Shown: positions 1 to 64,000 of the stretch, in pieces
Numbering within the stretch: position 1 is the first letter of the stretch
How the letters are laid out: every line of letters begins with the position of its first letter
DNA from: Bdellovibrionales bacterium RIFOXYC1_FULL_37_79
Lineage (GTDB): Bacteria > Bdellovibrionota > Bacteriovoracia > Bacteriovoracales > Bacteriovoracaceae
Direction of reading: 5' to 3'
DNA length: 64,000 nt
Assembly (NCBI GenBank): GCA_001770015.1
Contig: MEQB01000036.1
Location: 62,001 to 126,000 of the forward strand
Program-made: the position numbers and the translations under genes
Notes under the pieces: model-generated
Databases searched by the model: none
The model's input: only the letters and a program-made list of their open reading frames with translations
Told to the model about the DNA's origin: nothing

Positions 1-1207
1 GTGCGTTATAAAAGTCGGAATACATATCTGGAAAATTATAATCTAATTGGGTGTTATTAAATGATTGGTCGAGCAATCGATCCAAATGAGTCAGTTGTAA
101 AAAATGCTCCATCTTTTTGCTTTCAGGAAAACTTGCATGAAACACTTCAATAATCTGTCCACTTATTTTTTCTTCTGACTGGATAATTGTTTGTACCAAT
201 TCTTTTTTACTACTGATTAAACCCATTTTTTGGTGAATGGCCAAACGACGTTTTTCGTTAATATCTTCGGCAAAACGATCAATTGCCTGACTTAATTTTA
301 AATAAGTTTTATCTCTTTCACCTGATAGATATTTTGCTTCGGCTATTTGTTTAAAAATAGTTTTGATATCTGTGGCGTCGTCTAAATCTGCATGCAAGCG
401 TTGAAGCTGTCTATTGAGCAATTCTTTGGAATTCATGTATTGATTGCTTTGTTCAAGATTACCGGCGATATCTGCATGAGGTTTTATGTTTATTTTTAAT
501 TTACCTTCCCGCCTACTTGCTGTTAAAGATGTGGAGATCAAATCAGCACGAATTTCAGCTCTGGATAAAAAGGCATCAACACTATTCTGGTTAGCAGTTT
601 GGATTTTTTCAAGCAGATTTAAGGTCTTATATGGATCATATCCAGTATCAATCATCCGTTTAAAAATTGCATTTAAATCATCTTCGTTTTCAACTGCTCG
701 CTTTAAAAGAGCCGCCTCAATTGTATTTCCTTTGGCCTTCAGGTCGTCAATGGTGTCCTGAATTTGGGAAGTGGAATGTTCCAGTTCCCTGCTAATTACA
801 AAGGCCAATTCCGATGGGTCACTGGCGATCTTGGCCATTCCCTTGTTGATAAATAATACGTTGCCGGCTTTTTTAAAATCTGATTTTAAAAAACCGGCTG
901 CAGGTCGCATATCATCCATTATCACTAAAAACAATTTATGACCATCACTCGCATCATAGACATCCCTAAGCACTTGCTCACAAGCTGAATAAAAGGATTG
1001 TAATTTTTTTTCTTCCTTCAAATTTACCGGGTGAGCATCCTTAAGCTCCATTAAGTAGCCAATGTCTGGTGGAATAGCATCAGCAAAGGAAGCTAAGTCA
1101 ATTGGGATAATTTCAGGTGCTACAACTGGCGATTGAGCATGGGCATAAGACATCGCTATCAATATCGATATTATAAAAAGAAATGATGTATTTAAATATT
1201 TCAGCAT
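1..1207 (-). CDS. Secreted M48-like peptidase homologue with damaged zinc motif (partial)
   Basis: The frame is open from an ATG at 1207 to the window edge, about 402 codons, so the C-terminus lies outside. The N-terminus is a signal peptide (hydrophobic stretch ending near MSYAHAQS). Around residues 130-150 the layout is that of M48 metallopeptidases: a preceding 'LFINKGMAKIASDPSELAFVI' type strand, then RELEH where the family has HExxH. Further on, an ENEDD...GYDPYK segment matches the usual E-x-x-AD...GYDP block. The first zinc histidine is therefore Arg and the AD motif is DD, so zinc binding is doubtful and it may be a pseudo-enzyme. The C-terminal half is charged and helical. The role is probably periplasmic; the substrate is unknown. 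Confidence 0.75.
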   Translation of the reverse strand, partial: MLKYLNTSFLFIISILIAMSYAHAQSPVVAPEIIPIDLASFADAIPPDIGYLMELKDAHPVNLKEEKKLQSFYSACEQVLRDVYDASDGHKLFLVIMDDMRPAAGFLKSDFKKAGNVLFINKGMAKIASDPSELAFVISRELEHSTSQIQDTIDDLKAKGNTIEAALLKRAVENEDDLNAIFKRMIDTGYDPYKTLNLLEKIQTANQNSVDAFLSRAEIRADLISTSLTASRREGKLKINIKPHADIAGNLEQSNQYMNSKELLNRQLQRLHADLDDATDIKTIFKQIAEAKYLSGERDKTYLKLSQAIDRFAEDINEKRRLAIHQKMGLISSKKELVQTIIQSEEKISGQIIEVFHASFPESKKMEHFLQLTHLDRLLDQSFNNTQLDYNFPDMYSDFYNA

Positions 1208-1636
1208 ACTAAAAACAACCTGATCGTTTATCGGTTTTATAGGTGGTAAATAAAGTAATTCCAGCAATTTTGAGCGAAGCGATTATATTTCGTCAAACAA
1301 AAGATATTTATAGAAAAATAAGCAAAATAACCGGGGTTAACCTGTCATCCAAGAATCAAAATGTTTACTGTCTTTGTCAGGAAATTATTGATGGAAAAGA
1401 AACTATTAAAGAAGTATCTATCCCGGTGCTTCGTCCTAACGCCAATCCCAGAGCATCATTGGAAAAATTCAAAACCAAGGAATGATTCCCAAAGATATTC
1501 TCATAAAAAAAATACAGGTATGATAATTATCAATTACCAGGTCGTTATCATTTGACCTATAACTAAATCAAGAGACGAAGCAAAGATCAAAATCTTCCAC
1601 CTCTTTTTGCTTATATATAAACCAGGAGATAGTTTC
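1208..1636. other. Intergenic stretch, no convincing gene
   Basis: This stretch holds the start region of the minus-strand M48-like gene and the leader of the plus-strand acyltransferase gene. A GTG-started frame of 80 codons (1243-1485) and an overlapping ATG frame (1361-1555) are open. Neither has a good ribosome binding site or a recognisable product, and they overlap each other, so I do not call them. Confidence 0.5.
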
Positions 1637-2254
1637 ATGAAGATTGTCCAGCTTAAAACAGATACCGAACTTTGTCAGTTTCAAAAAGAAACATACAAAT
1701 ATCTGAAAGTGGTTTACCCAATGGAATTTTTAAAACCCAATCTGGTACGAGGAATTTTTTCCGATGATCAACAAATGATCGGTGGATATATTGTGGCCTT
1801 AACTCCTCCTTTTCGCTCATTGGATCTGGTGCCCCCGCAAGCTCTGCAAGCATCTTCAATCTATCGCGAGCTTGATCTTGATTTGGTCCTTGAAATCAAT
1901 GGACTCTGGCTTTCGCCCCTGGCCTCCAACCGGCTATATTCGGTAAGAACATGGTTTCGATTATATCAAGATATTATCTCCAGCCCCAAAAAACATTTGG
2001 TTTATGTCTATGATCAGGGAAAGGAGAAATTAGGGAAATTGTACAGTGCCTGTGATCCTCAAACAATTTATGCGGGAAAAACCTTAAGGCTGCCCGGCAT
2101 TGAAGAAGATGAGTACAACGTCGTACAAATCGCCCCCATCGATCATTTATCCCTTAAACAAGCAGCTCATTTTCTTTTTAAAAAAATGATGCGAAGAAGA
2201 GGCATTTGCCGCAATTTGGGCTATCATGTCCAACCGACCCTAGAACAGGTTTAA
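1637..2254 (+). CDS. Putative acyltransferase-like protein
   Basis: A protein of 205 residues. An upstream in-frame start exists, but ATG 1637 is preferred because AGGAG (1624-1628) lies 8 bases before it. No signal peptide. It is rich in beta strand, with a central 'EINGLWLSP' segment. The arrangement is reminiscent of GNAT-fold or autoinducer-synthase-like acyltransferases, but I see no decisive acyl-CoA loop, so the family is a guess. The next gene starts 5 bases after the stop and does look GNAT-like, so the two are probably cotranscribed and functionally linked. Confidence 0.6.
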   Translation: MKIVQLKTDTELCQFQKETYKYLKVVYPMEFLKPNLVRGIFSDDQQMIGGYIVALTPPFRSLDLVPPQALQASSIYRELDLDLVLEINGLWLSPLASNRLYSVRTWFRLYQDIISSPKKHLVYVYDQGKEKLGKLYSACDPQTIYAGKTLRLPGIEEDEYNVVQIAPIDHLSLKQAAHFLFKKMMRRRGICRNLGYHVQPTLEQV

Positions 2255-2259
2255 TACCT

Positions 2260-3453
2260 ATGAATATCACGTTACAAGATATTCTCAAAAAATATCCCCA
2301 TATCCACATTGCTGACCAATCCGACAACCAGGCAATCCTGCACCTAATTGATACCGTATCCATGGAAACCAAAAATTTACCTATCTTTTATTCCAGAGGA
2401 GACAATTTCTTTTCACTTCTCGAGTGTGGATACGATTCATCTTTTGTGCTGATCATGAAAGATGAAAATAAAGAAGTGGTCGGAGTTGGATCTTTCTGTC
2501 TAAACCAACTCTATATTAATGGCAAACTAGAAACTGCGGTGTATCTCATGGATGCCAGGAGCAAAAGACATCTGCCAGCCGACCTTCGACAAGAATGGAA
2601 AGTGCTTTTTAGCGAGCTCATCGAAAAATCCAACCATATTATAGATTTTAAGTTTGCTAAATATTTTTATTGCGCCATTATTGCCAGCAATCAACTTGCC
2701 ATTAACTCTTTTGTAAAAAAGAAAAGGGATTTCATTTATCATGAGTTGGCCGATTATCAGTCAATCAACATCCTGGGGAAACTTCCCTTCAGGTTATGGA
2801 AGAAAAAACCGGTATCCCATAATCTAACCATCGGCTTTGCCCAACCCAAGGATAAACAAGAGCTTTCAAAGTTTCTGGATCGGGAGAACCAACTCCGTCC
2901 TTTCGGCAGTTGCTATGATCTTAAAGAGATCAATAATTGTTTGGAAAAAAGACTAAAGCAATGGCCTCATTGCAACCTTAATTCTTTTATCATTGCAAAA
3001 AACCCAGAAGAAAAAATTGTGGGGGCTTTTTTACCATGGTCAGCGTCACCTAAAAGAAGTCTTGTGATTAAAAAACTCAACCTCAATCTTTTTTTACTTA
3101 ATCTGGTTATGCCAATGTTTAAGGGCAAAAAAGCCAAGTTAAATAAAGAATTTAAAACCCTCTACCTGACCAATTTTGAAATTGATAGCACTTTATCATA
3201 CGAAATAAGACAAAATGCCTTTACCCAAATGCTGGAATTTCTCTATAAGCAAAAAATCAATCAGGATTATCACAGCATTTCGCTGGTGACCTACCCAGAA
3301 GATCCCTTCGTACAGGCCCTAACTCCAATGGGAATTATCTCCGTCAAAATCCCTGGAAAAATATTCCAAGTTGTCCATCAGGATCACTTGGAAAAGAATA
3401 TCATCCTACCGAATTTCAAAAAATCTCCCAAACTGGAAATCTCGGTTGGATAA
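2260..3453 (+). CDS. Two-domain GNAT-like acetyltransferase
   Basis: A protein of 397 residues. ATG 2260 lies 5 bases past the upstream stop, which suggests translational coupling. The first half carries a GNAT-like strand pattern with 'FVLIMKDENKEVVGVGSF' as the typical beta strand-turn-beta strand, followed by a helix around 'LRQEWKVLFSELIEK'. The second half repeats the theme with 'IIAKNPEEKIVGAFLPW'. The acyl-CoA pyrophosphate loop (RxxGxG/A) is not obvious in either half, so activity and substrate cannot be assigned. It is cytoplasmic, with no signal peptide. Confidence 0.6.
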   Translation: MNITLQDILKKYPHIHIADQSDNQAILHLIDTVSMETKNLPIFYSRGDNFFSLLECGYDSSFVLIMKDENKEVVGVGSFCLNQLYINGKLETAVYLMDARSKRHLPADLRQEWKVLFSELIEKSNHIIDFKFAKYFYCAIIASNQLAINSFVKKKRDFIYHELADYQSINILGKLPFRLWKKKPVSHNLTIGFAQPKDKQELSKFLDRENQLRPFGSCYDLKEINNCLEKRLKQWPHCNLNSFIIAKNPEEKIVGAFLPWSASPKRSLVIKKLNLNLFLLNLVMPMFKGKKAKLNKEFKTLYLTNFEIDSTLSYEIRQNAFTQMLEFLYKQKINQDYHSISLVTYPEDPFVQALTPMGIISVKIPGKIFQVVHQDHLEKNIILPNFKKSPKLEISVG

Positions 3454-3787
3454 CTTGACTTTAGAATATCTAGCTCTCATGGAAGTTCCCTTCCCGTCCC
3501 CGATAATTCTAACTTATTAGAATCATATTTAATAATTGTTTTAAATTCTACTGATCAACTTTCCAAAAAAGGGGGGGGGGAATAGGAATCCAGCGCAGAT
3601 CTTTGTTAATGCAAAATCTCAAAATATTGCAGATTTAAATTTAGCTAAAAAAACTGCGTAAAAATATGTGTAATATATTTTCAGAAGGACAATAGAACTG
3701 CAGGTAAAATTTTACAATCATATTTACGCTTGTTTTCTTTTGGGCTACGAATAAAGCCAAATGTCAAAAAGCAAGTGAAATGATTGT
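3454..3787. other. Intergenic stretch containing a run of ten G
   Basis: No gene seen. A run of six A is followed directly by ten G (3571-3580), very out of place in this AT-rich sequence. The stretch otherwise leads up to the secreted protein gene at 3788 and must hold its promoter, which I cannot place with confidence. Confidence 0.6.
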
Positions 3788-4708
3788 ATGAATAAAAAAG
3801 AAATTACGATACTCATTGTATTATGGTTAATAGCTTTTTCTAATTTGTACGCACAGGATTGGATTTTCAAAACCAGCTTGGGCACCACATATATAGTGAC
3901 TTATCTTGAGGAAGATTATTATTATCTTGATCAGTATTTTGCACCCATCGGAAAATTACAAGAAAGAGTTAAGCACTTAACTTTTTCCTCTGAGGAAAAA
4001 TTAAATAATTATCTACATGAACATTACAATCAATTCTTTGATAAACAGGTGTGGAATTATTTTGCGATGAATGACTTATTATCAATTTTTAATGTTTCAA
4101 CCTCAGGCTTATCTGTCGAAGATATTGGTTCAACTAACCATATTTGGGAAAATAAAAACACTTGGGATGAGGAGTGGGAAACGGAGTATGCTCGCTGGAT
4201 TGAAAAAAATGTTGATAAGGATTTTTTAAAAAATCATAAAATTTCAGTTGATTGCGCTGACGTTGCCTACGCCTTAAGGTGGATATTTTCTAGGATCAAT
4301 TATTTGCCAGCGGCAAATACACTAGCGGGGTCCGGTGATTTATTCACTAACGAATCCTTTAAGGATGAGTGGAAGGATTTAAAAACATCATCTGATTGGC
4401 ATAATGATGAACGTTTTTTAAAAGCTCTTGATTATTTATTGGACAATACCTATACTCATACTCTTCATAACGATATCTACCCAATCAAAATATCAAGAGC
4501 AATATTCATCTCCGGAGTTATTCATCTTTCTCTTTTTGAAAATAATGGACACACCAGAGTACTTACCAAGACCAACTATGAAGATTCTGATCAAATTCCA
4601 ATTATGCTTATGTCGGGAACTACTCCCCGAATGTTACGGACATTATATGAAGAAACTTTTCTGTGGAGTCACCCACTCCTCAAAAATCAGGTGGACTGGT
4701 TCAAATGA
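3788..4708 (+). CDS. Secreted cysteine-hydrolase-like domain, 5' part of a split gene
   Basis: A protein of 306 residues with an N-terminal signal peptide ending near NLYAQD. Around residues 155-165 is a DCADVAYALR segment. Further on there is a GHTRV segment about 100 residues later. A Cys in DCAD followed by a His in GHT is the pattern of transglutaminase-like or papain-like hydrolases, so a Cys-His active site is inferred. The frame closes at TGA 4706-4708, overlapping ATG 4705 of the next frame. The following frame reads as a natural continuation (see 4705-6957); one extra A in the A-run near 4681 would join them into a single secreted protein of about 1,070 residues. Confidence 0.7.
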   Translation: MNKKEITILIVLWLIAFSNLYAQDWIFKTSLGTTYIVTYLEEDYYYLDQYFAPIGKLQERVKHLTFSSEEKLNNYLHEHYNQFFDKQVWNYFAMNDLLSIFNVSTSGLSVEDIGSTNHIWENKNTWDEEWETEYARWIEKNVDKDFLKNHKISVDCADVAYALRWIFSRINYLPAANTLAGSGDLFTNESFKDEWKDLKTSSDWHNDERFLKALDYLLDNTYTHTLHNDIYPIKISRAIFISGVIHLSLFENNGHTRVLTKTNYEDSDQIPIMLMSGTTPRMLRTLYEETFLWSHPLLKNQVDWFK

Positions 4709-6957
4709 GGTGGCCGTTTAAAATTGCTAACAAGTGGAGTCTAGTGGATGCAGTTAGTATGCCATACTACTCTCTGGAGCAATATGATAGCGAATATATG
4801 GGGTCCGAAACAAATTTTGCTCTTGCAACTTTTAAGAGACTTGATGTGGATTTTAAACCGGACGTAATTGCAAAAAGACAAATTGAAGATTCTAAAGAAA
4901 TGATAAGAAATAGAATCTATATCGTTGAAGAAGGTAATCGCATTTGTCAGTTAGAGGACTGTTCGGAAAGCACTCTAAACTTTGAAAATTGGAGTACTCC
5001 AAATAGAGATAAACGAATATTATCTAATTTGGAACGTATAAGAGGATTTGTTCGTAGATTTGGATCAAACGATTTATCTGAATTACTTCGATTGTCATAT
5101 AAAGAATATTTTATATCCATTCAAGATAGAAACTATAATCTAAATACCATCGAATTTTTATGGAAATACGGACTTTATTCCTATGATCCCAGAGATCCGA
5201 TTAATTTGCGCTGGGGAAGCGACCCTGAAGCTGTTTCCACGCTTATCACCAGAAGAATGAACAAGACCCTTAGTGAAAGAGAAAAATTAATTGAAATACA
5301 GTTTCAAAATAAAAAATGCACGGAAGAAAATCAATGTGAAGCGGGTGACTTGGACTGGCTTAATTATAATACCTATAAACTTGATAAGAATTTTTTTGAT
5401 ATTGCCGAGGCGGTTGCCAGATATTCGAATATTTTTTCCTCGAAGGATTTTGATGAACTAGTTGTTAGGTTGAATAAAAATTTTTCAGAGTTGCATGGCC
5501 AAGATCTTTCTTTTTTTCATTTTTTAGATTTTTTACCCTTTCTAAATAGTGATCCTCGCGTATCTTTTGACCAGAGATGGGGAAAAGATCGCCAAAAATA
5601 TTATTATTATCGTTTTCCATCAGACATTACCTCACTTCAAATTAGTTCAAACGCAGTGGCACTGATTAATAGCAATAAGATAATTGATTTAAAAAAGGGA
5701 AAAGAAATTAAATTACCTGACAATATGGGACCTCTTTCTCAAGAGCCTAGTACTGGTATTACGGTTGGTATTCAACAAGACGAGGAAGAATATTTGATTG
5801 TTTACCATCCTCAAGCATCGGTGTTAGAAAAAATAAAACTAGATTTGGGCCATGAGGGTGAATCCTACGAAATCATCTGGCATTCAGACTCAGTATTTTC
5901 TCTTTATAGATTTCCGGAACTTCAGATTTATAAACTTGATTTTAAATTTTCAAGCAGTACAACCTTATTAACTCAATTTTCTAACATTTTACAAATGACC
6001 AGAGTTGTTGACCTTCCTGCTGAAAAAAAACATAAAACCGAAATAATGTTTAGCTTAAGAAATGACCAAAATCATAAATATTTACTTAGCGCAAATATGG
6101 ATAAAGCCTTTATTCAAGAATTGTTTGTTGACTTGAACGGTTTGGCCGAGTATGTTGCTTTGGGTACTTTTAAGGAATATATAGTTCTTTCAAAAATTAC
6201 TCCAGAAAATGGTGACTCAAATTGCAGCGTTTTTATTGATAAGAATACAGGAGGTGTTTTAAGGCCTTTTGAAAAAAATAAATGTGTTCAAAATGTTTGG
6301 GATGATTTGAATACGATAGCCACTGAAGGATACAATAATAAATGGGATCTTCTAGTTTTGAATAATAATCTAGAGATTATTAGAAGCGAGTCATTAAGTA
6401 ACGTCATAAGCTTATATAAAAATAACGATAACCTCTACATCCATTCAATGGATTACAACCCGTGGGAAAATCATTCGTTCAAATATTCAAAATCGGATCT
6501 GGTTGAATTTACCTTCCCTAATAAAACAATTATGGATGGACAAGGACCTCTGTTGCGTTTAGTTACTACTGATGAGATCACTTCCTTGATTTATAATATG
6601 CTTACGGATGAAATGATCGTTGTCCCTTATTCAAAGATTAGTTCATTTTCTCCGACAATCCCTACCTGGAGTTATTATTTTGTGAGGGGGATGAGTTATT
6701 TTTATGGGTCTTCTTTTGAATATCTTGGGATTGAATTATTTTGTATCAATCAAGAACAAGGAGATTTCAAAAATTCTATAGTGAAGTTTGATTCAATAAC
6801 TCAAAATCAACAGGTGTTACTGCCTATAATGACCACGCCTAGTATGTGGAACGATGATACTTTCACAAGCTTTTCTTATTTTGATATTAATATTCGCAAC
6901 GGTTATCTTTTAAAAATGACCAGCCAAGGAAATTGGTTCTGGTTTTCAGAAAAATAA
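4705..6957 (+). CDS. Large protein with propeller-like C-terminus, 3' part of a split gene
   Basis: From ATG 4705 this encodes 750 residues. There is no signal peptide, though everything about it looks extracytoplasmic. The frame is open upstream to 4663, giving SGGLVQMRWPF in frame. That fits the end of the previous protein (HPLLK) if a -1 slip occurs in the A-run at about 4681-4685. The first 300 residues are helical and charged (RRMNKTLSER region). From about residue 300 there are repeated hydrophobic beta strands with Trp/Tyr, suggesting a beta-propeller. Alternatives are true translational coupling through the ATGA overlap, or a mutation that has broken the gene. Confidence 0.65.
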   Translation: MRWPFKIANKWSLVDAVSMPYYSLEQYDSEYMGSETNFALATFKRLDVDFKPDVIAKRQIEDSKEMIRNRIYIVEEGNRICQLEDCSESTLNFENWSTPNRDKRILSNLERIRGFVRRFGSNDLSELLRLSYKEYFISIQDRNYNLNTIEFLWKYGLYSYDPRDPINLRWGSDPEAVSTLITRRMNKTLSEREKLIEIQFQNKKCTEENQCEAGDLDWLNYNTYKLDKNFFDIAEAVARYSNIFSSKDFDELVVRLNKNFSELHGQDLSFFHFLDFLPFLNSDPRVSFDQRWGKDRQKYYYYRFPSDITSLQISSNAVALINSNKIIDLKKGKEIKLPDNMGPLSQEPSTGITVGIQQDEEEYLIVYHPQASVLEKIKLDLGHEGESYEIIWHSDSVFSLYRFPELQIYKLDFKFSSSTTLLTQFSNILQMTRVVDLPAEKKHKTEIMFSLRNDQNHKYLLSANMDKAFIQELFVDLNGLAEYVALGTFKEYIVLSKITPENGDSNCSVFIDKNTGGVLRPFEKNKCVQNVWDDLNTIATEGYNNKWDLLVLNNNLEIIRSESLSNVISLYKNNDNLYIHSMDYNPWENHSFKYSKSDLVEFTFPNKTIMDGQGPLLRLVTTDEITSLIYNMLTDEMIVVPYSKISSFSPTIPTWSYYFVRGMSYFYGSSFEYLGIELFCINQEQGDFKNSIVKFDSITQNQQVLLPIMTTPSMWNDDTFTSFSYFDINIRNGYLLKMTSQGNWFWFSEK

Positions 6958-6969
6958 GATTACGGTTGA

Positions 6970-7044
6970 AAGAAAATCAAATTGTTGAATATTCTAGGCC
7001 CATTTAAGCTACGACTGAAAATTGGTTTAGAGAAAGCTGCGTAG
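6970..7044 (+). pseudogene. Remnant of the 3' end of an HTH antitoxin gene
   Basis: In frame, this stretch encodes LGPFKLRLKIGLEKAA followed by TAG. The HTH gene at 10503-10802 ends LGPFKLRLKIVLEKAS. At the nucleotide level about 58 bases (6987-7044) match 10746-10802 with few changes. No intact start or HTH is present, so this is a displaced gene end left by recombination. Confidence 0.8.
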
Positions 7045-7082
7045 ATCTTTCAGAATGAAGACATGAATATGGGGAATTATCG

Positions 7083-7463
7083 ATGATAGAAGAAAAAATA
7101 CTTGATAAGGAAAAGAAAGCACTTGAACGCTGGGGACAGGGCGATCCCAGCGGATATCTTGAAATATCCCATAAGGATGTAACCTATTTTGATCCATTTA
7201 TTGACGCAAGAATAGATGGTCTTGATACATTGACTAAGTATTATGAAGGACTCAAAGGCAAAATTCAAATTGATCAATTTGAAATAATTAATCCGAGATT
7301 TATCATATCTGATAACTTGGTCGTTCTTAGTTACAACTATGTTTCTTACAGCGATAACAATAAATTTCTCTGGAATTGCACTGAAGTTTACCAAAAGATA
7401 GATGAGGATTGGAAGATTATTCAAACTCATTGGTCTATCACAAAACCAAAATTTCAAACTTAA
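7083..7463 (+). CDS. SnoaL/DUF4440-like (NTF2 superfamily) protein
   Basis: A protein of 126 residues, the normal length for a single-domain NTF2-like fold. Features of the DUF4440/SnoaL group are visible: an N-terminal helix (ALERWGQGDPSGYLEI), then 'VTYFDPF', a central 'LTKYYEGLKG' helix, and a terminal pair of strands (WNCTEVYQKIDEDW, IIQTHWS). Such proteins are cytoplasmic and bind small molecules or act as accessory domains; no substrate can be named. A 35-base piece of its 3' end (7397-7431) recurs after hipA at 9987-10020. Confidence 0.8.
   Translation: MIEEKILDKEKKALERWGQGDPSGYLEISHKDVTYFDPFIDARIDGLDTLTKYYEGLKGKIQIDQFEIINPRFIISDNLVVLSYNYVSYSDNNKFLWNCTEVYQKIDEDWKIIQTHWSITKPKFQT
7397..7431. 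repeat. Direct repeat, copy 1 (inside SnoaL-like gene)
   Basis: This is the 35-base segment around 'AAGATTATTCAAACTCATT'. Copy 2 (9987-10020) differs at about three positions. Downstream of both copies a further CTGTAACCTT block is shared (near 7477 and 10030), so a whole gene end appears to have been duplicated on the far side of the toxin-antitoxin genes. Confidence 0.75.
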
Positions 7464-7509
7464 GACACTTAGATGTTCTGTAACCTTTACTAATTGATGA
7501 TTTTGTTAC

Positions 7510-7911
7510 CTAAGCGGCCTTCTTTCTTGCTTGCCATAGATCATACTCAGCTTGCATACGAACCCACATTTCTGCAGTTGTCCCAAGTACTCTTTCTAAA
7601 ACGAGGGCAAAGTCCGGTGAGATGCCACGTTTTTCGTTTATGATTTCATTTATTTTTCTAGGTGAACAACCACATAATCTGGCCCATGTTAACTTTATTG
7701 TAACACTCCAATATTCTTTTCGATCTCCTTTAAGTTTGTGTAACCGAATATCAGGAGGTGCTCCTTTGATTTTTAAATCATTTAACTCGCTGGTAGAGTG
7801 CATAATTGTCAGTAGTGCTTTTGCGCGTATCCAAAGTTCTTTTGGTAAAGATTTAGAGTAATTAGTTTCCCATATATCCCTAGCAATCTTTCCATTAAAA
7901 CTAACGATCAT
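7510..7911 (-). CDS. HigB-HigA fusion (toxin N-part joined to antitoxin C-part)
   Basis: A protein of 133 residues. Residues 1-73 are a RelE/HigB-type toxin (start MIVSF, LPKELWIRAKALL helix, LHKLKGDRKEYWSV). Without a stop, residue 74 onward is the C-terminal two thirds of a HigA/VapI antitoxin (HTH LARLCGCSPRKINEI, KRGISPDFALVLE, and the YDLWQAR end). Missing are the last ~20 residues of HigB, with its final strands, and the first ~25 of HigA. An in-frame deletion across the higB-higA junction explains this exactly. The toxin half is probably inactive, while the HTH is largely kept. ATG 7911 has a G-rich ribosome binding site (GAGGGGG) upstream. Confidence 0.85.
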   Translation of the reverse strand: MIVSFNGKIARDIWETNYSKSLPKELWIRAKALLTIMHSTSELNDLKIKGAPPDIRLHKLKGDRKEYWSVTIKLTWARLCGCSPRKINEIINEKRGISPDFALVLERVLGTTAEMWVRMQAEYDLWQARKKAA

Positions 7912-7932
7912 TTTACCAACCCCCTCTGTTGC

Positions 7933-7956
7933 ATTATACCACTATATGTAATAGTG
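7933..7956 (-). promoter_or_regulatory. Promoter and operator of the HigBA fusion
   Basis: Read on the minus strand, TATAAT (7938-7933) lies about 20 bases before the start codon. Just upstream is a perfect inverted repeat, CACTAT-N5-ATAGTG (7940-7956), occupying the spacer before the -10 box. This is where HigA dimers usually bind to repress their own operon, so the site is an inferred autoregulatory operator. Confidence 0.6.
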
Positions 7957-8391
7957 TCGATGATGTTTTGTCTAGGATTACAAAAGTTACTAGACTTTAG
8001 AATATTCAATCTGGGCTTCGACAAAGAAGATTTCGTTATGATCAATGAGTGGCTGCAACATACTGCTTAATTCTTATTATTTGACATAATAACCTTTCAA
8101 CCGTGCTTAATTTGATGGGAAAGACTACAGCCTCCCTCGAAATAAGAACTACAACCCAATAAAGTTTTATAACTTTAAAAAATCCAAGAATATCTTTGCC
8201 ATGTACACCCATTTTTTATCCAGTTTTCCTTATTTAATGGGGTCCTTTCCAAGCATTTTAAATACGGAAGTCTGGAAAAACCAGCAAGATTCTCTCACCC
8301 CATCATATTTCCGCATTGCTTAATATTAGGCATTTACACCCATTTATATATATTTAAAAATATAATATAATAGCTATTAATTATAATGACC
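7957..8391. other. Intergenic stretch between higBA fusion and hipBA
   Basis: No gene is supported. A short open stretch (7960-8069) could encode a 36-residue peptide ending NEWLQHTA but has no ribosome binding site; it may be another gene end. The rest is AT-rich and unassigned. Confidence 0.5.
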
Positions 8392-8420
8392 TTGATTTTA
8401 TTTTAAATAAAAGATATTAT
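8368..8420 (+). promoter_or_regulatory. Candidate hipBA promoter with palindrome
   Basis: A perfect 12-base palindrome TAATAGCTATTA (8368-8379) precedes a possible -35 TTGATT (8392-8397) and, 17 bases later, -10 TATTAT (8415-8420). The start codon of hipB follows only 10 bases after the -10, so the message would be nearly leaderless. That fits the absence of a Shine-Dalgarno sequence before 8430. HipB proteins repress their own promoter; assigning the palindrome as the operator is inference. Confidence 0.4.
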
Positions 8421-8429
8421 AATAGATAT

Positions 8430-8768
8430 ATGGAGCAATTTAATTTAAATATAGTCAATAAATTAGATTTTAAACTTTCAACACCAGAGGAAATTGGTCA
8501 CGAACTAGGCTATCGCCTTAAGCAACAGCGAATAAACAAGCGCTTGACCCAGCAGGAACTTGCAGATCGTACGGGGCTCGATGTGGGCACCATTAAAAAT
8601 TTGGAGAACAAAGGACAGTGTACGCTCTTGACGTTGATTAAAATTGCGATAGTTTTGGATTGCATAAGTGATTTAACAAACTTGTTTCAATTAAAAATTA
8701 ATTCTATCGCTGAAATGGAAAAGGCCCAAAATTTACGGAAATCAAAAATTAAAAAGAGAGTAAGATGA
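8430..8768 (+). CDS. hipB: HipB-type antitoxin, Xre HTH regulator
   Basis: A protein of 112 residues. A canonical Xre HTH spans roughly residues 25-80 (LGYRLKQQRINKRLTQQELADRTGLDVGTIKNLEN). It binds DNA and neutralises the HipA kinase encoded next. The stop overlaps the hipA start in an ATGA arrangement (8765-8768), the standard hipBA coupling. It is somewhat longer than E. coli HipB (88 residues), with an N-terminal extension of about 20 residues and a basic C-terminal tail (RKSKIKKRVR). Confidence 0.85.
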   Translation: MEQFNLNIVNKLDFKLSTPEEIGHELGYRLKQQRINKRLTQQELADRTGLDVGTIKNLENKGQCTLLTLIKIAIVLDCISDLTNLFQLKINSIAEMEKAQNLRKSKIKKRVR

Positions 8769-9988
8769 AAAAACTGTCGGTTTTTTATTCAGGTTGGGGC
8801 GAGCATTGGCACCTGGGTGAACTTGCTGACGATGGTGTTAATCTGCTTTTTGAGTATTCATCAGAAGCTCTGAAAAAAGGCCTTGAGCTTTCTCCTTTAA
8901 ATCTGTCGTTACGGTCTGAAGCCTATGGCAACTTTCCTGCTTACCAAGGTAGGCTTCCAGGACTGATTGCGGATAGTTTGCCAGATGGATGGGGACTACT
9001 TCTCATGGACCGAGTTTTTAAAAAAAAGGGATTCGTACTTTCAGAAATTTCTGCTTTAGATCGATTAGCATTTCTGGGAGAACGCGCGATGAGTGCTTTA
9101 ACTTTTGCACCGGCCTCCGGTGACAAGTTTAAGCCTTTTAATTTTACCCTCACTCAGTTGGCCCAGGAGATTAATAAAATCATTATTGATGAACCTACTA
9201 AAGCACTTACACAAATTGCACAAATTGGTGGTTCACCCCATGGGGCCAGACCAAAGGCCTTGGTTCGCTTTGATTTAAAAACAAAAACCATTTCAACAGA
9301 TGATCACGCAGTGGGTGCGCCATGGCTAATTAAGTTTCCAAGCGAACATGAGCACAAGGAAGTTTGTGCTATCGAGGATCTTTATTCAGAATTAGCCAAA
9401 AAATGTGGAATTAAAATGGAGAACACACAATATTTTGATCTTGGTAAAAAGCTTTCAGCTTTTGGAACTGAGAGATTTGATAGATGGAAGACTTGTAAAG
9501 TTCCCTTGCATACTGCTGCCGGCGCTTTAAATTCAAATTTCAGGCTTCCATCAATAGACTATATAAGTTTGCTGCGTCTGACACGCCTAATGACCAAAGA
9601 TCAACGAGAGGTGGAAAAGGCATTTTTACAATGTGTGTTTAATGTGACATTCAATAACCGCGATGATCATGCAAAGAATTTTTCATTTTTACTAGATGCA
9701 AAGAAAAATTGGAAACTCACTCCGGCCTATGACTTAACCTTCAGCTTTGGTCCCGGAGGTGAGCACCACATGGATATTTGTGGAGAAGGAAAAAATCCAA
9801 ATAAAGAACATCTTCTTCAGCTTGCTTTGAAAACTGGTGTCGATAAAAAGAAGGCGCTTTTTTATTTGGCTAAGGTTTGTGGCGTCGCTTTGAAATTCAA
9901 AAAATTTGCCAAAGAGAAAGATATCCGCCCTGAAACTATTTCTGAAATTGATAGGGCGATTCACTCACATTGTAAAAGACTGAAATGA
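8765..9988 (+). CDS. hipA: HipA-type serine/threonine kinase toxin
   Basis: A protein of 407 residues, close to the usual HipA length of ~430. Recognisable are the N-terminal couple-hipA region (LPDGWGLLLMDR), the Gly/Ser-rich loop GGSPHGARPKA near residue 155, the catalytic NRDDHAKNF near 298-306 (N-x-D-x-H-x-K-N), and the metal-binding YDLTFS near 321-326. HipA kinases phosphorylate glutamyl-tRNA synthetase and related targets to arrest growth. All core residues are present, so an active toxin is likely. The stop (9986-9988) coincides with the edge of the 9987-10020 repeat. Confidence 0.88.
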   Translation: MKKLSVFYSGWGEHWHLGELADDGVNLLFEYSSEALKKGLELSPLNLSLRSEAYGNFPAYQGRLPGLIADSLPDGWGLLLMDRVFKKKGFVLSEISALDRLAFLGERAMSALTFAPASGDKFKPFNFTLTQLAQEINKIIIDEPTKALTQIAQIGGSPHGARPKALVRFDLKTKTISTDDHAVGAPWLIKFPSEHEHKEVCAIEDLYSELAKKCGIKMENTQYFDLGKKLSAFGTERFDRWKTCKVPLHTAAGALNSNFRLPSIDYISLLRLTRLMTKDQREVEKAFLQCVFNVTFNNRDDHAKNFSFLLDAKKNWKLTPAYDLTFSFGPGGEHHMDICGEGKNPNKEHLLQLALKTGVDKKKALFYLAKVCGVALKFKKFAKEKDIRPETISEIDRAIHSHCKRLK

Positions 9989-10045
9989 TAGATAAGATTG
10001 AAAGATTATTCAAACTCATTCTTAAATAATCTGTAACCTTAAATC
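9987..10045. repeat. Direct repeat, copy 2: displaced SnoaL gene end
   Basis: Bases 9987-10020 match 7397-7431 of the SnoaL-like gene and the similarity resumes at the CTGTAACCTT block. The match begins exactly at the hipA stop codon, so this looks like a recombination boundary of the toxin-antitoxin block. The remainder up to 10184 holds nothing I recognise. Confidence 0.7.
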
Positions 10046-10184
10046 TAATCGTTAAATATTCTCAAGCAGACCGTCAAATTTGGCGAAAATCCATAGAGCT
10101 GATGTTGATTTTATGTAAAAAAAATGAAATTTTAACAATAATTTTGTTGGTTTTAATCCTGTTCTTCACTTCGAAAGAAGACCA

Positions 10185-10240
10185 AAAAAAACCCCGTAAA
10201 AAAACGGGGCTTTGAAAATCTTTAGCACTCCCTAGGGGTG
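10185..10240. repeat. Degenerate copy of tRNA-Glu 3' end plus terminator
   Basis: This stretch has a run of A, the hairpin CCCCGT...ACGGGG (10192-10209), then CTTTGAAAATCTTTAGCACTCCC and AGGGG. Exactly the same order occurs at 13478-13532, where it is the terminator and 3' end of the intact tRNA-Glu gene. The two copies are about 3.3 kb apart in the same orientation, the layout left when an element integrates into a tRNA 3' end (att duplication). Confidence 0.75.
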
Positions 10241-10310
10241 CCCCTATGACCTAACATTAACTCAAATATTTCAATGAGTTGCAAGTAAAATTAACAACTT
10301 GTCCTTTTCA

Positions 10311-10350
10311 ATTTCATTCTATTTCATTCTATTTCATTGTGTTTCATCCA
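10311..10350. repeat. 10-bp tandem repeat upstream of HTH gene
   Basis: The unit ATTTCATTCT is repeated twice exactly, then ATTTCATTGT and GTTTCATCCA. The period of 10 matches one turn of the DNA helix. It lies in the 500-base gap before the HTH gene at 10503; function unknown. Confidence 0.6.
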
Positions 10351-10502
10351 AGTTCATCACTACTGCGAACAAAATAAAAAGGTCTTAACTATCTACCTTA
10401 CAAGAAATCACAAATGTGCTACCTTTGTCTTCAGAATGAAAAAGGCTGAGAGATTAAAATTGCCCAGCGTTAGTCTCGGTGACAATATTATTGGAGGGAG
10501 AT

Positions 10503-10802
10503 ATGTACAGAAATAATGCCTACGATGAAGATTTAGCTAAGGAATTATCTGACATCAGTTTCGCGCAGGAATACTTACTGTCTCTTGTAGAAGATCAAGA
10601 TGAACCAATGAGTATTGAAGAAGCTCTTCGTTTTATGATTCCAAGAATTGGAATTCCTGAATTTGCCAAAATCGTTGGCAAAAGTAAATCGGATATAGAC
10701 AAGTTTCTCAGAGGGGAGAGAAATCTAAAATCTGAAACTTTAAGTGAATATCTCGGCCCATTTAAGCTACGATTGAAAATTGTTCTAGAGAAAGCTTCAT
10801 AG
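10503..10802 (+). CDS. Orphan antitoxin-like HTH protein
   Basis: A protein of 99 residues. ATG 10503 follows an excellent ribosome binding site (GGAGGGAG, 10493-10500); an upstream in-frame start at 10479 lacks one. The helix-turn-helix is IPEFAKIVGKSKSDIDKFLRGERNLK (about residues 58-83), followed by the LGPFKLRLKIVLEKAS tail typical of COG3636-like addiction-module antidotes. No toxin gene is adjacent; a 26-codon frame (10436-10516) overlapping the start is too short to judge. A fragment of a close paralogue lies at 6970-7044. It may be a solitary antitoxin or the regulator of a small mobile element. Confidence 0.75.
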   Translation: MYRNNAYDEDLAKELSDISFAQEYLLSLVEDQDEPMSIEEALRFMIPRIGIPEFAKIVGKSKSDIDKFLRGERNLKSETLSEYLGPFKLRLKIVLEKAS

Positions 10803-10850
10803 TAGAAATTGGTTATTTTTGTCTTTTTAAACTATCTTGGGACTGATCAG

Positions 10851-10920
10851 GAACTTACCGGGAACCTACCGGGAACTTACCGGGAACCTACCGGGAACCT
10901 ACCGGGAACCTACCGGGAAC
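10851..10920. repeat. 11-bp GC-rich tandem repeat array
   Basis: Six copies of GAACCTACCGG (or GAACTTACCGG) stand head to tail from 10851 to 10916, plus GAAC. The period of 11 places every copy on the same face of the helix. The GC-rich unit contrasts with its AT-rich surroundings. The array begins 48 bases after the HTH gene and ends 109 bases before the AAA+ ATPase gene, so a protein-binding array (operator or iterons) is plausible. Confidence 0.85.
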
Positions 10921-11029
10921 TATGCAGAAAGTTGTAAAAAAAATGGTCATTAATTTAAATTACAGGCCAGACACAATAGAAAATATTTGATGCTAATGAT
11001 ATGATATTTCTAATACTATTGAGGTATCC

Positions 11030-12277
11030 ATGTATATTATTATCAATCCTTTTAAACCTGGCTTGCCCGTGCCACCTGGAACATTTGCAGGACGTATTAA
11101 TGAACTGAAATTGCTAGAGAGGGCAATTATTCAAACTTCTTATTTTTCTCCACAAAACATATTGATAATCGGAGAACGGGGCATTGGGAAAACTTCTGTT
11201 GCATATGTCAGTAAAGCCATTGCTCAAGATAATTTCATTTCGCTTGTAGATAAGCCTCAAAACCCATTAATTACCATTTTTGTTAGTGTCCAAAAAAATA
11301 CTCCTTCGGTCATAGTTTTAACTAGAATAATAGAAGAACTTGAAGAGAAATTAGGACAATATAGTTCATTAATCACTTCTGCTGTTGGGTTGTTAAATGC
11401 ATTTATAAAAAAATTTAAAAGTGTTAATGTAAAGGGGGTGCAATTCGAGTTGGGCGATGGGAGTTTGGTTACAGAACAAGAAATATACTACGAGGCAAAA
11501 AAAACTCTAAGAAGATGCGCTGAAGGATGTTTTAATCAGCAAGACATTCACCAGAGAAGATCTATTTGTATTATTATAGATGAATTGGATAGGATGAAGG
11601 ATTTTGATAGTTTTTCGTCTTTCTGGAAATCACTTCAAGAAACATTGGCCGCAGACAATATCAATAATTTAATGCTAATCATGGTTGGGATGCCAGAAAT
11701 CAGAGAATTGCTTGCGAACGATCATGAATCTTTCTTAAGAACCTTTACCCCTATTATCCTCGATCGAATGACAGAATCAGATGCTAGAGAAGTGATAAGC
11801 AAGGTATTGTTCAATAGTGGTAAAACTAATACAAATGAGGCGGTGGAAAAAATACTACTCTACTCGGAAAGATTTCCTCATTTAATACAAGAACTTGGAT
11901 ATTCGGCTTATGAAGTTTGCTCAGGAGATCAAATAGTTGAAACTGATATTGAGCGAGGTTTGCATGGAACGGATAACTATCTCGGGTCAGTGAAGAGATT
12001 GGGAGAGTTGTTTTTTTCACGGATGTATGATGAGGTAAAAAAAAGTAGCAATTTTAAAGAAGTGTTAAAAATTGTCGCCAATAAATCTGGTGAAAATTAT
12101 AATTGGGTCACCAGACAAGAAATTTTAAAAGATTTTTCTTTAAAAAAAACTTCACTGGATTCTGCCATACGAACACTTAAAGATAAAAAAATGCTGATTA
12201 AAAATCCCGATGCAGAGGGTGAATATAGATTGTTTTCGAAAATGTTTCAAGTTTTTATAGGCAAATTATTTGATTAA
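11030..12277 (+). CDS. AAA+ ATPase with C-terminal winged helix
   Basis: A protein of 415 residues; ATG 11030 follows GAGG with a 6-base gap. It begins NPFKPGLPVPPGTFAGR, the usual N-terminus of Orc/Cdc6-like and AAA_16 ATPases. Walker A is GERGIGKTS (about 48-56) and Walker B is ICIIIDELDRM (about 180-190). The C-terminal 80 residues (WVTRQEILKDFSLKKTSLDSAIRTLKDKKMLIK) form a winged helix. Such proteins couple ATP hydrolysis to DNA binding, as replication initiators, regulators or defence sensors. The repeat array upstream favours a DNA-binding role at its own promoter or an origin. No effector domain is visible. Confidence 0.8.
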   Translation: MYIIINPFKPGLPVPPGTFAGRINELKLLERAIIQTSYFSPQNILIIGERGIGKTSVAYVSKAIAQDNFISLVDKPQNPLITIFVSVQKNTPSVIVLTRIIEELEEKLGQYSSLITSAVGLLNAFIKKFKSVNVKGVQFELGDGSLVTEQEIYYEAKKTLRRCAEGCFNQQDIHQRRSICIIIDELDRMKDFDSFSSFWKSLQETLAADNINNLMLIMVGMPEIRELLANDHESFLRTFTPIILDRMTESDAREVISKVLFNSGKTNTNEAVEKILLYSERFPHLIQELGYSAYEVCSGDQIVETDIERGLHGTDNYLGSVKRLGELFFSRMYDEVKKSSNFKEVLKIVANKSGENYNWVTRQEILKDFSLKKTSLDSAIRTLKDKKMLIKNPDAEGEYRLFSKMFQVFIGKLFD

Positions 12278-12309
12278 CAAAATAGATATTTTTAATTGGA
12301 AAGTGTCTA

Positions 12310-12858
12310 TTGAGAAAGAACATTTCGTATAGGAAAATAGTGCAGTTAGAAAAAGATTTAACCAACATACAAGCTCAAACAGATAAAAACAGCGAGGAGA
12401 ATTGGCAATTTCGGGGATTCTTGAAAATGAATATTGATGAGGATGACCTTGATAGAATTGTTCACAAAATCAACGCTGATATTTCTTCACAAATTGATTG
12501 CACCGAGTGTGGAAACTGTTGTCGAAACTCTTATCCAATTTTAAAGAAAAATGACGTTGCCAAAATATCAAAAGGAATAAGCCTTGGTCTCAATGATTTT
12601 ACAGAAAAATATCTACAAAAAGACGAAGACGGTAATATGGTTTTTAATACTCTGCCTTGCCCATTTCTAAAAGATAATAAATGTACTCAATATGATAATC
12701 GTCCAAATGACTGTAAATCATTTCCTCATCTTCACAAAGAATGTTTTGTATCAAGATTATGGGGAGTTGTTGAAAATACTAAAATATGTCCTATCGTTTT
12801 TAATGTCTACGAACAATTAAAACTAAAATTTCCCAAATGGAAAAAGGAAATTCTATGA
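12310..12858 (+). CDS. YkgJ-family cysteine-cluster protein
   Basis: A protein of 182 residues from TTG 12310; the conserved-looking N-terminus (LEKDLTNIQAQTDKNSEENWQFRGFLKM) supports this long form over the internal ATG 12427. The cysteine cluster is CTECGNCC, then CPFL-x4-C, RPNDCKSFPH, and a final C...C. This is the YkgJ/FliB-type metal (zinc or iron-sulphur) binding pattern. The biochemical role of the family is unsettled. It lies 32 bases after the ATPase gene and is probably cotranscribed. Confidence 0.8.
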   Translation: MRKNISYRKIVQLEKDLTNIQAQTDKNSEENWQFRGFLKMNIDEDDLDRIVHKINADISSQIDCTECGNCCRNSYPILKKNDVAKISKGISLGLNDFTEKYLQKDEDGNMVFNTLPCPFLKDNKCTQYDNRPNDCKSFPHLHKECFVSRLWGVVENTKICPIVFNVYEQLKLKFPKWKKEIL

Positions 12859-12902
12859 TTGATTTTATGGAGGATCATTGAAAACCCCATCTCTTTTAAC
12901 AA

Positions 12903-13202
12903 TTGGATAAAAACACATATCAAGTTTGGATAGATATGCTTCGGGCCATTGGCCCAAGTGCCAGAACCCATAGGATTTCAGTGGTTGTTGCCAGCATGCT
13001 TCAATATGCTTATGAAATATATCTAAAACGGATGGATAATAATGAAAAAAACGAGCTAGGAGAAATAATGCTGACTGCTTTTGAAACTGGTTATGATGAA
13101 GCACAGGAATGGTTATCTCCCGTTGTAAAAACTTTATTTATGGACGCAGGACTAAAGATGGATCTTGTTAGTGAGCTTCCTCAAAAATATCGGAAACTTT
13201 AA
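12903..13202 (+). CDS. Small hypothetical protein
   Basis: A protein of 99 residues read from TTG 12903. The start is uncertain: a good GGAGG lies at 12869-12873 but leads only to a 10-codon reading frame, so an upstream indel may have displaced the original start. The protein is mostly helical (IDMLRAIGPSARTHRISVVVASMLQYAYEIYL). I do not recognise the family. It belongs to the block between the tRNA-Glu end copies. Confidence 0.5.
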   Translation: MDKNTYQVWIDMLRAIGPSARTHRISVVVASMLQYAYEIYLKRMDNNEKNELGEIMLTAFETGYDEAQEWLSPVVKTLFMDAGLKMDLVSELPQKYRKL

Positions 13203-13222
13203 ATTATAGTCAGCAATTTAAT

Positions 13223-13440
13223 TTAAATGTTTAAAGTAAGGTGAACACATCGATGCAGTTCTACAAAGCCAACAATTTCATATAACCGAATTGCTCGCCG
13301 ATTATTGCACTTGGAACACAAGGAAATTTCATTGATATTATCGTGCTTGAAAATCAGATCAACTCCTGCGGAGAGTAGCTGATACCCATAACCTTGCCTC
13401 GATGAAGGTCATTAACTCCAAAAAAATGGATAGTGCTCGC
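13223..13440 (-). pseudogene. Decayed GNAT acetyltransferase
   Basis: Read on the minus strand, two frames join into a GNAT C-terminal half. The first gives FFGVNDLHRGKVMGISY (motif A with RGxGxG disturbed). After a frameshift near 13370, the second gives SAGVDLIFKHDNI, SLCSKCNNRRAIRLYEIVGF and LHRCVHLTLNI with stop at 13223. Both the frameshift and the missing N-terminus show that it is dead. It sits just inside the putative tRNA-Glu island. Confidence 0.7.
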
Positions 13441-13485
13441 TGAATAGGCAGAATTGCGAGCAAAATGGATTTTGGCAAAAAAAAA

Positions 13486-13501
13486 CCCCGTTAAAACGGG
13501 G
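13486..13501 (-). terminator. Terminator of the tRNA-Lys/tRNA-Glu transcript
   Basis: The hairpin CCCCGT-taaa-ACGGGG is followed, in minus-strand reading, by nine or ten T (the A-run at 13477-13485). It lies 14 bases after the 3' end of tRNA-Glu. Confidence 0.8.
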
Positions 13502-13514
13502 CTTTGAAAATCTT

Positions 13515-13592
13515 TGGCACTCCCAAGGGGATTCGAACCCCTGTTACCGCCGTGAAAAGGCGATGTCCTAGACCGGGCTAGACGATGGGAGC
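13515..13592 (-). tRNA. tRNA-Glu (anticodon TTC)
   Basis: On the minus strand the cloverleaf reads GCTCCCA acceptor, a D arm, anticodon stem CGCC/GGCG with loop TTTTCAC and anticodon TTC, and a T arm with GGTTCGAATCC. The acceptor closes with TGGGAGT (G1-U72 wobble) and the CCA is encoded (13515-13517). It is probably cotranscribed with tRNA-Lys upstream. Its 3' end and terminator are duplicated at 10185-10240. Confidence 0.95.
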
Positions 13593-13605
13593 ACTTATTT
13601 TAAAA

Positions 13606-13682
13606 TGGTGATCGCTCTGTGATTCGAACACAGGACCCTCTCCTTAAAAGGGAGATGCTCTAACCGACTGAGCTAAGCGACC
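13606..13682 (-). tRNA. tRNA-Lys (anticodon TTT)
   Basis: On the minus strand: acceptor GGTCGCT/AGCGATC, D arm TAGCTCAGTCGGTTAGAGC, anticodon stem CTCCC with loop TTTTAA and anticodon TTT, T arm GTTCGAATC, encoded CCA (13606-13608). It lies 13 bases before tRNA-Glu on the same transcript. tRNA-Lys(UUU) is the known substrate of the MtaB enzyme encoded next to it. Confidence 0.95.
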
Positions 13683-13818
13683 GTAAAGTGCGACAGCTAG
13701 AAAAAATTAATGTTTTCAGCATCTTTTGTCAACTGGATTATGTCTTTTTTCCGTATTTATCTTGCGTAGTCAAAACCTTTTATTTATTCTGCAAAAGTTG
13801 TGATTGGGAGAAATAAAT

Positions 13819-15102
13819 GTGAATCAGAAAAAAGTGGCCATCGAGACACTTGGTTGTCGTTTAAATATATCTGAATCTGGAACCTTTGCCGACCAGTTCA
13901 GAGAGCGTGGTTATGCAATTGGGAAACTGCGGGAAAACGTCGACGTAGTCCTTATTAATACCTGTTGTGTGACCCAAAAAGCTGAAGCCACCTGTAGAAA
14001 CCTGATTAGAAAAGCAAAAAACCAGGCTCCCAAGGCCAAAATTGTAGTAGTTGGCTGTTATGCTCAGACCGCCTATGATGATATTAAAAAAAATTTAGAT
14101 GTAGATCTCGTTTTAGGTTCCTTTGAAAAGTCCTATCTATTCAAATACTTGGATGAAATTGAAGCTACTCATGCAATTCATGTAGAAAAAAATAAAAATT
14201 TCTTTTCTTCACGCTCAACCAAAGCTGAGGGACACACGCGGGCTTTTTTAAAAATCCAAGATGGATGCAATTACGTTTGCTCTTATTGCATTATCCCCAG
14301 GGCAAGAGGTGAATCACGGAGTCTGCCAGTTCATGAGGTTCTAAAAGAGGCCACTTTGGTTATAGATGAAGGCTTTAAGGAGATTATTATCACCGGAGTC
14401 AATATCGGTGATTACAAAGATGGTGACAAAAACCTGCTTGATTTAACCAATGCTCTTTTGTTGTTAAAGAAACTGGAAAGATTAAGATTATCCTCCATCG
14501 AACCCAATATGCTGACCAAAGATTTTTTACAAACTCTAGCTTCAAATCACAAAGTGATGGATCACTTTCATGTTCCTTTGCAAAGCGGAGATGATGAAAT
14601 CCTTCAAAAGATGAGAAGAAAGTATGAGGTTAAAGATTACGAGCAGGTAATTAAAAATATCAAAGCATATTTTCCAAACGCCGGTGTTGGCGCTGATGTT
14701 ATTGTTGGCTTTCCCGGAGAAACAAATCAGCATTATCAAAACACCAAAAAACTGATCGAGGCTCTCCCCATTACCCATTTACATGTTTTTCCATTTTCCA
14801 AAAGAAAAAAAACCCTGGCCTTTAGCATGCCGGATGAAGTTAATGATAAGGTAAAAAAAGACCGCGTTTTGGAGCTGATTGAAATAGGTGAGAAAAAACT
14901 GATTCAATTTGCCAAGGATCAAGAAGGTAAAACCTTTAAAGTTTTGTTTGAAAAAAGAAATAAGAACGGTTTTTTCGAGGGCTTCACTTCAAATTTTTTA
15001 AACGTATTACTGGAAACCAAAGAAGATCTAAATAATCAAATTATAAAAGTAAAAATCAAAAAAGCAGTGCGTGACGATTTGCTAGGAGAGATCGTGCAAT
15101 AA
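13819..15102 (+). CDS. mtaB: tRNA t6A37 methylthiotransferase MtaB
   Basis: A protein of 427 residues. GTG 13819 is chosen over TTG 13804 because GGGAG (13806-13810) lies 8 bases before it. The UPF0004 N-terminal domain has the MtaB-type GCRLNISES together with NTCCVTQKAE and VVGCYAQ, whose cysteines bind the auxiliary 4Fe-4S cluster. The radical-SAM CNYVCSYC motif starts at residue 150, followed by the TIM-barrel segments ITGVNIGDY and LRLSSIEP, and a C-terminal TRAM-like region. It adds methylthio to t6A37 in tRNAs reading ANN codons, giving ms2t6A. It sits between tRNA-Lys(UUU) and tRNA-Thr. Confidence 0.93.
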   Translation: MNQKKVAIETLGCRLNISESGTFADQFRERGYAIGKLRENVDVVLINTCCVTQKAEATCRNLIRKAKNQAPKAKIVVVGCYAQTAYDDIKKNLDVDLVLGSFEKSYLFKYLDEIEATHAIHVEKNKNFFSSRSTKAEGHTRAFLKIQDGCNYVCSYCIIPRARGESRSLPVHEVLKEATLVIDEGFKEIIITGVNIGDYKDGDKNLLDLTNALLLLKKLERLRLSSIEPNMLTKDFLQTLASNHKVMDHFHVPLQSGDDEILQKMRRKYEVKDYEQVIKNIKAYFPNAGVGADVIVGFPGETNQHYQNTKKLIEALPITHLHVFPFSKRKKTLAFSMPDEVNDKVKKDRVLELIEIGEKKLIQFAKDQEGKTFKVLFEKRNKNGFFEGFTSNFLNVLLETKEDLNNQIIKVKIKKAVRDDLLGEIVQ

Positions 15103-15105
15103 TCC

Positions 15106-15181
15106 TGGAGCCGATGACCAGAATCGAACTGGTGACCTACGCTTTACGAAAGCGTTGCTCTGCCAACTGAGCTACATCGGC
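15106..15181 (-). tRNA. tRNA-Thr (anticodon CGT)
   Basis: On the minus strand: GCCGATG acceptor, D arm TAGCTCAGTTGGCAGAGC, anticodon stem ACGCT/AGCGT with loop TTCGTAA and anticodon CGT, T arm GGTTCGATTCC-like, closing CATCGGC, discriminator T and encoded CCA (15106-15108). It lies 3 bases beyond the mtaB stop, convergent with it. Confidence 0.94.
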
Positions 15182-15255
15182 GATTGATTAAGATCTGTAA
15201 TGAGTCAATAGAAAATATAAATCACCCAGAAAAAGAAGTAAACATTTTAATTTTT

Positions 15256-15291
15256 AGGTACGGCCTGACTTTTAGAGATGAACGTAGGCAA
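15256..15291 (+). repeat. Dispersed repeat A, copy 1
   Basis: The sequence begins AGGTACGGCCTGACTTTTAG and continues AGATGAACGTAGGCAA. It lies in the 220-base gap after tRNA-Thr. Three further copies (16460, 16719, 18273) in the same orientation lie within 3 kb. Confidence 0.75.
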
Positions 15292-15401
15292 TTAAATCCA
15301 ATAGTACCCACACGTTCTTGTCAGATTCAATTCATTATTAAAGGTCATACCTGTATAACCGATCAATAAATCAAGTTGCCAAACTTATCTAGGAGTTCCT
15401 A

Positions 15402-16478
15402 ATGATACAAACTATAATCCTAATAGCTTTTATTTCATCTTTTCACGTTTACTCAAAAACATGCGATGAAAAAATAAATGATTTTTTAACATTCAATGGA
15501 TTTAATATGAATGATCCCAACAACGATAAGATTTCGATGAAAGGATCTAAGGTAAATCAAATCATGAAATTAGTCCAACAACATTTTGACCAAAAAAACA
15601 CACTAAGCAGAATAGAAAATCTTCAATATTTACAGGATTTCAGGAGTAACAAACCCCAAACGATAGAGACTCTTCAAGGATTATATTTATTATTATTAAA
15701 TATTCGAGCTGAAATTAATCCGCTCCAAAAAGTAAATGCACAAAATGTATTTAATATGACCTCAGATGAATTAAAACAAAAAATCCAAGAAGTATCTCAA
15801 AGTTTCACTAAAATGAGCAACACAAAGAATCTTCCTTTTGCCAGCGATACACTTAAGACTACTTACCACCTTCATGTCCAACCTCAAGCTGAAGAAATTG
15901 ATTTCTATAGTGATAAAATACCACCCAAATCATCCACTAAAGCTGATAAGCATCCCCTTAAAGGCAAAGTAGTGGCCATTCAAAAAAATTTAAGCGGAAA
16001 AATAATTGCCATTTCCATTCTACCTCGCACAGATACAAGCATTTTTCAAGGTAATCATTTTACAATCCATCATGATGAGGACACTTGCTACTTGAATAAT
16101 GATTCTGCAATCACAGCGACTACTACATTTTCAGATATAGATACCCACCTTGAAGATCTTGATCAAGAAACATGCAAAAGAATTACTGATGCTGGAAAAA
16201 AAGAAACTTCTACCCAAGAAATCAAATCAATCATTTTTAGCAAAAAACAAATTCAAAACGAATATGATATTCTAACGCTTACACAGTTTAACAAACAACT
16301 TGCGGTAGCATATCTAGATTTTTGTAATCAAGTTGACGACTTCTTAATAAAAGCTACCGACAAAGAAAAAATAAATGCAGCTATTCAACAAGAAGAACTG
16401 AGAAAACAATGTTCTGAGATTGAACCTTTACCTTCGACAAACCAAACCCCAATAATAAAAGTACAGTCTAACTCTTAG
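15402..16478 (+). CDS. Secreted hypothetical protein
   Basis: A protein of 358 residues; ATG 15402 follows AGGAG (15391-15395). The signal peptide ends near FHVYSKT. The mature protein is helical and rich in Asn, Gln and Lys. A KGKVVAIQKN segment near residue 195 begins a short beta-rich stretch (IISI...FTIHHDEDTCYL). Four or five cysteines are spread through it. I do not recognise the family. The last codons and stop are supplied by copy 2 of dispersed repeat A, so the natural C-terminus may have been replaced. Confidence 0.7.
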   Translation: MIQTIILIAFISSFHVYSKTCDEKINDFLTFNGFNMNDPNNDKISMKGSKVNQIMKLVQQHFDQKNTLSRIENLQYLQDFRSNKPQTIETLQGLYLLLLNIRAEINPLQKVNAQNVFNMTSDELKQKIQEVSQSFTKMSNTKNLPFASDTLKTTYHLHVQPQAEEIDFYSDKIPPKSSTKADKHPLKGKVVAIQKNLSGKIIAISILPRTDTSIFQGNHFTIHHDEDTCYLNNDSAITATTTFSDIDTHLEDLDQETCKRITDAGKKETSTQEIKSIIFSKKQIQNEYDILTLTQFNKQLAVAYLDFCNQVDDFLIKATDKEKINAAIQQEELRKQCSEIEPLPSTNQTPIIKVQSNS

Positions 16479-16494
16479 AGATGAATATAGGCAA
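16460..16494 (+). repeat. Dispersed repeat A, copy 2
   Basis: AGTACAGTCTAACTCTTAG followed by AGATGAATATAGGCAA. This copy is diverged from 15256-15291. It overlaps the end of the gene at 15402-16478 and contributes its stop codon. Confidence 0.65.
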
Positions 16495-16556
16495 ACATTG
16501 TCACGGCATCACATAGAAAGTATCATTATCTAAATTATTTCTTTAAAGGAATTTAT

Positions 16557-16757
16557 ATGCACCTTTGCTCAGTTATCATTACAATTATATTTTTGTCCAT
16601 CATCATACTTAACTCATCTTGTTCACAACATGCTCTTACTATAAAAAAAGACTTCCTGACCTTTGAAATGAAACGCGTTGTAAATGATGACATACTTGAA
16701 CTTCATCTGGGTACTAAAAGGTACGGCCTAACTTTTAGGGATTCATCTAGTCTTTAA
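16557..16757 (+). CDS. Short lipoprotein-like protein, possibly truncated
   Basis: A protein of 66 residues; ATG 16557 follows AAGGA with about 8 bases. The N-terminus is a hydrophobic signal ending in LNSSCSQ, a weak lipobox. The last 12 residues (RYGLTFRDSSSL) are simply the translation of dispersed repeat A, so the original 3' end was probably lost when the repeat arrived. No function can be given. Confidence 0.5.
   Translation: MHLCSVIITIIFLSIIILNSSCSQHALTIKKDFLTFEMKRVVNDDILELHLGTKRYGLTFRDSSSL
16719..16750 (+). repeat. Dispersed repeat A, copy 3
   Basis: AGGTACGGCCTAACTTTTAG followed by GGATTCATCTAG. It forms the 3' end of the short lipoprotein-like gene. Confidence 0.7.
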
Positions 16758-16794
16758 ATCCACTAAAAAAACTAAAATAAATACAAACTTGATT

Positions 16795-16893
16795 GTTTCC
16801 AAGAAAAAAAATTGTAAAAAGTATCTATTCTTTACATTTCAAAAAAATTTTTTTTCATTACTTCCAAATTATCTAATATGTTGAAAACATTAT
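16795..16893 (-). pseudogene. Remnant of a TIGR02147 regulator gene, copy 1
   Basis: Reverse translation gives VFNILDNLEVMKKNFFEM, a stop, then RIDTFYNF. The intact regulator at 19624 begins NIFNSLSYRDIIKKIILE and continues KKIDSSYNF. The nucleotide match with 19520-19625 is clear in several blocks. Only the first ~35 codons remain, with a stop inside. Confidence 0.65.
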
Positions 16894-16903
16894 TAATACC
16901 AAA

Positions 16904-17000
16904 CTTTAGTTTATTTTTTATATAACTTAAGTTAAATTTTTTATTTATATTAAATTTACTTTAAGACGCGCAACGATTAAATTCACTCCATACAAAATAC
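16904..17000 (+). promoter_or_regulatory. Duplicated promoter block P1
   Basis: This block begins TTTAGTTTATTTTTTATATAAC and ends with TTTACTTTAAGACGC and a CATACAAAATACA stretch. It recurs at 19633 (P2) and 20552 (P3), each between a regulator start (minus strand) and a secreted gene (plus strand). A 10-base palindrome AACTTAAGTT (16924-16933) occurs only in P1. Conservation of noncoding sequence while neighbouring copies decay suggests a binding site. Confidence 0.6.
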
Positions 17001-17058
17001 AGGGTTGGTAAAGAAGCCTTGATGTATTGCGTTAATTATAATATAAAAGGAGAACTTT

Positions 17059-18201
17059 ATGAAATTATTTATTATTACACTACTTTCTTTAATTTGTTTT
17101 CACTCTAACGCAGTGCCCACTAGCGCGGGCCCATGGACCAGTGGCGGGGGAAATGCGTTGGTATATCCAGATGGTACTTTACGCTTTCTAGACATTACCC
17201 CAAAAAATGAATACCCCACAACTGTCCCCAGTGAGGCTACATTAGAAAAAATTTATGCCGGCCCCAGGCATTTGAAAAAGATGTATGACAACTTTGATGA
17301 TTTTCATGCCATGTTTGCTGATGCAATCAGCGAGTGGAGACAATTTTCACCGGCATTATTTGATGACATGCTTTACAAATTAGAAAGCGTCAAAGCTTAC
17401 TTTGTGCTATTTAATACCTATAAGGCCATTATAAAGCACAACAATGCCACACTTGCCGTATACTCACCAAGTGCCCCACAAAACGTACAAGTTTTGGCAG
17501 CTCTTTATGAAGTATCTCATATATCTTTTGACAAAAGAGTCTATGATAAACTAGCAAGCGATCAGGACCGACTGGCGGTAGTGGTTCACGAAGGACTTAG
17601 GCAATACTTCTACTTATTAAATCAAGATTGGCGAATGATATCTACAGGTGAACTGGAGGAAGCGGTCAATATTTTCATCACTCAAAAACCATCACAAGTT
17701 GCCTTTAACCGACTTGAAACCGTAATTAAGCACAAGAGCATAAATTATTCAAACCTTGTACGTAATGGAAAACAAATAATTGAGCAGTTGGCACAATTAT
17801 CACAATTAACCAACGAAGAAATTAAAAAACTGGTTGCGATGATAACTACCTTTAATCAAAAAATGAGCGTGGTTACAAAATTTAATGATTATATTTCATG
17901 GGAGTTGTTGGAAACTACTGCGAAGGTATTTATCAAATTTGATACGGAATATGAATCCATTCACAAATCCATAGGAAGAAACAACCCAACACAACGATCC
18001 CAAATAATAGCTGCACGTGATGGATCAAGAGATCTATTCTGGTTTGCAACAGCAAAAATGGTTACGGCTGGTGACAATCCAGTTAATCAATTGCAAGTTC
18101 AGTTTTCGCAAGGTCTCACCCCCATTAGTGAAGTTATCTTAAAACCAGGTTACTGTTTTAATGCAGATAAATTGATTGAGATTGTTCGTTGCGATTTCTA
18201 A
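17059..18201 (+). CDS. Secreted GGGN/HE-family protein A
   Basis: A protein of 380 residues; ATG 17059 follows AAAGGAGAAC. Signal peptide MKLFIITLLSLICFHSNA. The mature N-terminus carries the family hallmark WTSGGGNALVYPDGTLRFLDI. Near residue 176 is VVVHEGLRQY, an HE motif lacking the second His of HExxH, so metal binding is uncertain. From about residue 230 there is a helical module (QIIEQLAQLSQLTNEEIKKL...FNQKMS...VFIKFDTEY). The paralogue at 21494 is co-linear over its whole length, and the product at 20704 contains two copies of the module. Probably periplasmic or secreted; function unknown. Confidence 0.8.
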   Translation: MKLFIITLLSLICFHSNAVPTSAGPWTSGGGNALVYPDGTLRFLDITPKNEYPTTVPSEATLEKIYAGPRHLKKMYDNFDDFHAMFADAISEWRQFSPALFDDMLYKLESVKAYFVLFNTYKAIIKHNNATLAVYSPSAPQNVQVLAALYEVSHISFDKRVYDKLASDQDRLAVVVHEGLRQYFYLLNQDWRMISTGELEEAVNIFITQKPSQVAFNRLETVIKHKSINYSNLVRNGKQIIEQLAQLSQLTNEEIKKLVAMITTFNQKMSVVTKFNDYISWELLETTAKVFIKFDTEYESIHKSIGRNNPTQRSQIIAARDGSRDLFWFATAKMVTAGDNPVNQLQVQFSQGLTPISEVILKPGYCFNADKLIEIVRCDF

Positions 18202-18245
18202 AATAGACACCATTACTTCTCGGCAAACACATTTAACATACTCAA

Positions 18246-18270
18246 AATGGGGGAATATATTTCCCCCATT
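18246..18270. terminator. Bidirectional terminator
   Basis: Perfect arms ATGGGGGAA and TTCCCCCAT enclose TATAT. It lies between the secreted protein A gene and the convergent acetyltransferase gene. The GGCAAACACATT block before it (18222 region) recurs after the other two copies of the locus. Confidence 0.75.
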
Positions 18271-18272
18271 TC

Positions 18273-18307
18273 AGGTACGGCCTGACTTTAAGGGATGCAC
18301 GTTATTA
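18273..18307 (+). repeat. Dispersed repeat A, copy 4
   Basis: AGGTACGGCCTGACTTTAAG followed by GGATGCACGTTATTA. It overlaps the last codons of the minus-strand acetyltransferase gene. Confidence 0.7.
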
Positions 18308-18788
18308 AATGCTCCATTATCTTTTCAATTTGTCCGTTCAATTCCATTTCCATAATCAAGCTCCACCCCCATTTGCGATATAAATTCTCTTGATTAGGGG
18401 TATGAAGAAATATCCTGGAATGACCAAGATGATTTAATTTATTTTTTACCGAGCAAAAAAGTTGATACCCCAAACCTTGCTTCCTATATTCAGGTAATAC
18501 ATAGAGCGATCCAAACCAAGGGGAGAAATCCTTGGTCTTATCATTCCCCCACTTTAAATAAGTTCCCGCAATACCAACAATTTTCCCATCAACGTAACCA
18601 ACTAAAGTGAACACGTTGGGATCTTGAATTTCTAATTGTTTTTGTAAACCTAAAATATATTTTTCTACAGAGCTTTCCTTATAATATTTGCCAAAACCAT
18701 CGTATTTCATCTGAGCGACCTTTGAAATCTGTTCATCTTCGTTGGTTAATGATCTCACTTGCCAGGATGACCATTTCGGCATACTCAT
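18288..18788 (-). CDS. GNAT family N-acetyltransferase
   Basis: A protein of 166 residues from ATG 18788, which has AAAGG 6 bases before it; an in-frame ATG at 18815 would overlap the upstream gene and lacks a site. The acetyl-CoA motif A is SLYVLPEYRKQGLGYQLF (RKQGLG), with a preceding strand FTLVGYVDGKIVGIAG. C-terminal YRKWGW corresponds to motif B. It follows the TIGR02147 regulator by 11 bases and is surely cotranscribed with it. Substrate unknown. Confidence 0.82.
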   Translation of the reverse strand: MSMPKWSSWQVRSLTNEDEQISKVAQMKYDGFGKYYKESSVEKYILGLQKQLEIQDPNVFTLVGYVDGKIVGIAGTYLKWGNDKTKDFSPWFGSLYVLPEYRKQGLGYQLFCSVKNKLNHLGHSRIFLHTPNQENLYRKWGWSLIMEMELNGQIEKIMEHLITCIP

Positions 18789-18799
18789 ACACGCCTTTC

Positions 18800-19624
18800 T
18801 TAATTTTCCATCCACGGAAAAAGATCAAAGTTCATAAAGTATGCATTTTCTGATTCTGCCTTTTGAGCAGCTGGTTCAATCTCTTTTAAAAATTCAAAAA
18901 ATTTCCCTTGAATAAATTTCCGCGTGTCCTCCGTCGCTGCAAAAACCACCGCAAAACTATACGAAGACTCGGCTTTGAGATTTCTCAATTTTTGCATGGA
19001 AAGATTTTTAAGCTCATTTCTCCAAGTTTTATAAATGGGACTGTCGGAGGGCAAATGCAGGCCATCTTGTATGACTTTTATTTCTTTTCCTTCTTTGGAA
19101 ATAATTCCGAGTTTTTCCAAAGTCGTTATTGAATTCATGATTCTAAACACCGGAACATTAATATCTTTGGCAAGTAATTGGATATTTTTCCTATACCTTT
19201 CGATGGCCAAGGAAACATGAACTATTTGGTTTATAGGATCCAAATAGTAGTGATAAATTTCCTCCGTATCAACCGTCATTTTTTTTGCCGAAATATATTG
19301 ATCCGTTTTTTCGTATTTGGCCTGCATGGATTTGATCATGGATAGCAATTTATCTTTTCTGTCTTTTAAACCACTCCTTTCATAATTTAAAAGTAATTCC
19401 AGGTAGTGAGATTGATCACTGTTTAATTTTAAAAATTCACACACCATATAAAGCTGATCAAAATTTAAGTCTGCTTTACCTTTTAAACAGTTTGATAAAT
19501 AGGTTTTTTGCACTCTAATTGCTTTGGCCAAATTTTGAAAATTGTAAGAACTATCTATTTTTTTCCTTTCCAAAATAATCTTTTTTATTATATCTCGATA
19601 ACTTAAACTGTTGAATATATTCAT
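18800..19624 (-). CDS. TIGR02147 family regulator (intact copy)
   Basis: A protein of 274 residues, typical for TIGR02147/DUF4423. The N-terminus (NIFNSLSYRDIIKKIILERKK) and the HTH-like LAKAIRVQKTYLSNCLKGKADLNFDQ (about 28-53) match the family. The central HYYLDPINQIV and the later winged-helix part (DINVPVFRIMNSITTLEKLGII) are also present. Members are presumed DNA-binding regulators. It is divergent from promoter block P2, and decayed copies of its 5' end lie next to P1 and P3, so it may control all copies of this locus and its own acetyltransferase partner. Confidence 0.85.
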   Translation of the reverse strand: MNIFNSLSYRDIIKKIILERKKIDSSYNFQNLAKAIRVQKTYLSNCLKGKADLNFDQLYMVCEFLKLNSDQSHYLELLLNYERSGLKDRKDKLLSMIKSMQAKYEKTDQYISAKKMTVDTEEIYHYYLDPINQIVHVSLAIERYRKNIQLLAKDINVPVFRIMNSITTLEKLGIISKEGKEIKVIQDGLHLPSDSPIYKTWRNELKNLSMQKLRNLKAESSYSFAVVFAATEDTRKFIQGKFFEFLKEIEPAAQKAESENAYFMNFDLFPWMEN

Positions 19625-19632
19625 AATACTTA

Positions 19633-19730
19633 ATTTTAGTTTATTTTTTATATAACTTCAACATAATCATTTATTAATATTAAATTTACTAAAATGCATA
19701 CGATGGTTAAATTAGCCCACAAAAAATGAG
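19633..19730 (+). promoter_or_regulatory. Duplicated promoter block P2
   Basis: TTTTAGTTTATTTTTTATATAAC, then TTTATTAATATTAAATTTACT and GGTTAAATTAGCCCAC; aligns with P1 and P3. It begins 9 bases from the start codon of the intact regulator, which is transcribed away from it. On its plus side only a decayed secreted-gene copy remains. Confidence 0.6.
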
Positions 19731-19785
19731 GTTAATAAACAATTTTTAGCGCATAAGGCCAACCCTATCGTTAGGGAATAAAGAT

Positions 19786-20140
19786 AAAAAATTATTTATT
19801 ACTACAGTAAACCTAAAAAACAGCACACCTGTTGCGATTAATTGCGAACCTCTATTACTACAAAATATGCGTTACAATGGTAATTCATTACCATTAACCA
19901 TGGAGCTCGTTTCTATGTTATCAGATATCCAATTGCTTTCACGATCATTCCTAAAAGAAGTGTCCCTGAAATTTAAGCGATATTTTTTTAATGATTGCTC
20001 AAATACAGGTAAAATTTGAATATCCGGTAACTTTTAAATTTGTTATTGATAATTATAATATATTTGAAAGTTTTTTTGGTGGCCTGGAAGATAAACAATA
20101 TGTTTCGATGTCAATCGACCTTACCAACAGCTTATAATCT
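19786..20140 (+). pseudogene. Decayed copy of the GGGN secreted-protein gene
   Basis: AAAAAATTATTTATTACTAC (19786 on) resembles the signal-peptide start ATGAAATTATTTATTATTAC of the genes at 17059 and 20704, but the ATG is lost. Two short open stretches follow: one ends NDCSNTGKI near 20020, and one gives FVIDNYNIFESFFGGLEDK and ends near 20137. Neither shows GGGN or HE. The position, between P2 and a terminator block shared with the intact copies, supports a dead third copy; the coding similarity beyond the signal peptide is weak. Confidence 0.55.
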
Positions 20141-20170
20141 CTAAGCTTAGAAAAAAGAGTTTGTTATTTA

Positions 20171-20205
20171 TCAGGCAAGAAGTTTATACAAAACGTCTTG
20201 CCTGA
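20171..20205 (+). terminator. Hairpin after decayed copy
   Basis: TCAGGCAAGA and TCTTGCCTGA are perfect arms separated by about 15 bases. No long T-run follows. Confidence 0.5.
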
Positions 20206-20289
20206 ATTTCATTCTGATATAACCCCACAACCTCTTGGCAAACACATTCTCCATACTCAAAAAGCAGCACAGGTACTTTTGCGAGATAT

Positions 20290-20318
20290 GGGGGCGATAA
20301 TTATCGTCCCCGTTTTTT
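20290..20318 (+). terminator. Rho-independent terminator
   Basis: GGGG-CGATAATTATCG-TCCCC followed by GTTTTTTT. It is preceded by TTGGCAAACACATT, shared with the 3' flanks at 18222 and 22646, which marks the end of the duplicated unit. Confidence 0.8.
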
Positions 20319-20382
20319 TGTAAATGTTATTCACCCTCCTGAGGAGGGCAGCAGGAAAATAGCACAAAAAGTAAATCAAGAT

Positions 20383-20540
20383 TTAAGTCAGTCTGCCGCT
20401 TAAACAGTTTGAAAAGTAAGTTTTTGTGCTCAAATTGTTTTGAATAAATTGTGAGGATTGTAAAAACTATCTATATTTCACCTCTCCAAAATATTATTTT
20501 TGACTACTGATAGAAATGTAACTAATTGAATATATTAATT
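20383..20540 (-). pseudogene. Remnant of a TIGR02147 regulator gene, copy 2
   Basis: Reverse translation gives IFN-stop-LHFYQ, then SKIIFWRGEI, IVFTIL, KQFEHKNLLFKLFKRQTDLNLD. This aligns along the first ~55 codons of the intact regulator (KIIL, YNFQNLAKAIRVQKTYLSNCLKGKADLNFD). Several stops and substitutions show that it is dead. It lies directly before P3, as the intact copy lies before P2. Confidence 0.75.
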
Positions 20541-20551
20541 TAAAATCATAA

Positions 20552-20655
20552 TAGTTAATTTTTTATATAACTTTAATTAAAATGTTTATTCATATATAAT
20601 TTACCTTTAGACGCACAGGGATTAAAGTCGCACCATACAAAATACAAGGTTGATC
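20552..20655 (+). promoter_or_regulatory. Duplicated promoter block P3
   Basis: TAGTTAATTTTTTATATAAC, TTTATTCATATATAATTTACC, TTTAGACGCACAGGGATTAAA and CATACAAAATACAAGGTTG match P1 most closely (both keep GACGC and CATACAAAATACA). Precedes the domain-shuffled gene at 20704. Confidence 0.6.
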
Positions 20656-20703
20656 AAAAATTATTGACATTGAGCGTCAACCGTATTACAAAAGGAGAAC
20701 TTT

Positions 20704-21450
20704 ATGAAATTATTTATTATTACACTATTTTCTTTAATCTGTTTCCACACTAGCGCAGCGTTTCAAACTAACGATGGGGGAAATTCTGTCTGTTCCCAGA
20801 ATTATTCTGAGCAGATCACTTCGGGCAACAAAATTATCAAAGCACTGGAGCAAACCTCAAAATTTAGTACAAATGAAATTGCAGTAGTTTTATCAAAGAT
20901 TGCAAAATTTAATTATGAAATGAATTTAGCCCTAGCACACGATACTGAAACCAGCTCTAAAGATTTGTTTCCAGTTGCTAACCAACTGTTTATTAAATTT
21001 GATAGTCAATATGCTATTTTATTTAAAACTATAAAACATGACAGGAAGCTTTTGGACAAACTCAAAAATGAGTTCAAAAATTCAGACAATATTCGTTATG
21101 CCTTGGCAGCAAAATATTATGCTACCCAGATAGATTTGGGAAACCAAATTATCGAAGATTTGACACAGTCATCACACTTTAGCTTAGATGAAATTGCAGT
21201 AATTTTATCAAGGATTGCAAAATTCAACCTCGAAATAACTTCACTCTTGGAAAACAATTGTGTCAGAACTACGAAGTTACTTGAAGTTGTGTATCATCTA
21301 TATGTTGAGTTTGATTATAAATTTGATATTTTTTATTCCACTCTAGATAATAACCAGGGACTCGTATCCAAACTTAAAGATGAATTAACAAACTCAGAAG
21401 ATAATTACTTGGCAATGGTGAGTCTCCGCTATTGGTACAAAACAAAATGA
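20704..21450 (+). CDS. Secreted protein with two tandem GGGN-family helical modules
   Basis: A protein of 248 residues; ATG 20704 follows AAAAGGAGAAC. The signal peptide (MKLFIITLFSLICFHTSA) is nearly identical to that of protein A. The GGGN segment is reduced to DGGNSVC and the HE domain is absent. Residues ~33-137 and ~138-242 are two copies of the helical module (QIT/GNKIIKALEQTS...EIAVVLSKIAKFN and LGNQIIEDLTQSS...EIAVILSRIAKFN). A deletion of the HE domain plus module duplication explains it. It could modulate or compete with its full-length neighbours; that is speculation. Confidence 0.75.
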   Translation: MKLFIITLFSLICFHTSAAFQTNDGGNSVCSQNYSEQITSGNKIIKALEQTSKFSTNEIAVVLSKIAKFNYEMNLALAHDTETSSKDLFPVANQLFIKFDSQYAILFKTIKHDRKLLDKLKNEFKNSDNIRYALAAKYYATQIDLGNQIIEDLTQSSHFSLDEIAVILSRIAKFNLEITSLLENNCVRTTKLLEVVYHLYVEFDYKFDIFYSTLDNNQGLVSKLKDELTNSEDNYLAMVSLRYWYKTK

Positions 21451-21493
21451 TTATTTTAGCTTTGGGACTTAAAAAAATGTTATGGGAAAATTT

Positions 21494-22633
21494 ATGAAAT
21501 TCTATATTGTTGTCTTACTCTTTTTAATTTGTTTTCAAGTCACTGCTGGTGTCTGGACCAGCGGTGGGGGAAATGCGCTAGTGTACCCGGATGGTACACT
21601 ACGCTTTTTGGATATTACCAAAAAAAATGAGTACCCCATTGTTGCCCCCAGTAAAAAGGTGCTGGAGAAAATTTATTCCGGCCCACGAAAATTAAAAACA
21701 CTCTCTGTTAAATTTGATAAATTTTACTCCATGTTTTTTGAAGTTGTTAGCGATTGGAGAGACTATTCCCCTGCTTTAATTGATGACATACTGTCTAGGG
21801 TTGAACGTATGGAAGCCTCCTTTATTTTATACAATTATTATAAAGCTTATTTAAAGGGTGATAATTCCAATCTCATTTTGTACTCTCCAAGTGCCAGAAA
21901 AGATGTACAAGTTTTGGCTGCCTCCTACACCGTTTCCCATATTTATTTTCACAAAAGAATTTATGATAAACTGGCAACCGATACAGACCGTCGGGCCCTA
22001 GTCGTGCACGAAGGACTCAGGCAATACCTCTACTCATTAAATCAAGATTGGCGAAATATATCGATTAGTGACCTCGAAGAAGCAGTTAATATCATGGTTA
22101 CCCAAAAACCATCTCTCATCGCCGCCAAACATCTTGAGACAATAGTTGAACACCATAACACCGACTACTCCACACTCATAAATTATGGCAGGGAACTGAT
22201 TGACCAGCTAGACCAAGCTTCAGCGTTAAACTCAGAAGAAATCAAAGAACTATTAACCAAAGTCACAAAATTCAATCAAGAAACCAGCACCATTAAACAT
22301 TTTAATTGTAACAACCATGATCTGTTTTTCGTTGTTATGAAAGTCTTTCACGCCTTGAATGATCAATTTAATTTTTTGCGTAATTCCGTTGGGAAAAACC
22401 AAGAACAATTATCCATACTAAAAAATGAATTAACCAGATCGGAAGAAACCAGTTGGCGAGCAGTCGCAGACGGTTATGATGAGAGTACTAATCTGGTCAC
22501 TCAACATTCAAGGCGAATCAATGATTTTATTAAGACAATAGCAGAATGGTTTGATCCAACTAGCGATGTTAAATTAAAATGGGGATCTTGCTATGATGCG
22601 AACACACTAAAAATTGTTGGTTGCTTCTTTTAA
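21494..22633 (+). CDS. Secreted GGGN/HE-family protein B
   Basis: A protein of 379 residues. ATG 21494 is used because the GGGAAAATTT before it is the decayed equivalent of the GGAGAACTTT leader of protein A; an in-frame ATG exists at 21482. Signal peptide ends FQVTAG. It contains WTSGGGNALVYPDGTLRFLDI almost unchanged, LVVHEGLRQYLYSLN near residue 175, and one helical module at the C-terminus ending CYDANTLKIVGCFF. It lies 43 bases after the module-only gene, probably on the same transcript. Confidence 0.8.
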   Translation: MKFYIVVLLFLICFQVTAGVWTSGGGNALVYPDGTLRFLDITKKNEYPIVAPSKKVLEKIYSGPRKLKTLSVKFDKFYSMFFEVVSDWRDYSPALIDDILSRVERMEASFILYNYYKAYLKGDNSNLILYSPSARKDVQVLAASYTVSHIYFHKRIYDKLATDTDRRALVVHEGLRQYLYSLNQDWRNISISDLEEAVNIMVTQKPSLIAAKHLETIVEHHNTDYSTLINYGRELIDQLDQASALNSEEIKELLTKVTKFNQETSTIKHFNCNNHDLFFVVMKVFHALNDQFNFLRNSVGKNQEQLSILKNELTRSEETSWRAVADGYDESTNLVTQHSRRINDFIKTIAEWFDPTSDVKLKWGSCYDANTLKIVGCFF

Positions 22634-22762
22634 TACAGATATTTCTGGCAAACACATTTAGGGTATGGAATTTTTATAGGAAACGTTTTTTTTACAGAAT
22701 TTTTAGTTTTAGTGCTAAACTTCGCAAGTGTTTTTTAAGTTAATCTAATCGAAGGCAAAAGC

Positions 22763-23281
22763 ATGAAACTGAATCAAATCCTTATCGTTATAGTTTCCTT
22801 ATTTTTCACTATAACCGGTTATTCAGCCACCACTGAAGTATCTCTTACATTTTCAATTGGCATGTATTCACCAATTAGTATTGTGGGTAAAGTAACCAAT
22901 GCTGACCTACTCGATGGTAATCATGCCCATAGATTCATCCTTTATATCAATGACCAATTCATAGATCACTTTGAACCAATTACGGCGGCAAATTCCTTAC
23001 CGGAAGGTAATGGCTACACTACTACCGTAATTTATACTGGTTCCATTCTTTGTGACAACTGTACCTCATCCCAATTTATCAGGATGGGGGATCAAACCAT
23101 CGACAACCGTCCTTACCGCCTATTTGTAACGGAATATACTTATTCAGATGGCAATACTTATGTACTGGAAACTTTGGTACCTCGAAGTAGTCTTTTTGAA
23201 GGTGTAATTGAATATATCCTTTATAACAAAGCTTCCAACCTATGGATCGACAGACGTTATTTTAATTATAGTTCAATCTAG
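22763..23281 (+). CDS. Secreted beta-rich hypothetical protein
   Basis: A protein of 172 residues; ATG 22763 has GAAGG upstream. Signal peptide ending GYSATT. Alternating hydrophobic strands (VSLTFSIGMYSPISIVGKV, RFILYINDQFI, YRLFVTEYTYS) suggest a beta-sandwich. One pair of close cysteines is seen (LCDNC). No family recognised. The stop overlaps the stop of the convergent double GNAT gene by 4 bases. Confidence 0.7.
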   Translation: MKLNQILIVIVSLFFTITGYSATTEVSLTFSIGMYSPISIVGKVTNADLLDGNHAHRFILYINDQFIDHFEPITAANSLPEGNGYTTTVIYTGSILCDNCTSSQFIRMGDQTIDNRPYRLFVTEYTYSDGNTYVLETLVPRSSLFEGVIEYILYNKASNLWIDRRYFNYSSI

Positions 23282-24324
23282 TTGCTTAATTTCTTCACCA
23301 TAATCAAACACGGATTATCTTCATTCCAAAAATCTTTAAGCTCTTCTAATGGGGAAAATCCCACTGATTCATAAAACTTTCTAGTTTGTTCATACTCTTT
23401 ATTTTCCCTCGAAGGTCCCAGAGTTTTGACTTGAACAAACTTTACGCCATCATCTTGTAAATAATCTTCAGCCGCTTTCATGAGTCTCTTCCCGAGGCCT
23501 TGATTATGAAAACTTGGCATTACTCCTATTAAAAATATTTCCGCAGAATCTTTATTATGCTTAAGGAGCGAAACAAATCCAACCACCTCATCATTTTTAA
23601 GAGCTACCAGCATGGGTTTATCGCTCACTTCATTTATATAATTTATCACTGCACTTTCAATTCCAAACCACAGGGGAAGCGACCTGAGTATTTTTTCGCA
23701 AATGAAGCCTTTATTTTGAGATTGGAAGACAAACTTAAAATCATTCGACATTTTTCCTTGTTTTTCTTTTTCGTATTCCGATTTTAATTTTGAACACACT
23801 GAAAGACTTCTTATATTATTACTCTCGAAAACAACTTCTCTCAGTGTTCCCTCATGGACATAATTTAATCGTCGAGCAATTGAACCCGATTTTTTATTAA
23901 GCGGATCAAAGCGGATAACCAGGCGATTAAAACCCATTTCAAAAAGAGTTTTTTCCAAGTTCATTACTGCCTCGGTCATATATCCATTTCCTTCGAACTT
24001 ACCCAGTATCCAATAGCCCATCTCCAAGCTACAATTTATCCAACTTACGTTAAACAGTCCTATGTTACCCATATACTCATTGTCAGAATTTCGAAAAATA
24101 CCAAAATGAAATCCCTTCTTTTCTTTCCAAGCCTCATTAGCTTCATTGATAAAATTAATTTCATCGTTTACTGATTTCAAAAATTCAGGCCAAGGTAAAA
24201 ACCTGGCCAGACGTTCTCGATCTTGATCCACGTATTGAAACATCTTCGTAGCTAAATCCATATATAGCTTTTTTAGAGAGATTCTCTCTCCTTGGATATA
24301 CTCAGGTAAAAATTGTTCTTCCAT
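23278..24324 (-). CDS. Fused double GNAT acetyltransferase
   Basis: A protein of 348 residues. Residues 1-185 are a RimJ/RimL-type acetyltransferase (RISLKKLYMDLATKMFQY start, FGIFRNSDNEYMGNIGLF, EMGYWILGKFEGNGYMTEAV, RRLNYVHEGTLRE). Residues 195-348 are a second GNAT domain with a clear motif A (IFLIGVMPSFHNQGLGKRLMKAAE) and KFYESVGF. The two halves join through a charged linker (YEKEKQGK). RimJ/RimL-type enzymes acetylate protein N-termini or small molecules; the target of the second domain is unknown. Confidence 0.85.
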   Translation of the reverse strand: MEEQFLPEYIQGERISLKKLYMDLATKMFQYVDQDRERLARFLPWPEFLKSVNDEINFINEANEAWKEKKGFHFGIFRNSDNEYMGNIGLFNVSWINCSLEMGYWILGKFEGNGYMTEAVMNLEKTLFEMGFNRLVIRFDPLNKKSGSIARRLNYVHEGTLREVVFESNNIRSLSVCSKLKSEYEKEKQGKMSNDFKFVFQSQNKGFICEKILRSLPLWFGIESAVINYINEVSDKPMLVALKNDEVVGFVSLLKHNKDSAEIFLIGVMPSFHNQGLGKRLMKAAEDYLQDDGVKFVQVKTLGPSRENKEYEQTRKFYESVGFSPLEELKDFWNEDNPCLIMVKKLSN

Positions 24325-24357
24325 ATTAGCTCCTTCGCAAACATCATATCATAACTG

Positions 24358-24381
24358 GAGCTTTGTAATAATACAAAGCTC
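24358..24381. terminator. Hairpin between antiporter and double GNAT genes
   Basis: Perfect arms GAGCTTTGTA and TACAAAGCTC with a 4-base loop, in the 130-base gap between two minus-strand genes. There is no T-run on the minus-strand 3' side, so it may instead be an operator for the downstream gene. Confidence 0.45.
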
Positions 24382-24456
24382 ATAAAAAATAATCATCATT
24401 GGTCAGATCATTATTGCTTTTATTGATAGGTGGTAAATGTCCATGGCAGTTTTAAA

Positions 24457-25719
24457 TCATGCCGCCTGATCAATGATTGCCGATGGTTTCAAATCAGCAA
24501 CAATCGGTTTTTCAGTTTTTAAAGAATCAATTGAAACCACGTTGCCAGACACTGCAAGGGTTTTTTCTTTTTCAAAATGTTTAACCACCCTGAATAAAAT
24601 TGGTGCCACAAACATACTCATGGTTACGGTGGTTAACAAAAATTCATAAGTCGTTTCCATTAAAATTTTATTATGGAAGGCAGCGGCCAGGATAATAAAG
24701 CTAAACTCACCCGCTTCACTTAAAAGCACTCCAACTTTAATGCATTTAATCCGCTCCTCTTGATGGGACTTCGCTATCCAGTATAAAATGGCAAACTTGA
24801 CGGAGATCAAAAAGGAAGTAAACAGAAGCATCTTGCCTAAAAATTCAAAGACAATTGCAAAATTCAGTCCCATGCCAATCTTAATAAAAAACAATCCCAT
24901 CAACATGCTCTTAAATGGCAGGATAGTTTTCTTAATTTCCAATTTAACTTCGCTGTTTGCTAGGAACACACCGGCCATAAAAGCACCCAGCCCGGTGGAA
25001 AATCCAATTTGTTTCATAACCGTTGCCGTGGCCAATACGATCAATAAACAAGAGGCCATGAAGATTTCACTCGACTGCGTTTTATAAATATAACCAATAA
25101 ACTTCTTAAGCAGTTTAACCCCGACAAATGAAACCAGGGCAAACAGGCCCAGGGATTGCAGAATGCCACTCCAGGATAAAACGACACTTCCACTAAAAGT
25201 CGGAGACATAAGAGGAATCACAAGCAGCATGGGTATAACGATAATATCTTGAAAGAGCAGTATCCCCATGGAGATCTGACCATAATTATGAGCAATATCA
25301 TTACTGTCTTTGAGAAAATTAAGAGCATAGGCCGTAGAAGATATGGCCAGAGCAAATCCAATGAGCAGCGACTGATGAATTGAAAATTTATAGAGATAAA
25401 GACCCAGGGTTAGTAGTGCAGTCGTTATAAAGACCTGAGATGCACCGTGAATAAATATCTTATCTCTTAAGGCAATCAAACGCTGAGGACTGATTTCAAG
25501 ACCGATAACAAAAAACAAAAAAATAATTCCAATATCTGAGAGCGCTATCACCGAATCATTTTGGGTTACAAATTGGAATCCCCAAGGTCCAAGAAGGATG
25601 CCAGCAAATAAATAACCAAGGACCGAGCCAAGTCCCAACTTGTTGAAAAGAGGGACTAAAGTAACTGCGGCGATCAAGCAATAGGTAAGTTCCAAAATGG
25701 CAAGATGGTCGCTGATCAT
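24457..25719 (-). CDS. CPA2-family cation/proton antiporter (KefB-like)
   Basis: A protein of 420 residues with about 12 membrane segments and the CPA2 hallmarks: GLGSVLGYLFAGILLGPWGF, IGIIFLFFVIGLEISP, LAISSTAYALNFL, and GILLFQDIIVIPML. It stops after a ~35-residue cytoplasmic tail, so there is no TrkA-N (KTN) domain as in KefB/KefC. It exchanges K+ or Na+ for protons across the inner membrane. No ancillary subunit is adjacent. Confidence 0.88.
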   Translation of the reverse strand: MISDHLAILELTYCLIAAVTLVPLFNKLGLGSVLGYLFAGILLGPWGFQFVTQNDSVIALSDIGIIFLFFVIGLEISPQRLIALRDKIFIHGASQVFITTALLTLGLYLYKFSIHQSLLIGFALAISSTAYALNFLKDSNDIAHNYGQISMGILLFQDIIVIPMLLVIPLMSPTFSGSVVLSWSGILQSLGLFALVSFVGVKLLKKFIGYIYKTQSSEIFMASCLLIVLATATVMKQIGFSTGLGAFMAGVFLANSEVKLEIKKTILPFKSMLMGLFFIKIGMGLNFAIVFEFLGKMLLFTSFLISVKFAILYWIAKSHQEERIKCIKVGVLLSEAGEFSFIILAAAFHNKILMETTYEFLLTTVTMSMFVAPILFRVVKHFEKEKTLAVSGNVVSIDSLKTEKPIVADLKPSAIIDQAA

Positions 25720-25910
25720 TTGTTTTCCTGGATCAAAAAAGACACCGCACGGCCTTAAAGTGATATCGGCAAATTTTACCTAAACTTGAGTAATAATTTC
25801 AAATATTCATCAGATTTCTTCCAGCATCTTCAAGCTAAAACTTGTCCGAGTGTCTTAGTTCATGTAAATAAGAAACACCAATAAAAAAATTTGTAAATTA
25901 CGGAATAAAC

Positions 25911-26141
25911 ATGGCCAACTTAAAATTAAAAGACATCATCCACCTGGAAAACTGGAACGAAAAAGAACTAAGAAAACTAAAAATGCTGGTAAAAAACCGT
26001 CTCCAATCCTTGGAAAGCTCATCTAGGCCAGCAAAGCTTAAAGAAAACCACCCCCTTTTTCAAATGGATGATTACGCATGTAAATCCTTACTCGAAAATA
26101 TCTCAAAGGCCCAAAGAAAACTCAAAATTCAACCGGATTAA
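25911..26141 (+). CDS. Small basic hypothetical protein
   Basis: A protein of 76 residues from ATG 25911 (GGAA 7 bases before). Charged and helical (ENWNEKELRKLKMLVKNRLQSLE), no cysteine except one. It lies 27 bases upstream of the arginine methyltransferase-like gene, so the two may be one transcript; a substrate or accessory role is possible but unproven. Confidence 0.6.
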   Translation: MANLKLKDIIHLENWNEKELRKLKMLVKNRLQSLESSSRPAKLKENHPLFQMDDYACKSLLENISKAQRKLKIQPD

Positions 26142-26168
26142 TATCCTTTCCGTCTATTAGTGGTGAAT

Positions 26169-27107
26169 ATGGAACAATATTTTTTAGGTTACGCAAGTTT
26201 AGAACAACAACGCTGGATGGTCGCCGACAAAGTCCGCACTGATGCCTTTGCCAAGGCCATTTTGGAAGTGGTTCGCCCCGGTGATGTGGTGATTGATGTC
26301 GGTGCAGGAACGGGAATTCTTTCCATGTTAGCGGCTAAAGCGGGTGCCAGAAGGGTTATTGGAATTGAACGCTCAGATATGGCAATTCTCGCCAGGGAAA
26401 TGGTGAAAAAAAACAATCTGCAAAATCAAGTTGAAATATTTCATGGAGACGCCAACGATCTAGTCCTCGACGAAAACGCCGATGTGATCATTAGTGAATG
26501 GCTCGGCCACATGGCCTATGTGGAGCGCATGTTTCATTCAGTAATTCAAGTACGTGACAAACACCTGAAACCGGGTGGTGTAATGCTTCCCTCTTCCGTC
26601 AACGTCATGCTTGCGCCGATCGATGATGGAGACTATTATAAAAAAGAAGGACCTGGTTTTTGGGAACAAGCTAAGATTCATGGCCTGGATTTTTCATCAT
26701 TTACCAAAAAAGAACTGGATATGGGATATTCCAACCTGTTACACGTACCAAGCAAATTTCTTTTATCGGAAGGTAAAACCATTCATTACCAAAAAATGAT
26801 TGATGCTCACCCCGGAGATGAATGGTGCATGAACTCAGTGGATTTTGTGATCGAGCGTGATGGCACTCTTAATGGCCTGGTGGGCTGGTTTAGCACGGAA
26901 TTATCAAGCTCAACCATCCTGGATACCTCCCCGAGAATGCCCAAAACCCACTGGGCCCAGACCTACTTTCCCTACGTTCCGATGAAAGTCCACAAGGGGG
27001 AAATGATCCATATTGATTATCAGATTAATGAATCCTACGAGGGCTCCCGATTACTCGAAATTATTATTAGAATCGGTCCGCATGAGATAAACTTTATTGT
27101 AACCTAA
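26169..27107 (+). CDS. PRMT-like protein arginine methyltransferase homologue
   Basis: A protein of 312 residues from ATG 26169 (GTG codons lie just upstream in frame). The full type-I/II PRMT layout is visible. There is a YFxxY-like YFLGY at 4-8 followed by MVADKVRTDAF. The SAM motif VIDVGAGTGIL-SMLAAKAGA spans 41-60, with VIGIE for the post-I acid. The double-E loop SEWLGHMAYVE has E110 and E119, then ARDKxLKPGG-like RDKHLKPGG. The THW loop is THWAQT at 260-265, after SPRMPK. The C-terminal beta-barrel is present but short. Such enzymes methylate arginine guanidino groups. PRMTs are typical of eukaryotes and uncommon in bacteria. Confidence 0.85.
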   Translation: MEQYFLGYASLEQQRWMVADKVRTDAFAKAILEVVRPGDVVIDVGAGTGILSMLAAKAGARRVIGIERSDMAILAREMVKKNNLQNQVEIFHGDANDLVLDENADVIISEWLGHMAYVERMFHSVIQVRDKHLKPGGVMLPSSVNVMLAPIDDGDYYKKEGPGFWEQAKIHGLDFSSFTKKELDMGYSNLLHVPSKFLLSEGKTIHYQKMIDAHPGDEWCMNSVDFVIERDGTLNGLVGWFSTELSSSTILDTSPRMPKTHWAQTYFPYVPMKVHKGEMIHIDYQINESYEGSRLLEIIIRIGPHEINFIVT

Positions 27108-27121
27108 AAATTGGCCGTTTT

Positions 27122-27904
27122 ATGCATTATGATATTGTTGCCAGCATCGTCACCTACAATAACTCAATTGACCGAGTTATTCAAACCGCCGAGTCTTTTT
27201 TAGATACCAATCTAAACGTTAAACTGGTCATTATTGACAATCATTCACCTGACCAAACCCTCGAACAATTAAAGGGAAAAATTAATGCTGACTTCATTCA
27301 AACTGGACGTAATGGTGGTTATAGTTTTGGCCATAATCACGGAATTCATCAATATAAAAATACCGATTTCTATCTGGTGCTCAATCCGGACGTGACCATT
27401 CATAAAGGTACTTTGGAAAAACTGGTGGAGTATATGCGTTCAGATAATGAGGTCGGCATGATCTCTCCCCAAATTTTAAACCCGGACGGAACCATTCAAT
27501 ATCTTTGCAAACAAAATCCAACCTTGTTTGCCCAATTCTTACGGCGTTTTTTACCAACTCCTTTGAAAAAACTTAAGTGCTATAAACAATATATGGACTG
27601 GTACGAAATGAAATCTACCGGTTATAATTCCATTTTTCAAGTACCCTATCTTTCTGGTTGCTTTATGTTTTTTAGAAGCAAACTCCTTTTTGACTTGCAA
27701 GGATTGGATGAAAAATTTTTCATGTACCTGGAGGATGCCGATATCACTCGACGAATAAACCAAATATCCAAGGCCATTTACTACCCACAGGCACAGATAA
27801 CCCACGACTGGCATAGAGGAAGTTACAAAAGTTTAAAATTAACCTTGATTTCCATCAACTCGAGTATTTATTATTTCAAAAAATGGGGTATTAAATTGTT
27901 TTAA
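27122..27904 (+). CDS. Family 2 glycosyltransferase (WbbL-like)
   Basis: A protein of 260 residues. GT-A fold features: IVASIVTYNN start, VIIDNHSPD, GRNGGYSFGHNHGI, the LNPDV metal/nucleotide motif near residue 90, SGCFMFFRS, and FFMYLEDADITRRI (the ED catalytic region). These match rhamnosyltransferase-type GT2 enzymes that build surface polysaccharide. No membrane anchor. It follows the PRMT-like gene by 14 bases, though a joint pathway is not obvious. Confidence 0.85.
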   Translation: MHYDIVASIVTYNNSIDRVIQTAESFLDTNLNVKLVIIDNHSPDQTLEQLKGKINADFIQTGRNGGYSFGHNHGIHQYKNTDFYLVLNPDVTIHKGTLEKLVEYMRSDNEVGMISPQILNPDGTIQYLCKQNPTLFAQFLRRFLPTPLKKLKCYKQYMDWYEMKSTGYNSIFQVPYLSGCFMFFRSKLLFDLQGLDEKFFMYLEDADITRRINQISKAIYYPQAQITHDWHRGSYKSLKLTLISINSSIYYFKKWGIKLF

Positions 27905-28018
27905 TAAGGTAATCGCTTAAGCCTATCCCTTTTTTCCCCTTTTCATTATTTTTTTCACAAAAATACTTCATTACCGAAGAGTCACTAGAAGAGAATGTGC
28001 CTTTAACCAAGAGTTTTT

Positions 28019-29305
28019 ATGAATAAAGATGTCGTCACAGGAATCAAGTGCAGTTTTGGAATTTTAGGATTTATTTCTATCTACATCGGTCTGGGGTATG
28101 TCATCCAGGCAATCACCCCTCCTGAAAAAATTTGGCAAGATCAATTCAAGACCAGCAGAATGCCTGCGCAAGCGGGCCCGCTTGGTAATGTGGAGTTTGG
28201 GATTTTGAAAGACTATTTCACCCTTGATGATCACGGAAAAAAACTCCGGTTTGATATCGAGTTTCAAGTTAGGACTGGTGATGATGATTATTTTGGCATA
28301 AAGGCCAAGAAAGCGGTTTCCGAAGCACTGATTAATACATTCATGATCAGGGATAAAAGCAAGGAAGATTTGATCGCACGCTCTTTACTGTCCATCGCCA
28401 AACAGGAATTCATGGCCAGTTTTATGAAAAATTTTGTAAAGACCATTACCTTTTACAAGCTTATTGATCGTGATATACAAATTGATTTCAAATTTATTCC
28501 CACAAAGGAAAACCCCCAAGATTACTCTTACGAACTTTCTACCAATCACCTTCTCAACATTTCCAACACGGACAAGCTTTTTCCCCAAATCACCGGCAAA
28601 AATAAAAGAATCATTAATCAGGTTGCTACCCAAAAAAGAGAGCCGAACCATCAGCGTTACCAATATGCTGGCGGGGCCATCAGCATCTGGGTTAAAGTGT
28701 TGGATTCCTTGTTACCAGGCACCCAGGAACATGCTGTAAAAGGTATGGTCAGGTACAGGAGATATTTCATCGACCATGAACCTGCCAATCATAAAATCCA
28801 TCAAGAGCAAGAAGAAGTGTTAGCTAACCAACTCATTTTTGCTCGCACAGATTCTGTACCATTTTTAACGGTGGATGTGATTAAAAAATTCAATGTAAAA
28901 TCCTTGATTCCAAGCTTGGATAAAATGATAGTTTATCCCGGCTATCTGGTTGAACCTGATCTATACAAGGAAGGCATCGTCGAGGATTTATTGAGTCCTA
29001 GTACAAAACCGATTAAAGCCGGAGAGCTCCAAATCACCGGCAGTGTCAAGTCCAGCTCCCAAAAATATAATTATAATTTACACTTAAAGAAACTGGTTTT
29101 TGATTTTGCAACGAAAACATTTGATACCAATCAATCAGATACTTTGGCGGACATAAAAAATTTTCCCACTAACACCAATGATACTACCCTCAAACAAAAT
29201 CTTGGAATGAAAATCAGGGGCGTCATTTTAAGAGAATATAAAACATCTCTAATTGAGGCGCTTGAGCTTGCACGCTTTCATAAAAACGTAGGAGGTGCAC
29301 AATGA
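28019..29305 (+). CDS. Membrane-anchored hypothetical partner of PLD-like protein
   Basis: A protein of 428 residues with one N-terminal membrane segment (SFGILGFISIYIGLGYVI) and an extracytoplasmic remainder. The body has alternating strand and helix regions without recognised motifs. The stop overlaps the start of the phospholipase-D-like gene (ATGA at 29302-29305), so the two are translated together and may act together in the envelope. I do not recognise the family. Confidence 0.7.
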   Translation: MNKDVVTGIKCSFGILGFISIYIGLGYVIQAITPPEKIWQDQFKTSRMPAQAGPLGNVEFGILKDYFTLDDHGKKLRFDIEFQVRTGDDDYFGIKAKKAVSEALINTFMIRDKSKEDLIARSLLSIAKQEFMASFMKNFVKTITFYKLIDRDIQIDFKFIPTKENPQDYSYELSTNHLLNISNTDKLFPQITGKNKRIINQVATQKREPNHQRYQYAGGAISIWVKVLDSLLPGTQEHAVKGMVRYRRYFIDHEPANHKIHQEQEEVLANQLIFARTDSVPFLTVDVIKKFNVKSLIPSLDKMIVYPGYLVEPDLYKEGIVEDLLSPSTKPIKAGELQITGSVKSSSQKYNYNLHLKKLVFDFATKTFDTNQSDTLADIKNFPTNTNDTTLKQNLGMKIRGVILREYKTSLIEALELARFHKNVGGAQ

Positions 29306-31536
29306 AAAACACACTGATGTTAATAATAACACTCATCATGCCCTCCCTAATCTTTGCGCAAATAAATATTCAAGACCGGATAAAAACCCAAAAATTTTTC
29401 AAAAAAGCATATCCAGTGGTTTTTGGTAAAAAAGTCTATCAGGATACTGAAAAGCCGCTTGATAAGAAAGAAATCGTCCAACAGAATCAATTGGCCTTAT
29501 CAGATGAATTCATAAAAAAAATCAACGCACACCCGATTATCAAGGAAAAAGAACGCATCCATGAATTTATTAAAGATTTGGATTCCACACTTCCAGAAGA
29601 AATTCTAAGACCTTTGACCTATTGGAAGTTCATCCAAAAAAACCCAGCTAATGTTGAAACGACATTAGCTTACTATATCCTTTATAAAATACTTATCTTA
29701 AGAGATCACATTGATAATCCCTTATCAGAAGACGAAGATTCCGCCGCTACACTTCTGTCGGAATTTTGCGATAATCAAAACACCGGTACCCGCAATATTT
29801 TTGATAAATGTACGCCTGGCATTTTTCAATTTGCCAAAGAAGCCGCCTCCCTTTCTGATCCATCAAAGTTAGTAGAGGCTATTAAATCAAATCATATTAT
29901 CAATACTAAGCTTCGAGACCGGGTTTCATCTATCAATAGTTACTCTCTAAGCTACCTCGGTATCATACCCGGAAATCAGGTGGAAATAATCAGCCGAAAT
30001 GATACCAGCATGGAAAGAATGAACTGGCTCAACGAGCGATACATGTTCAGTGGAGGAGTCTTTGATTTCAATGCTCCTTACATTAAAATGCCAACGGATA
30101 AAGATCCCAATGGACATATCATATTTCAAAAAAATGGTGATCCTATCTATAAAAGGATCAGAGAAATGATTGACCGGGCAAATGATTCCATTTTCATTGA
30201 TATATTCCTTTTTGGGGGAACTCTGGGGATGACCCTGGCTGAATATCTTTTAGATGAGTGTATTAAAAAAATAAACACCAATAAAAATTTTAAACTCTTC
30301 ATCTTACATGACTACGCAACCAACTATAATATGGTTGAAGAAATGCTTCCGGTGTTTCGATATGTCAGAGATCGTTTGAAAAATGAACCCACTTTTCATG
30401 AAAAAGGATTTCTAATCCAGGCCAATATACACAGACATCCCCCAGGTATTCCATTTGAACTCACCAGTTTGCTTATTCATGGAATTAAAAATGCCCCGGA
30501 TTTCAATGAAGCTTTTAAAACCATTGAAAAAGGCAATACCTATATTGAATCAAAGATTGATCACTCCAAGGTCATCGTCATTGATCCAAACTCTGATCAT
30601 CCAGAAGCCTATTTCGGTTCCAAAAACTGGACTGACCACTCCGGAGGATATTATTACGATAATGCCATTTATGTTAAAGGCCCTGCGGCAGCTCTGGTAC
30701 AGGCATCCTATTATGATGATCTAGATGCGGCCCTTACCACTGATAAAAAAGAGCAAAGATGGTTTTATTACAAAGAACGGGATAATGGCAGCTACGACAA
30801 TCAAAAATATATCAAATTGAGAGACCAGATCTTAAATTCCTTTAAAGTCACCCGCACCGATCCTTATCCAATGCAAAAAGATAATGAACCACTGCGAATA
30901 GCGGAAGCTAATGTGGATGGCACCATTAAGGATGTTCGTAACATTTTAATAGATATGATTAAAAAGGCCGAAAAAAACATCTACATGGAGCAACTTTTTA
31001 TTTATGACCCCTATATCAATGATGCTTTAATGAAAAGAAAGTTAGAGATTCCTTCTCTCGATATTAAAATCCTGGCCGATCATAACGGAAACTTTGGACT
31101 CAATGGTCTTCCCAATACAATTTTTATCAAAGAAATGCAAAGCTATAAAATTGAGATCAAGGCCAGAAAAACGTTTGGGCTCAAGCATCGTTTCAACGAA
31201 AACTTTGAAAAGGAATACCACCAGGAAAACCACCGCAAGATAACCTCGGTGGATGGAGAGGTACTTCTTGGTGGTTCCTCCAACTTGAACCCGGATACCT
31301 TGCAGGGCAGTTTTCGGGAATTTGGCGCACAAATTTTTGATAAAAAACAAATTGCAATATTTGAACAAAAATTTCTTTCTGACTGGGAGGCAGCTGATGC
31401 TACCGTCGATTTTGACATTGAAAACTTTCAGGTCAAGCTGTCCGGGAAACTACTTCCTCCCGAATTATCAGCTTTAATCAATGACCTGGGGGCTACCATT
31501 TTTAGAAACAAAGACCGGCTAGAAAAACGTTACTAA
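29302..31536 (+). CDS. Secreted phospholipase D-like protein
   Basis: A protein of 744 residues; ATG 29302 follows GGAGG (29291-29295). Signal peptide ends SLIFAQ. Two HKD motifs are present: HSKVIVID near residue 420 (followed by FGSKNWTD) and HRKITSVD near 644 (followed by GGSSNLNPDT). The N-terminal ~240 residues are unique. The pair of HxKx4D motifs is that of the PLD/cardiolipin-synthase superfamily, which transfers or hydrolyses phosphatidyl groups. A secreted location suggests attack on membrane lipid or envelope remodelling; this is inferred. Confidence 0.82.
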   Translation: MKNTLMLIITLIMPSLIFAQINIQDRIKTQKFFKKAYPVVFGKKVYQDTEKPLDKKEIVQQNQLALSDEFIKKINAHPIIKEKERIHEFIKDLDSTLPEEILRPLTYWKFIQKNPANVETTLAYYILYKILILRDHIDNPLSEDEDSAATLLSEFCDNQNTGTRNIFDKCTPGIFQFAKEAASLSDPSKLVEAIKSNHIINTKLRDRVSSINSYSLSYLGIIPGNQVEIISRNDTSMERMNWLNERYMFSGGVFDFNAPYIKMPTDKDPNGHIIFQKNGDPIYKRIREMIDRANDSIFIDIFLFGGTLGMTLAEYLLDECIKKINTNKNFKLFILHDYATNYNMVEEMLPVFRYVRDRLKNEPTFHEKGFLIQANIHRHPPGIPFELTSLLIHGIKNAPDFNEAFKTIEKGNTYIESKIDHSKVIVIDPNSDHPEAYFGSKNWTDHSGGYYYDNAIYVKGPAAALVQASYYDDLDAALTTDKKEQRWFYYKERDNGSYDNQKYIKLRDQILNSFKVTRTDPYPMQKDNEPLRIAEANVDGTIKDVRNILIDMIKKAEKNIYMEQLFIYDPYINDALMKRKLEIPSLDIKILADHNGNFGLNGLPNTIFIKEMQSYKIEIKARKTFGLKHRFNENFEKEYHQENHRKITSVDGEVLLGGSSNLNPDTLQGSFREFGAQIFDKKQIAIFEQKFLSDWEAADATVDFDIENFQVKLSGKLLPPELSALINDLGATIFRNKDRLEKRY

Positions 31537-31541
31537 TCATA

Positions 31542-31565
31542 AGTGGGAGATCATGATCTCCCACT
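31542..31565. terminator. Bidirectional terminator
   Basis: A perfect 24-base palindrome (AGTGGGAGATCA and its complement) lies between the convergent PLD-like and rhodanese genes, followed by an AT-rich stretch on both sides. Confidence 0.75.
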
Positions 31566-31585
31566 ATTTATATTTGAACTCAAAT

Positions 31586-32392
31586 TTAACACTTGCCCCC
31601 AACACAACTGGCTCCTTCAGCACCAAAGAAGCTCCAAACACCTTCTTCTAAAAAGAAATAATCCTTGTAACCATTTTTTTCAAGGTGATATTGCAACCAC
31701 TGAACCTGTTTTCCAACGGCATCAAAAATATAAAGGGCTTTATCTTTTGCCCGGCCTTTAAAATGAGGCTTATCCAAAACTTTTACCAATTCATCCATCG
31801 GAAATAGTGCTGCTGATTTGGCAAAGTCAGGGGTTTTCTTTCTTTGTACCTCATCCCTGGCATCTATAAGAAAAGCTTTTTCCTTAACTGAATCCACCGC
31901 AAACTTTTCTTTTGACAAAAATTTACTCTTAAAGGATTCACTGGAAATTAACTTGGACGGATCAACCGGAGATTGACCGAGCAATACAGCTTCCTTGGGG
32001 TATTTTTTGGTCCATTCAAAAATGCCGTCATCATAAACATAAGTATCCTTATTACCTTTTTTTTGCACGATAACCACGGCCTCATAACTTTTTGCGCAAG
32101 TGTGACCGTTGCAATAAAAAGCCACCTTCCCCTTTAGTCCAGCAATTTTAAGCGCAAATTCCGCCTCTGCGCTTTCTTTGGGAAGAGGTATATGGACAGC
32201 CTTTTTAATATGGATAACATCATATTCAAATTTACTTCGGACATCCACAATATTAATAGTGGCATATTCCTTATTTAAGTCCTCTGTGGAAATAAAAGGC
32301 ACTTTTGGAAATTTGGCCCTAAGTGGAAAATCTGCCGCCATCAAATTACAAATTAAAACCAGAAAAAACAAACAGCTAACCAAAAGCTTCAT
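31586..32392 (-). CDS. Secreted double-rhodanese protein
   Basis: A protein of 268 residues with signal peptide (ends NLMAADF). The first rhodanese domain has INIVDVRSKFEYDVIHIKKAVHIP and the active-site loop CNGHTC near residue 92. The second has FLIDARDEVQRKKTPDFAKSAALFP but no cysteine in its loop (FDAVGKQV), so it is probably inactive. The protein ends in a short Cys pair (SCVGGKC). Periplasmic sulphur transfer or binding is inferred. Confidence 0.85.
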   Translation of the reverse strand: MKLLVSCLFFLVLICNLMAADFPLRAKFPKVPFISTEDLNKEYATINIVDVRSKFEYDVIHIKKAVHIPLPKESAEAEFALKIAGLKGKVAFYCNGHTCAKSYEAVVIVQKKGNKDTYVYDDGIFEWTKKYPKEAVLLGQSPVDPSKLISSESFKSKFLSKEKFAVDSVKEKAFLIDARDEVQRKKTPDFAKSAALFPMDELVKVLDKPHFKGRAKDKALYIFDAVGKQVQWLQYHLEKNGYKDYFFLEEGVWSFFGAEGASCVGGKC

Positions 32393-32528
32393 TAAAATCC
32401 TCCTTGGAAATTAAAAAATATCGGTAATGCAATTTTAAGCTGATTTGTAATTAATAGAAAATATTTCTTATTGTCTATTTTTTAACAATAAAAAACAAAG
32501 TTGACTCAATTATTTTACTGAAAAAATA

Positions 32529-32912
32529 TCAGGGAATATTCGAAGCTCCCCTAACACAATTCAAAGAAATTGCCAATCGTCCCTGGGCCGTATCAAGGGT
32601 CATTTTCCCTTTAACCGTATGTCCCAATTCCACCCCAGGATCATCCACCGAAATGGTTACATACTGAATGCTGGTTCCAGGCACCGTACGACCTGAGATG
32701 CGAATATCGAAGTTCGCAATAATTCGCAAATCACTTGCCAGCACTGATGAAGTGCCATTTACACTTTTTATAATTAAGGCTGGCTCACCACCGGCGATGC
32801 TTTCCGGATTGAAAATTTTGACATGATAACCCTCGCCGTTACATTCATAAATAACGGCCCATAAATTCAAGGTCCATAAAACAGACAAAACAAACATTAT
32901 ACTTTTCATCAT
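32529..32912 (-). CDS. Small secreted hypothetical protein
   Basis: A protein of 127 residues with signal peptide (ends NLWAVIYE). Beta-rich; two cysteines (ECNG and LNC) could form a disulphide. Its start overlaps the stop of the upstream large secreted protein (32909-32912), so they form an operon. No family recognised. Confidence 0.65.
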   Translation of the reverse strand: MMKSIMFVLSVLWTLNLWAVIYECNGEGYHVKIFNPESIAGGEPALIIKSVNGTSSVLASDLRIIANFDIRISGRTVPGTSIQYVTISVDDPGVELGHTVKGKMTLDTAQGRLAISLNCVRGASNIP

Positions 32913-34615
32913 GATCTCCCTACTTTTATATAAATTTTATTTTTTACCACCCGGATAGTGCTTGATGATAAGAATTTTTTAAAAATCTTCGAAGCAAACC
33001 AGATACTTCTACCCAACCAGGGAACTGGCAACTTAACTTTAACTATTTCTATTTCAATTTCACTATCGGCTGCATTAAATTTGATCGGACCACTTAGCAT
33101 AATATTTTTGTATCCCATCATAAAATAAAACTTGGCAGTTAAATTCATCCCGTTGTTATTTAGAGCAATCGAAACATTTTTAGCAATAGGCTTTTGATTT
33201 TTGACAAAACCAGATGGATCAAAGCGTGCAAACTGGTCGAAGCCACTCATGACCCCATCATATGACTTATAAATTTTTAAAAGTTCCTTCTCTTTTGAAT
33301 CAATCACATGATCAACTACTATTTTTCCACTTTCAAAACAATTATTAAAAACTTTATATAACTCCAGATCATCAAGAGAATTATCATTCTGGCAGTTAAT
33401 ATTTATATTAAATGCAGTGAGGGTTCCCTTTTCGATTTCTTCCCGAGGATAGGCTTTGTGATTGACTTTTTGAAAACTGTCCAGAACCAAATTTAGTCTA
33501 TCCACAGTAGTCGTCCCTGTGGTTATCTTTAAAAAATACCTTATATCGAATTCCGTATCTTGCAAGGCCCATACATTTTTTGAAAGGCTCAAGTTATTCG
33601 CACAAGCTTTCATAAATTCGGGAAAAACCTCTCCACTTAAATTGATATATTTATTACAATCGATGGCCACCGTCGGGCCCTTACCAAGCATCAAGCCCAA
33701 TTTAAACTCATTATCCAGGGATAATACCCGAAGTAGGTGCTTATCTAGAGAAACCAATTTCAACCTGGAATAAAAATCAAGCTGATCTTCTTCCACTTTG
33801 GTTTTAAAACGCAGACCAATACTTTGTTTTTCGTCATTGTATAGCCTGGCATTATCCAAGCACTCACCCACAATTTTTTGTGAATCAAAGGGTGGAACAA
33901 TAAAAGACTTAGGACAAATAAACTGAAATTCATCCAAACCAATTTCCTTATCCACTAATTTAAGATGGCTTTTTTGGGCCTTAAAAATAAAGGAATTTTC
34001 ATTAATCTCAAAACTCTCAAGCAAGCCTTCTAAAAACATATTTTGAGAGGCCTCGTCCCCTCTTATTTCGATTTTTACTTTGGCATTTGCGGCCTGCAAA
34101 TTAGGAGTAAAATTCGCATGATTCAAGCAACCAAATAACAAATTATCCGCTTCAGTACTTAGTAATTGATCCTTTAAGCAAAACAGACGGCTATTATTAA
34201 ATTCCAAGGCTGCTTTTAAAACATCAAGTTTCATATGATCTGCACTGAAACTTAATCTCCCATCGTCAATATTTAAAAGGGCATTATCAATGCTTGCTTC
34301 ATTCACTTCCCCTAAAAAGGATTCACTATCTACAATAAAACCAAAGCTATGATATTTACCTTTAAAACCAAGGAATTTATTTCTAATAAAAATTTCTGAA
34401 TTAAAAACTTCATCATCATTTTCCAAAATCATCATCATGTCATTTCTTAAAATCCTAACTTGATCAAAAATGACGAAACCAGCAGGCCCTGAAAAATTTA
34501 AAGGCCTGATATAATTTAACATCAGGATCGAAGCATCGACGGTTTGACCGGCCCAAGACGTGAGATTAAAAAAGGTGATAAAAAAAACTGCGACCATGAT
34601 GAGTTTGGTTGTCAT
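32909..34615 (-). CDS. Large secreted hypothetical protein
   Basis: A protein of 568 residues with signal peptide (ends LTSWAGQT). Regular alternation of strands and repeated phrases of the type 'FICP..FIVPPFDSQKIVGEC' and 'LFGCLNHANF' gives a ladder-like beta pattern with spaced cysteines. It resembles envelope-spanning or outer-membrane-associated proteins in composition, but I cannot name the family. Operon with the small secreted gene downstream. Confidence 0.65.
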   Translation of the reverse strand: MTTKLIMVAVFFITFFNLTSWAGQTVDASILMLNYIRPLNFSGPAGFVIFDQVRILRNDMMMILENDDEVFNSEIFIRNKFLGFKGKYHSFGFIVDSESFLGEVNEASIDNALLNIDDGRLSFSADHMKLDVLKAALEFNNSRLFCLKDQLLSTEADNLLFGCLNHANFTPNLQAANAKVKIEIRGDEASQNMFLEGLLESFEINENSFIFKAQKSHLKLVDKEIGLDEFQFICPKSFIVPPFDSQKIVGECLDNARLYNDEKQSIGLRFKTKVEEDQLDFYSRLKLVSLDKHLLRVLSLDNEFKLGLMLGKGPTVAIDCNKYINLSGEVFPEFMKACANNLSLSKNVWALQDTEFDIRYFLKITTGTTTVDRLNLVLDSFQKVNHKAYPREEIEKGTLTAFNININCQNDNSLDDLELYKVFNNCFESGKIVVDHVIDSKEKELLKIYKSYDGVMSGFDQFARFDPSGFVKNQKPIAKNVSIALNNNGMNLTAKFYFMMGYKNIMLSGPIKFNAADSEIEIEIVKVKLPVPWLGRSIWFASKIFKKFLSSSTIRVVKNKIYIKVGRS

Positions 34616-34860
34616 AGGACTCGAATATCAAAAGAACCACAATCCGACATCCTAAAATCATCATAGCGGGTAAATTTAACACAGGTTACACTGTCAAATT
34701 ATCTCTTTCATCTGGCCGATGGGATAATACTGGATTTTTTTGCTCTGACATTCCCTGTTTCATACGAAAAAATCATCTTACTTCTTAAAAAATTCTCCAT
34801 AAATCCGATAAGTTGAAAGAAATAACAGACCCCTTTGGTTATCAACCATTAGGAAAAACA

Positions 34861-37800
34861 TTGATTAAAACATTTACTACTTTTTTTATCTTCTGCTTCT
34901 TACTCCTTTCTTGTAATCCCCAAAAGGACAACAAGCTTATGCTTGGACATATGTTTGACAATGATCGCTACTTAACGATTGAGCATCTCGGCGATTCAAC
35001 CTTGATTGCTGACGGATTGAAACACACCACGATAAGAGTTACCGTCAAGGATAAATGGAATAAAATTGCACAAGATGAAACTGTGAACCTGGTTATCCCA
35101 AGCGGTGGTGGAAGCACCAGTAACAACAGCAAAAAAACCAACCAATCGGGGCAAGTTGAATTTACCATCTACAGTTCCACCATATCCGGGATTTACACCT
35201 ACCTACTAAATGTCTTAGACACCACCAAAACCTTTAATCTTACCTTCGTGGCGGGAACTCTTTACTCCGTATCATTTGCCCTGACCGGGGCCAATACCCT
35301 AACAGCTAACGGCAGTTCCACCACTTCTTTTAAGGCTATTACGCTGGACCAATATGGTAATCGTATCAGTAATGTAGCAGTGACGCTGGTGATTCCTGAA
35401 AACGGAGGAAGCGTGGTGGGAATAAATCCTGCGGTTACCAACAATATTGGGGAATACGATTTTATTCTAAGAAGCTCAAATCAAACCGGGGTCTATACCT
35501 ATTCGATTCTAGCCAGTGATGTGGCCGCTTCCACCGAAATTGCAGTGACTTTTGTCGCTGGATTTGTCAGCAATATAAATTTATCCTTTGATGCCCCGGC
35601 CACTTTGTGGGCGGATGGTTCAAGCACCAAACTGATCACGGCAACCATTCAAGATCAATTTTCAAACCCCATTTCCGGGGGCATCATCACCCTCAATGTT
35701 CCCTCTGGAGGCGGTTGGGTGGCGGGAGCATCATTCAGTGATATAACCGGAACGGCAACTTTTCTTTTGACCAGTTCAACGGTTGCCGGAACGTATAGTT
35801 ACTCGGTATCCTCGGGAGGTCTGACCTCTGCCAGTCAGACGATCACATTCTTGGCGCTTGATCCCTCCAGCATTACCCTGGCCACCACCGGTTCCAGCAG
35901 TATTCTAGCAAACGGCAGTGCCACCACCACCCTCAGGGCCTTTGCCGAAGACGCTAATGGAAACCCATCAAACGGAAGGGATATAAATCTTAATATTCCA
36001 ATTGGAGGTGGAAGTGCCCCCACCCCAGTTACCACCGATAGTTTAGGTTACGCTTATTTCACCCTCACCAGCGGTACCAGTGCCGGAGTTTACGCTTATA
36101 CGGCTTCCTTTGCAGGCACTCATTCCAATATAGAAAATATCACTTTTTATGCCAACATTCCCAGTGCGATAACCCTCGATATCACCGGAGCAACTTCAAT
36201 AACTGCCAATGGTATTTCAACCTCAGAACTGGTTACCTACGTTACCGATATCGCAGGAAATCCGGTGATCAACGCCACCGTCACTTTGAATATACCTCCA
36301 AATGGTGGTTTGGTAGCTGCTCCTTTACTCACGGATGCCTCCGGCACGGCGACCTTTACACTCACTAGCTCAACCACCGCCGGTACTTATAATTATTCCG
36401 CCACATCTGCAGGCATTACCTCAAATTCTCAGTCCATCACGTTTACTCCCAGTTTACCCAATCTCGTAACCTTAATAAATATGGGAGCATCGGCGCTTGC
36501 ATCCGACGGACTAAGTACCACCAGACTCCAGGCCATTGTTCAAGATGCCAATTACAACGTTGTTCCAAACGTCACTGTCACTTTGAACATTCCAGTTGAT
36601 GGAGGAACTGTCCCAAACATCAATGTAGATACTGATGAAGGTGGAGCTGCTACCTTTGTTTTAACCAGCTCGGTGGTAGTTGGCACATATCCCTACACCG
36701 CCACCATCGCAGGCCCGGTGACATCCAATACCGTGAATGTGGATTTTGCCCTGGGCATTTTAAGCACGCTGTCCCTCTCAATTACTGGAAACACGACCCT
36801 CACTGCGGACGGAATTGATACCACCACCATTGAAATAACCGCTCTAGATGCAGTTGCCACTCCGGTAGCTGGGGAAATCGTCACACTCAATATACCAACG
36901 AATGGAGGCTCAGTACCAGGTACCGTCATCACGGACGCTTTGGGAGTGGCCACTTTTACACTGACTAGTTCCATCGTCTGGGGAATTTATAATTATACCG
37001 GATCAGTGGGCCCAGTTACCTCAAATATTGGTTCAATCAATTTCGTAACCTCACCCTTACCTTTAATCTGGAGCGTTCATTCCACTTCAGTATCTGGATC
37101 ACCAGAAATTCAATTTCATAATGAGTATGCCTTTGTCGCCGATTCGGAAAATGGACTGGTGGTCATGGATATCACCAACGCACTCACCCCGATATTAACG
37201 ACCTTTGATCCGGGAGCTGATTTAGTAACGGATGTGGCCCTTGATTCATCCAATAATTATGCATATCTTGCCAATAATTCCAACGGAGTGGTGGTGGTTA
37301 ATATATCAAATCCGGCCATCCCGGCACCAGAAACCACTCTCACCACCACAGGCAGCGCCATCGCCTTAAATGTGCATGAAAATTACCTATATGTAGCCGA
37401 TGGAAATGCCGGACTTCAAATATACGACCTAAGCACACCCGCCCTGCCGGTGATCGCTGGTAGCGTTGATATAACCGATGATATTATTGATGTGGAAGTC
37501 AGGGATGACTACGCTTACCTTACTGCCACCAACTCACTAAGTATTATCAATATATCAGAAAAAACCAATCCACAACTAGTCTCCACCTATACAAGCAATA
37601 TTGATGAACTAAGCGATATAAAATTATCTGGCAACCACGCCTATCTTGCCAACAATTCAAATGTCTTGATTATCAACATCGCAAGTCCCCTTGCTCCAAG
37701 TTTTACTAGCACAGAAGCAACCACCAATAACATAACAGGTATCGAGGTTTATGGGAATTATGCTTATGCCTCAATAGGAGCAGGCGGCCTTGAAATTTTT

Positions 37801-37974
37801 GATATTACCAATCCAGCTGATCCGATAAGTGATAATACTTTTCTCCCTTTAGATTTAACCACGAATGCTAATGGCATAGGTATAAATGGCAGCTATATCT
37901 ATCTTCTTGAAGATGAAGGTGGAATACAAATTATCGACATCTCTAACCCTAGCTCCCCAGACCAAACGTTATAA
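34861..37974 (+). CDS. Giant lipoprotein: seven Ig-like repeats plus LVIVD beta-propeller
   Basis: From TTG 34861 (AGGA 6 bases before) this encodes a 1,037-residue lipoprotein, signal MIKTFTTFFIFCFLLLSC with Cys18 as the lipid site; an upstream TTG (34813) lacks a site. Seven repeats of ~100 residues follow, each with an xxLTADG-type start, a VTLNIP-GG core and TFTLTSSTxxGTYxY. This is the bacterial Ig-like (Big_1/invasin) pattern. The last ~300 residues hold about six LVIVD-type repeats (YAYLANNSNGVVVVNIS, LYVADGNAGLQIYDLS), predicted to form a beta-propeller. A surface-anchored adhesin is the likely role. Confidence 0.85.
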   Translation: MIKTFTTFFIFCFLLLSCNPQKDNKLMLGHMFDNDRYLTIEHLGDSTLIADGLKHTTIRVTVKDKWNKIAQDETVNLVIPSGGGSTSNNSKKTNQSGQVEFTIYSSTISGIYTYLLNVLDTTKTFNLTFVAGTLYSVSFALTGANTLTANGSSTTSFKAITLDQYGNRISNVAVTLVIPENGGSVVGINPAVTNNIGEYDFILRSSNQTGVYTYSILASDVAASTEIAVTFVAGFVSNINLSFDAPATLWADGSSTKLITATIQDQFSNPISGGIITLNVPSGGGWVAGASFSDITGTATFLLTSSTVAGTYSYSVSSGGLTSASQTITFLALDPSSITLATTGSSSILANGSATTTLRAFAEDANGNPSNGRDINLNIPIGGGSAPTPVTTDSLGYAYFTLTSGTSAGVYAYTASFAGTHSNIENITFYANIPSAITLDITGATSITANGISTSELVTYVTDIAGNPVINATVTLNIPPNGGLVAAPLLTDASGTATFTLTSSTTAGTYNYSATSAGITSNSQSITFTPSLPNLVTLINMGASALASDGLSTTRLQAIVQDANYNVVPNVTVTLNIPVDGGTVPNINVDTDEGGAATFVLTSSVVVGTYPYTATIAGPVTSNTVNVDFALGILSTLSLSITGNTTLTADGIDTTTIEITALDAVATPVAGEIVTLNIPTNGGSVPGTVITDALGVATFTLTSSIVWGIYNYTGSVGPVTSNIGSINFVTSPLPLIWSVHSTSVSGSPEIQFHNEYAFVADSENGLVVMDITNALTPILTTFDPGADLVTDVALDSSNNYAYLANNSNGVVVVNISNPAIPAPETTLTTTGSAIALNVHENYLYVADGNAGLQIYDLSTPALPVIAGSVDITDDIIDVEVRDDYAYLTATNSLSIINISEKTNPQLVSTYTSNIDELSDIKLSGNHAYLANNSNVLIINIASPLAPSFTSTEATTNNITGIEVYGNYAYASIGAGGLEIFDITNPADPISDNTFLPLDLTTNANGIGINGSYIYLLEDEGGIQIIDISNPSSPDQTL

Positions 37975-37976
37975 TT

Positions 37977-38633
37977 TTATAACTTTTTTTGAACATCCTC
38001 TGAAAATTCAATTTGAATTTTTAAAACATCTTTAAACTGATAGTGGGTAGTGATCCATTTTAAAATAAATTCCTCGATTTCCTTTTTACCACTGTCTTTT
38101 ATTAAACTGATATTTTCCTGCGCCCGCACTTTTAAATAATCCATAATCGATGTTTTAAGATGATCCAAAACCTCTTGCTCGTTTCTAAAGATACTCCCTT
38201 TGGTCACCATCAAATCCATATGTGAAACATCCACCGCCGGTTCATTAAAATGAATCTTGGGGACTTTTACCATCAATATGCCCTTATGAAAATCCAGTAC
38301 CCAAGCATCATTTAATTCTAAAAAATAGGTATAAGTGACAGGCACAATGGCTCCGACCACCACATCAGGTAAAGATAAATTGATCCATTTAATCGTGGCC
38401 ATGGATTTTTTTTCAAACACTTCAATTTGTTTCAGGGAAAAAAACTGGAATCTTTGATGCCCTTGCATCGTTACCGCCTGGCTGAAAAACTTAACTTGCA
38501 TTTCATTTTTTACAAATGATTGATCAATAACTTGAGCCTTGAAAAAATGCATGGAAAAATAAAGGCCAAGGGCCAACATCACTCCGAGCATTCCACTTAA
38601 TATGATAATAAAAAAAGTCTCTGTTTTCTTCAT
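37977..38633 (-). CDS. Membrane-anchored DUF4230-like protein
   Basis: A protein of 218 residues with an N-terminal membrane segment (FFIIILSGMLGVMLALGLYF). The mature part has two long strands followed by helices (VDVSHMDLMVTKGSIFRNEQEVLDH). The general plan resembles DUF4230 proteins, but this is tentative. It lies 28 bases after the HD-GYP gene on the same strand and may be cotranscribed. Confidence 0.55.
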   Translation of the reverse strand: MKKTETFFIIILSGMLGVMLALGLYFSMHFFKAQVIDQSFVKNEMQVKFFSQAVTMQGHQRFQFFSLKQIEVFEKKSMATIKWINLSLPDVVVGAIVPVTYTYFLELNDAWVLDFHKGILMVKVPKIHFNEPAVDVSHMDLMVTKGSIFRNEQEVLDHLKTSIMDYLKVRAQENISLIKDSGKKEIEEFILKWITTHYQFKDVLKIQIEFSEDVQKKL

Positions 38634-38648
38634 AAGAACCTGTTACCT
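38633..38648. repeat. Dispersed repeat B fragment
   Basis: TAAGAACCTGTTACCT. It matches the 16-base core shared with copies at 45504, 46507 and 50709-50779, and lies between the stop of the HD-GYP gene and the start of the next. Confidence 0.4.
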
Positions 38649-38661
38649 GAAACCTACTGAA

Positions 38662-40305
38662 TTAAGCAGCTTTTTTCCTTGGTACTTTTTTCTTGGCATA
38701 ACCTGGAAGCGTATTCAAATCAACGGTGTCAATTTGATTTCTAGTCAAATATTTATTGGCATACGTCAAATAGACTCCCGAATCAACAAATAGTCGAAAA
38801 ATATCCTCATCCAATTCACCATCTTCCACCATCATCCCGACAATTTTAAGTGACTCACTCAGCGTCTTCCCTTTTTTATAAGGTCGATCCCTAGCGGTCA
38901 ACGCTTCAAAAATATCCGCAATCCCGAGAATTCTGGCCTGCAAGAGTATTTCTTCCCCCTTAAGCCCTCGCGGATACCCCTTACCATTAAGTTTTTCGTG
39001 ATGTCCCCCAGCTATTTCAGGGATATTTTTTAGATGTTTTGGAAAATCGAGGGATTTTAATATTCTTAAAGTCATTTCGGCATGCTCATTAATTTTATTT
39101 CTTTCTGAATCTAGCAAAGTACCCTTTTTAATCATCAAATTTTCAACTTCGTTATCACTAAGAAGTGTTTCTTCCTGGCCATTTTCTTTAACTACCTTGA
39201 GTTTGGAAATATTTCTAATTCTCTGTTGATCTAGGTCACTCATAAACTCTTTACCAATATTTGCTTTTTCCAGAAACTGCATATCATCCGTCAGACTCTT
39301 GATTTTCTTATTAATTTCATTTTCAACCACACTGGAATCGGTTTCCTTTTTTTCTATTTTTGACTGGAGTAACTCAATTTTTAAATCCTTCATTAAAATT
39401 TCAAATTTGGCCTTAATTAAATTGATCCTATCATGGATGGTCTCCAGCTTGGTTGCTTTGTCCATAATATGAGTCGGGGTACAAACCTTTCCACAATCAT
39501 GTAAAAGAGTCGCCAGTCTCATTTCTTTTTCCACAGGGGGAGTTAATCTAAAATTTGCAAATGTTGGAAGATTTGAATCAGAGACTGCCTTGGTTATCAT
39601 CAATGCCAGATCTGAAACCAAGGTACAATGGGTTTCGGTGTACTGGGATTTGCTATCAATGGCGATGGCCAGACTTTCTGCAAATTGCACAAACAGATTT
39701 TCCAATTTTTGCTGGAGGTTATGATTGGACAAGGTGATTGCCGCATGGGACGCTAAAACCCCGGCAAGTTCAACATCCTGACGATCATATTCACAGGTCT
39801 GGTTATTTTCATCCCGGGCATTGATAAGCTGTACCACCCCGATCACTTCATTTTCCAAATCCAAAAGAGGAATGGTTAAAATAGATCTGGTCTTATAGCC
39901 ATATTGCAAATCAAAAGTTTTGGTTCCAGTAAAATTAAATCGATCATCCGCATAAACATCATCAACTATAATGACTTCCTTGTTAATGGCACTAAAACAA
40001 GAAATATTTTTTTCATTCGGCCGGTTATTGCTTTCATAAAGGGAAAGCTCCTTAAAGTCCATTTTACTGGAGTAGGTGCCCCCCATTTTAATATTCAGTG
40101 ACGTATTTAAAATAACTGCATAGGCCAGGGTTTCATGCTCGGTTTTAATATAAATGGTACCGCCATCCGAATTCGTGATATCTTTTATTGCCTTTAATAT
40201 CAGCTCCAGCAAACGTTGATGATTTTTCTCCATGGCCAATGCCCGGCTAAACTTAGAAAGCTTTTTATACTTGTTTAAACTATGCTCGATAAACTTTTTT
40301 TGCAT
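38662..40305 (-). CDS. GAF plus HD-GYP cyclic-di-GMP phosphodiesterase
   Basis: A protein of 547 residues. An N-terminal GAF domain (about 20-190; GGTIYIKTEHETLAYA, RSILTIPLLDLENEVIGVVQLIN) senses a ligand. A long coiled-coil insertion around 300-370 (QSKIEKKETDSSVVENEINKK) separates the HD site LLHDCGK (near 266) from the GYP block HHEKLNGKGYPRGL (near 432), followed by ILGIADIFEALTARDRPYK. All metal-ligand positions are present, so hydrolysis of cyclic di-GMP to pGpG or GMP is expected. Cytoplasmic. Confidence 0.9.
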   Translation of the reverse strand: MQKKFIEHSLNKYKKLSKFSRALAMEKNHQRLLELILKAIKDITNSDGGTIYIKTEHETLAYAVILNTSLNIKMGGTYSSKMDFKELSLYESNNRPNEKNISCFSAINKEVIIVDDVYADDRFNFTGTKTFDLQYGYKTRSILTIPLLDLENEVIGVVQLINARDENNQTCEYDRQDVELAGVLASHAAITLSNHNLQQKLENLFVQFAESLAIAIDSKSQYTETHCTLVSDLALMITKAVSDSNLPTFANFRLTPPVEKEMRLATLLHDCGKVCTPTHIMDKATKLETIHDRINLIKAKFEILMKDLKIELLQSKIEKKETDSSVVENEINKKIKSLTDDMQFLEKANIGKEFMSDLDQQRIRNISKLKVVKENGQEETLLSDNEVENLMIKKGTLLDSERNKINEHAEMTLRILKSLDFPKHLKNIPEIAGGHHEKLNGKGYPRGLKGEEILLQARILGIADIFEALTARDRPYKKGKTLSESLKIVGMMVEDGELDEDIFRLFVDSGVYLTYANKYLTRNQIDTVDLNTLPGYAKKKVPRKKAA

Positions 40306-40440
40306 CGAAACTCCGACTCCAGTTCATCGGTATTTCATCCAATTTGGTAAACAAAAATATGCAAAAAAACAATGCCTGACAATTAAAGTCAGTCTCGCAT
40401 TTGATAAAATCAGTTGGATATTATTAAAGGCCCTAATATT

Positions 40441-42756
40441 CTACCAATTACCCGTCTCTAAATACTCAAATATGGCACTGGCAGCCTTTCTTCCGGCCCC
40501 CATGGCAAGAATGACGGTTGCTCCACCAGTCACAATATCCCCTCCCGCAAAAACTCCTTTCATCGAACTTTTCATGGTCACATCGTCAACAATAATATTA
40601 CCCCACTTATTAAGCTTTAATTCAGGGGTGGAAGATGGAATAAGTGGATTACTGCCATTTCCAACCGCCACAATGGCCATGGAAACAGGTAGATGACATT
40701 CAGAACCTTTTATCGCCACCGGAGAACGTCTGCCTGAGGCATCTGGTGATCCAAGCTCCATCCGTTGCAACTTAACTCCATTAAGACAATGATAATCATC
40801 ACCCGAAAATTCAAGCGGTGCTGCCAATTCAAGAATTTGAGTTCCCTCCTCCTTGGCGTGCAGAAGCTCTTCCAGCCTGGCCGGCATTTCCGACATCGTT
40901 CTTCGATAAATCAAATAAGCATTCCTGGCTCCCAGTCGCAAGGCCGTACGAACAGCGTCCATGGCGGTATTTCCCCCTCCGAAAACCGCCACATCCTTTC
41001 CACGACAATCAAAAATTGGCGTTTCATTCTCCTCGGGATAATAAGCTTTCATCAAGTTGGTACGGGTTAAAAATTCATTGGCTGAATAAACTCCACTTAA
41101 ATCTTCGCCCGGAATATTTAAAAACACCGGCAACCCGGCTCCCGAAGATACAAAAACAGCACCAAATTCCGCCAGAAGTTCCCCTACCTTGAGCGTTTTA
41201 CCAACCACAATATTGGGACGAAAAATGACCCCTTTTTCTTTAAGATCACGAATTTCTTTTCTAACAATTTTTTTCGGAAGTCGAAATTCTGGAATACCAT
41301 ACATTAAAACCCCACCCATCTCATGAAGGGCCTCAAAAACTTCTACATGATATCCTCTAAGATTAAGATCCCCAGCGGCAGCCAGGCCTGCCGGTCCTGA
41401 GCCAATAATTGCCACTTTTTTATTTTTCGGTTCCAAAGGACAACTGGTTATGTTGCGAGCTTGCTCCTCATGATGCTGATGCCCCCAATCAGCAGCAAAT
41501 CTCTCCAAGTATCCAATGGCCACCGAATGATCATCCTTTCTTTTAGATCGAATGCAGACCCCTTCGCACTGATTCTCCTGGGGACAAACTCTGCCGGTTA
41601 CCGCCGGCAGACAATTATCTTTTTTAATAATTTCATATGCTTTTTTGGGATCTCCCTTGGATAAGGCCTCCAAAAATGCCGGAATATCCACTCTCACCGG
41701 GCAGCCCAGGACACACGGTGCATTTTTACATTGCAAGCAGCGACTAGCTTCAGTCTGCACCTGTTCAATGGTGGCCCCCAGATTAACTTCTTTAAAATTA
41801 TGTTTTCTAAGCTCCGGATCCTGACAACTCATCTGCATTCGAGGGATGGACAGTTTTTCCTTGGTGGTTTTAATCACCGAAGAAGGCAATTCCTTTGATA
41901 AGTGACACTCTTCTGAAAACATTTCATGAGTTAGGGTTTTAGTTCCATCACTACTTGGTTTATTTTGTTCTTGATGATGATAGGTCTTATTTCTCGATTG
42001 AAGCGTAAAAAAATCAACTTCATGGGCATTAAATTCGGGGCCATCCACGCAAGCAAAGAGGGTTTTTCCTCCCACATTAACCCGACAACCACCGCACATT
42101 CCCGTTCCATCAATCATGATCGGATTAAGACTTACCGTGGTTTTTATCTTTTTTTCCCTGGTGACTTCAGCTACGGCTTTCATCATAGGAATTGGTCCAA
42201 TCGCCAGCACTTCATCAATTTTCTGGGTTTCAATCAACTGGGAAAGTTTGGTGGTAACCAATCCCTTTTCACCATAACTCCCATCATCTGTCGTAATATA
42301 TAACTGATCACTAATTTTTGAAAGCTCCGCTTCCAATATGATTAACTCTTTCGTTCTTCCTCCAATAATGGAAAGGACCCGATTGCCACAATTTTTAAAA
42401 GCCTTGGCCGTGGGATAAGCAATGGCCGTTCCAACGCCCCCACCAATCACCACCACGGTTCCCACCTTATGAATATCGGAAGGTCTTCCCAGCGGTCCAA
42501 CCACGTCGGTTATAAATTGATTTTTTTCGAGTGCATTCAGACTTTTAGTGGATCTGCCAACCGCCTGCACAATTAGAGTAATAGTTCCGTTCACCGGATC
42601 AGTATCAGCAATGGTCAGTGGAACTCTTTCCGCCCCCTCTTCCAGCCGGATCATGACAAATTGACCAGCCTTGAAAGTTTTTGCAATCAAAGGAGCATAA
42701 ATTTCAAACAAGGAAATGTTTGGAGCAAGTTCCCTTTTATTTTTAATTTCAAACAT
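40441..42756 (-). CDS. Fused NfnA-NfnB-type ferredoxin/NAD(P) oxidoreductase
   Basis: A protein of 771 residues. Residues 1-~270 are the NfnA (ferredoxin-NAD(P) reductase alpha) unit: FKAGQFVMIRL and ERVPLTIAD for FAD, GGGVGTAIAYPTAK for nucleotide, and GMCGGCRVNVGG plus LFACVDGPEF for the 2Fe-2S cluster. Residues ~300-771 are the GltD/NfnB unit: CLQCKNAPCVLGCPVRVDIP and CPQENQCEGVC for two 4Fe-4S clusters, then IGSGPAGLAAAGDL (FAD) and FGGGNTAMDAV (NAD(P)). NfnAB couples NADH, NADPH and ferredoxin by electron bifurcation. Usually the two are separate genes; here they are one chain. Glutamate synthase or a simple transhydrogenase role is the alternative. Confidence 0.88.
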   Translation of the reverse strand: MFEIKNKRELAPNISLFEIYAPLIAKTFKAGQFVMIRLEEGAERVPLTIADTDPVNGTITLIVQAVGRSTKSLNALEKNQFITDVVGPLGRPSDIHKVGTVVVIGGGVGTAIAYPTAKAFKNCGNRVLSIIGGRTKELIILEAELSKISDQLYITTDDGSYGEKGLVTTKLSQLIETQKIDEVLAIGPIPMMKAVAEVTREKKIKTTVSLNPIMIDGTGMCGGCRVNVGGKTLFACVDGPEFNAHEVDFFTLQSRNKTYHHQEQNKPSSDGTKTLTHEMFSEECHLSKELPSSVIKTTKEKLSIPRMQMSCQDPELRKHNFKEVNLGATIEQVQTEASRCLQCKNAPCVLGCPVRVDIPAFLEALSKGDPKKAYEIIKKDNCLPAVTGRVCPQENQCEGVCIRSKRKDDHSVAIGYLERFAADWGHQHHEEQARNITSCPLEPKNKKVAIIGSGPAGLAAAGDLNLRGYHVEVFEALHEMGGVLMYGIPEFRLPKKIVRKEIRDLKEKGVIFRPNIVVGKTLKVGELLAEFGAVFVSSGAGLPVFLNIPGEDLSGVYSANEFLTRTNLMKAYYPEENETPIFDCRGKDVAVFGGGNTAMDAVRTALRLGARNAYLIYRRTMSEMPARLEELLHAKEEGTQILELAAPLEFSGDDYHCLNGVKLQRMELGSPDASGRRSPVAIKGSECHLPVSMAIVAVGNGSNPLIPSSTPELKLNKWGNIIVDDVTMKSSMKGVFAGGDIVTGGATVILAMGAGRKAASAIFEYLETGNW

Positions 42757-42929
42757 AACAAATCACCCACTTTTTCCCAATAGTCATTTAAATTTTACCC
42801 CACAAAGGGGTTCTATATTTTTAACATTTTTATAATCAAATTCAAAACTCAAAAACTATTAAATCTACTTAGGATGAGTACTACTGCGTTGCACCTTTGA
42901 AGTCCCCTCCGTTTGGTTAAGATAGTTCT

Positions 42930-44075
42930 ATGAAAAAACTATTTATAACTTTTATACTCTCCACTTATACTGTAATTATCCATGCCTCAAGTTACTGTGC
43001 AAATCAAATAAGCATTAACGTTAACTATCTTGAAGCACAAAAACAAATCGAAAAAATCGAAACACAACTAGCAAATAATAAAACCATTGCCCAAAAAGCA
43101 GATAAAATACTTCTAGGACTGATCGAGCAAAAAAGCCCGACTATTATAAGCTGGATCAAAAAAAGAAATCTCAACCCTGCCAAAGACGATGAATTAATCG
43201 CCAAAAAATGGAGACACTATTTTCTAACAGATTTTATGTTTAGGGCCTATCCTGTCAACGAAGCAGATATTGATCTCCTGATAGAAAAACATTTCAACCA
43301 AATCAACAAAATGGTTTTTACCAAGAAACTCGTTTCAAAACTTGAAAAACTTTTTACCCTGGCAAAAGAGCTCTCCATAAAAAAAATAAGCAGCTACTCT
43401 TTGGCCCCTGAAATGAAAAAAAATATTATTAACGAACTCCAAAAAATACAACTCTTTTGGATGGACGACTTTAAAACTTCTAAATTTGCTAAATTTCCCA
43501 TGGAGTATATTGATTGGGGCATTGCCTTTGATCCAGGCACCAATGAAATTAACATGGGGTTAAATTCGGCCAGTTATCCCAACGATGAGACTATTGTGGC
43601 GGTCTTTGCCCACGAAATCGCCCATGCTTTTGACCCCTGCCGCTTCCAGCATATATTCAAGGAGGAAAACCCTTTCGCCAAGGTTATCTCATGTCTTCGC
43701 TCCAACGAAAGTGTGGCAGCCAAGACCCGGGATGATACGCAAATGGAAAGTTTAATTAAACGAGGAAAACTTAGTAAAGAACTGGCCGATGAATTAATTA
43801 AACATCCCACATGCAATAAATCTAACTATCCTCCTACCGGGTTACAAAAAGATCAAATAAATGAGGTTTTTGCCGATTGGTTTTCGGCAGAAGTTATTTC
43901 CTCTTCGTCGCTCATCACCAAAAAATTGCGTGCCGACCTTTGCCAGGCAAACTCTCTCATGGACGGATCGTCCTATCTTGGGAACTTGGACAGATTGAAT
44001 AAAATCTATCTGGCTCACCCAGCAATTGGTAAAAAAGCGAACTTTAAACCCATTGCCCAATACTGCCAATTGTAA
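42930..44075 (+). CDS. Secreted gluzincin-type metallopeptidase
   Basis: A protein of 381 residues with signal peptide (ends YTVIIHASS). The zinc motif HEIAHAFD lies at about 229-236 and the third ligand in NEVFADWFSAE near 310, the HExxH...E layout of gluzincins (the HExxHxFD form is like M13). The preceding strand EINMGLNSASYPNDETIVAVFA is the edge strand. Cysteines near CRFQ, SCLR and CNKS suggest disulphides. The N-terminal 180 residues are helical. A secreted protease of unknown target. Confidence 0.8.
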   Translation: MKKLFITFILSTYTVIIHASSYCANQISINVNYLEAQKQIEKIETQLANNKTIAQKADKILLGLIEQKSPTIISWIKKRNLNPAKDDELIAKKWRHYFLTDFMFRAYPVNEADIDLLIEKHFNQINKMVFTKKLVSKLEKLFTLAKELSIKKISSYSLAPEMKKNIINELQKIQLFWMDDFKTSKFAKFPMEYIDWGIAFDPGTNEINMGLNSASYPNDETIVAVFAHEIAHAFDPCRFQHIFKEENPFAKVISCLRSNESVAAKTRDDTQMESLIKRGKLSKELADELIKHPTCNKSNYPPTGLQKDQINEVFADWFSAEVISSSSLITKKLRADLCQANSLMDGSSYLGNLDRLNKIYLAHPAIGKKANFKPIAQYCQL

Positions 44076-44179
44076 CAGGCTATGTAACCATTGGATATTG
44101 TAGGTATTTTTCATTTATGAACTTTTGAAAAATTTTCAAAATCAATGAAGAAAACTGTAAAATCTGCTATCTTGATGCA

Positions 44180-45130
44180 ATGCGTAATTTATTCCATGCA
44201 TATCTTTATCTAATTATTACTTGCTCACTAATAAGCCTGATTACTCCATTGGCTTACGCAAAGGGAAGCGATTATACTAGCTGGGCCATCGCCCACCATA
44301 AAGCATCCATTAATCTCCCTAATTTGAGCAATGATCATGTAAAAAAAAGTGTGACAGTTGCTGTTATTGATTCAGGCGTTGATGTGACTCATCCATTCTT
44401 GCGATCTAATTTAATTTTAAATAATGAAAATAAATCTCTGAATGATTCTTCAGGGCATGGCACTCATATCGCCGGTATCATTAAAAGCGTTTTTCCCAAA
44501 GTTAAAATCCTTCCCATTAAATACTATAACGAAAATGCCACAGGCAAAGAAAATCTGCAAAAGACAATTGAAGCCATCCAGTATGCTATTAAAATGAAAG
44601 TGGACATTATCAATTATTCCGCAGGTGGTGATGGGGCCAGCCCCATGGAACGACAGGCCCTGGAACAGGCAAAAGACCATGGTATCTTAGTGGTGGTCGC
44701 TGCGGGAAATAATGGAAGAGATATAGATCTTGCATTTAACCACTATTACCCGGCCAACTATAATCTTGGTAACATTCTTACGGTTATAAATCATAACGAA
44801 AATATTGAGTTATCAACCCTGTCAAACTTTGGGAAAATGTCTGCTCACATTTCAGCACCAGGTAATCGTATAAAATCAACCTATCCCCATAATCGATCTG
44901 GTTTTTTATCGGGTACCAGTCAGGCGACCGCATTTGTCACCGGGGTAGCTGCTTTAATTAAAGCTTACCAACCCAGTCTAACCTACCAGGATATTAAAAA
45001 TATAATTTTACAATCCTCCAAAAAAGAAAAAAGTCTTCAGGGAAAATGCTTGACCGGTGCCCGCTTGGATGCAAGCTCGGCACTGGCCCTTGCACAATCA
45101 TATATACGCAAAGTTTCTTTTGTGCCATAA
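44180..45130 (+). CDS. Subtilisin-like serine protease (S8)
   Basis: A protein of 316 residues with signal peptide (ends PLAYAKGS). The triad is clear: Asp in VIDSGVD (near 62), His in HGTHIAG (near 92), Ser in GTSQATAF (near 247; the common form is GTSMA). The oxyanion Asn is in VAAGNNG. There is no propeptide of usual length between signal and catalytic domain, so it may not be autoprocessed in the standard way. Follows the metallopeptidase gene by 105 bases on the same strand. Confidence 0.9.
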   Translation: MRNLFHAYLYLIITCSLISLITPLAYAKGSDYTSWAIAHHKASINLPNLSNDHVKKSVTVAVIDSGVDVTHPFLRSNLILNNENKSLNDSSGHGTHIAGIIKSVFPKVKILPIKYYNENATGKENLQKTIEAIQYAIKMKVDIINYSAGGDGASPMERQALEQAKDHGILVVVAAGNNGRDIDLAFNHYYPANYNLGNILTVINHNENIELSTLSNFGKMSAHISAPGNRIKSTYPHNRSGFLSGTSQATAFVTGVAALIKAYQPSLTYQDIKNIILQSSKKEKSLQGKCLTGARLDASSALALAQSYIRKVSFVP

Positions 45131-45163
45131 TTGACCCAACTTAAACCGGCCAAGAGAGAAAAT

Positions 45164-45505
45164 ATGAAAAATTCTGAATATGTCAAAAGTATTGTACTTG
45201 ATCTGCTTTTTACGTTACTTACCTGCGGATTGTTTAATATCTGGATTCAGTACAGACAAATCGTTACTGTTAACAAAATGCTCAATCAGGAAAAATACCA
45301 TTTTTTATTATGGCTAATTTTTTCCATCATCACGGTTGGTCTTTATCATATTTATCACGAATACATCATCTCAGAAGATATTGCCAAAGTAGTCGGCAGA
45401 GAACCAGGCCACGACGGGATCATTAACTTGCTACTTTCAGTATTTGCCCTTTCATGGGTGGCAGACGCCATTCAACAGCACCATATTAACGAATATTACA
45501 AATAA
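45164..45505 (+). CDS. DUF4234 family membrane protein
   Basis: A protein of 113 residues from ATG 45164 (AAGAGAG upstream; the longer frame from TTG 45131 has no site). Three membrane segments with the DUF4234 phrases LLFTLLTCGLFNIWIQYRQ and FSIITVGLYHIYHEY. Function unknown in this family. Its last 54 bases overlap the convergent ceramidase-like gene. Confidence 0.8.
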   Translation: MKNSEYVKSIVLDLLFTLLTCGLFNIWIQYRQIVTVNKMLNQEKYHFLLWLIFSIITVGLYHIYHEYIISEDIAKVVGREPGHDGIINLLLSVFALSWVADAIQQHHINEYYK

Positions 45506-46222
45506 GAACCGTGTACCTAAATATTGTAAAACAAATAAAGGCACCAGAGCAGCCAACAAATGCTTAACGGAATGACCACTTATAATATTACCGGTCAATT
45601 CAAAAAATAATCTATCGTTACTTTCCACCACTTTTGCCAGCACATAACTTATTAAAGCAAAAGTTAAAAAATAAGTATGAGTAAATTTGCTTTTAAAAAA
45701 AGTTAAAAGAATCAATAAAGTCACCATTGGAGCTAATTGCACCCAGTAATAAAAGCGCAGGTCATCATATAAATGCCAATAGATGACTGAAAAAATCCCG
45801 ACGATCAAGAAAATAATCAAAAAAGGTTTTTCCAATTTAGGATTAATATACTCTCCAATCATTGCTGTAAACATTGCCATAAATGCTATAGTCATGGGCA
45901 GCCTATCCCAAAAAAGCGTTGAGTTGGTTGGAGCATAATGATAATAAGCAGATCCTATGGAAACCAAAACAATCCCCATAAAAAAAATCTTCCAGGATAA
46001 TTTCTCATCTTTAATAAAACAATGAACAAGGCCAATTCCACCAAAAATAAGAAACCCAATATTGCTCACTACATCCATAAAATTAGGAATATTTAGAAAG
46101 GCCCTTTGATCTGCAAATAAATGATAGCTTAGTCGTTGCCCAAAAGGTTCAACCATAAACACTGGTATAATGGACAATAAGATAACACTAACAAGGTATA
46201 TGGTTTTTATTTGAAACCTCAC
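45452..46222 (-). CDS. Ceramidase-like membrane protein (CREST superfamily)
   Basis: A protein of 256 residues with seven predicted membrane segments. CREST-superfamily residues are visible: Ser and His in SAYYHYAPTN, Asp in WDRLPMT, and HSVKH near the C-terminus, together giving the Ser/His/Asp/His-His metal site of alkaline ceramidases. The N-terminal FADQRAFLNIPNFMDVVSN is also typical. It probably hydrolyses an amide-linked lipid in the inner membrane. Sphingolipids are known in some Bdellovibrio, so a true ceramide is a possible substrate. Confidence 0.78.
   Translation of the reverse strand: MRFQIKTIYLVSVILLSIIPVFMVEPFGQRLSYHLFADQRAFLNIPNFMDVVSNIGFLIFGGIGLVHCFIKDEKLSWKIFFMGIVLVSIGSAYYHYAPTNSTLFWDRLPMTIAFMAMFTAMIGEYINPKLEKPFLIIFLIVGIFSVIYWHLYDDLRFYYWVQLAPMVTLLILLTFFKSKFTHTYFLTFALISYVLAKVVESNDRLFFELTGNIISGHSVKHLLAALVPLFVLQYLGTRFLFVIFVNMVLLNGVCHP
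45504..45518. repeat. Dispersed repeat B fragment
   Basis: TAAGAACCGTGTACC lies at the end of the DUF4234 gene and inside the 3' end of the ceramidase-like gene. Core match to copies at 46507 (inverted) and 50709-50779. Confidence 0.45.
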
Positions 46223-46273
46223 AGGTTAATTGTATACAATGATAAGGCTGCTGCAAAGGGGAGATCGGAATAT

Positions 46274-46289
46274 AAGTTGAACTCAACTT
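46274..46289. promoter_or_regulatory. Palindrome upstream of lipoprotein/regulator genes
   Basis: Perfect inverted repeat AAGTTGA-AC-TCAACTT. It lies 50 bases before the small lipoprotein gene and ~250 before the second TIGR02147 regulator, so an operator is a reasonable inference. It has a resemblance to AACTTAAGTT in P1, too short to weigh. Confidence 0.4.
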
Positions 46290-46339
46290 GCTTTTAGATT
46301 ATGATAAAAAAGCTTTATTAGTCTCGAAGGATTTTAATT

Positions 46340-46501
46340 ATGCTGAGGATCATTAGTTTTTTTATAATATTTTCCTGCATCTCTTGCACCCTCAATTCTC
46401 CCCATATTACAAAAGAATCATTCGTTAATGGCGTTAAAAACGTATGTAAAGATATTGCAAACTCGTATAGCTCCCAAAACAAAGCTTGCAAAAAAAAGTG
46501 A
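46340..46501 (+). CDS. Small lipoprotein-like peptide
   Basis: A frame of 53 residues. ATG 46340 has GAAGGA 9 bases before it. The N-terminus is hydrophobic with cysteines in IFSCISCTLNS, where either could be the lipid site. The rest is short and basic (NKACKKK). It lies 38 bases before the second TIGR02147 regulator gene. Too short for family recognition; the signal-like start and ribosome site are the support. Confidence 0.55.
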   Translation: MLRIISFFIIFSCISCTLNSPHITKESFVNGVKNVCKDIANSYSSQNKACKKK

Positions 46502-46506
46502 AAGAG

Positions 46507-46522
46507 AGGTATGCGGTTCTTA
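46507..46522. repeat. Dispersed repeat B fragment (inverted)
   Basis: AGGTATGCGGTTCTTA, the reverse complement of the TAAGAACC...ACCT core. It immediately precedes the start of the regulator gene at 46540. Confidence 0.45.
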
Positions 46523-46539
46523 ATCGGGGTACTGGTTAA

Positions 46540-47283
46540 ATGGATTTCAATGTTCAAAAAATTATTATCGACGAATTCAAATCAATAAAGGTTCAAAATC
46601 CTGCTTATTCCATTCGTGCCTACGCCAAAAAACTCAACATACCAGTCTCGGCCCTGTCTAATTTTTTAAATGGAAAACGGTCAATCACCCGCAAAATGGC
46701 CCTAAAAATTATCCCGAAATTAAACATTTCACCCGATATAAAAACCAAATTACTTTTTAAGCAGTTCAAGTCTGATGATGGCTCCAAACAAACACTCACC
46801 CTGGACTATTTCGCCACTATTTCTGACTGGTACTATTTTGCCATTTTATCACTTGCGGAAATCGATAATTTTAAAGCAACTCCCAAATGGGTGGCCAAAA
46901 GATTAAACATACCACTTAAAACTGCCGAGCATGCCATCTCTATCCTAATCAGACTTAGAATGCTTGAAATGGATGCTAGTGGCTCTTACTTTCCAACTGG
47001 CATTCAATTTAAAACCCCAACAGATATTGTCAGTCATTGTTTGAAGAAACATACTCTTCAAACTCTTGAACTGGCAAAAAAATCACTTATCAATGACTCC
47101 ATAGAAAAAAGAGACTTCTCCACCACCACCATGGCCATTAACCCTGGTAATCTACCTGAGGCAAAAAAAATGATTGCCGATTTCAGGAAAAAGTTATCAC
47201 AAAAACTTGAACTTGGTGACAAAAAAGAAGTATACAAACTCTCCATTCAATTATTTCCACTTTCAAGGAATACCGATGAATAA
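46540..47283 (+). CDS. TIGR02147 family regulator
   Basis: A protein of 247 residues. N-terminal HTH (SIRAYAKKLNIPVSALSNFLNGKRSITRKMALKI, about 24-58), then DYFATISDWYYFAILSLAEI and a second winged-helix-like part (PKWVAKRLNIPLKTAEHAISILIRLRMLE), which are the family landmarks. Its stop overlaps the start of the secreted protein gene (47276), so regulator and secreted protein are translated together. This repeats the regulator-secreted protein association at 16.8-22.7 kb. Confidence 0.88.
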   Translation: MDFNVQKIIIDEFKSIKVQNPAYSIRAYAKKLNIPVSALSNFLNGKRSITRKMALKIIPKLNISPDIKTKLLFKQFKSDDGSKQTLTLDYFATISDWYYFAILSLAEIDNFKATPKWVAKRLNIPLKTAEHAISILIRLRMLEMDASGSYFPTGIQFKTPTDIVSHCLKKHTLQTLELAKKSLINDSIEKRDFSTTTMAINPGNLPEAKKMIADFRKKLSQKLELGDKKEVYKLSIQLFPLSRNTDE

Positions 47284-48304
47284 TTGCCAACTACTCTTTA
47301 TTCTACTCTGTGTTTTTATTACCCCCTACTCTTTAGCTGGGCATGATACCGGAAATGGAGGTGATGGACTCATTTGTAAAAACTTGGATGGAACAATTAA
47401 ATCCATAGAGCTTCTTGACTATTACGAAGCTACCGTTCGAGATCTAATCCCGATCAATCTCGGGCCTGATAACCAATATCAATCCATGCTTTCCTACGTT
47501 ATAAAACGCTTAGAACAACTATCCCCCCAAAGAGCTAAAATTTATCAGGAGCAATTAAGTGCGTTTTTAATAGAAACAAAATTTTTAAATGATACTATTT
47601 TCCTGGACATCCCCGATTCCGCTCACGATTTCATCCCTGCCGGGTGCTCAATAGAACAACTTGCTATTCAACGAAAAAAACTCCTTAAATATGATAAAAA
47701 ATATTTTATCAATAACGATTATTGGCCCCATCTTCCCCCTCGAGATCAGGCAGGACTTTTACTTCATGAAGTCATTTATACAGAGGCCCTTAATTACGGA
47801 CACCAAAATTCAAAGCTAGTCAGAAAATTTAATGGCTACCTGTCTTCAGATCAAATTCAAAATCACGATTGGTATGATTTTGCATCTATGATCCAGAAAT
47901 TTAAAATGGGTTATATCGAGTACCAAGGGCTTATACTAAATCATTTTGGGTTAGGATTTTGTCCAGATGATGAACAATACTGTATTAATGGTTACGTTGA
48001 CTCTGGAGTTCTTTCTTTAAATGGAACAAACTATCAAATCGAAGGTTATGTTAACATAAACAGAAATAAAACTCTTAATTGTGCAGATACTGTAGCGGGA
48101 CAGTTTGTTACTATTAACCAGAAGATCAGGGAACTCGCCCCCTATAAGGTAAAACAACGTTTTCGTTGGAGTCTCTGTCAGAATAACAAAAATAAATTGA
48201 CCGAAGCAGTGGTACTCGCCCCCGACGGATACGAACATTGTACCAAAACCCTTCTTGGTTCATTTAAGTGTCAAAAAGTACCTACTGCAGGAGAAAATCA
48301 ATGA
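47276..48304 (+). CDS. Secreted GGGN/HE-family relative
   Basis: A protein of 342 residues. ATG 47276 is used because it follows AAGGAA and starts a proper signal peptide (ends YSLAGHD); a longer frame exists upstream. The mature start DTGNGGDGLICKNLDGTIKSIELLDYYEA is a variant of the GGGN hallmark. Residues ~165-200 contain AGLLLHEVIYTEALNYGHQNS, the HE motif without second His, and the YLSSD continuation seen in related proteins. The C-terminus (NGYVDSGVLSLNGTNYQIEGYV) is beta-rich. Encoded with a TIGR02147 regulator. Function unknown. Confidence 0.78.
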   Translation: MNNCQLLFILLCVFITPYSLAGHDTGNGGDGLICKNLDGTIKSIELLDYYEATVRDLIPINLGPDNQYQSMLSYVIKRLEQLSPQRAKIYQEQLSAFLIETKFLNDTIFLDIPDSAHDFIPAGCSIEQLAIQRKKLLKYDKKYFINNDYWPHLPPRDQAGLLLHEVIYTEALNYGHQNSKLVRKFNGYLSSDQIQNHDWYDFASMIQKFKMGYIEYQGLILNHFGLGFCPDDEQYCINGYVDSGVLSLNGTNYQIEGYVNINRNKTLNCADTVAGQFVTINQKIRELAPYKVKQRFRWSLCQNNKNKLTEAVVLAPDGYEHCTKTLLGSFKCQKVPTAGENQ

Positions 48305-48951
48305 AACCAATTATGCTTTTTCTGATAGTGCTTATTAGTTTTAATTTTGCTCAAGCGGATATTTTTAACTCCGAAAAAGTTTTACCCACCAGTCAAGCCA
48401 TTGTTTGTAGAGATTTAAATCACAATATATTAGAAGCACAGCTATATGATTATTATGAAGCAAAGGTTCTAAGAGATATTAATATTAACCTTGGCAGTTC
48501 GAATGTAGTTTTTTTAGAAAAAGCCCTGATGGCAATCGAAAGACTAAAGAAATATGATCATAAACGCTACGTAATTTACCGCTCTCGCATCAATGATTTC
48601 TTGAGTCAAACACTTTTTAAAGAAAACATTAGTATCGATAGTGAAGAGTACAGTGGAGATATGATTTATCCCAAAGGATGTAAAATTGAAAATGTTTTAA
48701 AAATATTTAAAGGTGATGATCTACCTGGGAATAAAAAATATCTGATCAATTCAGATATATGGAATGCTTTTGACAATAACAGTAAAGCGGGGTTGATTAT
48801 CCATGAGGCAATGTTGCAACGGAATATTTTCACTCTTAATTACAAAATCACTAAACGGATGCATGCTCGAACGTTTAATAGTTTAATAGCCAGTGACTTG
48901 ATCAAGAAAATTACTCAAGAGGAATATACTGATTTCATCGGTAGAATCTAA
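48301..48951 (+). CDS. Secreted GGGN/HE-family relative, short
   Basis: A protein of 216 residues from ATG 48301, with AGGAG upstream and an ATGA overlap with the previous gene. Signal peptide ends NFAQAD. It follows the plan of the preceding protein (IVCRDLNHNILEAQLYDYYEAKV, then LIIHEAMLQRN) but lacks the GGG/GNGG stretch and the C-terminal beta domain. A tandem paralogue that has lost domains. Confidence 0.75.
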   Translation: MKPIMLFLIVLISFNFAQADIFNSEKVLPTSQAIVCRDLNHNILEAQLYDYYEAKVLRDININLGSSNVVFLEKALMAIERLKKYDHKRYVIYRSRINDFLSQTLFKENISIDSEEYSGDMIYPKGCKIENVLKIFKGDDLPGNKKYLINSDIWNAFDNNSKAGLIIHEAMLQRNIFTLNYKITKRMHARTFNSLIASDLIKKITQEEYTDFIGRI

Positions 48952-48968
48952 AACGATAATCTTTAGTG

Positions 48969-48992
48969 ATGTTCAAGTTTATTCTTGAACAT
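48969..48992 (+). terminator. Rho-independent terminator
   Basis: ATGTTCAAG and CTTGAACAT arms around TTTATT, followed by TCTTTTGT, directly after the secreted-protein operon. Confidence 0.75.
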
Positions 48993-49069
48993 TCTTTTGT
49001 TCCTTCATATTGATATTAATTTTCTCTTCATATAAGATACTTTTATAGATGTATTACAAGGAGTGTTTT

Positions 49070-49870
49070 ATGAGATATCTATTAGTCTTATCCCTAAGTC
49101 TTTTACTTTTTTCCTGCAAAGAAGAACAAAACAATGGTGCTCCAGCCACCACTGATCAAAACATTGAAGAAATCAACCAGATTAGAGATCTAATCATTTC
49201 CAAATGGCAAAGCTGGTACCCTGAAGTTAATGAAAAACATACCCTCGTTAAAAATTCAGGGGAGATCAATGAAGAGGAAAATGATCTTATTTGTCATTAT
49301 ATTTATCCACAAATTAAATTTGAGTATACCCTAACAGGTTTAGAGGATAATACACCAACTTATCTTATCAATCGAATTTTGGATAATTTTACTCTGGGAG
49401 AAGCAACAACCAACGATTCAACCTATTGTAACGAAAATGCCACCAAGACCCTTTCTGATTTGGAAATTTTTACTGATTATCTCTCTGCTTTAATTCTTCT
49501 AAATCTCGATCGCTTGCCCTCTCCTGATGACAATCCAATGGCCCGCGAGCTAACCGATGCCGATTTTCAAGCAGTTCCCATTCAAATTATCAGTAGTTCC
49601 AGGGAAATAAACAATCAAGTTATTGGTATTTACAAATTAACTTATAGGGTCAGCGGGAGTATTGCCGAAGCTCCTGCCAAACTGCTAAGAATTTCTCACA
49701 TGCAAAAGAAACTCGGCCAAAGTTTTTCTGGAACACTCAGTATAACTTTCGCCACTGAAGTTATATCGGGTGCGTTTATATTATCCACGGAAACAAAAGT
49801 GATCGTTCAAGATAATCCCTTTAATGAAACCAGAAAAGAAGTCTTAAGTCTTAACGGAGTTGATTTATAA
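49070..49870 (+). CDS. Lipoprotein, hypothetical
   Basis: A protein of 266 residues; ATG 49070 follows AAGGAG with 6 bases. Lipoprotein signal LLLFSC with Cys16. Two further cysteines (LICHYIYP, TYCNEN) may pair. The later part is beta-rich (FSGTLSITFATEVISGAFILST). No family recognised. It stands alone after a terminator. Confidence 0.7.
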   Translation: MRYLLVLSLSLLLFSCKEEQNNGAPATTDQNIEEINQIRDLIISKWQSWYPEVNEKHTLVKNSGEINEEENDLICHYIYPQIKFEYTLTGLEDNTPTYLINRILDNFTLGEATTNDSTYCNENATKTLSDLEIFTDYLSALILLNLDRLPSPDDNPMARELTDADFQAVPIQIISSSREINNQVIGIYKLTYRVSGSIAEAPAKLLRISHMQKKLGQSFSGTLSITFATEVISGAFILSTETKVIVQDNPFNETRKEVLSLNGVDL

Positions 49871-49879
49871 AAGATCTAA

Positions 49880-50617
49880 TCATTTTCGATCTGTTGATAC
49901 ACCATTAAGACTATCCCCTTTAGACGAGTCAGTGCCAGCCTGAACATCTTTTCCAGATTGCCTCTTACTCAAATCAACATTTCGAGGATCATCTATCCAA
50001 GGTTTCATAAACATGGGATAAGCATTTTTACCAAGTACATAAGCAATATCACTTCTCACTTTGATTTTTTCGTTTGTTAGCAAAGTTCTTTTTCCAAGTG
50101 GCTTGCTATATTCAAAAAGCTCAAAAACGATCATTCCATTCTCAAAAATTTCTACAACGTAGCCCGTCTTGGAGAGGTCATTATCCAATGTTATGATGTC
50201 ACCTTTACATAAATCGAAACCCTTTTTATGTCTACTTTGACCTCTAATTGCAACTCTATCTTTAGCGTGTTCTAGACATTCGACTCCTTTACTTACTTTA
50301 TCTGCTGGTATACGTACCCTTGGTCTATGAAAAATATGTTCACCTATACTATCATTAATCTCAACGTCAATTTTACCATCTTTAATTTCACCACTCGTGT
50401 ATCCAAATTTGTGGAAACAATTGATTTTTTGAAATACTGGCTTCAGATCCGCTTGGTTCAATCCTACTTCGTCAAAACAATCCCCCTCTTCGAGAATTAA
50501 TACTGTACATACTTTACTTTTACAAATCTTCTTTGGGGGAAATATTTCCCAGCCATAAGAATTTGTCGAGATTAGCACCATTGTTGAAATTATAACTAAT
50601 TGGGTAATTATTTTCAT
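49880..50617 (-). CDS. Secreted cysteine-rich hypothetical protein
   Basis: A protein of 245 residues with signal peptide (ends SYGWEI). Two cysteine-rich beta segments (KICKSKVCTVLILEEGDCF; VECLEHAKDRVAIRG) and a C-terminal SH3-like stretch (GYVVEIFENGMIVFEL) are followed by a Ser/Asp-rich tail. Function unknown; probably envelope-associated. Confidence 0.65.
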   Translation of the reverse strand: MKIITQLVIISTMVLISTNSYGWEIFPPKKICKSKVCTVLILEEGDCFDEVGLNQADLKPVFQKINCFHKFGYTSGEIKDGKIDVEINDSIGEHIFHRPRVRIPADKVSKGVECLEHAKDRVAIRGQSRHKKGFDLCKGDIITLDNDLSKTGYVVEIFENGMIVFELFEYSKPLGKRTLLTNEKIKVRSDIAYVLGKNAYPMFMKPWIDDPRNVDLSKRQSGKDVQAGTDSSKGDSLNGVSTDRK

Positions 50618-50708
50618 AAAACCTCCCGGCTTCTTGTACGATGCAAGTTCTATACCTAAAATTAATAATAAACAATGAGTAGCGAGTTGTCATCTTTCTC
50701 TCTAAGTA

Positions 50709-50779
50709 AAAAGTATGCGGTTCTTATTTGCGAACGATCACATTAAGCGCATCTGGTCGCAGATAAGAACCATGTATCT
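50709..50779. repeat. Dispersed repeat B, full hairpin (REP/BIME-like)
   Basis: Left arm AAGTATGCGGTTCTTATTTG and right arm GCAGATAAGAACCATGTATC are imperfect inverted repeats around a ~30-base loop. The half-site core TAAGAACCgygTACCT also occurs singly at 38633, 45504 and 46507. The right arm runs into the stop codon of the phosphoesterase gene. Confidence 0.6.
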
Positions 50780-51890
50780 ACAAACCTTCTATATCAATCA
50801 CAGTCACTTCAGGGGGACTTAAGAAACGAATAGGAGGACCCCACGTCCCAGTCCCTCTACTTACATAAATATAAGATTCATCCACTTTGTAAAGACCTCG
50901 AAAATAAGGATAAATCATTTTTACAAAAATCCCAAAAGGAAATATCTGTCCTGCGTGTGTGTGACCTGAAAGCATCAAATCAAAATATTTAATGGCATCT
51001 CTGGGAACTTGTGGTTGATGTTTTAGATAAATTTTATATCCAGATACGTTTTCCATTAAATCTTTTTCGCTTGGAAGGATCACGTTACTAAATCGCTTGA
51101 TGGCCTTATCATTTATGCCGACTAATCTTAAACCATTAACCTGGCTATTTCGATTTTGCAGCAATTCAAAACCACAATATTGATGAAAAGCAACCGCTTC
51201 ATCTATGCCGTAATAATAGTCATGGTTTCCGGTGACTGCATAAACCCCATGTGTAGCCTTCAGTTGCTTCAAAATCTCACATATTGCTTCTGGACTTTGC
51301 ATTCCTCGATCAATCAAATCTCCTGTCGACACAATAATATTAGGTCTTTGTGCATTGACCTTCTCCACCATTTTTCTTGCGAATGCCTCCCCAATGATCG
51401 CACTGAAATGCACATCCGATATCTGGACAATTCGAATGGACTCTCCTTGCTTTAATTTGGCAGTGGAAATCTTCACTTGCTCAATCCCAATGTTTGTTGC
51501 CTCAAAAAAACCGTAGATTATGATACCCAGGCAAACTACTTGAAAAACTATCCATAAGGTCCGATCCTTAACCCCGAATCTAGTCAATCTTTTAAGAGCC
51601 AAATTGACCAGCTCAAAAACCCCGTGCAAGGTAAAAAATAAAAATAAAAATGTTATCCAAACGTAGCAAGCGATAACAAGATAGGAAGAAATTAGTAAGG
51701 CATTTTTGCGAAGGAAAACTAAAATTAAAATGGGGATGAAAGAACCTAAAACCAATGCAACATTTCGTTTCCAAGATAGTTGCTTAAGTTCAAAAGCTAA
51801 AAGAGTTTTTCGAACATAATATAATAAAATTAAAGAATAAATTATAACGACAATTCCCATAAACGGCATGTAAAAAAAGATTTTACCCAT
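50778..51890 (-). CDS. Membrane-anchored calcineurin-like phosphoesterase
   Basis: A protein of 370 residues with four N-terminal membrane segments and a C-terminal metallophosphoesterase domain: VQISDVHFS, VSTGDLIDRG, VTGNHDYYYG, LKHQP, LSGHTHAGQIFP. All metal ligands are present. The plan is that of YkuE/YaeI-like enzymes. A substrate such as a lipid-linked phosphate cannot be distinguished. Confidence 0.88.
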   Translation of the reverse strand: MGKIFFYMPFMGIVVIIYSLILLYYVRKTLLAFELKQLSWKRNVALVLGSFIPILILVFLRKNALLISSYLVIACYVWITFLFLFFTLHGVFELVNLALKRLTRFGVKDRTLWIVFQVVCLGIIIYGFFEATNIGIEQVKISTAKLKQGESIRIVQISDVHFSAIIGEAFARKMVEKVNAQRPNIIVSTGDLIDRGMQSPEAICEILKQLKATHGVYAVTGNHDYYYGIDEAVAFHQYCGFELLQNRNSQVNGLRLVGINDKAIKRFSNVILPSEKDLMENVSGYKIYLKHQPQVPRDAIKYFDLMLSGHTHAGQIFPFGIFVKMIYPYFRGLYKVDESYIYVSRGTGTWGPPIRFLSPPEVTVIDIEGL

Positions 51891-52078
51891 GGTTTTACTT
51901 CCTTCTCGTATTTAATACATAACAATTATGACGTATTTGCTTGGCCCCAATAAAAAAAACACCCTTTATACTGACTTAAGAGCTTTAAAATGAAAACAAA
52001 TTTATTTAGAAAAAAATATTTACTACCTACCTGATAAAAAAGATTTATTATTTTTATTAAAATGCTAAACTTATCTCT

Positions 52079-52564
52079 ATGCTAGAAAAAAAATCATTGA
52101 TATTTGAAGTTTCTCTGGTCCTTGGAATTATCGGAACCTTTTTACTTGGTGGAGTTTTTGTCCTTAGCAAGAAATATCATAAAAGTCTGGATACAGAATC
52201 CCTCCCGTTAAAAAAAACGTTACATTTGATTGAAGCAAGTCTGGCCAATCAACAATCCTGTATTAATACATTTTCCAAAGTAAAAATATCATTCACACCG
52301 CAAAAATTTAATAAAATTCAAAGTTCCAACGATTATACAGAATTATCGGTTGGGGCAAAAATTTCAAATGCTGTCTTCTTAAAAGAAATGACCCTGCAAC
52401 AAATTTACCAGGAAAATAACCAACTGACCCTGCTTTTTCAAATGTTATTTTTTGACAGCTTTGAGAATAAACCACTTAAATATTTTAAAATTCTCCGTGT
52501 GGAATATGAAAGTAAACAAAAGAAAATGACCAGTTGTGTTTTGGGACAAACGATCATCCTGTAG
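52079..52564 (+). CDS. Membrane-anchored hypothetical protein
   Basis: A protein of 161 residues with one N-terminal membrane segment (LVLGIIGTFLLGGVFVLS) and an extracytoplasmic part rich in beta strands. A pair of cysteines (QQSC, TSC) may be linked. Unrecognised. It lies 8 bases before the next gene, forming an operon of small membrane proteins. Confidence 0.6.
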   Translation: MLEKKSLIFEVSLVLGIIGTFLLGGVFVLSKKYHKSLDTESLPLKKTLHLIEASLANQQSCINTFSKVKISFTPQKFNKIQSSNDYTELSVGAKISNAVFLKEMTLQQIYQENNQLTLLFQMLFFDSFENKPLKYFKILRVEYESKQKKMTSCVLGQTIIL

Positions 52565-52572
52565 GTAGGTTT

Positions 52573-53007
52573 ATGGAAAATAAGAGAAAACATTTATTTA
52601 TTAATAAACAATTCCAGGCCAATATCATCACCAAATTTTTTGGATTTTTCTATTTTATCTACGCCATTTTTCTACTTATAGTCTTTACTCTCCTAGGCCC
52701 TTTATTTGCAGAAATCTCCTTATTAAATCTTCCTCCTGATCATGGCCTTTCGGTCATGGTGGCTAATTTTAACTTCTACGCTTTCTGGATTGCAATCATT
52801 GCGTTTTTAGCTTTAAGTTGCTTTGTTTTTATCGCAGCTTTGCTTTTATCTCACAAAATTGCAGGTCCGATTTATAGCATTAAACGAACTATGAAAGAAA
52901 TTATCTCGGAAGGAAATTTAAAAGAAGCTCAGTTCAGAGAAAAGGATTTTTTTGTTGATTTAAAGGATCAATTTAATGAGTTCATTGTCTATTTAAAAAA
53001 GAAATAA
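52573..53007 (+). CDS. HAMP-like two-transmembrane protein
   Basis: A protein of 144 residues from ATG 52573 (after TAGGTAGG). Two membrane segments, then SHKIAGPIYSIKRTMKEIISEGNLKEAQFREKDFF, a HAMP-like signal: xAGPIxxIKxxM...I.xGxL. It ends there with no kinase or methyl-accepting domain, so it would have to signal through a partner. Similar stand-alone sensors occur in this lineage. Confidence 0.65.
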   Translation: MENKRKHLFINKQFQANIITKFFGFFYFIYAIFLLIVFTLLGPLFAEISLLNLPPDHGLSVMVANFNFYAFWIAIIAFLALSCFVFIAALLLSHKIAGPIYSIKRTMKEIISEGNLKEAQFREKDFFVDLKDQFNEFIVYLKKK

Positions 53008-53032
53008 TCGTTTTTAAAAATAATAACGGTCC

Positions 53033-53374
53033 ATGACAAAAAACCAGTTCCTCAAAATACACTCTCCTCGCATCATTGGAATTCTCTTTCTAGGTTTTTT
53101 TACGCTGCATTTTTTTATAAGAACCAAGGATCACCTGCTCCAATATATTCCGCTTAAATGCCCCTCTTATTTTTTCTTCTCCATTAAATGCCCCCTGTGT
53201 GGCCTTGGTCACGCCGTACTGGAAGCCAATCGATTCCATTTCGAAGCCTCCTTCAATCATCATCCCCTTGGTATCGCCGTCTATATATATCTTATCTTGA
53301 TATCTCTAGGCCTTCTCATCCTGCCAGACAAGATCAAGACCTTGCATCTTTTTTTACTTAAAAAAAAGCCCTAA
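53033..53374 (+). CDS. DUF2752 membrane protein
   Basis: A protein of 113 residues with three membrane segments. The DUF2752 cysteine block is present: KCPSYFFFSIKCPLCGLGHAV, followed by the NHHPLG motif before the last segment. The family is of unknown role and may bind a metal or thiol. It follows the HAMP-like gene by 25 bases. Confidence 0.8.
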   Translation: MTKNQFLKIHSPRIIGILFLGFFTLHFFIRTKDHLLQYIPLKCPSYFFFSIKCPLCGLGHAVLEANRFHFEASFNHHPLGIAVYIYLILISLGLLILPDKIKTLHLFLLKKKP

Positions 53375-53415
53375 TTAATTTGAGCGGAAGCAGTAGATTT
53401 ATAAAGTGAGCTTAT

Positions 53416-54678
53416 CTAGACCACTTTGGGTAAATCGCTCCAGTTAGTCAAATAATCAGGTGACTTAAAACTGCGTGCCATCTTGTACGCTGCTTTGCCA
53501 ACCCCGCAGGCAAGCGGCGAAATAAGCGTTTTTCCAAAGGCCCCATTGATCGTATCAATAAGCTCCATCAACACCTTTGATTTTTGACCATCTCCGCTCT
53601 CAAAAAGTCCCACCTGGTAATGATCCTCATCAAAAAAATCTCCCAACCGAACTCCGGCCTTCTTATACAGATACCCGAGCTTGTATTCCTCATCTACCAA
53701 CTCCATGGCAATTTTAATTAATTTCATGGTATCAGCGGTGGGAACTGGAACTTTTTTTTGAGAGGAGGCGTAATGATCCATAGAATCGTTATGGGGATTG
53801 GTTCTAAAAAATACTTCCACGCTACCGCAAACAGACCTCTGCTCCCTCAATTTGGAGGCAGCAGAGGCCATAAAGCATGACACTGCTTCTTTTAAATATG
53901 ATCTTGTGTGTATGGTACTTTCAAATGTTCTCGACACTGATATTTCTTTTTTTTTATTAATCTTTGTTTCCAACTCAAAACAAGGAATCCCCATTAACTC
54001 CTGCTTCCTCTGTAATCCCACTTTAGTAAATACACTAAGAATCAATTTTTCATTTTTAAAATCCCTGAAATCCCTAGCGGTATTCATTCCATACCCTCTC
54101 GCTTTCAAGGCCAAGCTTTTTCCAATCCCCCAAACATCCCCAATAGGAACGCTTGCAAGCAAATCATCTTGATGAAATTTTTGCGAAAGTTCACAAACCC
54201 CGTTATATCGATCATTTTTTTTAGCCACAAAGTTAGCCGCTTTGGATAGCGTCTTGGTTGGAGCAATTCCGACACTCACAGGGATTCCAACATTTTTTTC
54301 CACCGTATATTTTATTTCCCGCCCTAATCGTTCATAGTTTCTACTGGTGATACCATCTAAATCCAAAAACGCTTCATCCACCGAATAAACTTCCATCCGT
54401 GGAGTAAACATTGAAAGAGTTTGCATCACCCGATCAGACAAGTTGGTGTAGAGAGAAAAATTAGACGAAAACACCGCCACCTCATTTTTCTCACAAATAT
54501 TTTTTACCTTAAAAAAAGGCGCACACATGGGTATATCAAATTGCTTGGCCTCCTTACTCCTGGCAATAATACAACCATCGTTATTGGATAAAACAATAAT
54601 CGGTTTCCCAATTAAATCAGGCCGGAATAAACGTTCACAGCTGGCAAAAAATGAATTGCAATCAATTAATGCGTACAT
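53416..54678 (-). CDS. umuC: DNA polymerase V catalytic subunit UmuC
   Basis: A protein of 420 residues from ATG 54678. Y-family motifs: MYALIDCNSFFASCERLF (first catalytic Asp), LSNNDGCIIARSKEAK, VYSVDEAFLDLDG (catalytic DE), PVSVGIAPTKTLSKAANF, and a little-finger domain with SVSRTFESTIHTR. It ends with the C-terminal UmuC family region (LACGVGKAAYKMAR). It carries out error-prone bypass synthesis during DNA damage together with UmuD. Starts 8 bases after the umuD stop. Confidence 0.95.
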   Translation of the reverse strand: MYALIDCNSFFASCERLFRPDLIGKPIIVLSNNDGCIIARSKEAKQFDIPMCAPFFKVKNICEKNEVAVFSSNFSLYTNLSDRVMQTLSMFTPRMEVYSVDEAFLDLDGITSRNYERLGREIKYTVEKNVGIPVSVGIAPTKTLSKAANFVAKKNDRYNGVCELSQKFHQDDLLASVPIGDVWGIGKSLALKARGYGMNTARDFRDFKNEKLILSVFTKVGLQRKQELMGIPCFELETKINKKKEISVSRTFESTIHTRSYLKEAVSCFMASAASKLREQRSVCGSVEVFFRTNPHNDSMDHYASSQKKVPVPTADTMKLIKIAMELVDEEYKLGYLYKKAGVRLGDFFDEDHYQVGLFESGDGQKSKVLMELIDTINGAFGKTLISPLACGVGKAAYKMARSFKSPDYLTNWSDLPKVV

Positions 54679-54686
54679 TTTTTCTC

Positions 54687-55109
54687 TCAATCAAATACCG
54701 GACATTTTCTATAAATCCCGATCACGACTCCAAACAGATGCATCTCCATTTCACTTGTAATCAGCAGATCCTTCACTTTTTTATTTTCCGACCGCAAAAT
54801 CACCTGTTCTCTTTTTTTAATATAAGTTTTACAGACAAAAGATCCATTTATGGCGGCCACAATAATCTGCCCACTAACCGGTGTCATGGCCCTATCCACA
54901 ATCAAAATATCTCTTTCAAAAATCATTGGCTCCATGGAATATCCCGTGGCCTCAAAGAAAAAAGTGGAGGTCTTGTTTTTAATAAAGCGCTCATCCAATG
55001 ATTGATACGACTCAAAATGATCCTCCTTAATTCCAAATAATCCACAAGCAACCTGCTTTCCCCAAACCCCGTCCTTGTAAATCAAATTCAAATACTCGTA
55101 ATGTGTCAC
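54687..55109 (-). CDS. umuD: UmuD-type S24 peptidase subunit
   Basis: A protein of 140 residues from GTG 55109, which has GGGGAGG 5 bases before it; the longer open frame to 55193 is rejected. The length equals E. coli UmuD (139). The self-cleavage site is Cys22-Gly23 (VACGLFG), the nucleophile Ser58 in GYSMEP and the general base Lys94 in FVCKTY, with spacing as in UmuD. RecA-stimulated cleavage gives UmuD', which joins UmuC. Confidence 0.92.
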   Translation of the reverse strand: MTHYEYLNLIYKDGVWGKQVACGLFGIKEDHFESYQSLDERFIKNKTSTFFFEATGYSMEPMIFERDILIVDRAMTPVSGQIIVAAINGSFVCKTYIKKREQVILRSENKKVKDLLITSEMEMHLFGVVIGIYRKCPVFD

Positions 55110-55171
55110 ATCGACCTCCCCGTCCTGGAAAAAACTTGTTAATGAATATTTCAGACAACCAAAGACAGTAT

Positions 55172-55192
55172 AACTTACGCAAAACTTACGCA
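55172..55192. promoter_or_regulatory. Direct repeat upstream of umuDC, possible damage-response operator
   Basis: AACTTACGCA occurs twice with an 11-base period (55172-55181 and 55183-55192), about 65 bases upstream of the umuD start codon. It is near a TATACT-like box. It does not match the E. coli LexA box, nor the TTAC-N3-GTAA form reported for Bdellovibrio LexA, so the regulator is unknown. Confidence 0.4.
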
Positions 55193-55309
55193 CAAGTCGC
55201 TATGCGCAGATATTGATTTTTTTGATCAATTACAGATAGTTATGCATTTAACGACTTTACTTACCTTGAAATAAACTAACGATGTTCAAAAAATTAATTG
55301 TTATACATT

Positions 55310-56224
55310 TTAAAAAACAACTCTCTTAAAAAAAGCAGTCATTTTTTCATCAGTAATCACTGAATTCCTTGGAGTTTCAACCCATGGAGCTTCATTATGA
55401 GTCATCTCTCTTAAAATCCAAGCATCATAGATTCCATAAATTGCAATAGTTTCCTCTAAAATATTATAGACCGTTTCATCTGAAATAATTTTGCTTAAAT
55501 CTATATGAGGATTTGAATCTAGTGGATTTTTTCCGTTATCTGAAAACATATCGTATATTGTCTTTGCCACTGGTCCATGTTGCCAGGCAAATAATGGTTC
55601 ATCAAATAACTTAACGTCATATCTTCCAAAACCAATTCCTAGAGAATAATAAATTAACTTTTGAAGTTTTAAATGAGTTATGGGACTTTCACGTTCATCA
55701 AATTTTCGGATAAAATATTCTGCAATTTCCTCAAGGGAAATATTCAATAATTTTGGTACCCCAACAGGACAATAAGACTTATAATTAAAAAGAACAATCC
55801 TGCTATATCCCGGGCTAATTAACTCTTGTTTTAAAAGATTAATTAATGATTTGGCCGTATCTGGCATAATAGGCTGCTCTCCCCTGAGAATTCTACTCAC
55901 ACTAGACTTATTAAAACCTATCAGCTCCCCCAAATCAGAACCACTAACACCAAAAAAATCCTTTATTCCTTTTAATTCCAATGTTGTTAAGGGGTTTATA
56001 CCAAGTATAATTTCCTTTGCTCTATTGTCATAAAATCTATTAGCAGATAAAAGCGATAACCTAGCAATTTCAACATCATCAATATAATACTCATTATCAT
56101 TTTGATTAAATGTCAAAGGAGTAATTTCGTTTACTGCAGGATCAAACAAAATCTCAACATCAGAAAATTCAAATTTACCAAAATTATCTACATGCATAAA
56201 TTTTGGAACTTTAATTGCTTTCAT
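55310..56224 (-). CDS. Panacea-domain antitoxin with HTH (PanA-like)
   Basis: A protein of 304 residues. Residues ~84-130 are an HTH (VSGSDLGELIGFNKSSVSRILRGEQPI). Residues ~160-290 are the Panacea/DUF4065 (SocA-like) domain: ISLEEIAEYFIRKF, ITHLKLQKLIYYSLG, LFDEPLFAWQHGPVAKTIYD. In PanTA systems this domain neutralises very different toxins by direct binding. The start overlaps the toxin stop by 14 bases (56211-56224), so the two genes are coupled. The HTH probably binds the operator at 56578-56596. Confidence 0.88.
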   Translation of the reverse strand: MKAIKVPKFMHVDNFGKFEFSDVEILFDPAVNEITPLTFNQNDNEYYIDDVEIARLSLLSANRFYDNRAKEIILGINPLTTLELKGIKDFFGVSGSDLGELIGFNKSSVSRILRGEQPIMPDTAKSLINLLKQELISPGYSRIVLFNYKSYCPVGVPKLLNISLEEIAEYFIRKFDERESPITHLKLQKLIYYSLGIGFGRYDVKLFDEPLFAWQHGPVAKTIYDMFSDNGKNPLDSNPHIDLSKIISDETVYNILEETIAIYGIYDAWILREMTHNEAPWVETPRNSVITDEKMTAFFKRVVF

Positions 56225-56555
56225 TGTTTACCTCCCTATATGCACTACATGCCTTTATGATAGTTTCCTTATTGGGTGGCCCTCCTTTGCTTCCCTCTAT
56301 AATTTCCTCCTCAATGAGTATTACTAATTTGCATGGTCTTTCCTCGTCATCCCTAACTAAAAACTGATATGATCCAGAAATTGCCATAGCCGAGTCATTT
56401 TTTTGAAAACTACCAGCTCCTCGCTTTACAAAATTTACCAACTCTTGCTTAGTAAAATTACGTTCTGGATGATCCTTAAAGGCATGGCTAGATATTAAAA
56501 TCCTACACTTGCCTCTAATTCTAAAGAACAATCTTCTGTTCTCTGTTAGCCCCAT
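56211..56555 (-). CDS. Putative toxin of a Panacea TA pair
   Basis: A protein of 114 residues from ATG 56555 (GTG 56558 is in frame before it; GGGA precedes). ILISSHAFKDHPERNFTKQELVNFVKRG and the final IIKACSAYRE resemble the DUF4258/RelE-like small toxins, but this is a weak match. The toxin identity rests on its size and on its coupling with the Panacea gene. Typical PanT toxins inhibit translation or act on membranes or nucleotides; none can be singled out. Confidence 0.65.
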   Translation of the reverse strand: MGLTENRRLFFRIRGKCRILISSHAFKDHPERNFTKQELVNFVKRGAGSFQKNDSAMAISGSYQFLVRDDEERPCKLVILIEEEIIEGSKGGPPNKETIIKACSAYREVNNESN

Positions 56556-56565
56556 CACTTTCCCT

Positions 56566-56596
56566 ATTATATCATATCGGTTGCATCACGCAACCG
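56566..56596 (-). promoter_or_regulatory. Promoter and operator of the Panacea TA operon
   Basis: On the minus strand: -35 TTGCGT (56593-56588), 16 bases, -10 TATAAT (56571-56566), then the toxin start codon 10 bases later. A perfect inverted repeat CGGTTGC-ATCAC-GCAACCG (56578-56596) covers the -35 box and part of the spacer, the arrangement of an autorepressed TA promoter. Confidence 0.65.
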
Positions 56597-56821
56597 TGTT
56601 AGTAATTTCTACTATTTGCACCGTTTTGTCAATTTTATAACCAATTGAAACAACGAAATATTCCAATATTTACAGTAAAAGCATTCAGCTTTTATTATAA
56701 GTTTTTTAGCCAGTAGGTATAGCCATGACAGAGGTGATTAAAAAAATGACCAGGTAAATTTAAGCTCAACCGCACTCCCGCATAAATAAATATATTATGA
56801 AATCTACGAATTCTTCCCTTC

Positions 56822-57952
56822 TCAAACCAGTTGGACTTCTTTACAAAATTCTGTAAAAGGAAGAAGCATTCCACCTCTAAGAGGATTACCTTTTTTTTGC
56901 GTCCCCATATGAACCTGGTAGGCCATCGGAATTTTATGACGAGTTTGATAATAGGAAAGGGATGGTGACAAGGCACGATCACCACTTTTACATTCCACCA
57001 TAAATTGAGGCTTGTTATTTTTTAAAACAACAAAATCCACTTCACGCCCCTCGACATCTTTTAAAAATCTTAGCTCCATTTTATCGCCGTTATAATCAGT
57101 GTGAAAATGACAGTATTTTAAAAGATGAGACGCCACTAAATTTTCAAAACGCGGTCCTTTCATTTCTACCTGAGTCCAATCCCAGAGAAATATTTTAGGG
57201 GTTTTTTTAATGGCCTTTAACTTGTGAACACCGTAGGGATATATTCTAAATGAGAGATAAATATTTTCAAAAATATCAAGATAGTTGTTGATAGTATGAG
57301 GAGACACCATGAGATCCTCGGCTAAACTTTTTACCGATAAAAGAGACCCGACCCGCGAAGGCAGGATTTCTGCTAGTAATGTAAGGTTAGAGATATCCTT
57401 AATCATTGAGAGATCTCGAACATCCTGTTCCACCACACGATTAATACGCTCCATTTGCCATCGCTTGAGTGCCCGGGTATTTGCTTTGAAAAAAGGTTCA
57501 GGAAAACCGCTAAAATTGAACAAATCTTCCAAGGTAGAACGTGAATAGTTCTTATCAAGTTCAGACACGGAAAAAGGATGCAGACGATAGTAATGATAAC
57601 GTCCAACCAACGAATCACCACCTTTTCTAAAATAATCAAGCTGCGCTGATCCTGTAATTAAAAAATTAATGTCGGGGTAAAATTTATCAAATTCCCCTTT
57701 GATTAGATTACGCCACAAACGATATTTGTGGATTTCATCAAGGATGACAAGCCCACTATAGTTTGGAAAAAATTGGCCTTTTAATATGATTTTTTTATCT
57801 TGAAGATTGTCGAAATTTAAATAAGTGGCAAGACCTGCTATTGATCGACTCATGGTTGTCTTACCAACCTGTCTGGGGCCTCCAATAAAAACCATTTTCT
57901 CTTTAAGATCAACGGTCACGGGATTATGAAGATATCTTATTTTTAAATCCAT
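56822..57952 (-). CDS. AAA_14/DUF4143 ATPase
   Basis: A protein of 376 residues from ATG 57952. Walker A GGPRQVGKTT (24-33), Walker B VILDEIHKY (near 68), sensor-like LITGSAQLDYF, SVSEL, then the DUF4143 part with the winged-helix segment SVKSLAEDLMVSPHTINNYLDIFENIYLSFRI. It ends in the nuclease-like core VDFVVLKNNKPQFMVECKSGD (D-x-VECK), typical of this family. The family is widespread, often in variable regions, with no settled function. Its start has no Shine-Dalgarno sequence. Confidence 0.88.
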   Translation of the reverse strand: MDLKIRYLHNPVTVDLKEKMVFIGGPRQVGKTTMSRSIAGLATYLNFDNLQDKKIILKGQFFPNYSGLVILDEIHKYRLWRNLIKGEFDKFYPDINFLITGSAQLDYFRKGGDSLVGRYHYYRLHPFSVSELDKNYSRSTLEDLFNFSGFPEPFFKANTRALKRWQMERINRVVEQDVRDLSMIKDISNLTLLAEILPSRVGSLLSVKSLAEDLMVSPHTINNYLDIFENIYLSFRIYPYGVHKLKAIKKTPKIFLWDWTQVEMKGPRFENLVASHLLKYCHFHTDYNGDKMELRFLKDVEGREVDFVVLKNNKPQFMVECKSGDRALSPSLSYYQTRHKIPMAYQVHMGTQKKGNPLRGGMLLPFTEFCKEVQLV

Positions 57953-57963
57953 AGAATAAATCA

Positions 57964-58036
57964 ATTTTACAACCGTAGTAAAATGTAGTCAACTGCATTT
58001 TACTACGGATAATTATGCAGTTGTATGCATTATTAT
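57964..58036 (-). promoter_or_regulatory. Promoter with large operator palindrome for the AAA_14 gene
   Basis: Minus strand: -35 TTGACT (57992-57987), 17 bases, -10 TAAAAT (57969-57964), then ATG 57952 only 12 bases further, giving a nearly leaderless message. A perfect inverted repeat CCGTAGTAAAATG-N10-CATTTTACTACGG (57973-58008) surrounds the -35 box. A second one with a single mismatch, ATAATTATGCA-N4..., lies at 58009-58036. Two stacked palindromes suggest cooperative repression. Confidence 0.65.
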
Positions 58037-58288
58037 ACCGACTAAATTCAGGCAGAATTTATAGTTATATTTGAAATACCAAAAAAAGTTACATAACTTT
58101 GGCAATCTGTCTAAAACACTTATTTTATTGTATTAAAAAGCTTGAAAAATATCAAAATCCATATAATTTCAATTAAATAAACCCATTTACAAAGTGGCAT
58201 TGCAGCACTGTGTCAATTTTACACAGTAAAACAAAAGAGCGGATTAACACCTTGCGCTATGATACTATCCTCATATGGAAGAGGTCTT
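58037..58288. other. Intergenic stretch before the GH13 operon
   Basis: AT-rich, no gene seen. It must contain the promoter of the GH13 operon (start 58289), but I cannot place it. GTGTCAATTTTACACAG (58211 region) has an imperfect palindromic look. Confidence 0.4.
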
Positions 58289-61093
58289 ATGGTTGATAGA
58301 AATTATATTGGGTATAAATTAATCAAGCCCACCATTATCTTATGGTTGTTCATAATCCTATCAAATTCTCTTTTAGCATCCACTTGTTACAATCTTATGG
58401 ATGTTTTTTTGAAAAAAACCGAGCGCAATTTAAAACCAGCAGTTCAGCCAGAGATAGTGCCTCAATTTGGCCCGGTGATTCATGAAATAACTGCCAATGG
58501 TTCACTTGATATGACCTTGGCACTCTATCTGCCACCAACGTTTGGAAGTGAGGTTCAACTGAGAAATCCCAACTCCATATTGCCTTTTTTCAAGGCCTGG
58601 ATTCCTATGCAATTTGATCCTTCCAATAACAAATGGTCTCACCGAATGTTAATAGGGCCAAATCGCTCATATTATTTTCGATACAAGGATATCAATGGAA
58701 AATGGGTGGAAGTAAGTGATCCCAACGCATTTACTTACTCAAAGAGACCCTACCAACTCAAACGGACTAAAAATAATCTTACTTTATTTGATAACTATCC
58801 CTTCGAAAATTATTCACTCCGAATGATGAACATAAGAAAGGCAGATGACTTTGATATCAATTTTATTATTTATTTAAAAGACATCGTACCTATGATTGAT
58901 GCTGACTTGAACCAGACGATAGTTGAAATGAAAATTTTTGATCGGCCTAATTCGTCTTGGGAAAAAATGCTTTTTGACCAGGAAAATAAAAAATGGTCAA
59001 ACTTAATAAAAAAAATCAGGCCCAATACCCCCTATATTTATAGAATTTCCTCCGATAAAGGAAAATCATGGCGCTATTTTGTTGACCCGCATCCAGTCAA
59101 GACGATTGAATATAACGCCAAGGTGGCGACCGAACTGCCATCCAAATTTTTGATTGATCATGACGTCCCGGTAACCCCGGCGCTTAAAGATATGCCCAAC
59201 GAAATAACCCTTTTCGATTTTCGATCTTTAACCCCTGATCTTGACTACCAATGGAAAACCGCCCCTCCCAAACTGCTTGATCAACCACTGATTATCGGAG
59301 ATATTCCACTACCGGCCATTTTACCCAATTTCAAACAAGGACAATTTGCGGCAAAAGAAACCCGCGATCTGATCGATGTTTCACTTGCCCGAAGAATTAT
59401 TGACTCTGGGGTTTTAGTCCAACTCAAAGAGGAAGGCATCAATTCACTGCAAGCAGTGATTCAAATTAATGTTTCTGATTTTGCTTCTCCCAATTGGAAA
59501 TTCACTTATCTGGTGGCCGGTCAGGCCATTGATATTCAGCTTGGCAGTTGGAGAGAAGTAAAAGAATTAGTAGATGAAATGAGGTTAATGGGAATGGAAC
59601 TGATCCCGGATATTGTGGTAGCCCACGAAGTGAAAAACAGCTCGGTCATTGGCAAGCAAGTCATCAAAGACCGCCATAATAACTATCTCTATTATCATTC
59701 CACCCCCTATCTTTTTAGAGACTACTCAACTTTCATGCAAAATCTGGAGAATCCAAACATCAGAGGTCAACTTATTGACAACGTCTTGCGACTGGCAAAA
59801 GAGTTGAGATTACGGGCCATTCGCTTGGATTTTATTGATGGCATTTTGGCACAATATGAAGGGAAAACCTTTTTTAATCCATTAATCAGGCAGAATTTTA
59901 TTGAAAATATTTATGGCAAGGAACATTTGCCCCAATTAAACCTTGATCATATTAACGGTTTTTTAAAATATTTTGATATTACCAAACTTGCTCATCCCCA
60001 AGGGATTGATGAGTTTGTGAACACTTTGATTGAATTGGGTAAAAATTCCCATAGACCAGTTAATCAAGAAACCATCCTGGCCGTGCTTGATTCAATCAAG
60101 GATAACTTTGACAAAAATTATGGCGCAGTTTTTATAGAAGAACTGGTCACCGCTATTGATCACTATTGCCCCAATTTGGTAGTGATCAGCGAGGCATTTT
60201 CCAAGGCGCACACTCCTCAAGCACAAGCCATTGGAAAAATCACCTACCAGCCATGGGTTGGTTATTCAAGCGTTGATGAAAAAAGTATCGGCGAGATTGT
60301 CCATGCCCTCAATCATGCCACCGGAAGCAATACTCGCCTGGGAGTCGGGATGGCAGCCAGCCATGATAATGTGGAAAAAGGTGCGCAATATCTCAGCGGC
60401 AGAAGCTTGGATGGCAAACATTTAGGTCAACTGGCACTGGATGAGTCGAAAGCATTATTGGATACCGGCAGATTGTCTCCTTTAAAACTGGCCGATTTTA
60501 TTACCTGGAAAATTGCCACCCACGAATTAACCGCCCTGTTTGGTTCTGATGCAGCTTATATGACCACACTCCATCATCTGCGTTTCAAAACAGCAGATGA
60601 TCTTCACAATTTTGAAATGGTCTTCCAGCTAGCTGATCTTAAAAAGGAAATTGAACAGTTAGTTGAACTTACTGGTTTGGATAGAAACGTCATTTCAAGC
60701 AAGATAGAACGATATATCAATTTTATGAAACAGATGAGAAAACTCTATCTAGAAACCACCACCCTTCAGACATCACCACCAAGAAATATCTATCCCAACA
60801 TTGAGATCAAGGCCAGTCAGCTGGGAGAGCATGCCATTGCAATTTTTAGAACTGATAAATCAAATCCCCAAAATAAATTACTCATTCTGATTAATCGTTC
60901 CCTTGACCCGGTGGAAAACTCTCAATTAACAATACCTCCCGAACTCACTAACACCATTAAATCCGGCAGCCAATGGAAAAAGATACAAGAGTTAGTGGAA
61001 GGGGGAACACCTGAACAAATTATAATGGAAAATAATGGAACCAACCTCACCATGGATGGTTTAAATATAGCGGTGTTTAGATATGAAGAATAA
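58289..61093 (+). CDS. Secreted GH13 alpha-amylase-family enzyme
   Basis: A protein of 934 residues from ATG 58289, preceded by GGAAGAGG; the in-frame ATG 58259 lacks a site. Signal peptide ends NSLLAST. Two E-set (CBM48-like) modules occupy about 60-160 and 185-300 (WSHRMLIGPNRSYYFRYKD and WSNLIKKIRPNTPYIYRISS). GH13 regions follow: I IPDIVVAH (near 440, usual N changed to A), II AIRLDFIDG with the nucleophile Asp (near 515), III VVISEAF with the acid Glu (near 633), IV ASHDN (near 691). A glucan or glycogen-degrading or branching activity is likely. Confidence 0.85.
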   Translation: MVDRNYIGYKLIKPTIILWLFIILSNSLLASTCYNLMDVFLKKTERNLKPAVQPEIVPQFGPVIHEITANGSLDMTLALYLPPTFGSEVQLRNPNSILPFFKAWIPMQFDPSNNKWSHRMLIGPNRSYYFRYKDINGKWVEVSDPNAFTYSKRPYQLKRTKNNLTLFDNYPFENYSLRMMNIRKADDFDINFIIYLKDIVPMIDADLNQTIVEMKIFDRPNSSWEKMLFDQENKKWSNLIKKIRPNTPYIYRISSDKGKSWRYFVDPHPVKTIEYNAKVATELPSKFLIDHDVPVTPALKDMPNEITLFDFRSLTPDLDYQWKTAPPKLLDQPLIIGDIPLPAILPNFKQGQFAAKETRDLIDVSLARRIIDSGVLVQLKEEGINSLQAVIQINVSDFASPNWKFTYLVAGQAIDIQLGSWREVKELVDEMRLMGMELIPDIVVAHEVKNSSVIGKQVIKDRHNNYLYYHSTPYLFRDYSTFMQNLENPNIRGQLIDNVLRLAKELRLRAIRLDFIDGILAQYEGKTFFNPLIRQNFIENIYGKEHLPQLNLDHINGFLKYFDITKLAHPQGIDEFVNTLIELGKNSHRPVNQETILAVLDSIKDNFDKNYGAVFIEELVTAIDHYCPNLVVISEAFSKAHTPQAQAIGKITYQPWVGYSSVDEKSIGEIVHALNHATGSNTRLGVGMAASHDNVEKGAQYLSGRSLDGKHLGQLALDESKALLDTGRLSPLKLADFITWKIATHELTALFGSDAAYMTTLHHLRFKTADDLHNFEMVFQLADLKKEIEQLVELTGLDRNVISSKIERYINFMKQMRKLYLETTTLQTSPPRNIYPNIEIKASQLGEHAIAIFRTDKSNPQNKLLILINRSLDPVENSQLTIPPELTNTIKSGSQWKKIQELVEGGTPEQIIMENNGTNLTMDGLNIAVFRYEE

Positions 61094-62879
61094 AGGGAAT
61101 ATATTTCTCCTTGCATGGAAGAGGATGATCATCCTTTTATTAGTACTGCTTTTAGTAAACAGCAATCTCGGATTGGCGGACAATCCCCCCTCCCAAAATC
61201 ATGATATTCTCTATTTTAATACAATTGATAATGAACCAAATGAAATTCCAGCTTACGCCCCTTACGATAACAGACAGGTCATGGCCTACTCCAAATTCAT
61301 GCAAGTTTTTCTTCCACTGGTACTGGTGGGAATTTTACTGAATCATCCCGAAATGGAAAATAGTCTGGAGAAAATTTTAAGAATTTATAAAGTCAATATT
61401 CCTACGGCTTTAAATAAATCAGATAAAATGCAATATCTTCTGCACTGGCTGGGACGTTATCAAGCAGAGGTCCGTTATAATTTAATGCCTGAACTGGTGG
61501 ATCTTTTTAAAAAAATTCATCCTAATTACCAATACCCGGCGCTGGAACCAATAAGGCTGAATGCCTCCCAACTCGATGAAGTCGCTTACAAATTTGTAAA
61601 AAAATGGGTCACCGCCACCAGTGATGATCTGCTTCAAAAAACCACCAAGGCCTATGCCACCGTGATTAAAGAGCTGGCCGGGCATGGGCTATTTTTTATG
61701 GGTGCCAACATGGCCTATATGAGTTTAACCGGAATGCCACTTGCTTATGCGGCCAATGCCCATTCGATCATGGCATTTGTATCCTTTAACTATCTGGGTT
61801 TTAAAATAATTGGCGACAAGCTCATCAGAAAACATCTTTTTCCTCTTATGGATACCCTTTTTCCCCCACATCACATCCCTGCAACCCCCACCATTGATTT
61901 TGTCAGAAAATATCTGCCTAAATGGTTTGGCGAATTTTTATCCACGACCCACTACCATATGCCACTTAAAGAAATTATTTACAAAATGGTGGAAATAGCT
62001 TCGGTGGCGTCCATTTCATGGATGGCACCCGATATGGCATTTTTATATTCTCATACCGGACAATTTTTTCATTGGGAGGTCGTGACTCATTTTGATTATT
62101 CAAAATTTCTAACTCTTGCCTATTCAAGTTATTTTGGTTTTATCTGGGGAAAAAACAGTTCAGAGATGCTTTTAAATGGTGGCAGTCATCTGAGCCGGTT
62201 ACTTGAAAAAAATAGTCTGCGTTTTGCCACAAAATTTAAAACCAATACCGGTTGTCTTGATGATATTCACTCCTTGCTGAATGTTTCCAGTCAATCATCC
62301 CTATCAAATTTTTCTTTAAAACCCATTACCTCAGTGTTTAATTATTTAAAAAATAAAAACAATCTTTTAAGTTTTCAAAACAGCCTGGGACTTTTAGTAG
62401 GATCATTGGCGGTTGGATTCCTGGCCCCCCGGCTTGACCATGGTGTCGAGCAAATTTTAAGGGATCGAAAAATCGATTACTTTCGCCAAGTGGGGGAAAT
62501 GAATCCGGCCCAAATTGCCCAAGTCTCCAATCAAATAAATGATCAGCTCAGTGGAACCAACGAAATTGACTGGGTACAAATGGATACCCTTTTTAATAAA
62601 TGGGATCTGATGCAAACAGGCTCCCTTGAAAATGACCAATCCAATAATCAATATACTGATCTTATCATTGGCCTAGAGGCATTTAGAATCTCTCTTGAAA
62701 GTAATGCCCAGGAAGATAGCGATGATACCAAGAAACTGGATGATCTTTCCCAAACCTATAAAAATCTCCAACAAATCGGGGAAACTGCCAGTCAGGATGG
62801 TGTTCGCTTGACCGATTTTCCCAATTTTGACCTGCTTTTAAGAGGTATGGAAGAAGCAGAGGTAATTGATGCGAACTAA
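61083..62879 (+). CDS. Secreted/membrane hypothetical protein of the GH13 operon
   Basis: A protein of 598 residues; ATG 61083 overlaps the previous stop by 11 bases. Signal peptide (ends NLGLAD) plus several hydrophobic segments (VFLPLVLVGILL, LFFMGANMAYMSLTGMPLAYAANA, LGLLVGSLAVGFLAP). No catalytic motif seen. Translational coupling on both sides to GH13 enzymes suggests that it anchors, transports or organises them. I do not recognise the family. Confidence 0.7.
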   Translation: MKNKGNIFLLAWKRMIILLLVLLLVNSNLGLADNPPSQNHDILYFNTIDNEPNEIPAYAPYDNRQVMAYSKFMQVFLPLVLVGILLNHPEMENSLEKILRIYKVNIPTALNKSDKMQYLLHWLGRYQAEVRYNLMPELVDLFKKIHPNYQYPALEPIRLNASQLDEVAYKFVKKWVTATSDDLLQKTTKAYATVIKELAGHGLFFMGANMAYMSLTGMPLAYAANAHSIMAFVSFNYLGFKIIGDKLIRKHLFPLMDTLFPPHHIPATPTIDFVRKYLPKWFGEFLSTTHYHMPLKEIIYKMVEIASVASISWMAPDMAFLYSHTGQFFHWEVVTHFDYSKFLTLAYSSYFGFIWGKNSSEMLLNGGSHLSRLLEKNSLRFATKFKTNTGCLDDIHSLLNVSSQSSLSNFSLKPITSVFNYLKNKNNLLSFQNSLGLLVGSLAVGFLAPRLDHGVEQILRDRKIDYFRQVGEMNPAQIAQVSNQINDQLSGTNEIDWVQMDTLFNKWDLMQTGSLENDQSNNQYTDLIIGLEAFRISLESNAQEDSDDTKKLDDLSQTYKNLQQIGETASQDGVRLTDFPNFDLLLRGMEEAEVIDAN

Positions 62880-64000
62880 AATTTTCATCCTGATGCTACT
62901 GATTTTCGCCAACGGGTACGCCTCCTCCAAAGGAGGTCTTGAAAACGATATTCTCTACTACATCCTGGTTGATCGTTTTCAAGATGGGGATAGCGGTAAT
63001 AATATTCCCGAATATGCATTCGATAATAAATCAGAAAAACTAGCCGACCAGCTTAAAAACAAAATCAAATATACCGATGCTTATTTTCAAAAATATAATT
63101 CTCATCTTAAATCTAAAAATAAATCCGATCCCCGGCAAATGGTGCAAGAAACCGTGTTATATAATCAAATAAACAACGCTCTCATCAAATCAGAATATGA
63201 TCCATCCAAGCGGTATATGGGGCAATACTTTGGAGGTGATCTTGAAGGGATCATCCAACGTTTACCTTATCTGGCCGATTTGGGAGTTACCCAATTGGTG
63301 CTTACGCCAATTATGGATAATGCCAATGGCTGGATTTTTCATCCAAAAAGTAACTATACTCTCCACACCAAACCCAACGAAGATCTATCCATTGTAAATA
63401 AAAAACAAGCTCATATGATAACCAGCTATCATGGTTATTGGACAATTGATTGGTTTGAAATAGATGAGCATTGGCGAAGTTCCAAGGATAGTTATGAAAA
63501 CAGGTTTGATGTCCTTAAACGACTTTTAGTGGAGGCCAATAAATATGATATCGGTATTATTTTAGATATCACCCTCAATCATACCTCCCCGCTGCCTTAC
63601 GATTTGGTTACCAAGCAACTTATTAGAGGCAGCCACACTAATCCTGATAGTGATACCTTCCCTGAAACAGGGGCCATCTACCAACATGGAATTAAACTGG
63701 CAAGAGGCATCGATCAAAGTACCCACCAATATGATCCTGATGCATGGTTCAATCCCCCCATGGATATAGATTTTTCTAAAAATCCCCCCAAGCTCTTTGA
63801 AGAACTTAGTCGCATGTCTGGAGGAATACCGGATCTTAATCAAAACTATGAGCATGTAAAACGTTATCTGCTCGATGCGGTTGAATTTTGGCTGCGTTTT
63901 AATACCGACAACCAATCAGTAAAAGACAATGTTCCCATTCGCGGTTTCAGGTTGGATGCCATCAAGCACGTCAATAATCACTTCTGGAAATCGCTTGAAC
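62869..64000 (+). CDS. Secreted GH13 alpha-amylase-family enzyme (partial)
   Basis: Open from ATG 62869 to the window end, 377 codons; GAGG lies 6 bases before it and it overlaps the previous stop by 11 bases. Signal peptide ends NGYASS. GH13 start YYILVDRFQDGDSGNN, PYLADLGVTQLVLTPI, region I DITLNH (near 230), region II GFRLDAIKHV (near 362) with the nucleophile Asp. Regions III and IV lie beyond the window. More like classical alpha-amylase/CGTase than the 58289 enzyme. Confidence 0.88.
   Translation, partial: MRTKIFILMLLIFANGYASSKGGLENDILYYILVDRFQDGDSGNNIPEYAFDNKSEKLADQLKNKIKYTDAYFQKYNSHLKSKNKSDPRQMVQETVLYNQINNALIKSEYDPSKRYMGQYFGGDLEGIIQRLPYLADLGVTQLVLTPIMDNANGWIFHPKSNYTLHTKPNEDLSIVNKKQAHMITSYHGYWTIDWFEIDEHWRSSKDSYENRFDVLKRLLVEANKYDIGIILDITLNHTSPLPYDLVTKQLIRGSHTNPDSDTFPETGAIYQHGIKLARGIDQSTHQYDPDAWFNPPMDIDFSKNPPKLFEELSRMSGGIPDLNQNYEHVKRYLLDAVEFWLRFNTDNQSVKDNVPIRGFRLDAIKHVNNHFWKSLE

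Follow-up and report, generated by a model that had tools for sequence, protein, structure and literature searches.

Many local XRE regulators are repressors, and PhoB-type class II activators use boxes arranged as 11-bp direct repeats. For the large paralogous family of TIGR02147/DUF4423 regulators, no paper on TIGR02147/CHP02147 was found in the literature searched, nor any function, operator, target or ligand for TIGR02147/DUF4423. One paper (PMC12546842) lists Bd3700, a DUF4423 protein, among the Bdellovibrio proteins that increase during growth in prey. The window analyzed here, a stretch of 64,000 nucleotides from a Bdellovibrionales bacterium, harbors a regulator/secreted-protein array of three decayed units, each of which has kept the same short control site. 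Because this site is kept in three decayed units and recurs beside related regulators in many other bacteria, it is probably the binding site of the regulator, and probably the first recognizable (predicted) binding site for an unstudied regulator family whose partners are secreted, protease-like proteins.

Organization of the array

The three units show reciprocal losses, with the secreted genes kept and the regulators lost in units 1 and 3, and the regulator kept and the secreted gene lost in unit 2 (18800–20262). The secreted protein of unit 1 (17059–18201, plus strand) has 380 aa, a signal peptide and the motifs WTSGGGN and VVHEGLR. Unit 3 holds two secreted genes, both on the plus strand. 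The first (20704–21450) encodes 248 aa with the same signal peptide as in unit 1 and repeats of the C-terminal helical part, and it has lost WTSGGG, while the second (21482–22633) encodes 383 aa, carries WTSGGGN and VVHEGLR, and is 51% identical to the protein of unit 1. The sequence AAAGGAGAAC was found at 17046 and 20691, and GGCAAACACATT at 18222, 20237 and 22647. The sequence-only reading had described the same unit three times; the array is real, but the secreted gene and the leader, which is common to units 1 and 3, are missing from unit 2. In unit 2, neither a secreted gene nor a ribosome site nor a complete signal peptide is present; all that remains is a signal-peptide coding remnant at about 19789–19809 (plus strand; 21 bases, blastn 90%) and some 52 bases of the 3′ end of the secreted gene with its flank (20212–20262, plus strand; blastn, 79%, E 3e-7).

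No family was matched by the secreted proteins of the window in profile searches, and the structural model (pLDDT 48) was too poor to use. The HExxH zinc site is absent from the window partners, which have HEGLRQ in 17059–18201 and 21482–22633; a true HExxH was found only in partners of other regulators. A search of a plasmid collection gave no match.

The surviving regulator and its family

The intact regulator (18800–19624, minus strand, 274 aa) passes both curated cut-offs, with 55.1 bits for TIGR02147 (cut-off 50; residues 1–272 on profile positions 2–270 of 272) and 50.8 bits for the DUF4423 C-terminal domain (cut-off 30), which bears out its description as intact, while its HTH_26 match falls below the cut-off. 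The AlphaFold2 model (pLDDT 87.6) predicts an N-terminal XRE-type helix-turn-helix followed, after residue 120, by a C-terminal winged-helix-like domain. Foldseek related the N-terminal Cro/C1 fold, over about 70 residues, to P22 c2, SinR and C.BclI, with target TM-scores of about 0.6–0.74 and E-values of about 0.2–0.4 that are not significant for the whole chain. The predicted fold led to the rejection of an RRNPP peptide-sensing regulator, as the model has a winged-helix-like domain instead of a C-terminal, peptide-binding domain of TPR-like helical repeats, and no TPR match occurs among the Foldseek matches listed. The other two regulators carry stops, as had been claimed: the unit 1 remnant (about 16808–16891, minus strand; tblastn, 43% identity, E 3e-5) covers codons 2–29 with one stop, and that of unit 3 (about 20356–20539, minus strand; tblastn, E 8e-7) covers codons 1–64 in two pieces with several stops and frameshifts. 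Only one regulator is thus left within the array, but the genome holds 38 TIGR02147 matches in about 36 genes, a multi-copy paralogous family, and paralogues of 35–37% identity could cross-talk.

The TIGR02147 genes of the genome (36 analyzed) and those of relatives usually lie next to genes for secreted proteins that carry a glycine motif, either WxSGGG or GNGGD/GNGG, after the signal peptide, often together with an HExx[HYR] core; the C11 partner matches Peptidase_M10 (29 bits, cut-off 24). The recurrent regulator partner is a secreted WxSGGG/GNGG protein, and the "HE protein" of the window is one lineage-specific member. A GNAT acetyltransferase (18288–18815, minus strand; PF00583, E 5e-11) lies directly downstream of the regulator. 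No acetyltransferase was recognized among the neighbour translations of the other loci examined, so the proposal of a system made of regulator, secreted HE protein and acetyltransferase was not upheld and GNAT was dropped as a component. A bolder extension, which we regard as speculative and improbable, is that the regulator and the secreted glycine-motif protein form a two-gene module throughout the Bdellovibrionota, with dozens per genome, in which the motif, adjacent to the signal-peptide site and kept though the protein bodies differ, would carry the function that the proteins have in common, as a tag for sorting, processing or feedback that either common machinery reads or the regulator senses.

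Promoter elements and their conservation

The promoter blocks are unevenly conserved, the conspicuous parts being two short elements and a −10 box. Site A, on the regulator side, is of the inverted-repeat type GTT-N11/12-AAC and was located by alignment and motif search at 16908–16928 in unit 1 (AGTTTATTTTTTATATAACTT), 19638–19658 in unit 2 and 20553–20573 in unit 3. Its motif scored 80.1 vs. 38–44 in shuffles, and inverted repeats of this kind were also observed at other loci (GTTTCCTTTTTGGAAAC in L110 and GTTAACTAATTGTTAAC in L112). Site B consists of tandem TTAATTTAC-like half-sites with a pitch of 11 bp, the −35 hexamer forming the end of the downstream half; the TAnnnT −10 box follows after 17 bp. 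This proposed operator lies on the plus strand at 16937–16960 in unit 1, overlapping the −35, at 19667–19690 in unit 2 and at 20582–20605 in unit 3. The −10 boxes, also on the plus strand, are TAAATT in P1 (16978–16983) and P2 (19708–19713), each 17 bases after TTTACT, and TAAAGT in P3 (20623–20628), 17 bases after TTTACC; at other loci, TAnnnT likewise peaks 17 bases after TTTACN. Both hexamers of the target promoters are weak (4/6 each), and the centre of site B, placed from the −35/−10 geometry, would fall at about −41.5. A scan with the sigma-70 consensus was uninformative, with promoters no more frequent than in shuffles.

The blocks had been said to stay recognizable although the neighbouring regulators died. 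They do align (16907–17113 vs. 20552–20758, 81%; 16808–16983 vs. 19538–19713, 74%, ungapped), but taken as a whole they are conserved little more than the dead regulators (70–74% identity), and the excess conservation is confined to site A, site B and the −10 box. Block-to-block alignment, the check originally suggested, is a weak test because the dead regulators are almost as similar; it was set aside as proof of selection, and the cross-species comparison was used instead. Between units 1 and 2, the three elements are identical at 49/52 positions vs. 72/103 for the dead regulators (p 2e-4); the excess over the dead regulators is modest in the pairs including unit 3 (units 1 and 3, 44/52, p 0.04; units 2 and 3, p 0.09). 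Compared with the remaining intergenic DNA, the elements, which were partly chosen by eye, are better kept in 3/3 pairs (p 2e-8, 0.006 and 6e-5).

Distribution of site B

P1–P3 are duplicates, and thus not three independent sites. The site B matrix was built from 14 other loci only, with P1, P2 and P3 held out. This matrix finds all three, with scores of 15.5, 15.3 and 12.2 bits, respectively. Some chance matches of at least 12.2 bits arise in AT-rich sequence (4 in 400 kb of this genome), so the P3 score alone is weak. A motif search in 43 upstream regions without the window recovered site B (width 22) with a log-likelihood of 175.9 vs. 66–71 in shuffles. Other Bdellovibrionota carry this element at the corresponding position next to related regulators, which supports the expectation that the array could reveal a TIGR02147 operator and makes this a well supported prediction. 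Among 188 intergenic regions, all 33 matches of at least 11.3 bits lie next to relatives of the regulator or to a locus's second secreted gene, and the best unrelated match reaches 10.3 bits. In seven related loci (L095–L097 and L099–L102), one regulator faces two promoters, both with site B; at the second secreted gene, left out of matrix training, the site scores 17.7–20.8 bits and points at the gene.

Within the 4.36-Mb genome, the window-type site B has exactly three zero-mismatch matches, namely P1, P2 and P3. Further matches at two mismatches equal the reversed-pattern control, and four such matches elsewhere in the genome were dismissed: three coincide with or fall within reading frames, and the fourth, located between two genes, points away from both. 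Site B was not seen upstream of more distant operonic TIGR02147 genes, and is therefore a feature of a subfamily rather than of the family in general. A single operator for all TIGR02147 genes was rejected, as a different and weaker motif (AACACTTTGTT; 47 vs. 31–36 in shuffles) emerged upstream of 20 operonic paralogues.

Proposed regulation and alternatives

On these comparisons, we consider it quite probable that the array is a local TIGR02147/DUF4423 regulon that expanded through duplication and subsequently underwent reciprocal decay, leaving the regulator of unit 2 and the secreted proteins of units 1 and 3. The regulator would bind site B, its two TTAATTTAC-like half-sites 11 bp apart on the −35 of the secreted-protein promoter. 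At divergent loci, site B would also cover the probable −35 of the promoter from which the regulator itself is transcribed, with site A on the −10/start side of that promoter. From this placement on both promoters, the surviving regulator would adjust its own expression via A and B at P2 and, acting in trans, control transcription of P1 and P3. The earlier suggestion that one surviving regulator serves all three units is likely, because of the reciprocal losses, the only three exact sites in the genome and the seven two-promoter loci. Class II activation of the targets is somewhat favoured over repression, because the deduced position near −41.5 and the poor −35 and −10 hexamers suit an activator. 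The same operator and regulon with the regulator as a repressor, blocking RNA polymerase at the −35 that site B overlaps, is a possible but less likely form of this reading.

Two other explanations deserve consideration. Site B might be a promoter feature only, an UP element combined with a variant −35 and recognized by RNA polymerase or by some general activator, with the regulator binding site A and controlling mainly itself. The overlap with the −35 and the UP-like AT-richness agree with this, site A has the inverted-repeat form usual for operators of XRE-type helix-turn-helix proteins, and a promoter of exceptional AT content that serves some other activator or sigma factor could look like an operator. 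However, site B has a fixed sequence with an 11-bp repeat, is confined to regulator-subfamily loci when compared with real intergenic DNA from these genomes, and recurs at those loci before a second secreted gene that has no regulator next to it, so we judge this explanation improbable. Plain decay, in which units 1 and 3 are orphan copies outside the regulator's control and the blocks are alike only through recent duplication, would fit the 50–75% identity that persists in the dead regulators and in the blocks outside the elements, the modest excess in the elements and the loss of the unit 2 secreted gene. Yet A, B and the −10 box are better kept than other intergenic DNA in every pair, the kept part is exactly that common to other species, and the targets appear to be under selection because the 380- and 383-aa frames have stayed open at 51% identity; plain decay is accordingly quite improbable. 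The local regulon is our preferred reading, and its reciprocal loss of regulator and targets amounts to a natural experiment.

Comparison with known systems

For this large family, the analysis offers a concrete predicted operator sequence and geometry, and the genome-wide rule that the regulator gene neighbours one for a secreted glycine-motif protein makes testable regulator–target pairs out of dozens of "hypothetical" genes in bacteria of predatory lineage. The window protein passes the cut-offs of TIGR02147 (Fsuc_second) and DUF4423, families defined by sequence only. Some related regulators have partners that are real HExxH proteins, as in the matrixin/metzincin proteases (the C11 partner, Peptidase_M10), whereas the window's own partners carry HEGLR. 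The XRE/Cro-C1 local regulators P22 c2, SinR and C.BclI resemble the window regulator in the N-terminal helix-turn-helix fold, the divergent gene order and the presence of an inverted repeat, here site A, close to the start of the regulator; unlike them, it has a second, winged-helix-like domain, and on the target side its proposed site is a direct repeat with an 11-bp pitch instead of an inverted one. Unlike PhoB-type activators, the window regulator belongs to another family, with another sequence and without a response-regulator domain, and activation here is proposed; the likeness lies in geometry only, with tandem half-sites one helical turn apart that run into the −35.

Anatomy of the Array and Gene Loss

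The genome carrying the array comprises 4.36 Mb in 74 contigs, and its GTDB family also includes MAGs named Bacteriovoracaceae, Halobacteriovoraceae and Bdellovibrio. The repeated units proposed in the sequence-only reading were recovered as the pairs 16907-17113/20552-20758 (81% identity) and 16808-16983/19538-19713 (74%), together with the intact regulator at 18800-19624 (minus strand), which passes TIGR02147 and DUF4423, and the regulator 5′-end remnants of unit 1 (16808-16891) and unit 3 (20356-20539). Three full units had been claimed; this holds for units 1 and 3, whereas all that is left of unit 2's secreted gene is a 21-base stretch of signal-peptide coding and the final 52 bases. Since unit 2 has nevertheless kept its regulator, the losses are reciprocal: unit 1 retains its secreted gene alone, unit 2 its regulator alone, and unit 3 two secreted genes and no regulator.

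The secreted protein encoded at 20704-21450 contains two copies of its neighbours' C-terminal helical segment, lacks the WTSGGG motif and is apparently a rearranged derivative. A dispersed repeat, AGGTACGGCCTGACTTTTAGGGAT, was also detected at 15252-15285, 16715-16748 and 18269-18302, three copies lying in the array or just upstream of it. Genome-wide, 27 copies were found at ≤3 mismatches (nine exact; none of the reversed pattern), some of them in local clusters or closely paired in inverted orientation (C11:228032/228063), and it looks like a REP-type element.

Conserved Sites and a Candidate Operator

The dead regulators are 70-74% identical in the three-way alignment, and the promoter blocks (P1, P2 and P3) are overall about equal. 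Conspicuous within the blocks are site A on the regulator side (AGTTwATTTTTTATATAACTT), site B, the proposed operator (TTTATTnATATwwAATTTACy), and the -10 box, while the remaining intergenic DNA shows 51-64% identity. The p-values for block conservation are generous because the site limits were set partly by eye, and conservation within the array, taken alone, is no more than suggestive.

A scan of genome contigs, whose MAG assemblies may contain errors, yielded 37 loci with regulator relatives (26-47% identity); the MAGs concerned are of Bdellovibrionota type or unclassified. Many of their upstream regions carry the site B element at the same place. With the window left out, the log-likelihood from motif discovery was 93.7 at width 14 (shuffled sets, 39-49), 150.4 at width 18 (51-64) and 175.9 at width 22 (66-71). 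In the consensus, two TTAATTwAC-like half-sites are spaced at 11 bp, an arrangement most evident in L106 (AATTAATTAACAATTAATTAAC), L107 and L112. A 24-base matrix built from 14 representative sites, all outside the window, was then run on held-out sequence and scored P1, P2 and P3 at 15.5, 15.3 and 12.2 bits. All loci and the window together supplied 188 intergenic regions, of which the best 33 (≥11.3 bits) without exception belong to relatives of this regulator, lying either between regulator and target or ahead of a second secreted gene of the same locus; the top unrelated region reached 10.3 bits. The number of independent loci is smaller, as some contigs entered under two locus numbers (L083 = L096, L084 = L102, L085 = L101 and L086 = L105).

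The strongest support for site B as a candidate operator comes from these second genes. In seven loci (L095, L096, L097, L099, L100, L101 and L102), a site B of 17.7-20.8 bits points to a convergent gene whose product has 540-590 aa and, in most cases, a recognisable signal peptide; several of them show TTTACy-17-TAAATT. These sites were absent from the training set and adjoin no regulator start. One regulator with two promoters bearing the predicted operator is the logic of the window array.

When regions were aligned on site B, information reappeared within TAnnnT, at its TA and its final T, at a distance of exactly 17 bases from TTTACN (TTTACT-17-TAAATT in P1 and P2, TTTACC-17-TAAAGT in P3). 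With this spacing, the predicted -35 falls inside the downstream half-site, and promoter geometry would centre the 20-bp tandem near -41.5. Many loci have a site A in the form of an inverted repeat, GTT..AAC (GTTTCCACGGAGGAAAC, GTTTCCTTTTTGGAAAC, GTTAACTAATTGTTAAC); its motif search scored 80.1 (shuffles, 38-44), and 8 of 20 regions contain GTTAAC where 0.3 would be expected. Loci with a GTTTCC-type site A tend to have TTAATTTC as the upstream half of site B, and those with the GTTAAC type often have TTAATTAAC (4:1 vs 0:6, p 0.015, in a small, hand-scored sample uncorrected for relatedness).

In the genome, the window-type site B has three zero-mismatch matches, namely P1, P2 and P3. Four two-mismatch matches occur elsewhere, equal to the reversed-pattern control, and no secreted gene lies downstream of these four. 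Cross-talk between the window regulator and the C11 paralogue is possible, because the latter carries its own site B (21.4 bits) ahead of its own partner.

TIGR02147 Genes beside Secreted Proteins

A signal-peptide-bearing neighbour, divergent or downstream on the same strand, accompanies 29 of the 36 TIGR02147 genes in this genome, as called by a crude predictor with a background rate of 44% per frame. The G[NSGE]GG-type motif occurs in 19/29 of these neighbours vs 2/367 background frames (2/163 among signal-bearing ones); the p of 1e-20 is optimistic because the regex was written after examples were seen. A hydrophobic-xHExx[HYRK] stretch was observed in 17/26 partners vs 24/316 background frames; some partners are matrixin-like, whilst others, including those of the window, lack HExxH. 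Invariance across 12 aligned divergent partners is confined to W, two glycines and the E of HE.

Two layouts were distinguished: divergent, with WxSGGG partners as in the array, and operonic, with GNGGD partners and mostly 4- or 14-base overlaps. The window harbors an operonic locus at 46540-48304, made up of a second TIGR02147 gene (46540-47283) and, downstream of it, the gene for a secreted GNGGD protein (47174-48304); a shorter relative of that protein comes next (48268-48951). Elsewhere in the family and the phylum this layout recurs with partners such as ...GGVDVGNG, FEIGNG and GNGGG, and the regex itself matches only 5 of 22 there. A weaker motif, AACACTTTGTT (47.2 vs 31-36 in shuffles), lies at the start or upstream of several operonic paralogues, e.g., L174 and L176 (about -57), and is possibly another operator or promoter type. 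At G000:C56:7500-16500 (L076), a distant relative (27%) of the window's secreted protein and another TIGR02147 gene are neighbours, and a third frame in the vicinity may be related.

Predicted Structure of the Regulator

The AlphaFold2 model, built from 29 sequences (pLDDT 87.6, pTM 0.57), predicts five N-terminal Cro/C1-type helices, a long linker helix, a winged-helix-like domain at ~120-190 and a C-terminal helical part. As a speculation, two DNA-binding-like domains per chain may account for the two kinds of site. No significant whole-chain match was returned by Foldseek; the two halves separately match XRE and MarR-like proteins, and a profile search of solved structures points weakly from residues 142-211 toward winged-helix proteins.
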